Origin: an uncultured Bacteroidales bacterium
Lineage (GTDB): Bacteria; Bacteroidota; Bacteroidia; Bacteroidales; F082
Assembly: GCA_900317155.1 (NCBI GenBank)
Contig: ONFO01000040.1
Span: forward strand, 1 to 36,033
Length of the DNA: 36,033 bases
Reading direction: 5' to 3'
Under the pieces are notes generated by a model that was not told the DNA's origin, did not search any database, and saw only the letters and a program-made list of their open reading frames with translations. Shown here piece after piece: positions 1 to 36,033 of the stretch. The position numbers and the translations under genes were made by a program. Each line of letters starts with the position of its first letter. Position 1 is the first letter of the stretch.

Positions 1-27
1 AACAAACGACTGACATTTGGCATTAAA

Positions 28-90
28 TTTTCAGCCTGCAAAATGACCCATTGAACTACTACTCGTTTTTTTCAGCCTGCATTTTGACCT
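28..90. repeat. Imperfect direct repeat in the intergenic region
   Basis: Two 22-base copies lie at 28-49 and 69-90. They share the core TTTTCAGCCTGC followed by AAAATGACCC in one and ATTTTGACCT in the other. Nothing in 1-181 codes for a recognisable protein. The repeat could be part of a dispersed element or a pair of protein-binding sites; the sequence does not decide. Confidence 0.45.
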
Positions 91-142
91 ATACGCCAAC
101 AATTACCCGTCAGTAGCTATTACAAGCCGCCGGTAATTACAA

Positions 143-170
143 AATGAAGTACTTCATTCCCGAAGGGAAT
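143..170 (-). terminator. Possible terminator or palindromes after the KdsC-like gene
   Basis: A perfect 16-base palindrome (AATGAAGTACTTCATT, 143-158) adjoins a hairpin with arms ATTCCC and GGGAAT (156-170), 12 bases past the stop codon of the minus-strand phosphatase gene. There is no clear T tract, so a role in termination or 3'-end protection is an inference. Confidence 0.3.
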
Positions 171-181
171 TTATTTAACCT

Positions 182-709
182 TTACCAAGCATAAGCCTCT
201 TCCGTCATCCACTTGCCCTGCACTTTCAGGACACGTTCGATGACATCACGCACAGCCCCCTTGCCACCAGGTCGTTCGCTGATGAATTTGCAGATTTCCT
301 TTATCTCAGGCACAGCATCGGCAGGACAAGCCGGAACCCCCACTTCTTTCATTACCTGAAGGTCAGGGATGTCGTCGCCCATGAAAATAATCTGTTTGGC
401 GTCGAGGCCTTTGCGGTTCATGTACTCCTTGAGCTTCAGCACCTTGTTTGGCACACCTGTGAACACATCGCTGACGCCAAGGCTGTTCATCCTGACTTCC
501 ATAGAGGGACAGATGGCGCCCGAGATGACGGCTACTTTATAGCCGAGTTTTGCGGCCAGCTGCAAAGCGTAGCCGTCTTTCACGTTGGTGGCGCGCCAGG
601 GAGTTCCATCTGGGCTGCTGAAGACTGTTCCGTCGGTCATCACGCCGTCGTAGTCGAAAACAAAGGTCGTGACTTCTGAAAATAAGGTTTCGAGTTCGTT
701 CATGGTCAT
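182..709 (-). CDS. kdsC: 3-deoxy-D-manno-octulosonate 8-phosphate phosphatase (KdsC-like, HAD subclass C0)
   Basis: A 175-aa cytoplasmic HAD phosphatase predicted to remove phosphate from KDO-8-phosphate, giving free KDO for lipid A core synthesis. Residues 18-27 carry the HAD motif I (FDYDGVMTDG, nucleophile Asp19 and acid/base Asp21). The KdsC/YrbI-type DGV-TDG form and the GDDIPDL motif IV near 111-117 are clear. The length matches the cap-less KdsC family, which is about 170-190 aa. Translation may start at this ATG or at a second ATG two codons downstream; both give complete proteins. A TATTTTTG -7 element lies at 723-730 on this strand, leaving a very short leader. The gene is divergent from rsfS. 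Some family members act on other 9-carbon sugar acid phosphates, so substrate specificity is inferred. Confidence 0.88.
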   Translation of the reverse strand: MTMNELETLFSEVTTFVFDYDGVMTDGTVFSSPDGTPWRATNVKDGYALQLAAKLGYKVAVISGAICPSMEVRMNSLGVSDVFTGVPNKVLKLKEYMNRKGLDAKQIIFMGDDIPDLQVMKEVGVPACPADAVPEIKEICKFISERPGGKGAVRDVIERVLKVQGKWMTEEAYAW

Positions 710-753
710 AAGATTTTACGCTTCAAAAATACGGAATTTTTGGCAAAATCCAG

Positions 754-780
754 TTGTTATTGCAAAAATGCTTAAATTTG
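754..780 (+). promoter_or_regulatory. Bacteroidetes-type promoter for the rsfS-ftsH operon
   Basis: A -33 TTG (754-756) and a -7 TAAATTTG (773-780, consensus TAnnTTTG) lie about 20 bases upstream of the rsfS start codon at 800. Confidence 0.6.
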
Positions 781-799
781 CAGTCCATTTTTTACGATT

Positions 800-1177
800 A
801 TGAGAGTCAGACATCAAACAGATAACGTTGAAGAGATTGTGGCCGCAACGATTGAGGCCATGGAAGCCGTGAAAGGCAAAGACATCGTCACCCTCGACCT
901 GAGGGAGATCACCACCGCAGTGACAGATTATTTTGTCATCTGCCATGCCCCTTCCAAAACACAGGTGGATGCCATCGCTGATAAGGTGGAAGAGGTGGTT
1001 TTTGAAAAGACGCACAACAAACCCTACCATGTGGAGGGCCGCGAAAATACGGAATGGATTTTGATAGACTTCGTGGATGTCGTCGTCCATGTTTTCCTCG
1101 AATCGAAGCGCGAGTTTTATAAATTGGAGGAGCTATGGGCCGATGCTGAGAGAATCGTGAAGGCGACCGAGGAATAA
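800..1177 (+). CDS. rsfS: Ribosomal silencing factor RsfS (Iojap/DUF143)
   Basis: A 125-aa protein of the Iojap/RsfS family, which binds ribosomal protein L14 on the 50S subunit and blocks subunit joining under starvation. Visible family signatures are the central stretch with VTDYFVICHAPSKTQ near residues 41-55 and the later WILIDFVDVVVHVF near 86-99. The length fits the family (about 105-130 aa). The gene starts an apparent operon: 24 bases separate its stop from ftsH. The rsfS-ftsH pairing is common in Bacteroidetes. A Bacteroidetes promoter lies just upstream. Confidence 0.92.
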   Translation: MRVRHQTDNVEEIVAATIEAMEAVKGKDIVTLDLREITTAVTDYFVICHAPSKTQVDAIADKVEEVVFEKTHNKPYHVEGRENTEWILIDFVDVVVHVFLESKREFYKLEELWADAERIVKATEE

Positions 1178-1201
1178 TTATTTCAAAATCAAAGTTTTAC
1201 A

Positions 1202-3247
1202 ATGGAGAATAACGAGACTAAAGGGTCTGGCAACAACCCAAACCAGCCCGACCAGCCTAACCAATCCAATCAGAAACCGAATGGCAAGAGACGGTTCAAC
1301 TTGATGTGGATCTATGTCATTTTGTTCGCTGTGCTGATTGGTGTGAACTTTTTTGGCAGAGGTTCTGTCACCCCACAAGAGGATATTGATCAGGGCAAAC
1401 TCATCGAGTTGCTAAAAAAGGAAGAGGTGGGCAAAATCGAACTTGTCAACCGCGAGGATGCCGAGATTTATCTGAACAAGAAAGGCTTGGCAATCTATTT
1501 CCCTGACGCGACTACCAATGCTGACGGCATTACCGAGTATCCGAACTATTCCTATAAAATCGGCTCTTTGGAACGTTTTGAGGAGATGGTGGAGAATGCC
1601 CAGAAAGATGTGTCCAATCCCGTGTATATCAGCAATGTAAGAAGAAATAACTGGATGGGCAGCATCTTTGAGTGGTTGATACCGTTGGCGCTGCTCGCTG
1701 TGTTTTATATTGTGCTCATTCGCGGAATGGGTCGCAGCATGGGTGGTGGAGCTGGATCGATTTTCAATATTGGTAAGTCAAGGGCTCAGCTTTATGACAA
1801 GAACAGCAGCAATGTAAACGTGACCTTCAAGGATGTGGCAGGTTTAGAAGAGGCCAAAGTGGAGATTATGGAAGTCGTTGACTTCCTGAAGAATCCGGAG
1901 AAATACACCAAATTGGGCGGTAAGATTCCAAAGGGTGTGCTTTTGGTTGGCCCTCCTGGAACGGGTAAGACCCTGCTGGCCAAGTCGGTGGCAGGCGAGG
2001 CCAATGTGCCTTTCTTCAGCCTTTCAGGCTCCGACTTCGTGGAGATGTTTGTCGGCGTGGGCGCTTCGCGTGTCCGTGACCTGTTCAACAACGCCAAGTC
2101 GAAAGCACCATGCATCATCTTCATCGACGAAATCGATGCCATTGGTCGTGCCCGTGGCAAGAGCGCCATCACAGGCGGTAACGACGAACGTGAGAGCACG
2201 CTGAACCAGTTGCTTACCGAAATGGATGGTTTTGGCACCAACTCTGGTGTTATTGTGTTGGCTGCCACCAACCGTGCCGACATCCTCGACAAAGCCTTGC
2301 TCCGTGCCGGTCGTTTCGACCGTCAGATCTATGTGGAGCTGCCCGACATTGTTGGCCGTAAGGAAATCTTTGAGGTACACATGCGCGGCTTGAAGCTTGG
2401 CAACGATGTAGACAAAGACTTCCTGGCCAAGCAGACCCCGGGTTTCTCGGGTGCCGACATTGCCAACGTGTGTAATGAAGCCGCGTTGATGGCTGCCCGC
2501 AAAGGCAAAGAAGAGATTGATAAGCAGGACTTCTTGGATGCTGTCGACCGCATCATCGGAGGCCTCGAGAAGAAGAATAAGATTATCTCACCCGAAGAGA
2601 AGAAGGTCATCGCCTTCCATGAGGCGGGCCATGCCACAACGAGCTGGTTGCTGCAGTTTGCCCATCCTTTGGTGAAGGTGACCATCGTGCCGCGTGGCAA
2701 CTCGCTGGGTGCTGCATGGTATCTGCCCGAGGAACGTCAAATTACCACCAAGGAGCAGATGTACCAAGAGATGATTGCCACCTTGGGCGGTCGTGCAGCC
2801 GAGCAGGTGGTCTTTGGACAGATTTCCACTGGTGCCTTGTCTGACCTTGAGAAAGTCACCAAACAGGCCTTTGCCATGGTGACCTATTATGGTTTGGACG
2901 AGGAAATCGGCAACCTGAGTTACTATGACTCAACGGGGCAGCAGGACTATAGCCTCACCAAACCTTTCAGCGAGAAGACCGCCGAGACCATCGACCAACG
3001 CGTGAGCTTCATCGTCGAGAAGGCATATAAAGACGCTGTTGCCATCCTTACCGACCACCGAGAAGGCCTTTCGGAATTGGCCAACAAACTCATCGAAGAA
3101 GAGGTTATCTTCGGTGAGGACTTGGAACGCATCTTTGGAAAACGTCCTTGGGGCAACTCCGAAGACGAGAAACTGAAGAACGCGGCCTTGAAGGCAGCTG
3201 AAAGCCAAGCAGAGAATCAACCTGAGAACAAACCTGAAAACGCATAA
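1202..3247 (+). CDS. ftsH: ATP-dependent zinc metalloprotease FtsH
   Basis: A 681-aa membrane-anchored AAA+ protease that extracts and degrades membrane and short-lived cytosolic proteins. Domain order: Asn/Gln/Pro-rich N-terminus (1-30), TM1 about 35-52, periplasmic domain about 55-150, TM2 about 153-173, AAA module, then M41 peptidase. Key motifs: Walker A GPPGTGKT (250-257), Walker B IIFIDE (305-310), the second region of homology ending with the arginine finger (about 355-374), zinc site HEAGH (473-477) and a downstream Asp ligand in SDLE near 548. The C-terminal tail is Glu/Asn/Gln-rich. It is complete and lies between rsfS and the LUD gene, 5 bases before the latter, so the three are likely co-transcribed. 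Confidence 0.97.
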
Positions 3248-3252
3248 AAGCC

Positions 3253-3927
3253 ATGGCCTGGGACAACAAAGGAGAAAACACCGACACCACCTTTAAGGAA
3301 CAAATGCTTGCCAGGGTGCGTAATGCCCTCATCGAGCGTCAGGAGGCATTGTTTAAGGATATCGACCAGCGCACCGAGACGTGGGTGCCTATCAAGGAAG
3401 AGGATGGAACGGCCATCACTTTTGTGCAGAACTTCAAGGAGTATGGCGGCATCTTCATCTATCTGGAGAGCGAGGCTGAGTTTGCCGAGTGCATCAAACA
3501 ACTGGCACCCGAGAATGGTTGGGAGCCGCTGTGGTGCACCAGCCCAGAGATGCAACGTCTTCTGGATAAGTATGGCATCCCCTATACAGAGAGTAAGGAA
3601 CGCGAGCCCAAGCAAAAGCTCGTCAGTCTGACAGGCTGCGAGTGCTTGGTGGCACAGACAGGCAGTATCGTTCTTTCTGACAGCTTGACCCAGACACGTG
3701 AGGCTTACGCCTTGCCCGACACTTTGTTGGTGTTTGCCACAACCGAGCAGATTGTGCCTGGCATGAGGGCGGCATTTCAAACCGTGAGGAGGAAATATGC
3801 GAAAAACAAACCTTCGCAGATGACCATCATCACAGGACCGAGCCGCAGCACCGACATCGAACAGACTTTGGTCATAGGTGCCAGTGGCATCCGCCAGGTG
3901 GCCGTGTTCTTGGTGGATGAGGAATAG
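3253..3927 (+). CDS. LUD-domain protein (LutC/YkgG-like)
   Basis: A 224-aa cytoplasmic protein with the LUD fold (PF02589) found in LutC and the C-terminus of LutB. The strongest signature is ITGPSRSTDIEQTLVIGASG near residues 193-212; the CECLVAQTGSIVL segment near 129-141 is also typical. LutC proteins belong to lactate utilisation, but this stand-alone copy is next to ftsH rather than lutA/lutB, so a role in lactate oxidation is not supported. From memory, other Bacteroidales also carry a LUD gene after ftsH, often followed by cdsA, which is absent here. It starts 5 bases after the ftsH stop and ends at a strong terminator. Confidence 0.85.
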   Translation: MAWDNKGENTDTTFKEQMLARVRNALIERQEALFKDIDQRTETWVPIKEEDGTAITFVQNFKEYGGIFIYLESEAEFAECIKQLAPENGWEPLWCTSPEMQRLLDKYGIPYTESKEREPKQKLVSLTGCECLVAQTGSIVLSDSLTQTREAYALPDTLLVFATTEQIVPGMRAAFQTVRRKYAKNKPSQMTIITGPSRSTDIEQTLVIGASGIRQVAVFLVDEE

Positions 3928-3945
3928 AAAAAAACGCTGACGATT

Positions 3946-3998
3946 AAAACCGACCGTCTATGTCATTCCCTTAGGAATCTATAGGCGGTCGGTTTTTT
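3946..3998 (+). terminator. Intrinsic terminator of the rsfS-ftsH-LUD operon
   Basis: A 16-base stem (3946-3961 with 3981-3996, one G-T wobble) is followed by TTTTTT. The loop holds a second small hairpin, ATTCC/GGAAT. Confidence 0.88.
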
Positions 3999-4041
3999 GT
4001 GTAATCAAAAAGAGAAAAAATGTAAAATAAAGCGGAAATAA

Positions 4042-4072
4042 TTTGTTTGAAACGAATTTATTTGTAGTTTTG
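4042..4072 (+). promoter_or_regulatory. Bacteroidetes-type promoter of the lipoprotein gene
   Basis: TTTG (4042-4045), a 19-base spacer and TAGTTTTG (4065-4072) match the TTTG-N19-TAnnTTTG consensus closely. The start codon follows at 4093. Confidence 0.75.
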
Positions 4073-4092
4073 TCGCGTGAATCAATAAACGG

Positions 4093-5137
4093 ATGGCAAA
4101 GATGAAAAGAGTTTTACTGTTGTTTTACATGCCTCTTATGGCTTTTTTCGCCTCCTGCTCGACGGATGTCAATGTTTATGCCGACTATAAGGAGTTCCCG
4201 ATTGTCTATGGCGTACTTGATGTCAATGCCGACACCAACTTCATCAAAATAACCCGTTCTTTTTATGTGCAGGGTGATCCTTACGAATCCGCCCTTAACC
4301 CTGACTCGAGCAACTATTCAGGCAAATTGGATGCGCGTATCGTTGAATACTGCAATGGCGATTCCGTTCGTGAGTTTATCCTTGATACAATTACCATCCG
4401 CGACAAGTCGCAAGGGCTTTTCTATGCACCCTTGCAGAAGATGTATTACACGACAGAACGGCTGTCGATGAACACCGACACAAAAAACTATACCTATAAA
4501 CTTAAAGTCGTCCTTCCCGAATCCACATTGACTACCAAGACCAAACTGGTGGGAGACGGACGGTTATTTCGATGTGCAGAGCTTAGGCGTGAACTTTTCG
4601 AAACAATATATCAATGCCGTTCCAAGGCATTTCCTTTTTCGGCCTGCCATTAATGCGGCTTACTATGAAATCTATTTTGCCTTTAATTTCAAAGAACAAC
4701 GCACGCCCGACGGCGATTCCGTGCTTCGTACCATGCGTTGGTATATTGGAACGTATGAAGACTATGACCTGTCAATCAGTACGAATAACGGTTTTTATGT
4801 ATTCTATTACTGGCCGCGAACTTTTTATGAGGAATTGGAGAAGTTCATTGGCGATGATACCGTTGCCAATGATAGCTTGAAGCGCTTCTTCGGCGACTAT
4901 CCTGTTGATGTCATCATTACTGCCGGTGGTGACAAACTGAACCAATATGTTCATGCTAGTGAGGCCTTGTTGGAACCAGGCTTGGGCGAAAGCGATCTTT
5001 CTCCTATGAACGGTGGTTACGGGGTTTTTTCATCACGGTTCACGGTGAGTCATGCCGTGGGTTTGGGTGGTGAAACGGTGCCCGATTTGTTGGCAGAGGA
5101 TAAATGGGGCTTCAAGTTTATTGGAGGAAAGAATTAA
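4093..5137 (+). pseudogene. Surface lipoprotein (DUF4249-like), frameshifted by a 4-bp tandem duplication
   Basis: The gene reads in one frame from 4093 and in the next frame to the stop at 5137. Frame 1 alone gives 186 aa and ends at 4653; the second part (from about 4562) continues the same protein. At 4556-4563 the sequence ACGG is duplicated; removing one copy restores a continuous reading, VGDGYFDVQSLGVNF. The restored product would be about 346 aa, with a lipoprotein signal peptide (lipobox FASC, Cys22) and a beta-rich exported domain resembling DUF4249, whose function is not known to me. The start could also be the ATG at 4102. The gene has its own promoter and sits alone. The break could be a real slippage mutation, a reversible on/off switch, or a sequencing error. 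Confidence 0.72.
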
Positions 5138-5139
5138 GC

Positions 5140-5214
5140 TTGTAGGGCTGTCACATCGTGGTAGCCGCTGTTGCAAACCATTACAGCGGCTGCCGTAATA
5201 CGACAGCCCTACAA
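5140..5214. terminator. Large inverted repeat between convergent genes, probable bidirectional terminator
   Basis: The outer arms are a perfect 13-base match (5140-5152 TTGTAGGGCTGTC with its complement at 5202-5214). Inside is a second stem (5161-5171 with 5183-5193, core AGCCGCTGT). It fills the gap between the lipoprotein stop (5137) and the MoxR stop (5219). Its size and two-tier form also fit a small mobile palindromic repeat. Confidence 0.7.
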
Positions 5215-5218
5215 ACAA

Positions 5219-6184
5219 TTATTTCAATGTGTCGATAATGTTTTCAATCGAAACGCCTTCTGCTTCAGCGGTATAGTTGCGGATGATGCGGTGGCGCAGA
5301 ATCGGGATGGCTACGCGTTGCACGTCCTCGATATCGGGGGAGTATTTGCCCGTCAGCAGGGCGTTGGCCTTGGCACCGATGATGAGGTATTGCGAGGCGC
5401 GTGGTCCTGCTCCCCAGCTGAGGTAACGGTTGGCCCATTCGTGGGCTTTATTCGTGTGAGGACGGGTCTGGGCAACCAGATTTACCGCATATTCATACAC
5501 GTTATCGGGCACAGGTACGCGGCGTACCAACTGTTGGAAGTACAGAATCTCCTCAGGTGACAGCACGGCATGCACTTCGGCCACATTGCCCACGGTGGTG
5601 TTCTTTACGATGTCGATTTCCTCGTTATACGAAGGATAGTCAAGCATGAGGTTGAACATGAAGCGGTCGAGTTGGGCTTCGGGCAGGGGATAGGTGCCTT
5701 CTTGTTCGATGGGGTTTTGGGTGGCCAAGACAAAGAACGGCTCCTGCAATTTGTAGGTCTTGCCCGACACGGTGATGCTCTTTTCTTGCATGGCTTCCAA
5801 AAGGGCAGCTTGCGTTTTGGGCGGGGTACGGTTGATTTCGTCGGCCAATACGATGTTGGCGAAGACAGGGCCTTTGATGAACTTAAATTGTCGCGACTCA
5901 TCCAAAATTTCGGTGCCCACGATGTCGGAAGGCATGAGGTCGGGAGTGAACTGGATGCGGCTGAAACTCAGGCCAAGTGCCTTGCCGATCGTGTTCACCA
6001 ATAGGGTTTTGGCCAAGCCAGGCACGCCGACAAGCAGCACATGGCCTTGGCAGAAGATGGACAAGATGGTGTCGTGGATAATGTCATGTTGTCCGACGAT
6101 GACTTTTCCGATTTCCTTGCGGAGGGTTTCATATTTCTCGACCAATGCCTTGGCACCGTCGACATCTGATGCATAGTTTGTCAT
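5219..6184 (-). CDS. MoxR-family AAA+ ATPase
   Basis: A 321-aa cytoplasmic AAA+ ATPase (AAA_3/MoxR). Members act as chaperone-like ATPases, often with von Willebrand A domain partners. Walker A is GVPGLAKT (53-60), Walker B IVLADEIN (111-118), with the sensor region ATQNPIEQEGTYPLPEAQLDRF typical of MoxR and the C-terminal lid after it. I chose the ATG at 6184 because it overlaps the upstream surA stop as ATGA; a start four codons earlier (6196) is open but overlaps surA more. No DUF58 or VWA (Bat) genes follow, which is the usual MoxR setting; here it ends a periplasmic folding operon. The substrate is unknown. Confidence 0.9.
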   Translation of the reverse strand: MTNYASDVDGAKALVEKYETLRKEIGKVIVGQHDIIHDTILSIFCQGHVLLVGVPGLAKTLLVNTIGKALGLSFSRIQFTPDLMPSDIVGTEILDESRQFKFIKGPVFANIVLADEINRTPPKTQAALLEAMQEKSITVSGKTYKLQEPFFVLATQNPIEQEGTYPLPEAQLDRFMFNLMLDYPSYNEEIDIVKNTTVGNVAEVHAVLSPEEILYFQQLVRRVPVPDNVYEYAVNLVAQTRPHTNKAHEWANRYLSWGAGPRASQYLIIGAKANALLTGKYSPDIEDVQRVAIPILRHRIIRNYTAEAEGVSIENIIDTLK

Positions 6185-7560
6185 TGAAAGTTCCAATCGT
6201 AATAAAATTCGCTGTTTTTATAGGTGTCGTCAAGGCGGATATAGGCCTTGGCGGCTTTGTTTTTCACCCATTTGCCGATGGCTTCTTGGCGTTTCTGGTT
6301 GAGGGCCCAGCTTTGGATGAGGTGATAGTCGTCTTTCAGGTTGGCTTGATGGGACTCAGTCTTGCTCTTGACCATGATGAGGCGGAAAGCGTCCTTGTTT
6401 TCATTGGTGGTCATGGGCAAAGGGTCGCTGATTTGACCGACTTCGAGGCGGCTGATGACGAACGCCAAGTTTTTGTATTCGGGATAACTCATCTCCAATT
6501 CTTGCAAGTCTTGCATACTGAGTCGGTTGCCTCCTGTAGCAGCATTGGTCAGATAACCTCCGTTGCTCTTTGAGTCGTCGTCGCTGTATTTCTTGCAGGC
6601 TTCCTCAAAGGTCATGTCACCGTTGCGGATAAGCTGTGCCACGGAATCAAGTTCGCTTTGGGCTTTCTCCAGGGCCTCGATGGGCACTTTGGCTTGTAGT
6701 AGGATGTGGCGGCAGTTGACCATATTATCGCGTTTCTCGATGAGTTGGATGATATGGAAACCGAATTGGGTTTCCACCACGTCTGAGATTTCACCATCGT
6801 GGAGGTTGAAGGCAACGTTTTCAAACTCGGTGGCCCATTCGCCTCTGCCTGTCAAACCAAGTTCTCCACCTTGTCGCGCCGAGCCTGGGTCTTCGGAATA
6901 AAGCACAGCCATGGTTGAGAAGGAGCTTTCGCCTTCCAAGATGCGCTTACGGATTTGGTAGAGGCGGTCTTTCACAATCAGCTTCTCGTCGATGCTGACT
7001 GGCGGACGCTTTACAATCTGCACTATTTCGTATTCAGGATTGACGGTGGGAAGGCTGTCTTTGGGTATGGATAAAAAGAAATCTTTCACTTCTTGGGGCG
7101 TCACGGCAACGCTCTCCATAATGTTGTTCTGTACCTGTTCTTGAAGCATCTGGTCTTTCTGGCCTTTGCGCAACTCGTCTTTGATTTCGGTCAAGGTTTT
7201 TCCAAATTGCGCCTCCATCTTCTCCTTTGAGCCAAATCTACTGATGAAGTATTGGAGCTTTTGGTCCATTTGCCTTTCCACTTCCTCATCGGTCACTGTG
7301 ATACTGTCCATCTCAGCCTGGTTGAGCATGAGTTTCTGTAGCAATAGGTCCTCTAAAATGCGGGTGCGTACTTCCTGACCCGTGCCTTCGGCCATGCCTT
7401 GCATACGGTATTGGATATATTGGTTCTCAATATCCGATTGCAGGATGATGTTCTTTCCGACAACGGCCACCACCTTGTCAATCACCTGTGGTTGACGGTT
7501 TTGTGCCATCATCGGCAAGGCTATTAGCATGAGTGCAATGATAATCCAGTTTCTTTTCAT
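6181..7560 (-). CDS. surA: SurA-type periplasmic peptidyl-prolyl isomerase
   Basis: A 459-aa exported foldase with a signal peptide (cleavage likely after ALPMMAQ, about residue 20). A SurA N-terminal chaperone domain (about 25-170, starting VVAVVGKNIILQSDI) is followed by two parvulin modules, about 175-285 (ending GFHIIQL) and about 290-400 (starting NCRHILLQAK). By analogy with SurA it would escort outer-membrane proteins through the periplasm. It lies 74 bases after the lipoprotein gene and overlaps moxR by 4 bases (ATGA), implying translational coupling. Confidence 0.9.
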   Translation of the reverse strand: MKRNWIIIALMLIALPMMAQNRQPQVIDKVVAVVGKNIILQSDIENQYIQYRMQGMAEGTGQEVRTRILEDLLLQKLMLNQAEMDSITVTDEEVERQMDQKLQYFISRFGSKEKMEAQFGKTLTEIKDELRKGQKDQMLQEQVQNNIMESVAVTPQEVKDFFLSIPKDSLPTVNPEYEIVQIVKRPPVSIDEKLIVKDRLYQIRKRILEGESSFSTMAVLYSEDPGSARQGGELGLTGRGEWATEFENVAFNLHDGEISDVVETQFGFHIIQLIEKRDNMVNCRHILLQAKVPIEALEKAQSELDSVAQLIRNGDMTFEEACKKYSDDDSKSNGGYLTNAATGGNRLSMQDLQELEMSYPEYKNLAFVISRLEVGQISDPLPMTTNENKDAFRLIMVKSKTESHQANLKDDYHLIQSWALNQKRQEAIGKWVKNKAAKAYIRLDDTYKNSEFYYDWNFQ

Positions 7561-7634
7561 TGTTTCTTATTTCAGTATTTCAACTTGTTGTCAGCTCATT
7601 GACCGAGGCCGTTGAGCCTGTAGAAATTGCCGGC

Positions 7635-8516
7635 TTAATCGGCGTTATATAAAGTAGGTGAGCCCACATACACTTCAAACGCATGTTCCCTTTTGGCTTT
7701 GTTGTAGAGTGAAGTCTTCATTTTCTCAAGCAAGGCTTGCTTGCGATGGGCAAGGATGACGCTCTTGATGTTGTCGCGTTCCATCTCCAAAGGTGAGGTG
7801 CTTTCTTCAAGAAGGTAGTCGACAAAACGCACAATGTAGGTGAATTCGTTCATCTCGAAACAGACGTACTTGGTTTTCTTTAGGAAACTCTCGGCATTGA
7901 AGATTTCAATGGGGATGAGGCTGGTTAGTTCGTCCAAACGCATCCAATGGTCCACGTCAAGGTAGTTCTTCACGGCATAATAGGTCGCTAGAACGTCGAT
8001 GTTTTGCAGCAGCAATGTGTCAGGGTCACTCAACAGTTTTTGGAAGGTTTCTTTATGAGGGCATCTTTCGTCGAGGATGACGTATGCCGCTTTGACCATC
8101 GTGTTACGGAGTTGGAAGTCCTCTTTATGCTGTTCATAGTAGTCGGCGATTTCATCTTCGCTGACGATGGTGTCCAACTTCTGGTTGATGAGTTGGCTTT
8201 CGTAGGTGTAGATGACAAGCGAGTTCCGGTATTCTTCTATCTGCTTTTGGAAAGCGAGTTCTTCCTTCTCGAGGTTGTTCTCGGCCTGATGGATCAGCAC
8301 CTGTCTCCTAATCCAGGAGTCGATGAATGTGCTGACACTTTGGATGCTGTCCATGATGGAGGTGCCTGCGGGAACTATCCCTACGAGGTCCGACTCATAG
8401 AGATACTTACCATAACACTCAGCCACTACGACTTCTTTCGTTTTTTTCTGAAAGAAGTCGCAGCTGGCCAGTAGCAGTAGGGAAGTGATACCAATAAGAA
8501 CGCCTAACTTGTTCAT
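7635..8516 (-). CDS. SurA-N-like foldase lipoprotein without a parvulin domain
   Basis: A 293-aa lipoprotein (signal peptide with lipobox LASC, Cys19). The mature part is helix-rich and charged; the stretch from about 60-140 (FIDSWIRRQVLIHQAENN and onward, then SEDEIADYYEQHKEDF) resembles the chaperone domain of SurA/PpiD, including the conserved YYEQHKEDF-type segment. I see no recognisable PPIase core: the expected HILI and GFHIIKL motifs are absent. It is therefore probably a chaperone-only relative anchored to a membrane. Its ATG overlaps the stop of the upstream foldase as ATGA. The assignment rests on sequence resemblance and context. Confidence 0.75.
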   Translation of the reverse strand: MNKLGVLIGITSLLLLASCDFFQKKTKEVVVAECYGKYLYESDLVGIVPAGTSIMDSIQSVSTFIDSWIRRQVLIHQAENNLEKEELAFQKQIEEYRNSLVIYTYESQLINQKLDTIVSEDEIADYYEQHKEDFQLRNTMVKAAYVILDERCPHKETFQKLLSDPDTLLLQNIDVLATYYAVKNYLDVDHWMRLDELTSLIPIEIFNAESFLKKTKYVCFEMNEFTYIVRFVDYLLEESTSPLEMERDNIKSVILAHRKQALLEKMKTSLYNKAKREHAFEVYVGSPTLYNAD

Positions 8517-10531
8517 TGATACATCTTTCTGACTTTATCCAGCACTTTCTCGTCGATTTTCACTGGATATTTTTCTTTCAGCGACTTCACCCATTTTTGT
8601 TCGAGTTCCACTTGATAGTCAGAGGTGACAAGGCCTCGGGCTTCTTTGAGGGTCTTAGGTTCGGGCTTGCGCAGTTCATCAATACAAACGATGACGGTGC
8701 TTTGGTCGACGGTAGAGGGAATTTCGTTTCTTACGCCCACCTTCCATTCCGTTTGGTCGACATATTGGTTATCGCCTTTTTGGTAGTAACCCTTACGCAC
8801 AAAGGTGTAGTTGATGGAATCGCGTTGCAAGGTGCTCCTTAAGCTGTCGAGAACAATGCCGCTGTCCAAAAGTGCTTTCACCTTGGGCAAGGATTCTTGA
8901 CGAGTCACTGTGATGATGTATGCATGGGCGCGTTCATCCCACATGTATTTGGAAGCATTGCGTGCATGGAATTCTTGCAGACCCAAAGTGTCTTTCACAG
9001 CCTTGTCCCACACTTCCCGATCCATGAGGTCGAAGAGCAAGATGCCGTCCTTGTATTCTTGGACTAAAGCCTTGAATTCGGGATACTTGTCCTCGAGACG
9101 GGAGTCGGCATAATTCAAGGCCGTTTCTCTGGAGAAGGCATCGTAAAGCTGGTAGGCGTAAGTGGCAGGAGTGACGTATTTTTGCGGTTTCATGTTGCCT
9201 TTGATGTAGTTGACGAAATCGCTCACCTTGGTCGGGTTGCCTTCCATGCTAAACAGGGTGGCGTTCATGTCGACATTGTCGGCAGGCACGTATGCATTTC
9301 GGAGGATGCTGCTGTCGACGGTGGCCATGAAAGCTTCCAGGTTCTTGTCGTTCTGCTTGAACTTGTATTCGCTTTTCACCTGCTTGAGGACCACCTCTTC
9401 CGACTTTTTGGAACGCATGTCTTTCTCGATGCGCTCACTCAAGGCTTTTGACTCTTTTTCAAAAGGTCCGACTCCCGATTTGCCCAACAATTTGATGATA
9501 TGGAAGCCATAGTTGGTACGGATGGGTTTTGCAATCTGTCCAATTTCCAATGACTTGCAGGCTTCAATAAACTCGGGGACGATGCGGCTGACGGTGAAGG
9601 AAGTCAAGGCGCCGTCGCGTTGCACGGTGCCTCTGTCGTCGGAATATTGCTTCACCATCTCACTCCAGTTCTTGCCTTCTTGGGCCATCAGTTCGTTATA
9701 GATGTTGTTGGCCTTTTGTTGTGCTGCTGCCACTTCATCTTCGGGGGCGTCGAAGGGCAGTTGCATGAAGATGTGGGCGGCTTGGATGGAACCCATGGCA
9801 TCGGTTATACTTTGCACCTTAATAATATGGTAGCCGAAATCGCTGCGTACGGGCATGGAGATTTCGCCTTCCTTGGTGTTGTAGGCTCCCGTCTCAAAAG
9901 GATAAACCATGTCAAACACAGTGAAATAGCCGAGGTCGCCACGGTTGCCTGGACGGGCAGGAGCCTGGTCGGTGGCTTCCATGTCTTTCGCTGATGGGTC
10001 TTCCGAATAACGCACAGCGAGGTCGCCAAAGTCTTCACCTTTCAGGGCCTTTTTGCGGATCTCCATGGCTTTGTTGTAGGCTCTCAACGTGTCGGAAGGC
10101 ATGGCATTCTTGTCGCAGCGGATGAGGATGTGGGAGGCGCGAATGTCCTTCAACTTGCGCTGGTAGGCTTCCTGCAACAGCTCTTCAGTGATGTCGTCGC
10201 TGCTCATGAAAGGCTTGGCCAACTGCTTGCGGTAGCCAGCCAGTTCCTTTTGGAATTTCGCGCTGGTGTCCAATTGCAGACTCTCGGCTTCCATCACCTT
10301 CATGCGGAAGGTCGTGAAAAGGTCGAGGTATTCATCAACGGATTTCTTCTCGATGACATCGCTTTTGAGGTTGTTCTTATAGTACACATCGCAGAACTCC
10401 TTCACGGTGATGTCTTGATCGCCAATGGTCATCAATACTTGCTTGTCGAGTTTCGTTTGCGCATTGGCAAATAAGGTTGGCATGATGAATGATACCAACA
10501 CAAACAGTTTCAAAAAGTTAAAATTCTTCAT
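8513..10531 (-). CDS. Periplasmic peptidyl-prolyl isomerase with two parvulin domains (PpiC/SurA-like)
   Basis: A 672-aa exported protein: signal peptide (ending FANAQ, about residue 25), N-terminal SurA-like helical domain (about 28-130), parvulin 1 (about 133-243, starting ASHILIRCD, ending GYHIIKV), parvulin 2 (about 250-352, starting AAHIFMQLP, ending GFHIIKLLG), then a long helical C-terminal region of about 320 residues. The layout is typical of Bacteroidetes foldases used for outer-membrane protein assembly. It is the largest gene of the chaperone operon, 49 bases after the small gene at 10581-10988 and coupled to the lipoprotein by a 4-base overlap. Confidence 0.9.
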   Translation of the reverse strand: MKNFNFLKLFVLVSFIMPTLFANAQTKLDKQVLMTIGDQDITVKEFCDVYYKNNLKSDVIEKKSVDEYLDLFTTFRMKVMEAESLQLDTSAKFQKELAGYRKQLAKPFMSSDDITEELLQEAYQRKLKDIRASHILIRCDKNAMPSDTLRAYNKAMEIRKKALKGEDFGDLAVRYSEDPSAKDMEATDQAPARPGNRGDLGYFTVFDMVYPFETGAYNTKEGEISMPVRSDFGYHIIKVQSITDAMGSIQAAHIFMQLPFDAPEDEVAAAQQKANNIYNELMAQEGKNWSEMVKQYSDDRGTVQRDGALTSFTVSRIVPEFIEACKSLEIGQIAKPIRTNYGFHIIKLLGKSGVGPFEKESKALSERIEKDMRSKKSEEVVLKQVKSEYKFKQNDKNLEAFMATVDSSILRNAYVPADNVDMNATLFSMEGNPTKVSDFVNYIKGNMKPQKYVTPATYAYQLYDAFSRETALNYADSRLEDKYPEFKALVQEYKDGILLFDLMDREVWDKAVKDTLGLQEFHARNASKYMWDERAHAYIITVTRQESLPKVKALLDSGIVLDSLRSTLQRDSINYTFVRKGYYQKGDNQYVDQTEWKVGVRNEIPSTVDQSTVIVCIDELRKPEPKTLKEARGLVTSDYQVELEQKWVKSLKEKYPVKIDEKVLDKVRKMYQ

Positions 10532-10580
10532 TACTGATATTTGTTGTTTGCTTATTTCTCATAACGCGATTTGTCGGATA

Positions 10581-10988
10581 TTATTTCAATCCGCCCTCCA
10601 CTTCCAAACCGTTGTCGAGGACATGGACGTCGTCGACTTGAATGGCATCGAAAACGGTCTTCACCTGTTCGATTTGGCCGAGATGGAGCAACAGCTGTCG
10701 GTCGGGACGCTTCTCAATCAGGCCTTCTGGAAGCTTGTTATGGAGCAGACTGAGCACGGTGCTCATCAAAGTATCGGTGCCCATGCCGGCATCCAACTTG
10801 ACGAGCAGGTCGCTGCCTACCATCTCAAGGATAGAGAGATTGGCAGATATGTCCTTCTTCATAAAGCCTAAGTTGATGGGGTAGGTGACCTTCACGGTCT
10901 TGTCGTCGACGAAGGCAAGTCCGATGTTTTGTTCGGTTTTTTCTTGCAGAATGGACTGCAATTCAGGGAAAGAAATGGAGGCTTTCAT
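10581..10988 (-). CDS. Small cytoplasmic protein of unknown function
   Basis: A 135-aa protein that I do not recognise. It has no signal peptide or membrane segment. It looks alpha/beta with alternating hydrophobic stretches (TVKVTYPINLGFMKKDISANLS near 32-53) and ends with a beta-like VDDVHVLDNGLEVEGGLK. It is the first gene of the foldase operon, 49 bases ahead of the PpiC gene. No promoter is visible in the 22 bases before it; the upstream DNA is the end of an inverted-repeat-bounded cassette, so transcription probably comes from guaB or from inside the cassette. Confidence 0.7.
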   Translation of the reverse strand: MKASISFPELQSILQEKTEQNIGLAFVDDKTVKVTYPINLGFMKKDISANLSILEMVGSDLLVKLDAGMGTDTLMSTVLSLLHNKLPEGLIEKRPDRQLLLHLGQIEQVKTVFDAIQVDDVHVLDNGLEVEGGLK

Positions 10989-11010
10989 TTTTGTTTATTT
11001 TCTTGTTTTT

Positions 11011-11578
11011 ACACGAATTATCACTAATGTATCACGAATTTTCATTAATTGTTTTTTCTTCGTCTTCCTCGATGTCCCAGCTTGGGTATTCAGGGTAGAG
11101 AAGGTTCATGTCTTTGTCAAGTAAAACACATTCGTTTGTCTCTTCTATATATGCATAACGTTCACTTTGTAAACTCGGTTGCCCAAAGTTAATAAGCAAT
11201 CCTATAGGTTTTTTAGTCAGCCGCATATAATTAAATAGTTGTGCACGATGAGCGGGAAGCAGTTCTTTTACAGATTTAAGTTCAACAATAATTTCATCTT
11301 CAACTACGACATCCATCTTGTAAAACTTTTCCATCTGGATGCCCTTGTAAAAGCAAGGAAGTAGTTTTTCTGACTCACAAGCAATTCCTTTTTCTGCCAA
11401 TTCCAAAATAAGAGCCTCGTTATACACAGGTTCCAACAGACCCCAGTTCAACACCCTGTGAACCGTCATTGCCGAGCCTATAATTTTGTAAACAAGTTCC
11501 TTATATCTTTTGAAATTTAACATAGAATACGAGAATGAAATTAATGTCAATTCGTGTTCAATTCATGGAAATTCGTGT
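11011..11578. mobile_element. Inverted-repeat-bounded GxxExxY cassette
   Basis: Two 40-base sequences, 11011-11050 and the complement of 11539-11578, match at 31 of 40 positions. Each contains ACACGAATT at its outer end, a second CACGAATT about 20 bases inward and ATTAATT at its inner end. They frame one gene, the GxxExxY protein, whose stop codon falls inside one repeat. No transposase is present. The unit is visibly richer in A+T than guaB. Calling it mobile is an inference from the repeats and the position. Confidence 0.55.
11032..11523 (-). CDS. GxxExxY protein (PD-(D/E)XK nuclease-like, PDDEXK_3)
   Basis: A 163-aa protein if started at the ATG at 11523; an upstream ATG at 11550 lies in the flanking repeat and adds nine unlikely residues. 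The name-giving motif is seen as WGLLEPVYNEAL, and a PD-(D/E)XK-like core as KMDVVVEDEIIVELKSV (Asp, then Glu-Leu-Lys). The C-terminus is acidic (DIEEDEEKTINENS) and runs into the left repeat, so this end may be repeat-derived. The family is widespread in Bacteroidetes, often in several copies per genome, and is of unknown function; nuclease activity is only predicted. It sits between guaB and the foldase operon on the same strand. Confidence 0.88.
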   Translation of the reverse strand: MLNFKRYKELVYKIIGSAMTVHRVLNWGLLEPVYNEALILELAEKGIACESEKLLPCFYKGIQMEKFYKMDVVVEDEIIVELKSVKELLPAHRAQLFNYMRLTKKPIGLLINFGQPSLQSERYAYIEETNECVLLDKDMNLLYPEYPSWDIEEDEEKTINENS

Positions 11579-11584
11579 TTAAAA

Positions 11585-13093
<1,509 letters not shown>

Positions 13094-13114
13094 TTATGAA
13101 TTTGCGATTTTTGA

Positions 13115-13213
13115 TATATAGACCGCGAAAACAGCCATGCCATCTCCGCGGATACGGAAATCCGCAAGCAGATGCCGGAGCTCTTTCCCGAGTTTTGTAA
13201 GTTTGTGGTTTGA
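13115..13213 (+). pseudogene. Possible C-terminal gene remnant
   Basis: After a TGA at 13112, an open stretch of about 32 codons runs to TGA near 13213. It has a protein-like composition (SADTEIRKQMPELFPEF) and no start codon. It could be the tail of a lost gene between guaB and the ATPase. I do not recognise the family, and chance is possible. Confidence 0.2.
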
Positions 13214-13260
13214 ATGCAAAAAGAAATGTTTGCTATCTTGTCTTGTGAGACGAGGGCAAC

Positions 13261-14382
13261 CTATTGATTTTCAAGCCAGCGTGAAAGGAAAACATTGTAA
13301 ACACTGTAGGAAACACCTTCGATGGTGGAGTTGGCGAGTATCAGTTCCTTGTCGATGAGTGTTTCTAAAAGTCGCTGCGAGTTAGCGGAGGTGCCGATAT
13401 TGTATTTTTGCAGGAAATGCGAAGCATAGGGTTGCGTCACGGCTTGCTCTTTAGCAATAGCCTTCAAGTAGTTCCATTGATTGGTGGTCAGCAGGTCGCG
13501 CCATTGGATGAAGGTCTGCTCGTTTTCTTTCAGGATTTGGAATGCCGAGCGCAATACGTCCTCTTTCTCGATTTTTCTCCCGCTCTTCAGAAACACATGA
13601 TTGCAGAGCGACTGCGTGTAGAAGGTATGGGTTTTCGTCCAATCGAGGATGAAATCCAGCGCGTCCATAGATATGATTTTCTTTCCTTTCCCGAACATCC
13701 GAATGATGAAGTCTGCGTAAACCTCGCGATTGATTTTCTCGAGATAAAGGCAACGCGTGCTTTCGTAGAACGGGCTTCGGGCATCGGTGAACATCTCGGT
13801 CATCAGGTGCTTCTTGCTGCCGCAGAAAATGAATTGCACATTCTTCAAGGGTTGGATATAGGAGCGTAGCAAGGCTTCCATGTTGGTGCCGTAATTTCTG
13901 ATTTGTTGGAATTCGTCGATGGCAATGATGGTCTTTTGCCCTTGTTTTTCAATGAAATCGAAGATGGAGGCAAGGGTTTGTTGCTTCTCATGGTCCGAAA
14001 GGTAGGTCATAGTGAGTTCGGGGTTGCCTGTCAGTGCGTTGTAACTCAGCATGGGACGCAGGCCGCCGAGAAATTGGAAGAAGCTTTTGATGCTTTTTTT
14101 CTTCTCTAAGGAGGCGATGACCGCTTCGGAAAAAATTTTGATGAAATCTTCGAGGTTTTCCGAGGCATAGATGTCCACCAAACAGGTGCTGACATCGATT
14201 TTTTGATGCTTGATTTCGTCAAAAATGCGATAAATTAGACCTGTTTTCCCATAGCGACGTGGTGAAATCAGGGTGACATTCGAGCCGTTGAGGAGGTATT
14301 CCAGTAAGGTCTGGGTCTCGTTCTCTCGGTCGCAGAAAAGCTCCTTGGATATATATGGGACAAGGGCAAACGGGTTTTCCAT
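13261..14382 (-). CDS. Orphan AAA ATPase (ATPase_2/archaeal-type P-loop NTPase)
   Basis: A 373-aa cytoplasmic P-loop ATPase of the ATPase_2-like group, common in Bacteroidales. It opens with MENPFALVPYISKELFCDRE, a substrate-like entry loop seen in this group. Walker A is SPRRYGKTG (40-48) and Walker B TIIAIDEFQQI (151-161). The region about 185-225 contains the sensor-1-like FIFCGSKKHLM. The C-terminal 100 residues look like a winged helix (QWNYLKAIAKEQAVTQPYAS onward), suggesting DNA or protein binding. The function is unknown; family members are often near mobile or defence genes. It is monocistronic with its own promoter. Confidence 0.82.
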   Translation of the reverse strand: MENPFALVPYISKELFCDRENETQTLLEYLLNGSNVTLISPRRYGKTGLIYRIFDEIKHQKIDVSTCLVDIYASENLEDFIKIFSEAVIASLEKKKSIKSFFQFLGGLRPMLSYNALTGNPELTMTYLSDHEKQQTLASIFDFIEKQGQKTIIAIDEFQQIRNYGTNMEALLRSYIQPLKNVQFIFCGSKKHLMTEMFTDARSPFYESTRCLYLEKINREVYADFIIRMFGKGKKIISMDALDFILDWTKTHTFYTQSLCNHVFLKSGRKIEKEDVLRSAFQILKENEQTFIQWRDLLTTNQWNYLKAIAKEQAVTQPYASHFLQKYNIGTSANSQRLLETLIDKELILANSTIEGVSYSVYNVFLSRWLENQ

Positions 14383-14411
14383 GGCAATCGTATTAGTATT
14401 TATTTTCGATG

Positions 14412-14442
14412 CAAAATTACTATCTTTTTTGTGTTATGCAAA
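14412..14442 (-). promoter_or_regulatory. Bacteroidetes-type promoter of the orphan ATPase
   Basis: On the minus strand TTTG (14439-14442), a 19-base spacer and TAATTTTG (14412-14419) match the consensus; the ATG is 30 bases further on. Confidence 0.75.
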
Positions 14443-14529
14443 ATAAATAGTGAAAATATCATTTCATAACTTGAAATTTTTATACGTTAAGTCCCAGAAT
14501 TAAAGATTTTATCTTTTTATGATTAGTGG

Positions 14530-14591
14530 TATTCCGCGAAAATCTTGATTTTTTCGGAATCAATTCCAAAAAAATCATAATATTTTCGGAA
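14530..14591. repeat. Cluster of TTTTCGGAAT palindromic half-sites
   Basis: A near-perfect 32-base palindrome (14546-14577, arms of 15 bases with one mismatch, loop CA) is flanked by further inverted copies of the motif: ATTCCGCGAAAAT at about 14531-14543 and ATTTTCGGAAT at about 14582-14592. This lies in the 380-base gap between the divergent ATPase and rhodanese-MBL genes, so it could be an operator for either. The rest of the gap holds only the two promoters. Confidence 0.5.
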
Positions 14592-14733
14592 TTTGTGCGT
14601 AAACGCCTATCCCGAAGCTGCTTTCTCGGTGATTAACCGTGATAACGTAGAGGATTTCTTACTATTATCCACTACAAGTCCATTGTGTATTGATAACGGT
14701 GTTTTAATCTCTGCCGTTTTTCGGAAAAATATG

Positions 14734-14741
14734 TATTTTTG
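14734..14741 (+). promoter_or_regulatory. Promoter -7 element of the rhodanese-MBL gene
   Basis: TATTTTTG matches TAnnTTTG 22 bases before the ATG at 14763. The -33 region is weak. Confidence 0.5.
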
Positions 14742-14762
14742 CCACATTCAAATTCAAACACC

Positions 14763-15824
14763 ATGAAGAAAATACTTACCAACTTACTTGCCCTTTTGGG
14801 ACTGGCCACCGCCTGTGGCCAGCAAGGTTATGAAAATGCAGAAGTCAACACGTTTGCTGAACGCATCAAAAGCCCCGATGTCGTTTTGCTCGACGTGAGG
14901 ACCGCTGCGGAGTTTGTCGAAGGCCACCTCACGAATGCCCTCAACATCGATGTCAAAGAAGAAGGTTTTGTCGAAAAGGCGAAGTCGACACTGCCTGCCG
15001 ACAAGACCATTGCCGTGTATTGCAGAGGCGGAAAACGCTCAGCCAATGCCGCCGCGATGCTTGCCGAGGAAGGTTTCAAGGTCGTGAATCTTGTGGGTGG
15101 CATCACGGCTTGGAAAAACGCGGGGATGCCAGTAGAGATGACCCAACAAGCTTACGAAGTCGATACCTTCACTACTAAGAGCGGCAAGACTGTGAAATTC
15201 CATGCCTTGGTTCACGCTAGCATCCGAATCGAATACGACGGCAAGGAAATCCAGATCGACCCCGTGTCGAAGTTGGGGGAGAAGACCATCAACTACGCCG
15301 CCATGCCCAAAGCGGACTACATCTTCATCACCCATGAACATCACGACCATTTTGACACCACGGCCATCAACCAGCTGACGGGCGAAAACACCCAACTGAT
15401 TACGAACCAACGCTGCGCCGAAATGCTTGGTTATGGAACCGTTATGGTCAATGGTGGCAAACTTCAAATTGCCGACGACTTCACTGTTGAGGCCGTTCCC
15501 GCCTACAACACCTCCGAAGGACATCTGCAATTCCACCCCAAGGGAAGGGACGACGGCTTCATCCTCACCCTCGATGGACTGAGAATCTACATCGCCGCCG
15601 ACACCGAAGACATCCCCGAAATGGCTGAAATCAAAGACATCGACGTCGCTTTCATGCCTTGCAACCAGCCTTACACCATGACTCCTGAACAACTCATCAA
15701 TGCCGCACGGATGGTCAAGCCGAAAGTGCTGTTCCCTTACCATTACGGCCAAACGGATGTGAGCGGCATCCCCTCACAATTGGAAGCCGATGGGGTAGAG
15801 GTGAGGATTAGACATTATGAGTAA
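14763..15824 (+). CDS. Lipoprotein with rhodanese and metallo-beta-lactamase-fold domains
   Basis: A 353-aa exported lipoprotein (lipobox LATAC, Cys18). Residues about 27-123 form a rhodanese domain with active-site loop CRGGKR (Cys87), expected to carry a persulfide. Residues about 130-353 form an MBL-fold hydrolase close to the UPF0173/UlaG-like group, with metal motif HEHHDH (191-196), a later Asp in IYIAADTED and a terminal His region PYHYGQTD. Persulfide dioxygenase-rhodanese fusions are known in the order MBL then rhodanese with an ETHE1-like MBL; here the order is reversed and the MBL type differs. I chose the ATG at 14763 over an in-frame ATG at 14739, which lies in the promoter. Its stop overlaps the convergent esterase gene by 10 bases. 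Confidence 0.88.
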   Translation: MKKILTNLLALLGLATACGQQGYENAEVNTFAERIKSPDVVLLDVRTAAEFVEGHLTNALNIDVKEEGFVEKAKSTLPADKTIAVYCRGGKRSANAAAMLAEEGFKVVNLVGGITAWKNAGMPVEMTQQAYEVDTFTTKSGKTVKFHALVHASIRIEYDGKEIQIDPVSKLGEKTINYAAMPKADYIFITHEHHDHFDTTAINQLTGENTQLITNQRCAEMLGYGTVMVNGGKLQIADDFTVEAVPAYNTSEGHLQFHPKGRDDGFILTLDGLRIYIAADTEDIPEMAEIKDIDVAFMPCNQPYTMTPEQLINAARMVKPKVLFPYHYGQTDVSGIPSQLEADGVEVRIRHYE

Positions 15825-16486
15825 TGTGTTGTAGGGGTAACTGTTTCTTCGATTATCTCAAATGCTCGTTCCAATCTGGGCATAATCGGTGAGAAATGGG
15901 TCCCTTCAACTAACTCGAATGTTACAGAGGCCTGGGTTTTCTCTTTTAAAATGATGGCGGCAGTTTGAGTTCGCTCTTCCACTGTCGCCATTCTTTTCTC
16001 TTTGGCGTTTTTCTCCTTTTCACCCAACAACATACAAACCTTTTTGATCCGAGGTGAGAGCGATTGCTCCTTCATCCATTCAACTAATCCATCATACCAT
16101 AGCGACCCGGATATGCTGATGATGTTGGTGAATGCATCGGTGCTGAAAGCCGACCATACCGCAAACAGACCCGATAATGAAACACCCAAGAGGGCTCTTT
16201 CGGCATTCTCTATACCCATACTTCTTTCTGTCTCAGGTATTATCTCGTTAGTTAGCTTGTTGAGGAATGCAGCCGCCTGCCCTCCAAATGGTTTCGCTTT
16301 CTTGAACACACCTTCTGCTGGCCAAGGCGTTAAATCATCGTTCCAGTTGACCTCTTCTATCACGACAATGGAGACCCCGTTTTTTTCGGCCAATCCTTTC
16401 AACCCCTCATGCAAATCCTTCCTGATTCCTTCGGGCAGGATCATATAACAGATTTTATTTGAAGATTGTTTGATGGATGACAGCAT
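15815..16486 (-). CDS. Alpha/beta hydrolase, esterase family (PF00756-like)
   Basis: A 223-aa cytoplasmic alpha/beta hydrolase. The nucleophile elbow is GVSLSG (101-106, Ser103) and the likely catalytic His is in EGTHFSP near 201. The segment ISISGSLWYDGLVEWM after the elbow resembles the esterase D/enterochelin esterase family, as does PFGGQAAAFLNKLTNEIIPE before it. The substrate is unknown. A TATTTTTG element at 16509-16516 on this strand is a fitting promoter. The 3' end overlaps the rhodanese-MBL gene tail to tail. Confidence 0.8.
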   Translation of the reverse strand: MLSSIKQSSNKICYMILPEGIRKDLHEGLKGLAEKNGVSIVVIEEVNWNDDLTPWPAEGVFKKAKPFGGQAAAFLNKLTNEIIPETERSMGIENAERALLGVSLSGLFAVWSAFSTDAFTNIISISGSLWYDGLVEWMKEQSLSPRIKKVCMLLGEKEKNAKEKRMATVEERTQTAAIILKEKTQASVTFELVEGTHFSPIMPRLERAFEIIEETVTPTTHYS

Positions 16487-16508
16487 GAGAACTTATATTT
16501 TCAGTGGC

Positions 16509-16516
16509 CAAAAATA
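16509..16516 (-). promoter_or_regulatory. Promoter -7 element of the esterase gene
   Basis: TATTTTTG on the minus strand, 23 bases before the ATG at 16486; no clear -33 TTG. Confidence 0.45.
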
Positions 16517-16544
16517 CAAAATAAAACGTTTTTCGTGCCTATGT

Positions 16545-17162
16545 TTACTTTTCTGACAAAGGGTATTCCATCAGCATTTGTTTGGCCAAGGGAACATACC
16601 AGTCGCGGACTTCATCGGCGGTCGGTGTGTGATTGCCGGGAAAATGGAACGACCTGTTATAATGCTCCAAAAATAACGGCTCATAGTGGGCCAATGTGTC
16701 GCCTTCGCCAAACAAGCCCCAGATACAATCCTTGTAGTCGGGATTGCAACTGTTGAACTGTATGGCCTCCAATTCAGCAAACTCCTCAATAAGAGCTTCA
16801 TCAATGACGAACTCCTGGATGCCATCCTTACGGGGAGATTTGTACTCGTGCTTGCCAATGCGTTTTTTCAAGAATTCTGTCATCTGAAAGTGGGGATTCC
16901 CAAGCAAGGCCGGAATGCCAACCGTGGGAGCAATCATCTGCGCATAGAACGAGCCACAGCTGTTGCCAAGCAAAAGGTCAGGCTTCTCACGGTCGATTAG
17001 TTCCCATATGAACCCGATGGCTGCTTTCGGATGCCTCGGCAGGTCGGGAGCCAGCACTTCTGCAAGACCATCAAACGCCTCTCGTAATGCCTGGGCTGGT
17101 ACGCATTGGCCGCTGGCAAAGAAACCGTGAAGGAACAGTATCTTTTTCATCGTCTTGTCCAT
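16545..17162 (-). CDS. YqiA/YcfP-like alpha/beta-fold esterase
   Basis: A 205-aa cytoplasmic hydrolase of the YqiA/UPF0227 type. It opens with KKILFLHGFFASG, the oxyanion-hole HGF motif of the family. The nucleophile elbow is GNSCGS (66-71, Ser68; the usual form is GSSLGG), an acidic residue occurs in FGEGDTLAHY and the catalytic His in FPGNHTP near 178. Family members are small carboxylesterases of unknown physiological substrate. A second ATG four codons in is an equally good start. It follows the DUF4234-like gene by 3 bases, so the two are likely one transcript. Confidence 0.82.
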   Translation of the reverse strand: MDKTMKKILFLHGFFASGQCVPAQALREAFDGLAEVLAPDLPRHPKAAIGFIWELIDREKPDLLLGNSCGSFYAQMIAPTVGIPALLGNPHFQMTEFLKKRIGKHEYKSPRKDGIQEFVIDEALIEEFAELEAIQFNSCNPDYKDCIWGLFGEGDTLAHYEPLFLEHYNRSFHFPGNHTPTADEVRDWYVPLAKQMLMEYPLSEK

Positions 17163-17165
17163 TTT

Positions 17166-17561
17166 TTATTCAGAACCACTTTCGTTTAATTTGCGCTCTA
17201 TCTTGTTTAGCGTGTCGAAGAACTGGTAGGTAGCCACCGCGGGACCAAATAGCAACAAGCCAAAGGTGTTCCATCCAAACATGTGCCACCAAGAAGTGTA
17301 TGGACCTTCTATCTTCAGCTCAATCGCTTTGTTTTTCAGCCCCTCTGCGATACGAGACATCCATACAAGTGTGTAAATAAACGCAGTAGGAATGCCCAAG
17401 AGATAAGCCACCCAATATCGTTGCGTTTTGATTCCAAGGATTTCGTCTAACTCATCCTGCAACCCACCAAAAGGCATGTAGAAGAGGAAGAACAACCCAA
17501 AGGTGCAAAAGTCGATGCATCCAAGCAAAAATCCTGGTCTATTGGTGTGTCGGTATCTCAT
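17166..17561 (-). CDS. DUF4234-like inner membrane protein
   Basis: A 131-aa membrane protein with a short N-terminal amphipathic lead, a hydrophobic segment at about 11-33, another at about 50-68, and a third at about 95-113 that includes LLLFGPAVATYQFF followed by DTLNKIERKLNE. The GPxxxxxxxxxxLNxxE pattern is characteristic of DUF4234/TM2-like proteins. The function is unknown. A TATCTTTA sequence at 17604-17611 on this strand is a near-match to the -7 element. The YqiA-like gene follows directly. Confidence 0.72.
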   Translation of the reverse strand: MRYRHTNRPGFLLGCIDFCTFGLFFLFYMPFGGLQDELDEILGIKTQRYWVAYLLGIPTAFIYTLVWMSRIAEGLKNKAIELKIEGPYTSWWHMFGWNTFGLLLFGPAVATYQFFDTLNKIERKLNESGSE

Positions 17562-17644
17562 TTGTAATGCACTCCTAATACGTTCTTTCTAATATTGAGG
17601 CGGTAAAGATAGGAAAAAAGATTCGAATGGGAATAAAAGAAAAA

Positions 17645-17669
17645 GAGGGTGACCAAAAAGGTCATCCTC
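17645..17669 (-). terminator. Terminator after the BspA-like lipoprotein gene
   Basis: A 10-base stem (17645-17654 with 17660-17669, one A-C mismatch on this strand, five-base loop) is followed on the minus strand by a T-rich run, TTTTTCTTTT. Confidence 0.75.
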
Positions 17670-17699
17670 TTCATATAAGGTTAGACGATTGTTGTAGGG

Positions 17700-19229
17700 T
17701 TAGTATTCGTTGACCTCCCAGCCCCATGGGATACCATTGCTACCCGAGGACCAACAGGATGCACCCTTGGCCTTGGTGAATGTGCCAGGATTGTTCACTT
17801 CGTAGAGCCAGTCTGTGGTGCAGTTAGAGCCAGGGGGGATGTTGGTGGCTAAGCAGATCAAAGCATCGAGGTTACCGCATTCGTAAAACATATTAAAATA
17901 GCAGCTGTCGACTAATTCCGTGGCGGGCAGCACGAGGGTCTTCGCCCACCCTATCTGGTTGCATCCTTTGAACATGTTCGAATAGCATCCAGGGGCCAAT
18001 GTTAAGGCGGGCAACTCGGCGGGGCCGCCCGACAGCTTGGAGCACCCGGCAAACATGCCGGAATAGCAGTTTTTGCTCAGCGTCGTGGCGGGCAGCAGCA
18101 GACCGCTTACATCGATGATAGTGAATTCGAAATTGTTTCCAGCGAAAAGGCCTGCGAAAGAAGCACCTTCCATTGTGGTGATCGTCGCAAAGTTATTCTC
18201 GTCCACTAAACTCATGATGTTGCCAGTCAACATCACATCGCTATTGACAATAATATTGGTAGACCCATTGGTGCCGTTGCCGTAGAAACGCACCACGTCG
18301 TCATGGTTGACCTCGATGCTGTAGATATTGCTCCCGGACTCGCAGATTATGGGTTCCTTGTTGCCGCCGTTTATCGAGTACTTCATTCCCTCCGAAGGAT
18401 CGCTCACAGAGATTGTACCACCATTCCCCATCACCGTCATCGTCAGCGGGTCGTTGGCCCCCATAGCCGTCAACTCAAAACTGAAATGCAGAAAATCATT
18501 TTTATGGACAGGAGGAATGATAATTTCTATATTGTCGTAATCCACGGGAGCAACGGTGACGGTCACTGGTTCTTCACTGGGAAGCAGGATGGCCCAGCGG
18601 CTGGTGGGAGTTTCGGGGTACAGTGAGATTTGCTCGTTTCCGTAGCGGGAGGGGGTAAAGGTGTTGTCGGCAAAGTCAATAATCACCTGGTTGTTTATTC
18701 CCTGGATATAAATTCTCGAATCCTTGCGAATCCAGTTGGTGGTGAACTCCACCAAGGCGCATTGGTTCTCCAATGTGGTGGTGTAAGAGGCTTTACCTGT
18801 GGAATAAACCTCCGTTGAAGTGCCGTAGGAAATCACGGGATAGGGATTCTCGTATTGTTCGTAGATGGCAACAGTGTATTGCGTTTCATCAACTTGGGTA
18901 ACATCTCCTCCTCCCAAGTAGTAGAAATGCAGCGGTTGGTCGCCGTTTTGCGTAAGATTGAGGTCGCCGCTGAATTTGTTCGGGCTGGAGTTATATTCCA
19001 GTGTGCCAACACAGGCACCGTTGTAGCCAACATAGAGTTTGTCGCCATCACTGAAAGAGACAACACCAGTTAAGGTGTCAACATCAGCTCTTGAGCCCTT
19101 GCCCACGTTCACGGTGAGGTGAACAAGGTTGCCTTCTGTGTTTTGGGGCGTGGCGGGTTGTTCCTTCTTGCACTGGGCAAGGCCGAGGGCCAGCACCAAG
19201 GCTGCCACGAAAATTGCCAACTTTTTCAT
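17700..19229 (-). CDS. BspA-like surface lipoprotein
   Basis: A 509-aa lipoprotein (lipobox LAQC, Cys20; Lys-Lys follows the Cys). Residues about 35-280 form a beta-rich region resembling fimbrillin/BACON-neighbouring folds (VHLTVNVGKGSRADVDTLTG, WAILLPSEEPVTVTVAP). The C-terminal part (about 370-470) has three irregular repeats of the form LPA-x-xLxxxCYxxMFxGCxxL, as in BspA/LRR_5 surface proteins. It is probably surface exposed and may bind host or matrix proteins by analogy. Its ATG overlaps the stop of the small upstream gene as ATGA, so its expression is tied to that gene. Confidence 0.8.
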   Translation of the reverse strand: MKKLAIFVAALVLALGLAQCKKEQPATPQNTEGNLVHLTVNVGKGSRADVDTLTGVVSFSDGDKLYVGYNGACVGTLEYNSSPNKFSGDLNLTQNGDQPLHFYYLGGGDVTQVDETQYTVAIYEQYENPYPVISYGTSTEVYSTGKASYTTTLENQCALVEFTTNWIRKDSRIYIQGINNQVIIDFADNTFTPSRYGNEQISLYPETPTSRWAILLPSEEPVTVTVAPVDYDNIEIIIPPVHKNDFLHFSFELTAMGANDPLTMTVMGNGGTISVSDPSEGMKYSINGGNKEPIICESGSNIYSIEVNHDDVVRFYGNGTNGSTNIIVNSDVMLTGNIMSLVDENNFATITTMEGASFAGLFAGNNFEFTIIDVSGLLLPATTLSKNCYSGMFAGCSKLSGGPAELPALTLAPGCYSNMFKGCNQIGWAKTLVLPATELVDSCYFNMFYECGNLDALICLATNIPPGSNCTTDWLYEVNNPGTFTKAKGASCWSSGSNGIPWGWEVNEY

Positions 19230-19522
19230 TGCTCGTCCTCCTTTTTCTTCAGTGCAACATAGCCGAGGCCCGCGCCAATCAGGATGGCGATGCCGCTACC
19301 CAAAGGCGCTTCTTCGAAAGATTGGATTTCCACGTTGAGATCCAATGCCTCTTCTTCACCTTTGGTTTGGAACAGGCCTTCTCCAGCGAACAGGTCATTG
19401 AAGCCAAACAATCCTCCAGGTCTTTTTGAGGTTCCCTGTGCTATTGCATTGGCCGGCAGCATCATGGCCGCCAGCCCGAGCGATAGTACGATGGCTTTCA
19501 GATTCATTTTTTTAGTTTTCAT
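19226..19522 (-). CDS. Small exported protein with a PLGSG-type C-terminal sorting-like signal
   Basis: A 98-aa protein with a signal peptide (cleavage near ANAIAQ, residue 29) and a short acidic mature part. Its tail has three parts: APLGSG (about 72-77), a hydrophobic Gly-rich helix (IAILIGAGLGYVAL) and a basic end (KKKEDEQ). This layout is the hallmark of exosortase/archaeosortase substrates such as the PID-CTERM and PEP-CTERM proteins; PLGSG is close to the PID-GG form of Bacteroidetes, but I cannot place it in a named family. It is the first gene of a coupled pair with the BspA-like lipoprotein. The leader is long: the nearest -7 element (TATTTTTG) is at 19693-19700. Confidence 0.7.
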   Translation of the reverse strand: MKTKKMNLKAIVLSLGLAAMMLPANAIAQGTSKRPGGLFGFNDLFAGEGLFQTKGEEEALDLNVEIQSFEEAPLGSGIAILIGAGLGYVALKKKEDEQ

Positions 19523-19589
19523 TTTGTTGGTTTAGAATTATAGAGATTTAATATTTAAAGATTCAAGATTTAAAGATTCGGGGATTGGG

Positions 19590-19606
19590 ATTCCCCTTTG
19601 GGGAAT
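19590..19606. repeat. Hairpin in the leader of the small exported protein
   Basis: Arms ATTCCCC (19590-19596) and GGGGAAT (19600-19606) with a TTT loop form a 7-bp stem inside the predicted 5' leader. The neighbouring 19545-19580 is AT-rich with repeated TTTAAAGATTC. The role is unknown. Confidence 0.45.
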
Positions 19607-19692
19607 GGAAAGCGTTGTTTTTTTTTTGTTTGTCTTTTTTAAATTGATGATTTACAATAATTAAGCATTGCTTTTGTGCCGTTTTAAGGGCG

Positions 19693-19700
19693 CAAAAATA
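19693..19700 (-). promoter_or_regulatory. Promoter -7 element upstream of the small exported protein
   Basis: TATTTTTG on the minus strand, about 170 bases before the start codon at 19522; no -33 TTG at the usual distance. Confidence 0.35.
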
Positions 19701-19801
19701 CAGAAAAAATCCTTTTCGCGTGGTGGTTTTTCAAAAAAATCGACCATTATCCCAACTCGTCAAGGCCGACATCCGGCGGTTCGGGCGAGTATCAATGCAT
19801 T

Positions 19802-19912
19802 ATGACCAAGAAACGAGTAATAGGGATTGGAGAAATGGTACTTGGAAACAATATCAGCGATGATTTGGTTGCAGCTTTTAGGGCAAAAAAGGGAACTAAA
19901 AAGGGACTGTAA
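19802..19912 (+). CDS. Possible 36-aa ORF next to the tmRNA 3' end
   Basis: ATG at 19802 opens a 36-codon reading frame ending TAA at 19912. It begins with TKKRVIGIGEMVLGNN, which resembles the N-terminus of PfkB-type sugar kinases, and ends in a Lys-rich tail. No clear promoter or ribosome binding site precedes it. It may be a gene remnant left at the tmRNA locus, or chance. Confidence 0.2.
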   Translation: MTKKRVIGIGEMVLGNNISDDLVAAFRAKKGTKKGL

Positions 19913-19917
19913 GTTGA

Positions 19918-19953
19918 AATAAAACAAAAACCCGCTGAAAATCAGCGGGTTTT
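19918..19953 (-). terminator. Terminator of ssrA
   Basis: A perfect 8-bp stem (CCCGCTGA 19931-19938 with TCAGCGGG 19942-19949) is flanked by A and T runs, with a T-rich tail on the minus strand just after the tmRNA 3' end. Confidence 0.88.
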
Positions 19954-19965
19954 GCGTTCAAAAAG

Positions 19966-20364
19966 TGGAGATGGAGGGAGTCGAACCCTCGTCCAAACAA
20001 GGAACCCCCATGGTTTCTACATGCTTATTCCGCTGTTGGTTTTCGTGCCGCGCAAGGGAGCGAACGCCCTAAACGCTACCTTATCTCCTAAGGCTTCGCC
20101 TTGCTGTCGGAGCGCCGACAAGGCTATCCCGAAATTGCTTAGCACCCCGGGCTCAGGCCGGAATCAGGAATCTCCACCTGCGGGATGTCTCGTCCCCTCA
20201 CCTTGTGAAGGGATTAAGCCAGTGATCTACTGTGCTTCAATCAGGCAGCGAGAGCGTAGTTGTTTTCGCCAATTAATTTTTTGCAGTCAAGATTTACGAG
20301 CGTCACTGCGAGGCTCGACATGCTTACATGACAATTCATCTTGCTGTCAAAACCATACATCCCC
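19966..20364 (-). ncRNA. ssrA: Transfer-messenger RNA
   Basis: A 399-base tmRNA that rescues stalled ribosomes. The 5' end GGGGAUG pairs over 7 bp with CAUCUCC at the 3' end (acceptor stem), followed by discriminator A; CCA is not encoded. The 3' T-arm (GAGGGUUCGACUCCCUC) is canonical. The reading frame on the minus strand ends GAAAACAACTACGCTCTCGCTGCC-type codons then TGA, giving a tag of GENNYALAA, as I recall for Porphyromonas and close to the Bacteroides form GETNYALAA. Pseudoknot-like GC-rich stems lie between the tag and the 3' domain. Confidence 0.96.
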
Positions 20365-20379
20365 TCAAAGAACGGACTG

Positions 20380-20410
20380 CAAAAGTACAGCTAATTTCCA
20401 AACCCCGCAA
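20380..20410 (-). promoter_or_regulatory. Promoter of ssrA
   Basis: On the minus strand TTG (20408-20410), a 20-base spacer and TACTTTTG (20380-20387) lie about 16 bases before the mature 5' end. Confidence 0.65.
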
Positions 20411-20427
20411 GTGGTGCGAAAAAAAAC

Positions 20428-20456
20428 TTGCCATTTTAACGAAATTCATATCTTTG
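20428..20456 (+). promoter_or_regulatory. Promoter of the small secreted protein
   Basis: TTG (20428-20430), an 18-base spacer and TATCTTTG (20449-20456) precede the ATG at 20498. Confidence 0.65.
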
Positions 20457-20497
20457 CAGTTCATTACCCAAAGAAAACAAACTAAAAAGTATTAGAC

Positions 20498-21067
20498 ATG
20501 AAAAGAGTAGTTTTACTTGCCATGATGCTGCTTGCAGGCAGGCTCTTACTGGCACAAACTCCCTATGTCAGGGTGGATGACCGTCAGACAAAGTATGAAC
20601 AGTTGACCCATCAAACCGGGGTCCAATGCAAGATTACGGACTATGCCATCACGACGCTTTACGCCCAGCTTTTCGATGGCTTGGAAACTTCGGTAAGAAC
20701 CGTTGAGGTGGATGGAGCCGTTCAGTATTTCTATCGCATGTACCGTAAAGAAGGGAAAGAACAACCCGCTGTTGAGGTTTTTGTGGCTTACGACGACTTT
20801 GTGGAAATCGATAATGTTTTAGAGTCGTTGATTGCTGAGGAACACAAGGACAGGAGCGCTCGAAAGGATTACTGCGAGACCTTCTATCGTACGGATGACG
20901 GCTTCCAACTTGGTTACAGCATAAAAAACAGACAAACACATTGGTATCTTGTGCTGGACCGATACAGTGAGGACAAAGTCTTTTTCGATAGCGTGACGAA
21001 ACTGAAGGACAACTTCAAAAAGGCTTTGTCCAAGTTTGAGGATATAAGGAAAAAGAATGGTAATTGA
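20498..21067 (+). CDS. Small secreted protein of unknown function
   Basis: A 189-aa exported protein with a signal peptide (MKRVVLLAMMLLAGRLLLAQ, cleavage about residue 20). The mature part is charged and mixed alpha/beta with a run of aromatic residues (VQYFYRMYRKEG) and a C-terminal Lys-rich helix (KLKDNFKKALSKFEDIRKKNGN). I recognise no domain. The gene has its own promoter and converges on the sigma-54-type regulator, 10 bases apart. Confidence 0.75.
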   Translation: MKRVVLLAMMLLAGRLLLAQTPYVRVDDRQTKYEQLTHQTGVQCKITDYAITTLYAQLFDGLETSVRTVEVDGAVQYFYRMYRKEGKEQPAVEVFVAYDDFVEIDNVLESLIAEEHKDRSARKDYCETFYRTDDGFQLGYSIKNRQTHWYLVLDRYSEDKVFFDSVTKLKDNFKKALSKFEDIRKKNGN

Positions 21068-21077
21068 GATTCCTGCT

Positions 21078-22238
21078 TTAATTCAGGGGGTTCCCAAAGC
21101 GCACCACGTCGTCTTTCGTGATATCGTTTCCGCAAAGGATGACAAGACGCTCCACGATGTTGCGGAGCTCACGAATATTACCTGTCCATTGGTATTGTTT
21201 CAAAGCTTCCAAAGCTTCAGGCTCAAAGGTCGGAATGGGCTTGCCCATGTCTTGAGCTATGATTTCCAGGAAATTGCCGACCAACAGCGGAATGTCGTCC
21301 TTGCGTTCGCGCAGCGGTGGCACATTGATGACGATGACGCTTAAACGGTGGTATAAATCCTCGCGGAAGTTGCCTTTCTCGATTTCTGATTTCAGGTTTT
21401 TGTTGGTTGCGGCCAAGATACGCACATTGACGGGGATTTCTTTCTCGCCACCCACACGCACAATCTTGTTTTCCTGCAAGGCACGGAGTACCTTGGCTTG
21501 GGCAGAAAGGCTCATGTCGCCGATTTCGTCCAAGAAGAGGGTACCGCTGTCGGCTAATTCAAAGTCGCCTTTTTTCTGTTTAATGGCAGATGTAAAGGAA
21601 CCTTTTTCGTGACCGAACAGTTGGCTTTCAATGAGTTCCGCGGGGATAGCGGCGCAATTGACCTCGATGAAAGGGCCTTTGTTTCTGGGACTGAGTTCGT
21701 GCAGCTGTCGGGCCACAAGTTCTTTGCCCGTTCCATTTTCGCCCGTTATGAGTACGCGGGCATTGGTGGGAGCCACCTTCTCGATCATATCTTTCACTTC
21801 CAACATCGGTGCCGACTCGCCAATCATTTGGCTCTGTATCTTCACGGCTTTCTTGAGTACTTTGTTTTCGGTAGCCAAGTTCTTCTTGTCCAGGGCATTG
21901 CGCAGGGTGATGAGGAGGCGGTTCAAATCGGGGGGCTTGGGAATGAAGTCGAAGGCACCTTTCTTGATGGCTTCAACAGCGGTCTCAATAGTGCCGTGGC
22001 CTGAGAGCATGATAACAGGCACGTCCGACTCTTTTTTGATGGCTTCTAACACCTCGATGCCGTCCATCTCGGGCATTTTGATATCGCAGAAAATGGCATC
22101 AAATTCTTGCTCTTTAATATGTTGCAAGGCTTCCATGCCCGTTGAGGCATCGTCCACCTGGTAGCTTTCGTTTTCGAGGATGTCGCGCAGCACGCGGCGG
22201 ATAGGAGCCTCGTCGTCGATGATAAGTATCTTGGTCAT
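21078..22238 (-). CDS. NtrC-family response regulator lacking a DNA-binding domain
   Basis: A 386-aa two-component regulator. The receiver domain (1-118) has acidic residues Asp8/Asp9, phospho-acceptor Asp52 and Lys101. A sigma-54 AAA+ domain follows (about 138-370), with Walker A GENGTGKE (166-173), Walker B GTLFLDEIG (232-240) and arginine-rich ERKDDIP. The sigma-54 contact loop is GSFTSA (213-218) rather than GAFTGA. The protein stops about 15-20 residues after the AAA lid (ELRNIVERLVILCGN), with no Fis-type helix-turn-helix, so it is about 60-80 residues shorter than NtrC. It could work from solution or act on other targets. No cognate kinase is adjacent. A TATCTTTG -7 element lies at 22255-22262. 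Confidence 0.9.
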   Translation of the reverse strand: MTKILIIDDEAPIRRVLRDILENESYQVDDASTGMEALQHIKEQEFDAIFCDIKMPEMDGIEVLEAIKKESDVPVIMLSGHGTIETAVEAIKKGAFDFIPKPPDLNRLLITLRNALDKKNLATENKVLKKAVKIQSQMIGESAPMLEVKDMIEKVAPTNARVLITGENGTGKELVARQLHELSPRNKGPFIEVNCAAIPAELIESQLFGHEKGSFTSAIKQKKGDFELADSGTLFLDEIGDMSLSAQAKVLRALQENKIVRVGGEKEIPVNVRILAATNKNLKSEIEKGNFREDLYHRLSVIVINVPPLRERKDDIPLLVGNFLEIIAQDMGKPIPTFEPEALEALKQYQWTGNIRELRNIVERLVILCGNDITKDDVVRFGNPLN

Positions 22239-22254
22239 TTTGTCGAATTTTGTG

Positions 22255-22262
22255 CAAAGATA
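22255..22262 (-). promoter_or_regulatory. Promoter -7 element of the response regulator
   Basis: TATCTTTG on the minus strand, 16 bases before the ATG; weak -33. Confidence 0.5.
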
Positions 22263-22275
22263 GTGGAAATTTTTT

Positions 22276-22303
22276 GAATGCAGAATGTAGAATGCAGAAT
22301 GTA
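22276..22303. repeat. 14-base tandem repeat between divergent genes
   Basis: GAATGCAGAATGTA occurs twice head to tail, followed by the degenerate GAATTCTGAATGAA and an AT-rich run of TTTGAATTTTAAATTTTGAAT-like units up to about 22357. Confidence 0.6.
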
Positions 22304-22350
22304 GAATTCTGAATGAAGAGTTTTAAATCTTTGAATTTTAAATTTTGAAT

Positions 22351-22382
22351 TTTGAATCTTAAATCAAATATCCTTATTTTTG
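22351..22382 (+). promoter_or_regulatory. Promoter of the SUMF1-domain protein
   Basis: TTTG (22351-22354), a 20-base spacer and TATTTTTG (22375-22382), 17 bases before the ATG at 22400. Confidence 0.65.
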
Positions 22383-22399
22383 CCTCAAATTTTATCGAG

Positions 22400-23260
22400 A
22401 TGAAGAAGCTTTCTTTGATTTTAGGGTTGTTCATGGTGTCACAGTCGTGGATGTTTGCCCAAGATACTCTTCCTGCGCCTACTTCATATCGCGTCAACAA
22501 GGTGTCATTCAATATGGTACGTGTTGAGAAAGGCGGTTTCTGGATGGGCGCTCAGCACAAAGATACTGCCGAATTCAATTACGACCGTCATTCGCAAACG
22601 GACGAATTGCCGGTGCATTATGTGCAGATGCGCGAGGATTATTACATCGGTCAGACCGAGGTGACGCAGAAGTTATGGAAGGCGGTGATGGGTTACAATC
22701 CGAGTGCAAAGAAATGTCCGAAACGCCCTGTGACCAATGTTGATTATTATGAAGTCCAAGAATTCCTGAGGCGCATTGACAGCATTACGGGAATGCAGTT
22801 CCGCCTGCCTACCGAAGAGGAATGGGAGTATGCAGCGCGTGGTGGTAAGTACACGCGGGGCTATATCTATAGTGGAAGCAACGAAGTGGACCGTGTGGCC
22901 TGGCATAATGGGAATACTTCGAAGCTGAAAAAGGTTAAGAAACGTACTGCCAACGAGTTAGGTATCTACGACATGTCGGGCAATGTGTGGGAATGGTGTA
23001 GTTCCAAGTATCGCTACTTCGATAGGGAACGTAACGCGAATTTAGGCAAGGACGGAGAGATGTACTGCATACGTGGCGGCGCATGGCAGCTGCCCAAGAC
23101 CTCGTGTCGCGTGTCATGGCGCGGCAAACGCCTACCTGACTTGAAGAATTCGTTTGGAGGGTTTAGGCTGTGTTTGGACGCACGCTATGTCAAAGAGAAA
23201 GAAGAGGCCTCGGAGCCTGATATGATCAAGAAACCGTCAGAGGACGTTTCGGAGGAGTGA
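22400..23260 (+). CDS. Secreted SUMF1/FGE-sulfatase-domain protein
   Basis: A 286-aa exported protein (signal peptide to about residue 21, ...SQSWMFAQ). The rest is one SUMF1/formylglycine-generating-enzyme-like domain (PF03781): VEKGGFWMG, YYIGQTEVTQKLWKAVMG, FRLPTEEEWEYAARGG, GIYDMSGNVWEWC, then RGGAW and GFRLCLD. True FGE has a pair of catalytic cysteines; here only the Cys of TSCRVSWRG sits near that position, so catalysis is doubtful and a binding or structural role (as in GldJ/GldK-type or other Bacteroidetes SUMF proteins) is possible. I chose the ATG at 22400, which begins the signal peptide and lies just after the promoter, over an in-frame ATG at 22352. Confidence 0.87.
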   Translation: MKKLSLILGLFMVSQSWMFAQDTLPAPTSYRVNKVSFNMVRVEKGGFWMGAQHKDTAEFNYDRHSQTDELPVHYVQMREDYYIGQTEVTQKLWKAVMGYNPSAKKCPKRPVTNVDYYEVQEFLRRIDSITGMQFRLPTEEEWEYAARGGKYTRGYIYSGSNEVDRVAWHNGNTSKLKKVKKRTANELGIYDMSGNVWEWCSSKYRYFDRERNANLGKDGEMYCIRGGAWQLPKTSCRVSWRGKRLPDLKNSFGGFRLCLDARYVKEKEEASEPDMIKKPSEDVSEE

Positions 23261-23295
23261 TTCTTCAGAGGGCAATGTAGGGGGATTGTTTTTTG

Positions 23296-23383
23296 CACGC
23301 AGAAGTCGCAGAATTTTGTGAAGTGCAAAGCGACGACAAGTTAGTGTCCGTTAGGCTTCTGCGTTTTCTGCGAATTCTGCGTG
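23296..23383. mobile_element. Short inverted-repeat element resembling an empty cassette
   Basis: The 18-base end 23366-23383 (TTCTGCGAATTCTGCGTG) matches the complement of 23296-23313 at 17 of 18 positions; a third TTCTGCG lies at 23357-23363. The 52 bases between them hold no gene. It fills the gap between two convergent genes. The outward arrangement parallels the repeats around the GxxExxY gene. Mobility is inferred. Confidence 0.45.
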
Positions 23384-23418
23384 AGTTAAAAAACGGTTTC
23401 TGCGTTAGAAAAACAAAT

Positions 23419-23853
23419 TCACCGAGGTGTAAGCCTCAGTTTCTTACACCTATAGTTTATCACGGCTTTAAATTGTTTCAGCAAGTCTCCACCGATGATG
23501 CCGTCAATGCGCGGCAATCCGAGTTTGTCGTACATCTCGTGGATGTTCTCCAAATCCAATGCAACGGCTTCGTAATCATGGATTTCCAAATCTCCTACGG
23601 TAAAACTGTCAATGACAAAAGTGGCGCTCTCCAAGTCGGAGCTGCCCACACCAGCGGTCAGGCCTTCTTTCTTCTCGAATTCAATGTCTTCAATGAAGTT
23701 GGTGATGGTGTTGGGGTCGAAGACGGAGCGTGAAGCACCTGTGTCGATGAGGAAATGGGCTTCCTTATCATGTATCATTCCTTTGACCATGATATGGAAG
23801 CCTTCTCCTTCGATGTCAAGCAGTTGCAGTGGGACTTCTATATAGCGTCGCAT
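23419..23853 (-). CDS. Retropepsin-like aspartic protease
   Basis: A 144-aa single-domain protein of the clan AA/retropepsin-like type. The catalytic motif is LIDTGASRSVF (35-45, Asp37) and the second conserved element is DGIIGGDLLKQF near 117-128. Such proteins must dimerise to form an active site with two Asp residues. No signal peptide is seen, so it is likely cytoplasmic. The stop of the LOG gene precedes its ATG by one base, so the two are co-transcribed. The substrate is unknown. The 3' end contains a 9-bp hairpin. Confidence 0.85.
   Translation of the reverse strand: MRRYIEVPLQLLDIEGEGFHIMVKGMIHDKEAHFLIDTGASRSVFDPNTITNFIEDIEFEKKEGLTAGVGSSDLESATFVIDSFTVGDLEIHDYEAVALDLENIHEMYDKLGLPRIDGIIGGDLLKQFKAVINYRCKKLRLTPR
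23425..23451 (-). terminator. Hairpin in the 3' end of the protease gene
   Basis: AGGTGTAAG (23425-23433) pairs perfectly with CTTACACCT (23443-23451). On the minus strand it is followed after 12 bases by GTTTTTC, a weak T tract. It is a possible terminator embedded in coding sequence. Confidence 0.35.
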
Positions 23854-23854
23854 A

Positions 23855-24571
23855 TCAGAAGTTCGGCTTGATGGCGTATTTCTTGTAGAATTCCTTGATG
23901 ATTTTCACGGCCTCGTCGGCGGTGTCAACAACATGGAAAATCTCAAAGTCTTCTTCTTTGATCATGTGGTTGGGGAGTAAGGTGCTTTTGAACCAGTCGA
24001 TCAGCCCTTTCCAATAATCGCTACCGACCAAAACCACTGGGAAACTCACCATCTTGTTGGTCTGGATAAGGGTGATGGCTTCCGAGAGTTCGTCCAAAGT
24101 GCCGAATCCACCAGGCATGGCGATATAACCTTGCGCATAACGCATGAAGATGGTCTTGCGGACAAAGAAATAGTCGAAATCAATGTTCTTATCGTTGTCG
24201 ATGTATGGGTTGAAGTGTTGTTCAAAGGGCAGGTTGATGTTGAGACCTACGCTGGTGGCACCGCCTTTGCTTGCTCCTTTATTGCCGGCTTCCATGATGC
24301 CTGGACCGCCACCTGTGATGGTGCCAAAGCCGTAATCGGCGAGTTTTTCGGCGATCTCTACGGCCATTTCGTAATATTTGTCTCCAGGTTGGGTGCGTGC
24401 CGAGCCGAAGATGGCCACGCAAGGCCCGATTCTCGACATCTTTTCCATGCCGTCTACGAATTCGGCCATGATTTTGAACACTGACCAAGCGTTGTGGGTT
24501 TTGATGTCAGTCCACGATCTTGGATGGAAACTTTCGAGGATGATACGTTCGTCTTTTTCTGTAATGGGCAT
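23855..24571 (-). CDS. LOG-family protein (TIGR00730, nucleoside 5'-monophosphate phosphoribohydrolase)
   Basis: A 238-aa cytoplasmic Rossmann-fold protein of the LOG/YvdD family, which hydrolyses nucleoside monophosphates (cytokinin riboside phosphates in plants) to base and ribose-5-phosphate. Seen are GSART (56-60), GGGPGIMEAGNKGA (87-100), VRKTIFMRYAQGYIAMPGGFGTLDE (137-161) with the catalytic PGGxGTxxE motif (153-161). It is slightly longer than the small LOG forms (about 190 aa), matching the type with an N-terminal extension. It is the first gene of a pair with the retropepsin-like protease. No clear promoter is visible. Confidence 0.9.
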   Translation of the reverse strand: MPITEKDERIILESFHPRSWTDIKTHNAWSVFKIMAEFVDGMEKMSRIGPCVAIFGSARTQPGDKYYEMAVEIAEKLADYGFGTITGGGPGIMEAGNKGASKGGATSVGLNINLPFEQHFNPYIDNDKNIDFDYFFVRKTIFMRYAQGYIAMPGGFGTLDELSEAITLIQTNKMVSFPVVLVGSDYWKGLIDWFKSTLLPNHMIKEEDFEIFHVVDTADEAVKIIKEFYKKYAIKPNF

Positions 24572-24666
24572 AATAATTCAGTTTACAGTTGTTCAGTTGT
24601 GGGGCTTTCACATGGTCGCATGACTTGTCGAAGCAATGTGGTAGCCGAAAAAATTGATGTTTTATG

Positions 24667-24696
24667 TTGGCAGAATGACAAATTTCTGTATTTTTG
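24667..24696 (+). promoter_or_regulatory. Promoter of tRNA-Gly
   Basis: TTG (24667-24669), a 19-base spacer and TATTTTTG (24689-24696). Confidence 0.65.
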
Positions 24697-24752
24697 CAGT
24701 CTGAAATCGCAAGATTGACTCCGTTGAATCGGAGATTTCTACGAAGCTAAAT

Positions 24753-24825
24753 GCGAATGTAGCTCAGTTGGTAGAGCATCAGCTTCCCAAGCTGAGGGTC
24801 GCGGGTTCGAACCCCGTTATTCGCT
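24753..24825 (+). tRNA. tRNA-Gly (CCC)
   Basis: 73 bases with a complete cloverleaf: acceptor stem GCGAATG with TATTCGC (one G-T), anticodon stem TCAGC/GCTGA with loop TTCCCAA (anticodon CCC) and T-loop TTCGAAC. CCA is not encoded. Confidence 0.95.
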
Positions 24826-24851
24826 CATGGGACTTGATTTTAATCAAGGGG

Positions 24852-24879
24852 AGCGCGGCTGTGAGGCCGCGCTTTTTTT
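24852..24879 (+). terminator. Terminator of tRNA-Gly
   Basis: AGCGCGGC (24852-24859) pairs with GCCGCGCT (24866-24873), followed by seven T. Confidence 0.9.
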
Positions 24880-24897
24880 ATCCATTATTCCGCTGAT

Positions 24898-26154
24898 TTA
24901 CACTGGGGTGCCGCATTCGGGGCAGAACTTGCCTGTCACTTCTGTACCGCATTTGGGACATTTCTTAGGCCCTACGGCTGCCAAAGGTGTGCCACATTCG
25001 GGGCAGAATTTCCCGGTGCTTTCCGTGCCACATTTCGGGCATTTCATCTTTGCCTTGGGCTCTGGAGCAGGTGTGCCGCATTCGGGGCAGAACTTTCCTG
25101 TGATGGGTGTGCCGCATTTCGGACAGGGAACGCCTTGGGCTTGTCCTTGTTGATTATAGGGGTCGTAAGTGGTCTGTCCACCCTGGCCGTTCCAAGCGTT
25201 CTGCATCGCGCCACCAGTCATGCCGCCTGAACCCATGTTGGCCATGCCAACACCCATGAAGCCGCCCACTGCGCCAGCTTCGTTGCCGGCTGCGGTCTCC
25301 ATCACGTCGATGATCTTGCCTTGCTGCATCATGTTGTTGGTGCTGTACTCATAACGGTCAATCTTCTTCTGGCTGGCATCGTCGAGCGAGACGGACTCGA
25401 TGGTAAAGCTCACCAGACGAACGCCACGGGCACGGATAGGCTCGTCGAAGACCTTCTCGTCCATGGCCTGCTTGATCTCGTCGGTATAGCTGGGCAGTTC
25501 GAGCACGGGCACACGGTGGTTGCTGTTGCCCATCTCATTGAGCACATTTTGGAAGGCTGCCATCACCTCGCTGCGCATCTGTTCGGTGATGTCGCCTTTA
25601 CGGATGACGTTAGCGGTACCGGCATGGTTGCGCATGAAGATGCCCATGTCGTCCAAACGGAACGTGTATTTACCGTAGCAGCGCACGTTGACGCCCATAG
25701 GCATCAGCGAGTTGGTCATCTGGTTCGGGATAGCGTGCGACCAGTCCTGGAAGGGGATAGGTGTGGCAGTGCCAAATTTGTTGTCAAGGATTTCCTTGGC
25801 GTTGAAGTAGAAGACGGCCTGCTCCTTGGCGGGGGTGCCACCATAGGTGAAACGCTGCCACATTTCCTTGAAGACAGGACCAAATTCGCCAGCGAAGAAT
25901 GAAGGCGATGAGGATTGGTCGAAGTTGTAGACGCCTTCTTCAGCGGTAGCATCGAGCACGACGCCCGTGTCGTAGATGACGGCCACCTGGCCGGGAGCCA
26001 CGATGATGCGGCTGCTCTTGGAGATTTGCCCCGACTTGGTGGTTTGTTTCACCATCAGGGTGTCCATGTCCATGTTGTCACATTTGATGAGGTCCAACCA
26101 TTGGTCACGCAAGGTGCCGCCGATGGAGCCTGCTATTGCTTTGATAAGTCCCAT
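24898..26154 (-). CDS. SPFH-domain protein with C-terminal zinc ribbons (YdjI-like)
   Basis: A 418-aa protein. Residues about 1-290 match the SPFH/virion-core-like family that includes Bacillus YdjI: KCDNMDMDTLMVKQ, SRIIVAPGQVAVIYDTG, and FPxxDWSHAIPNQMT-like segments. A Gly/Met/Asn/Gln-rich linker (about 290-343) follows. The tail has three zinc ribbons, each CPKCGTxxTGKFCPECGTP (four Cys in two CxxC pairs), encoded by near-identical DNA repeats. There is no membrane segment. SPFH relatives assemble membrane-associated scaffolds; the ribbons could bind nucleic acid or protein. It precedes no close partner, but the Tim44-like gene upstream also ends in a zinc ribbon. Confidence 0.85.
   Translation of the reverse strand: MGLIKAIAGSIGGTLRDQWLDLIKCDNMDMDTLMVKQTTKSGQISKSSRIIVAPGQVAVIYDTGVVLDATAEEGVYNFDQSSSPSFFAGEFGPVFKEMWQRFTYGGTPAKEQAVFYFNAKEILDNKFGTATPIPFQDWSHAIPNQMTNSLMPMGVNVRCYGKYTFRLDDMGIFMRNHAGTANVIRKGDITEQMRSEVMAAFQNVLNEMGNSNHRVPVLELPSYTDEIKQAMDEKVFDEPIRARGVRLVSFTIESVSLDDASQKKIDRYEYSTNNMMQQGKIIDVMETAAGNEAGAVGGFMGVGMANMGSGGMTGGAMQNAWNGQGGQTTYDPYNQQGQAQGVPCPKCGTPITGKFCPECGTPAPEPKAKMKCPKCGTESTGKFCPECGTPLAAVGPKKCPKCGTEVTGKFCPECGTPV
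24901..25122. repeat. Coding direct repeats of the zinc-ribbon module
   Basis: Three copies of a roughly 60-base unit (TGCCGCATTCGGGGCAGAA core at about 24907, 24986-24990 and 25075) encode the three zinc ribbons of the SPFH protein. Confidence 0.75.
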
Positions 26155-26159
26155 AGTAT

Positions 26160-26215
26160 TGTTGTTTAATTGTTTATTGTTGATTTGTTTAATTGTTTAA
26201 TCGTTGTTGTTTGTA
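26160..26215. repeat. AT-rich TTGTTTAATTG repeats
   Basis: Near-repeats of TTGTTTAATTGTTTA occupy the short gap between the Tim44-like and SPFH genes. No TAnnTTTG element is seen here. Confidence 0.45.
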
Positions 26216-26241
26216 AAGACGCGTTTTATCGCCTCTATAGG

Positions 26242-27138
26242 TTATGGCCTTGAATGAATATCGGTTAACACCCAATCATGTTCACCGTTGGTGATGACGC
26301 TACCGCAATAGACGCATTGGCCCGAGGAGGTGATTTCGGTTGGTGCGCCGCAGTTGGGACAGTTGGTGATGGTGTTGCCTTTCTTGCCGGGGTTTGTCTT
26401 CACGCCTGCTTTTCGGTTGAAGACCAGCTCATATTTCATGTACCAGTCGCGGTTGGGGTCACTTTCTAAGACTTTTTTAGTTGCATCATCGATGACATAG
26501 TCGCGCATCACGGCGTTGATCCACACGGTGAGCACTTCCTTGTCGCCATCTTGGCTGAACGAATGCAAAGAACAATGCTTGATGCCGATTTTTTCCACCA
26601 CATTTGTCTTACCCAAACGGATGAATTCGTCTAATTGCTGCTTGTGTTGGTTGAACAATGTCTCGCTCTCGAAGGGGCGGATGGGCTTCCAGTCTTTGGT
26701 CGTCCAGGCTTGTTGAATCTTCATGAACACTTCTCTGGCAAAACCGATGAATTTATCAGACGAGAAATCTGGGTCGATGGCACGGATTTGTCCGGCAACC
26801 ATTGGGCTGAGGTCCATCGTGACATCGGATTCAGCTTGTTGGTTCACGTTCTTGTTGATATAGCTTGTGTCTTTGGATTTTTTCTTCATGATACGATAGG
26901 CAATGATGATGATGACCACCGCAATCAAGCCTAAGACAGGACTCTGGATGAACAAGTTGATAAGCCAGCCGATGAGCACACCTATGTCGAAGTCGCCGCC
27001 TAAACCTTCACCACCGCCAGAGTTATAGCGGTTGTTGTTACCCACATCGGCTATGGCAAGGTTGCAACAAACAATGGCCACTAAGAGCAGAATAAAGGGT
27101 AAGAGTTGCTTTAATTTGTTGGTATTTAGTCTTTTCAT
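26242..27138 (-). CDS. Tim44-like membrane protein with C-terminal zinc ribbon
   Basis: A 298-aa protein started at the ATG at 27138, where a hydrophobic signal-like segment begins (LKQLLPFILLLVAIVCCNLAIA). The long in-frame extension to 27240 overlaps the promoter and is rejected. A Gly/Asn-rich loop is followed by a TM segment (about 55-80, ending AYRIMKKKSK). The soluble part (about 105-250) resembles the Tim44-like domain (AREVFMKIQQAWTTKDWKPIRPFESETLFNQH), found in Tim44 and bacterial membrane proteins. A zinc ribbon (CPNCGAP and CVYCGS) is near residues 266-285. The function is unknown; the zinc ribbon suggests linkage with the SPFH protein downstream. Confidence 0.82.
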   Translation of the reverse strand: MKRLNTNKLKQLLPFILLLVAIVCCNLAIADVGNNNRYNSGGGEGLGGDFDIGVLIGWLINLFIQSPVLGLIAVVIIIIAYRIMKKKSKDTSYINKNVNQQAESDVTMDLSPMVAGQIRAIDPDFSSDKFIGFAREVFMKIQQAWTTKDWKPIRPFESETLFNQHKQQLDEFIRLGKTNVVEKIGIKHCSLHSFSQDGDKEVLTVWINAVMRDYVIDDATKKVLESDPNRDWYMKYELVFNRKAGVKTNPGKKGNTITNCPNCGAPTEITSSGQCVYCGSVITNGEHDWVLTDIHSRP

Positions 27139-27176
27139 TGCAAACAATGGTTCTTTTGGTAGTTTCATTATGCCTA

Positions 27177-27184
27177 CAAAAATA
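27177..27184 (-). promoter_or_regulatory. Promoter -7 element of the Tim44-like gene
   Basis: TATTTTTG on the minus strand, 38 bases before the chosen ATG; its position argues against the longer reading frame. Confidence 0.5.
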
Positions 27185-27258
27185 ATGAAAATAATGGAAA
27201 AAGCGCATTTGATATTGAAAAAAGAGAAAAAAATGAGCACATCAAATCAAAGATTTCC

Positions 27259-27266
27259 TATTTTTG
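27259..27266 (+). promoter_or_regulatory. Promoter -7 element of tRNA-Val
   Basis: TATTTTTG followed by CA, 41 bases before the tRNA; weak -33. Confidence 0.5.
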
Positions 27267-27307
27267 CAGCGCGAAACAATCCCCTATGCTCCTTTAGAGG
27301 GGGAAAT

Positions 27308-27382
27308 GGGAGCTTAGCTCAGTTGGTTCAGAGCATCGCCCTTACAAGGCGGGGGTCGTTGGTTCGAGTCCAACAGTTCCCA
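27308..27382 (+). tRNA. tRNA-Val (TAC)
   Basis: 75 bases: acceptor stem GGGAGCT with AGTTCCC, anticodon loop CTTACAA (anticodon TAC) and T-loop TTCGAGT. CCA is not encoded. Confidence 0.95.
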
Positions 27383-27390
27383 CAAAAACG

Positions 27391-27421
27391 AAGGAGTTAC
27401 TTGCATTGTAGCTCCTTTTTT
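27391..27421 (+). terminator. Terminator of tRNA-Val
   Basis: AAGGAGTTAC (27391-27400) pairs with GTAGCTCCTT (27408-27417) with one wobble, followed by a T run. Confidence 0.85.
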
Positions 27422-27555
27422 CGTTTGTCTGCGGAGAAGAGGTTCCATTTTATAAAAAAGCAATGTGTTATCTGGAGCTAGTTTTAAATTATTGTTTTTG
27501 CTTTCTGTAATTATATTAAATAGTTGAATGTCAATTTTATAAATAATAGTATGCT

Positions 27556-29583
27556 ATGAAAAGATTGTCTATACTTCTACTTTTGCTCGCAATGATATCG
27601 GGCAACATGAATGCCATGGCTCAGGAAGTTTCAATTTTATTGCGTCCTGGCTGGAACTGGATAGGCTATCCATATCCTGAATCCGTTGATATAGACAATG
27701 TGTTTGGAGATTTTGAGCCACTGCCTGAAGATCGGATAGAGTCCATTGATGGGGTTTCCGAATATATTGCAGGTTTTGGTTGGTTTGGTGATGTTTTAAG
27801 TATGGAACCAGGAAAGGGCTTCATGTATTATTCCAATAGGACAGAAAACGTCAGTGTGGTGCTGTGTGCGCCCGTCTCACAATTCACAGTGACCACTGCC
27901 AATCCTATCAACATCACTGCTTCGAGTGCCGTTGTTGGTGGCATGGTGACACTCCCTGAAGGCAGCCACGTATTCATGCAAGGTTTGTGTTGGGGCACAA
28001 CCCCAAACCTCGATATTGATGGAGCTCATACTACAGAGCAAACAAGTACGGGGACCTTCATCAGTTTATTGGAAGGTCTGAGTCCAAACACTTCATACTA
28101 TATTCGTGCATACGCAGTGTCCGACTATGGCCTTGCATATGGCGAAGAACTTAATTTCATCACGATGGATGACGCCAACAGCAGCAATCACGAATTCGTT
28201 GACCTCGGATTACCAAGCGGTATTTTATGGGCTACCTGCAATGTGGGTGCAGACTCGCCAGAGGACTACGGCAACTATTTCGCTTGGGGTGAAATTCAGT
28301 CCAAGAATACCTACAAGTGGAGTTCTTACCAGTATTGTATGGGCAACTCCACCACTCTCACCAAATATTGCAACAAAATCAATTATGGTTATAACGGTTT
28401 CATCGACAATTTGACCACATTGTCGTCTGAGGATGACGCCGCCTTGGTCAACTGGGGCTCAGACTGGCGGATACCAACTTATGATGAATGGTTAGAATTG
28501 TACCAAAACACCACCATGGTTTGGACGACACTGAACGGTATTAACGGTAGGCTCTTCACTGCTTCAAATGGTAACAGTCTCTTCCTTCCCGCTGCTGGTT
28601 ATTTCGGTAGTGGCAATCTCTATCTTGCTGGCAGTTACGGGGATTATTGGTCGAGTTCGGTCCACACAGAATATCCATCCGTTGCCTGGAGTATTGACTT
28701 CGATGAGGTCGACTGCGACATGGGCTACAGCAGTCGTTATTATGGACATTCTCTTCGTGCAGTACGCACAACTTCTCAGAACAACACTCTCATGGGTGCC
28801 ATAGATGGTCTCTTTTCTGTAAGTGACAATACCCAAGTGTATTTTTCGCAAGGCAATTTGCAATATATAGGAAGCGCCAGCACACCATATTGGAAGTTTG
28901 CCGATAATCAGTGGGATATACTTGGTACTACAACAGGCCAAAATAGCGACGATCAGAACGTTGACCGAGACCTCTTTGGTTGGGGCATGAGTGGTTACAC
29001 TATCGGGTTCAATAGTTACCAGCCTTGGAACACGAGCGTCTATAACAGTGACTACTACGCCTATGGTAGCTATCAGTTTAACCTATACGAACAAACTGGT
29101 GAAGCAGATTGGGGTCACAACTCAATAAGTAATGGGGGCAACCAGCCCAACCAGTGGCGCACGCTGACCAATACTGAATGGAATTATGTTTTCAATACTA
29201 GGACCACATCATCAGGTATTCGTTATGCCAAGGCTAATGTGAATAATGTGAACGGTGTAATCTTATTGCCCGATGATTGGAATGCAAGCTATTACAGCCT
29301 GAGTAACACAAACAGTAGAGTGGCTAGCTTCAACAGCAATATCATCACTGCGACAGAATGGAGTACTTTGGAGCAATTCGGAGCAGTTTTCCTACCTGCT
29401 GTTGGCTATCGCAGTGGGACCTCGGTCTCTTTTGTAGGCAATGGTGGCTACTATTGGTCATCCTCCTACTACAATAGAAACAATGCGTATTATTTGAACT
29501 TCCTCGACAGCAATCTTATCGCACAGTACGATTACTATCGTTGCTATGGCTTCGCAGTGCGTTTGGCACGTACCGCTGACTAG
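27556..29583 (+). CDS. Secreted FISUMP/C-lectin-like protein
   Basis: A 675-aa exported protein (signal peptide to about residue 22). Residues about 25-105 form a domain beginning LLRPGWNWIGYPYP, common in Bacteroidales; about 108-204 is a fibronectin-III-like domain; about 213-405 is a FISUMP domain (VDLGLPSGILWATCNVG, then WRIPTYDEW, FLPAAGY, DYWSSS, SLRAVR). About 413-675 is a second module with a related ending (WRTLTNTEW, FLPAVGY, YYWSSS, then a Tyr/Asn-rich stretch and GFAVRLAR). The paired WSSS...VR endings are the C-lectin-type fold seen in Fib_succ_major/DUF1566-like proteins, a class that includes diversity-generating retroelement targets. No T9SS domain is seen. No typical promoter was found in 27425-27555. 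Confidence 0.85.
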   Translation: MKRLSILLLLLAMISGNMNAMAQEVSILLRPGWNWIGYPYPESVDIDNVFGDFEPLPEDRIESIDGVSEYIAGFGWFGDVLSMEPGKGFMYYSNRTENVSVVLCAPVSQFTVTTANPINITASSAVVGGMVTLPEGSHVFMQGLCWGTTPNLDIDGAHTTEQTSTGTFISLLEGLSPNTSYYIRAYAVSDYGLAYGEELNFITMDDANSSNHEFVDLGLPSGILWATCNVGADSPEDYGNYFAWGEIQSKNTYKWSSYQYCMGNSTTLTKYCNKINYGYNGFIDNLTTLSSEDDAALVNWGSDWRIPTYDEWLELYQNTTMVWTTLNGINGRLFTASNGNSLFLPAAGYFGSGNLYLAGSYGDYWSSSVHTEYPSVAWSIDFDEVDCDMGYSSRYYGHSLRAVRTTSQNNTLMGAIDGLFSVSDNTQVYFSQGNLQYIGSASTPYWKFADNQWDILGTTTGQNSDDQNVDRDLFGWGMSGYTIGFNSYQPWNTSVYNSDYYAYGSYQFNLYEQTGEADWGHNSISNGGNQPNQWRTLTNTEWNYVFNTRTTSSGIRYAKANVNNVNGVILLPDDWNASYYSLSNTNSRVASFNSNIITATEWSTLEQFGAVFLPAVGYRSGTSVSFVGNGGYYWSSSYYNRNNAYYLNFLDSNLIAQYDYYRCYGFAVRLARTAD

Positions 29584-29619
29584 TATTTCATGCTACAAGC
29601 GAAGCAGTAAAAAACAAAA

Positions 29620-29655
29620 AGGCTTCAGAAAGTATGTTTCTGCTTTCCGAAGCCT
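29620..29655. terminator. Bidirectional terminator between convergent genes
   Basis: A 13-base stem (29620-29632 with 29643-29655, one wobble) is flanked by A-rich and T-rich DNA. Confidence 0.8.
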
Positions 29656-29693
29656 GTTTTATATACGCTTAAAGGCAGCTCGTTGTGCCATCA

Positions 29694-31568
29694 TTATTCT
29701 CTGTTCACAATAATCTTCCTACTTATCAACCTACCTTCCTCTGTCAAGCCTTGCAAGATGTACACACCACCGCTCAGCTCATTCAAATTGGTGCTCTTCA
29801 GGCATTGTCCGTTCATGGTGTATATCCTTGTGACGCTGACGATTTCGTCGTTGCTGTTTTCTTCTATTCCAGTCACCTGGATATTGACAAAGTCCTCTCC
29901 GTCAAGGGTAAGGGCGAAGTCGGATTCGCAGTCTTCGTACACGGCTGTCAGCTGGTATTTGAACTGTCCAACTCCGGTTTCGTCGAAATAGGTGGTGGAA
30001 TTGGCGTCCACTTCAATGATGGTTTCGTCCTTGTTAATGGTGTTGTAACGGTAGAGGTTATAATGCAGGGGCAAGGTCTCAGGCGCTACCCAGCTAAGTT
30101 TTACGCCAAACAATTCTTCGTCCACGTTGTACACATATTCGCCTTCAAAGTCTTCAGGCGCAAGACAGGTGATGACGGGTGGCTCGATGGGACCCATGGT
30201 GCCGTCTGGGCTGATGTTCTGGCCATAAATGCCGCCATTGATACAGTTCACCCAAGCTACGATGTTTTGTCCAAAAACGAAGCCTGGGGTGTTGTCGCAT
30301 ACCGTCCTTCTATAGACATTCGAGCATAAGGTCTTGGCCCATAGTTGGTTGCCGTCCATGTCAAAGCCCATGGCTTCGATGGTGGTGAAGTAGGAGTTGC
30401 TGGGGCTGCTTTTCGTGTAAATCACGCTGAAGCCGCTGCCGTCCTCAAAAGCGTCAACCATGATGTCGGCGTATGAGACGCCAACATAATCGGCCAACAG
30501 AATGCCTTCTCCCCACACTCTTTCGCCTGTGGCAGTGATGCGGTTGACATAGATTCTTGACTGGCTTTGCGTGGAAGCGTCGGTTTGCTCGTAGGTGACG
30601 ATGAGGTCATAGTTGTTTGGGTCGACGGTGCCGCAAGCATAGCCGTAGTAGTTCATCGGGTCGGTGGAATGCACTGCGATGCCGTTAAGGTCGCTGATGG
30701 TGGAAACGCCAAACTCGTTGAAATGGAAGACGTAAGTATTGAAGGCTCCTCCGATGCCAGGATGCCAAATGTAGGCATAACCGCCGCCCATGCCATCAGC
30801 TACAGCATTATGGATATAGGTGGATTGGAAAGTCTGGGAAGACATGAGAAGGGATGCGGGATTGAGGATGGTTCCATCGGGCGTGACTGCGACGACATAT
30901 AGTTCCTTGTCGGTATAAAAACCGGAGCCCACTTTTTCGTAGGTGAGCAGTACATTATTGTTGAGGCTCAACGTGAGTTGGCCGAACATGCACTTGTATC
31001 CGCCGCTGTCGCTGATGGTGGTGGTGGGTCCCAACGTGCCATCGGCGCCAACGTATTGCAGATAAAGGTTTTGGTAGTCAAAGCCTAAGGCCCAGAAACC
31101 GCCATCATCGCCGGCAGTCAATTCGGTGCGCGAAAAGCCAAGGCCACCAAAAAGTTGCAAGCCTTGTTCTCCCCAAACGAAATTGCCGTCTGGGTCAATT
31201 TTCACAGCGTATGAGTAGCCGTCGTAAGTGGCAAAACAACTTACCACGCAGCCATCGGCGGTGGTGGTCATGGCGACACCTTCCGACATCGACGAGAATT
31301 CATGTCCGCCGATATGGATGCCATCGTCGCCCCATTGCGGAACACCTTCAAGGCTGATGCGCTGTAGGGTGGGCGACCAACCATTGGTGCCGAATCCTTC
31401 CCATTGGATATAGGTGTCACCGGTGTTGGTGTTAGTGGCCATGTATAGTTCACCGTCGTCATTGCCACAGTTGGCGAGGAAAGTGTTGGTAGCCGGGTCG
31501 TCGACCCATTGGGCATGCAGTGCTGTGAAAGTGAATAAGCCTGCTAAGAAAAGACCAAGTTTTTTCAT
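29694..31568 (-). CDS. Secreted T9SS cargo, tandem paralogue B
   Basis: A 624-aa exported protein (signal peptide to LHAQ, about residue 19). The body is built from beta-rich segments with the recurrent pattern xWGxxGIxxxxxxF (QWGDDGIHIGG, VWGEQGLQLFG, VWGEGILLADY), suggesting a propeller or repeat fold. A fibronectin-like domain (about 480-565, LSWVAPETLPLHYNLYRY) precedes a type A T9SS C-terminal domain ending VYILQGLTEEGRLISRKIIVNRE. It follows its paralogue by 23 bases and has no promoter of its own, so the two form an operon. The ligand is unknown. Confidence 0.82.
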   Translation of the reverse strand: MKKLGLFLAGLFTFTALHAQWVDDPATNTFLANCGNDDGELYMATNTNTGDTYIQWEGFGTNGWSPTLQRISLEGVPQWGDDGIHIGGHEFSSMSEGVAMTTTADGCVVSCFATYDGYSYAVKIDPDGNFVWGEQGLQLFGGLGFSRTELTAGDDGGFWALGFDYQNLYLQYVGADGTLGPTTTISDSGGYKCMFGQLTLSLNNNVLLTYEKVGSGFYTDKELYVVAVTPDGTILNPASLLMSSQTFQSTYIHNAVADGMGGGYAYIWHPGIGGAFNTYVFHFNEFGVSTISDLNGIAVHSTDPMNYYGYACGTVDPNNYDLIVTYEQTDASTQSQSRIYVNRITATGERVWGEGILLADYVGVSYADIMVDAFEDGSGFSVIYTKSSPSNSYFTTIEAMGFDMDGNQLWAKTLCSNVYRRTVCDNTPGFVFGQNIVAWVNCINGGIYGQNISPDGTMGPIEPPVITCLAPEDFEGEYVYNVDEELFGVKLSWVAPETLPLHYNLYRYNTINKDETIIEVDANSTTYFDETGVGQFKYQLTAVYEDCESDFALTLDGEDFVNIQVTGIEENSNDEIVSVTRIYTMNGQCLKSTNLNELSGGVYILQGLTEEGRLISRKIIVNRE

Positions 31569-31591
31569 GATGATATGATTTTAAATTCCTT

Positions 31592-33472
31592 TTATTCATT
31601 GTTAAAAACGACCTTCTTTGTGACAAGTTTCCCTGTAGAGGTTAGTCCTTGGACGATATAAACGCCAGAACTCAACTCGCCAAGGTTAGCTTTGCGAATG
31701 ACCTGGCCATTGGTGGAATAGATCTTTAAGACCGTGACGATTTCGTTTTCGCTATTGTTTTCAGGAAGCGATGTCACCTCTATTATAATATAATCCAATC
31801 CATCAGGGGTGAGGGCGAATCCCGACTCGAAATCATCGTACATGGCAGTGAGTTGGTATTTATACGTGCTCGGCGTTGCCTCGTCGAAGTAGGAAGTGGC
31901 ATCGGCGTCAATTTCGATGACGTCGGTTGTACCGCCGTTTAGGTTCTCTCGGTAGAGGTTGTAGTGTAAAACAATATAGGCGGGAGCCTCCCAGGTGAGC
32001 ATAGCGCCGTATGAAGCCGTCTCTTCATTGTAAAGGTAGTTGCCTTCGAAGTTTTCAGGTTCGTAGCAGCAAGGTATAGGAGGTGTTGGCGGAGGACTGA
32101 CCTCACCCAAGGCACCGTCCCAGCCGATGTTCTGTCCATAGACGCTTCCGTCGTCACTGTTGACCCAAGCCACGATGTTTTGCCCATTATGAAATCCTGG
32201 TGTGTTTTCGCTTATGGTTTTATTGTAGCCGGTCGAACTCATCGTGGTGCTCCACAGCAGGTTTCCATCGGGGTCGTAGCCCACGGCTTCAATTCTGCCT
32301 TGACCGGTGCCATAGGTCACGACGAAACCATCTACAGCATCGATGGCATCCACGTGGACGTCGGAATAGGAAAGACCTGTGTAGTCTGCCACAAGAATGC
32401 CGTCGCCCCAAGGCTTTTCGCCTGATTCCGTGATACGGTTGACATAGATCCGATGTTGTGATTGAGAGGCGGCATCCTTTTGGAGATAGGCGATAATGAT
32501 GTCATTGCTCTTGGGATCGACGGTGGCGTAGGCATTGGTGTAATAGTTGCTGTAGTCGGGACTATGCACGGCGATGCCGTTGGGATCGGTGATGGTGGGT
32601 GCGCCGTTCTCATCGAAATGCGTGACGTAGGTGTTATACACGCCACCTATGGCATTGTGGAATTGGTAGACATAGCCGCCTCCTTTATTGTCGGGAGTGG
32701 CATAATGCACGTAGCTGGCACCAATGGTGTGTTGTCCAAACAAAAGCGTCTCGGGGAAAATCTGTTCGCCGTTTTTGTTGTATCCTGCAACATGGATTTC
32801 CTTGTTGTAATTGGTATAGCCTTGGAGGGTCTGCTTGGCATACACCACAAAGACGCCGTCTTCAGCAGGTATCAATATGCCATTTGAGCATTTTTTTGCA
32901 GGGTCTTTGATGGTGGTCTTGGGGCGCAGTGTGCCGTCAGCATCGACATATTGCAGGAAAGTGCTGTCCATGTCGGTGCCCAAGGCCCAAATACCGTCGT
33001 CGTGGTCATAGTAATAGGTCGACAACACCTCTGAGCGACCTCCGCCTTCACCATCGAAGAGCATGATTCCATGCTCACCCCAAGGGAAGGTGCCATCGGC
33101 GTTGATCTTGACCGCCCAGTGATGGGGACCGAGGGTACGGAACACCGTTACCACACCACCATTGACAGCGGTCATGGAATAGCCTGGCGACCAGGTGGCA
33201 AAGTCGGGCGTGGTGACATGAATGCCGTCGGCTTGCCATTGTGGTACACCGTTGAAATCAAGCCGTTGCAACCATGGCGACCAACCGTTTTCGCCTTGGT
33301 AATGCCATTGCACGTATGAGTCACCCGTCGAAACATCGGTTGAAACATACACCTCTGCGGCATTTTTGTTACAATTGGCAATGCTCGTGTTGCTGACGGG
33401 GTCGTCGACCCATTGGGCTTTCAGCGTTACCAAGGAGGCCAAAGCCAAGAAAAGTAAAGATAGTTTCTTCAT
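31592..33472 (-). CDS. Secreted T9SS cargo, tandem paralogue A
   Basis: A 626-aa exported protein if started at the ATG at 33472, which opens the signal peptide MKKLSLLFLALASLVTLKAQ; the in-frame ATG at 33631 lies upstream of the promoter. It is clearly paralogous to the gene at 29694-31568 along its whole length (WVDDP...TxxANC start, W..WLQR, HYNLYR, SGVYIVQGL ending). It has the same xWGxxGI repeats, a fibronectin-like domain (about 495-580) and a C-terminal type A sorting domain. It is the first gene of the pair. Confidence 0.83.
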   Translation of the reverse strand: MKKLSLLFLALASLVTLKAQWVDDPVSNTSIANCNKNAAEVYVSTDVSTGDSYVQWHYQGENGWSPWLQRLDFNGVPQWQADGIHVTTPDFATWSPGYSMTAVNGGVVTVFRTLGPHHWAVKINADGTFPWGEHGIMLFDGEGGGRSEVLSTYYYDHDDGIWALGTDMDSTFLQYVDADGTLRPKTTIKDPAKKCSNGILIPAEDGVFVVYAKQTLQGYTNYNKEIHVAGYNKNGEQIFPETLLFGQHTIGASYVHYATPDNKGGGYVYQFHNAIGGVYNTYVTHFDENGAPTITDPNGIAVHSPDYSNYYTNAYATVDPKSNDIIIAYLQKDAASQSQHRIYVNRITESGEKPWGDGILVADYTGLSYSDVHVDAIDAVDGFVVTYGTGQGRIEAVGYDPDGNLLWSTTMSSTGYNKTISENTPGFHNGQNIVAWVNSDDGSVYGQNIGWDGALGEVSPPPTPPIPCCYEPENFEGNYLYNEETASYGAMLTWEAPAYIVLHYNLYRENLNGGTTDVIEIDADATSYFDEATPSTYKYQLTAMYDDFESGFALTPDGLDYIIIEVTSLPENNSENEIVTVLKIYSTNGQVIRKANLGELSSGVYIVQGLTSTGKLVTKKVVFNNE

Positions 33473-33504
33473 GTCTACCGTTTTTTTTATATTGATTGTT
33501 GCCG

Positions 33505-33534
33505 CAAAATTATAAAAAATCGTTTCTTTGCAAA
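33505..33534 (-). promoter_or_regulatory. Promoter of the paralogue A-B operon
   Basis: On the minus strand TTTG (33531-33534), an 18-base spacer and TAATTTTG (33505-33512), 33 bases before the ATG. Confidence 0.7.
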
Positions 33535-33547
33535 AAATTTTGTCATT

Positions 33548-33886
33548 ATGGAGGATAAATTTTCCAAAGAGGAACAAATTGCCATTGCCAGTGTGTTGTA
33601 CAATCTGGCTGACGCAGATTATCAAAGCCACAAGTCAGAAAAGGAATGCTTGGAAGCTTGTATGAAGGAATTGGAGTTTGATGCGGTAGGCTTTGTCCCT
33701 ATTCCGAAGAACGAGTTGCAGAAACGTGCTTACGAAACGTTGAAACGCATGACGAAGGAGAAAAAACACTCCTTTTCGCGCATGATGACTCAGCTTTCAC
33801 GTTCCGACGACCACTTCGGAGCCCGAGAGCGGGCTTTTGTCATGGAAATCCTCAACATGTGTGAGGTGCCGTTTGTGCATAAATGA
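33548..33886 (+). CDS. Small TerB-like cytoplasmic protein
   Basis: A 112-aa helical, charged protein without signal peptide. The pattern KEEQIAIASVLYNLADADYQSHKSEKECLEACMKEL resembles the TerB/DjlA-N helical fold, in which acidic residues in the first helices bind metal, but the match is partial. It is divergent from the T9SS cargo operon. A TTTCTTTG sequence at 33523-33530, close to TAnnTTTG, may be its -7 element. It ends 20 bases before the convergent cargo gene. Confidence 0.65.
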   Translation: MEDKFSKEEQIAIASVLYNLADADYQSHKSEKECLEACMKELEFDAVGFVPIPKNELQKRAYETLKRMTKEKKHSFSRMMTQLSRSDDHFGARERAFVMEILNMCEVPFVHK

Positions 33887-33906
33887 AAGGATATCTAGCC
33901 CAATAT

Positions 33907-35409
33907 TTATTCCTTCACCCATTTCCCTGTTTCCGCCAAGGTTCCTGAGCCTGTGGCCCCTGAGGCCCCTCGAAGGGTCGAAGGGCCGCCACCAGAAGCA
34001 TACACCTTCCAAACATAAGTCCCCTCACTCCAATCCGTCGTATTGATGGCGGTGACATTCTCCGTAATATCCTGTCTATGAACCAGCCTCCCATTCAAAT
34101 CATACACCTCCACCCAAGCATCCCGCAATCCCGTGCGGATGTTAAACGTGTTGCCGCCAGGATTAGGATAGGCCTCCACTTGTCTTCTCAATGGCTCTGT
34201 TTCCGCTATGCTTTCCCCTTCATTTTCAAATAGAAGCAAAAACATATCGTAAACATTGTTATCAGTTGAATAACCACATACCACCGCTGTACCGTCATCA
34301 AGAACACACATGTTTGTCCCAAAGGGGAATCCTGGCTCCTCGGGATAGCGGCGTTGCCATCGCATCGATAGGTCTGAATTAAGGTAAGTGATGTTCAAGT
34401 ATCCTGGAAATAGCATGAGATAATCCATGCAAACATGATAAATGGTGCCGTTTCCCGTTACTTTTACACTGCCTTCGGGAATGGGATAACAAGTGGTGTT
34501 GCCTTGGGTTCCTTCGTTATGCACTTGGAAGTCAGCTTGGTATTGCATTTGGTTGTCGAACTTGGTCAACTGGTTCCAAAACTCGCCGTCGCTCTGCAAG
34601 CCCATCCGGCACGAATACAGCCATTCGTCATCGTTAAGCCGTGCAACGGCCTGCATGTTGCTGTAATTGACATTCGCCCCGTTGATGGTAGCGATAGATT
34701 CCTCAACGGTCACATTGAACGAAGAATCAAGGATGAAGAGATGCGGCGAAGTGTTGTTTCCTTGGGTGGGCATCGCCACAAAACCGTATTCGAGCGGCGA
34801 CTCTGAGTATTGGAAGAAAGGAGTCCCTGCAAAAGTAACCCTAAGCTGTTTGAACCGTGAAGCCTCAACACAATCCAACAGCTCGCCATCCAAACTGACG
34901 CGTGCCAATCGGTAATTCTGACGTTGAGAGTCGTTGATTGCAATGATAAGGTGATGGTTACCATCAACAAAGAAACGCTCGGCATACAATCCAGACCATT
35001 GCAAAGGCAGCAGAACATCGGTCTGTTCGGTAATGGTCAGTTGTTCATCCAAATGCTGAATCCTGACCGACACATTGTTATCGGAACACCTTAAAGTAGC
35101 CAACACATCACCTTCGCCCAATGGATTTGCAAAGACATACGATTTCACCTTGGCTTCATCGTCAACATACAGTGAATCCAAGCAATTGCCCTGCCTGTCA
35201 AACTTCATCAATTTGGAACCTATCGCTTCGTTGCCCTGCGTAATGCTACATTCCACAATGATGTTACCGTCTTTGGCTTGGCATACCATGTTAGGCCCGT
35301 GGAAAACCTCGCTGTAATAATGGATTTCGGTCATATTCTGACCATGAGCCATCCCGATTCCCGCCATCAGCAGCACCGCAAGCAAGGTTGTAATTCTTGT
35401 TGCTTTCAT
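33907..35409 (-). CDS. Secreted T9SS cargo with an in-frame repeat in its sorting domain
   Basis: A 500-aa exported protein (signal peptide to AHGQ, about residue 24). A beta-propeller-like body (about 25-410) of unknown ligand is followed by a type A Por secretion domain: VEAYPNPGGNTFNIRT, AWVEVYDLNGRLVHRQDI and SEGTYVWKVYA. In relatives this last element runs straight into a ETGKW-K end. Here a Gly/Ser/Ala/Thr-rich segment of about 14 residues (GPSTLRGASGATGS) sits between YASGG and GTLAETGKWVKE, encoded by palindrome-rich DNA. Confidence 0.85.
   Translation of the reverse strand: MKATRITTLLAVLLMAGIGMAHGQNMTEIHYYSEVFHGPNMVCQAKDGNIIVECSITQGNEAIGSKLMKFDRQGNCLDSLYVDDEAKVKSYVFANPLGEGDVLATLRCSDNNVSVRIQHLDEQLTITEQTDVLLPLQWSGLYAERFFVDGNHHLIIAINDSQRQNYRLARVSLDGELLDCVEASRFKQLRVTFAGTPFFQYSESPLEYGFVAMPTQGNNTSPHLFILDSSFNVTVEESIATINGANVNYSNMQAVARLNDDEWLYSCRMGLQSDGEFWNQLTKFDNQMQYQADFQVHNEGTQGNTTCYPIPEGSVKVTGNGTIYHVCMDYLMLFPGYLNITYLNSDLSMRWQRRYPEEPGFPFGTNMCVLDDGTAVVCGYSTDNNVYDMFLLLFENEGESIAETEPLRRQVEAYPNPGGNTFNIRTGLRDAWVEVYDLNGRLVHRQDITENVTAINTTDWSEGTYVWKVYASGGGPSTLRGASGATGSGTLAETGKWVKE
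33940..33995. repeat. Palindrome-rich repeat inserted in coding sequence
   Basis: The DNA GGTTCCTGAGCCTGTGGCCC and the following CCTCGAAGGGTCGAAGGGCC are built from CCTGAG/CTTCGA units, like the common intergenic repeats containing CCCTTCGA and CTCAGG. It is a multiple of three, preserving the frame of the cargo gene. Confidence 0.55.
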
Positions 35410-35464
35410 ATTGATATTAGTCTTATTTGTCCTATAAGTCTCATCTCTTGCGTCTGGCAGGTTT

Positions 35465-35540
35465 CCCCCTCTGAGAGGGGGTGCCGCAAAGCGGCGGGGG
35501 AGTCCATCGTAAGCACGTCAGCACGCATAACGTTAGCACG
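35465..35540. repeat. Palindromic repeat cluster between T9SS genes
   Basis: Two adjacent perfect hairpins, CCCCCTC/GAGGGGG (35465-35471, 35475-35481) and GCCGC/GCGGC (35483-35487, 35491-35495), are followed by repeated AGCACG units at about 35512, 35520 and 35535. This matches a common type of dispersed bacterial repeat. It fills the 140-base gap between two genes. Confidence 0.65.
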
Positions 35541-35549
35541 AAAAAACCA

Positions 35550-36032
35550 CTACCTCACCATCACCTTCTCCATAAAGATTCTTCCTTCTCCATCTCTAAT
35601 CCGCACCAAATAAACACCCTGTGGCAAGTCTGCAACGGGAATTTCATTCGTGCCTTGCACGGTCTTCACCAACTGCCCGAGGGCGTTGTAGACCTGCACT
35701 TCGGCAACCTTAGCACCTTCAATCAGCACTGTCTCTTTAGCAGGATTGGGGTATAGCGAAACGTGCTGAAGGTCTTGCTCTTGAACCGATGTCTCATCAA
35801 TATAGCAGATGTTGTATTCCGGGTTCTCAAAGACGTGCTCACCGTCTTTGTATTCGCACAGCAAATTATTCTCACAATCATAGTAATCCAAATATCCTAT
35901 AGGGAAATTGTTCGGGAAAATGCCCTCACGGAAGGTCAAAGCATCATGCCACGGAAGATAAGGAAGAGCAAAACGTATCACTTTCCTTCCGTTTTCGAAA
36001 GACACGCTTTCCACGACAGACGGATGCGCCAT
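35550..36032 (-). CDS. Secreted T9SS cargo, partial (5' end beyond the window)
   Basis: The last 160 residues of a gene on the minus strand that runs off the window end. It ends with a type A Por secretion domain: VSLYPNPAKETVLIEG, AEVQVYNALGQLVKTVQG and LPQGVYLVRIRDGEGRIFMEKVMVR. The visible upstream part (GYLDYYDCENNLLCEYKDGEH) is acidic and Cys-containing. There is an ATG at 36032, but the real start is probably further upstream since no signal peptide is seen. Confidence 0.8.
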   Translation of the reverse strand: MAHPSVVESVSFENGRKVIRFALPYLPWHDALTFREGIFPNNFPIGYLDYYDCENNLLCEYKDGEHVFENPEYNICYIDETSVQEQDLQHVSLYPNPAKETVLIEGAKVAEVQVYNALGQLVKTVQGTNEIPVADLPQGVYLVRIRDGEGRIFMEKVMVR

Positions 36033-36033
36033 C

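Follow-up and report, generated by a model that had tools for sequence, protein, structure and literature searches.

Comparison of related genomes makes a well-supported case that the GxxExxY gene next to guaB in the window, i.e., the whole 36,033-nt stretch of Bacteroidales DNA analyzed here, belongs to a mobile element framed by inverted arms of repeated words, and this cassette is probably selfish. The whole inserted element covers 596 nt on the minus strand (10989-11584), from the guaB stop codon to the ATG of a gene for a 135-aa protein, with putative outer edges. The upstream arm, in the sense of transcription (11539-11578, minus strand), contains two CACGAATT words at a distance of 21 nt, separated by a CATGAATT word, and the downstream arm (11011-11050, plus strand) is its inverted copy, again with two CACGAATT words. 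The exact pairs at this spacing occupy 11012-11040 on the plus strand and 11549-11577 on the minus strand, and a third, degenerate word lies between both CACGAATT words of each arm. The GxxExxY gene (PDDEXK_3; 163 aa; 11032-11523, minus strand) starts at a likely ATG at 11523, just inside one arm, and its TGA stop codon, at 11032-11034, is inside the other, as the sequence-only reading had noticed; an alternative, TTG-started reading of this ORF extends to 11550. On the minus strand, the gene order is guaB, encoding IMP dehydrogenase (11585-13048; PF00478, E 9.5e-165), GxxExxY, the 135-aa gene (10581-10988; no Pfam match), and a PpiC-type foldase gene (8513-10531; PF13616, E 1.8e-41). The cassette had been placed between guaB and a foldase operon; guaB does adjoin it, but its other neighbor is the 135-aa gene and not the foldase. 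An AAA+ ATPase gene (PF01637, 13261-14382) is found upstream of guaB on the same strand.

When 11011-11050 was compared with the reverse complement of 11539-11578, 31 of 40 positions were identical, exactly the count reported earlier, with two word copies in each repeat. Dinucleotide-shuffled flanks gave 26/40 at best, and 31/40 was reached in 0 of 100 shuffles; similarly, none of 1000 shuffles had a gapped inverted-repeat score as high as that of the window. The similarity between the arms extends to about 60 nt at 70%, and, by eye and unscored, the window arm looks like a series of tandem words rather than a palindrome. A simple consensus scan of 10900-11750 detected no terminator-like site on the minus strand, in agreement with the earlier statement that no terminator separates the genes, and one such site on the plus strand, with 0.6 expected.

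The guaB junction was then analyzed in congeners. Thirty-four of 60 carried the 135-aa gene, and 30 loci were read: guaB adjoined the gene in 23 and was not within reach in the other 7. A gap of 2-23 nt, stop codon included, separated both genes in 19 of these 23 congeneric loci, and the junction was filled in two, the window included. The sequence-only reading had named clean junctions as a sign of mobility, and these are what most loci contained; the opposite arrangement, the gene and its repeats at guaB in all relatives, was not found. In the window's genome the gap measures 599 nt, stop codon included, and that of G002 spans 358 nt, where the same words flank a GxxExxY gene disrupted by a deletion, i.e., a decayed copy. 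The gap at one more junction (L063) is short and odd; in G028 (L064), 131 nt separate the genes and include a hairpin with no gene, made of inverted GACTATG/GACCATG-type words of the S23 class. The element in the window is an insertion that begins immediately 3' of the guaB stop codon. It is close to negligible that the arms are an untranslated-region structure inherited vertically with guaB, or a chance inverted repeat: a second species, G002, does have the decayed copy at the same place, but the empty guaB sites, including that of G024, the locus with the most similar 135-aa protein among those read (89%), rule out the former, and the shuffles exclude the latter. No words were seen around the empty junctions in the short stretches inspected.

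Further copies of the gene were also found. The 3.8-Mb genome of the window has three more, each with its own repeat words, and one of them (L003) has stop codons where the match continues beyond the end of the ORF. The family was present in 58 of 100 relatives; genomes of the genus carried between 0 and 7 copies, and one genome of the order carried 12. This patchy presence among related species, together with the repeats around most of the copies examined, points to a selfish DNA element of a little-known type. One copy of G000 (L004, contig C32) lies between direct repeats of ~190 bp, each partly palindromic.

A second junction provided a closer view of the movement. It is flanked by genes that we take to encode mevalonate decarboxylase (MVD) and a GHMP kinase, and in 14 of 30 loci it was empty, with the flanking genes overlapping by ATGA; 10 loci contained a GxxExxY element, 1 more had it at a contig edge, and 5 were other arrangements. 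Between G000 and G133, the dS of GxxExxY was 0.04, and that of the flanking genes 1.26 and 0.83; likewise, G021 showed 0.05 for GxxExxY versus 1.01 and 0.94 for the flanks. Since the element dS is 0.04 and the flanking-gene dS 0.83-1.26, the near-identical elements of these species indicate recent transfer into the same site. The identity of G000 and G133 is 77-87% up to the MVD stop codon, jumps exactly there to 100%, remains at 90-100% across the two arms, and drops ~60-90 nt inside the kinase gene. Between G000 and G021 the arms were less similar than the gene, and in seven other pairs the tract edges were mostly less sharp, several of them with raised identity for ~60-120 nt past the arms. 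Among 190 same-site pairs, which are not independent and whose counts are slightly inflated by doubles (the young pair L039/L132 repeats L037/L039), the element was far younger than both flanks in 9 and far older in 22. The far older elements are best read as replaced by another lineage. Replacement at a shared site may also reflect no more than homologous recombination of the ordinary kind between species. By sequence comparison, the element is inserted directly after a stop codon between co-directional genes at both closely studied junctions, and at one and the same site species have acquired it, lost it, and passed it to one another; no target-site duplication was recognized by eye at either the guaB or the MVD junction. 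In three other loci of the MVD-kinase junction (L322, L330, and L336), an antisense YafQ-type toxin gene and a small partner gene were found with no inverted ends, the YafQ-type assignment being tested for L322 and the other two looking alike by eye.

Similar proteins were also found at different sites. Among 270 protein pairs with at least 70% identity, 62 had no common flanking ORF, a figure in which some pairs are possibly contig-end artefacts (L202 and L105 are near ends) and doubles inflate the count slightly. As an example, three copies from three genomes, with 86-88% identity and one word, have no flanking ORF in common.

The arms are a feature of the family. From a pattern-based scan that gave at least 580 confirmed matches, the best 80 on named contigs were taken, and one was dropped for its short flanks; arms were scored as an inverted match between the flanks with a score of 26 or more. 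By this measure, inverted arms were present in 68 of 79 GxxExxY loci from 13 named phyla (from the best 80 of 580), and in 1/79 shuffled flanks, 13/126 other ORFs from those loci, and 12% of 2000 mismatched flank pairs. Bacteroidota accounted for 41 of 51 and the rest for 27 of 28, one of these unassigned. Similar results were obtained with further genus and order loci (51/58, from 60 hand-picked from known places with 2 dropped) and with the first set (27/33); the control genes showed arms in 0/30 loci for the 135-aa gene and 3/30 for the kinase. Three records are double in both collections (L148/L020, L106/L021, and L132/L037), and without doubles the count is 65/76. Of the 11 loci below the threshold, 6 had direct repeats and 5 had neither. 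This DNA architecture shared across phyla makes GxxExxY a testable mobile-element enzyme. No match was found in 50,697 phage records, and 8 plasmid records matched, all under 60% identity; Rfam at the gathering threshold gave no match for 9 loci. Cross-phylum transfer is not claimed from the protein tree, which is poorly resolved and has 21 label changes versus a minimum of 12.

Within the arms, repetition at a lag of 9 nt was 0.41 versus 0.28 in shuffled sequence, and the best lag was 8-10 nt in 56 of 68 loci. The word is usually identical in both arms of one locus and different between loci (CACGAATT, CACAGAG, CACGGAG, CACAGATT, and CGCAAAGG, among others), and its CAC faces inward in 51 of the 68, with 14 ties and 3 opposite. 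Word similarity tracks protein similarity (Mantel r 0.20, 0/999 permutations), a signal that may partly reflect shared descent. At a site common to 19 loci (16 without doubles), the word shifts among CGAATT, CAGATT, and CGGATT, usually with both arms changing at once and with few mixed arms; the accompanying comparison of pairs (147/193) is biased, as the arms were chosen by arm-arm score, and its pair counts are slightly inflated. The proposal that the repeats could be recognition ends for the encoded protein fits the data, because arms are present in 68/79 loci, the words track protein similarity, and the window's word pattern and GxxExxY co-occur among genomes, and we infer that the protein may recognize them. 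If it does read the words, the family would be a natural source of many enzyme-word pairs in which shifts of DNA specificity could be studied.

To look for the repeat ends elsewhere, CACGAATT pairs at the spacing of the window were searched in 99 genomes of the genus. They were detected in 36 genomes, with up to 27 matches, and the reversed control pattern gave none. Thirty-three of these loci were read: 12 were gene-less hairpins of 58-125 bp, 17 had one arm only, and the rest were L306 (433 bp, without GxxExxY), the two ends of the window element, and the guaB copy of G002. GxxExxY was found in just three, i.e., the window's two ends and the G002 copy, and hence the ends recur elsewhere without the gene in the search that the sequence-only reading had proposed. 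The word pairs occurred in 17 of 40 genomes with GxxExxY versus 1 of 20 without it (Fisher p 0.0026), where the GxxExxY counts include weak matches down to E 0.001. The number of CACGAATT pairs per genome increases with genome size, and the size-corrected partial rho was 0.37 for GxxExxY and 0.08 for S23. One GxxExxY element of G051 has its arms and inner hairpin in common with an element 7 kb away that lacks the gene. An unbiased scan of 800 kb of this genome, run with no shuffled control, produced 22 candidates, several of which look like chance, and recovered one of the three GxxExxY copies in the stretch; the other two have arms by eye. GxxExxY elements are the likely origin of some dispersed CACGAAT-type hairpins. 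The pattern MCACRRATTNCACRRATT was rejected as a genome-wide element counter for being too narrow (15 matches in G071 and 0-1 in 11 other genomes). Two loci of the window's genome (L007 and L008) have single CACGAATT arms with a common longer dispersed upstream repeat, ACCC..CAAGGGGA..GG..AAATTCTATT, and arrays of CACGAATT pairs repeated in tandem were also observed, spaced by 49-50 nt and by 151 nt (G104:C31:44296-44522; G055:C94:5365-5695).

The protein itself was next considered. It matched PF13366 (E 3.8e-38, 130.9 bits, cut-off 22), the sole match in the Pfam search, and TIGR04256 GxxExxY (E 1.9e-41, 141.1 bits, cut-off 35). In an alignment of 20 family members, G28, E31, Y34, D71, E81, and K83 were invariant; the codons of D71, E81, and K83, the predicted catalytic core, are at 11275-11313 on the minus strand, and those of Q95 to Y99, a QxxxY motif invariant in the same 20 sequences, at 11227-11241 on the same strand. 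The AlphaFold2 model had a pLDDT of 90.3, and Foldseek placed Cas4 (modest, E 4.7e-4, TM 0.44) and lambda exonuclease among the best fold matches, with other PD-(D/E)XK folds scoring close behind. A sequence search for relatives with solved structures was not convincing (best E 0.57). The model suggests that GxxExxY is a small RecB/Cas4/lambda-exonuclease-type PD-(D/E)XK nuclease that keeps a Cas4/lambda-exonuclease-like active site with a putative catalytic role. The sequence-only reading had taken the cassette for non-autonomous, a label with no support in either direction: because the conserved catalytic residues of the family are present, it may instead be autonomous, and the hairpins without a gene would then be the non-autonomous members. 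Excerpts of PMC8934634 report a gene annotated as GxxExxY for which a second tool proposed cas4, and the name also occurs in PMC12085832. Our literature search, with most subscription papers outside its scope, found no paper on the function of GxxExxY, and none, in the same scope, on PDDEXK_3 or the arm-word string.

A related arrangement was observed with a different protein. Genes for the four-helix-bundle S23 protein (TIGR02436; L213-L242) are between inverted arms in 28 of 30 loci, and these arms have a clear 7-nt word period; up to 14 copies per genome were found among the 100 relatives. In this parallel, the S23 elements appear as a sister class of the GxxExxY elements. According to excerpts of PMC4990558, the 23S rRNA intervening sequence of Coxiella has tandem heptamers beside an S23 ORF, RNase III cuts the RNA, and the role of S23 elements is little known.

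We give about an even chance to the reading that the cassette is a mobile, homing-like element, a nuclease gene in a hairpin, whose encoded nuclease drives movement through its words. In such a process, the GxxExxY protein would bind the repeated words on both arms, roughly one per helical turn, and would cut or nick the element or the target DNA. Repair would then write a copy of the element into the corresponding junction of a second chromosome, together with a short tract of co-conversion, and the gene-less hairpins would be mobilized or maintained in trans, in the way proposed for REPs and RAYTs.

The orientation of the gene bears on a rival explanation, in which the element acts at the RNA level, in the manner of the 23S rRNA intervening sequences: the arms would fold in the transcript into a stem cleavable by RNase III, the insert would be tolerated only in the sense orientation between genes, the protein would act on RNA or be a passenger, and movement would occur by another route. 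We consider this unlikely, yet worth keeping in view. GxxExxY reads with its upstream neighbor in 69 of 72 loci (8 of 80 were dropped at contig edges) versus a baseline of 117/147 (p 9e-5), and in 28/30 loci of another set; for S23, the count was 29/30. Selection, a need for read-through, or tolerance at the RNA level, as in the 23S intervening sequences, could each produce such a bias. The arms paired in the RNA minimum-energy fold in all 29 loci tested, from the first 40 of the 80, but any inverted repeat gives sense pairing in a fold. The likeness of the period-7 S23 sister elements to the Coxiella intervening sequence cut by RNase III, as excerpted from PMC4990558, also speaks for the RNA level. 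On the other hand, the arm mismatches had no sense-strand G-U bias (70 sense-wobble versus 86 antisense-wobble types), and the protein fold is known mostly from DNA nucleases. In addition, the words seem by eye to be better kept than the spacers between them, suggesting word recognition over pairing alone.

Improbable, in our estimate, is a host-useful gene, e.g., a Cas4-like repair or defense nuclease, that is swapped by ordinary homologous recombination, with the arms being independent REP-like repeats that gather at the same intercistronic junctions. GxxExxY at the MVD-kinase junction had a median omega of 0.033, which indicates strong purifying selection, equally expected of a host-useful gene; the profiles of a defense library gave weak Cas4 matches to GxxExxY (E 8e-4), and the MVD junction hosts other inserts, such as the YafQ-type toxin gene and its small neighbor. 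Against this, each locus has one word in both arms, different between loci, the arms go along with the copies at different sites, and other genes are mostly without such arms. The patchy presence of the gene among relatives and its varying copy number within the genus also argue against a host function.

The mobile, homing-like element can be compared with several known systems. Excerpts of PMC2817692 describe for REP/RAYT units gene-less cognate repeats that are correlated with the gene, and repeats and protein that track each other. Like these, the element has a gene for a DNA-cutting enzyme (here predicted) flanked by two inverted repeats, and cognate gene-less repeats tied to gene presence; unlike them, the enzyme is of the PD-(D/E)XK, Cas4-like type and not an HUH tyrosine transposase, the arms are tandem ~9-nt words that vary between loci, and same-site exchange between species was seen. 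At the MVD-kinase junction, it shares with the homing endonuclease elements a small, predicted nuclease gene that spreads between lineages into one conserved site, and a co-conversion-like tract with an element far younger than its flanks. It differs from these elements (inteins, group I introns, and free-standing ones) in being intercistronic, with no sign of self-splicing, and in having word arms and gene-less relatives. In its working it resembles both a RAYT/REP unit and a homing element, and by the features compared here it belongs to neither. As in the 23S rRNA intervening sequences, a short ORF is in a hairpin loop formed by terminal inverted repeats, and the S23 sister class has period-7 arms comparable to the Coxiella heptamers; the window element, in contrast, is between protein genes, encodes an unrelated protein (PF13366), and belongs to a family with a period of 9. 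Terminal inverted repeats and many dispersed, gene-less hairpins of 58-125 bp with common ends resemble MITEs, but the coding copy is without a transposase of a known family, no target-site duplication was recognized, and the ends are tandem words. Finally, the TAACTGA heptamers of Beggiatoaceae are abundant intergenic tandem repeats in several bacterial groups, and, unlike the arms, direct repeats with a possible regulatory role; the excerpted main text on them has no mention of S23 (PMC4679880).

A broader reading, which we put forward tentatively and hold to be possible rather than probable, is that GxxExxY, S23, and perhaps GIY-YIG are coding members of one unrecognized super-class of mobile hairpins, spread over many phyla. 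Its members would have a period fixed by family (~9 nt for GxxExxY and 7 nt for S23), a lineage-private word rewritten jointly in all the repeats of both arms, coevolution of protein and word, and nuclease-driven homing into intercistronic junctions. If true, a naturally diversified family of small DNA-specific nucleases would be hidden among the 'hypothetical proteins'. The GIY-YIG loci are a possible third class: in L347-L371, 20 of 26 had inverted matches and 17 of 26 direct ones (4 of 30 were dropped), in a different architecture. Both the S23 and the GIY-YIG loci analyzed were the best-scoring ones, mostly from one genus and with orthologues included. The GIY-YIG copy of G051 (L342, G051:C1:494562-494974) was below the arm threshold, and the small GIY-YIG nuclease genes were often found within dispersed palindromic repeats of the GAATGGAG and GTCATTGCGAGG types.
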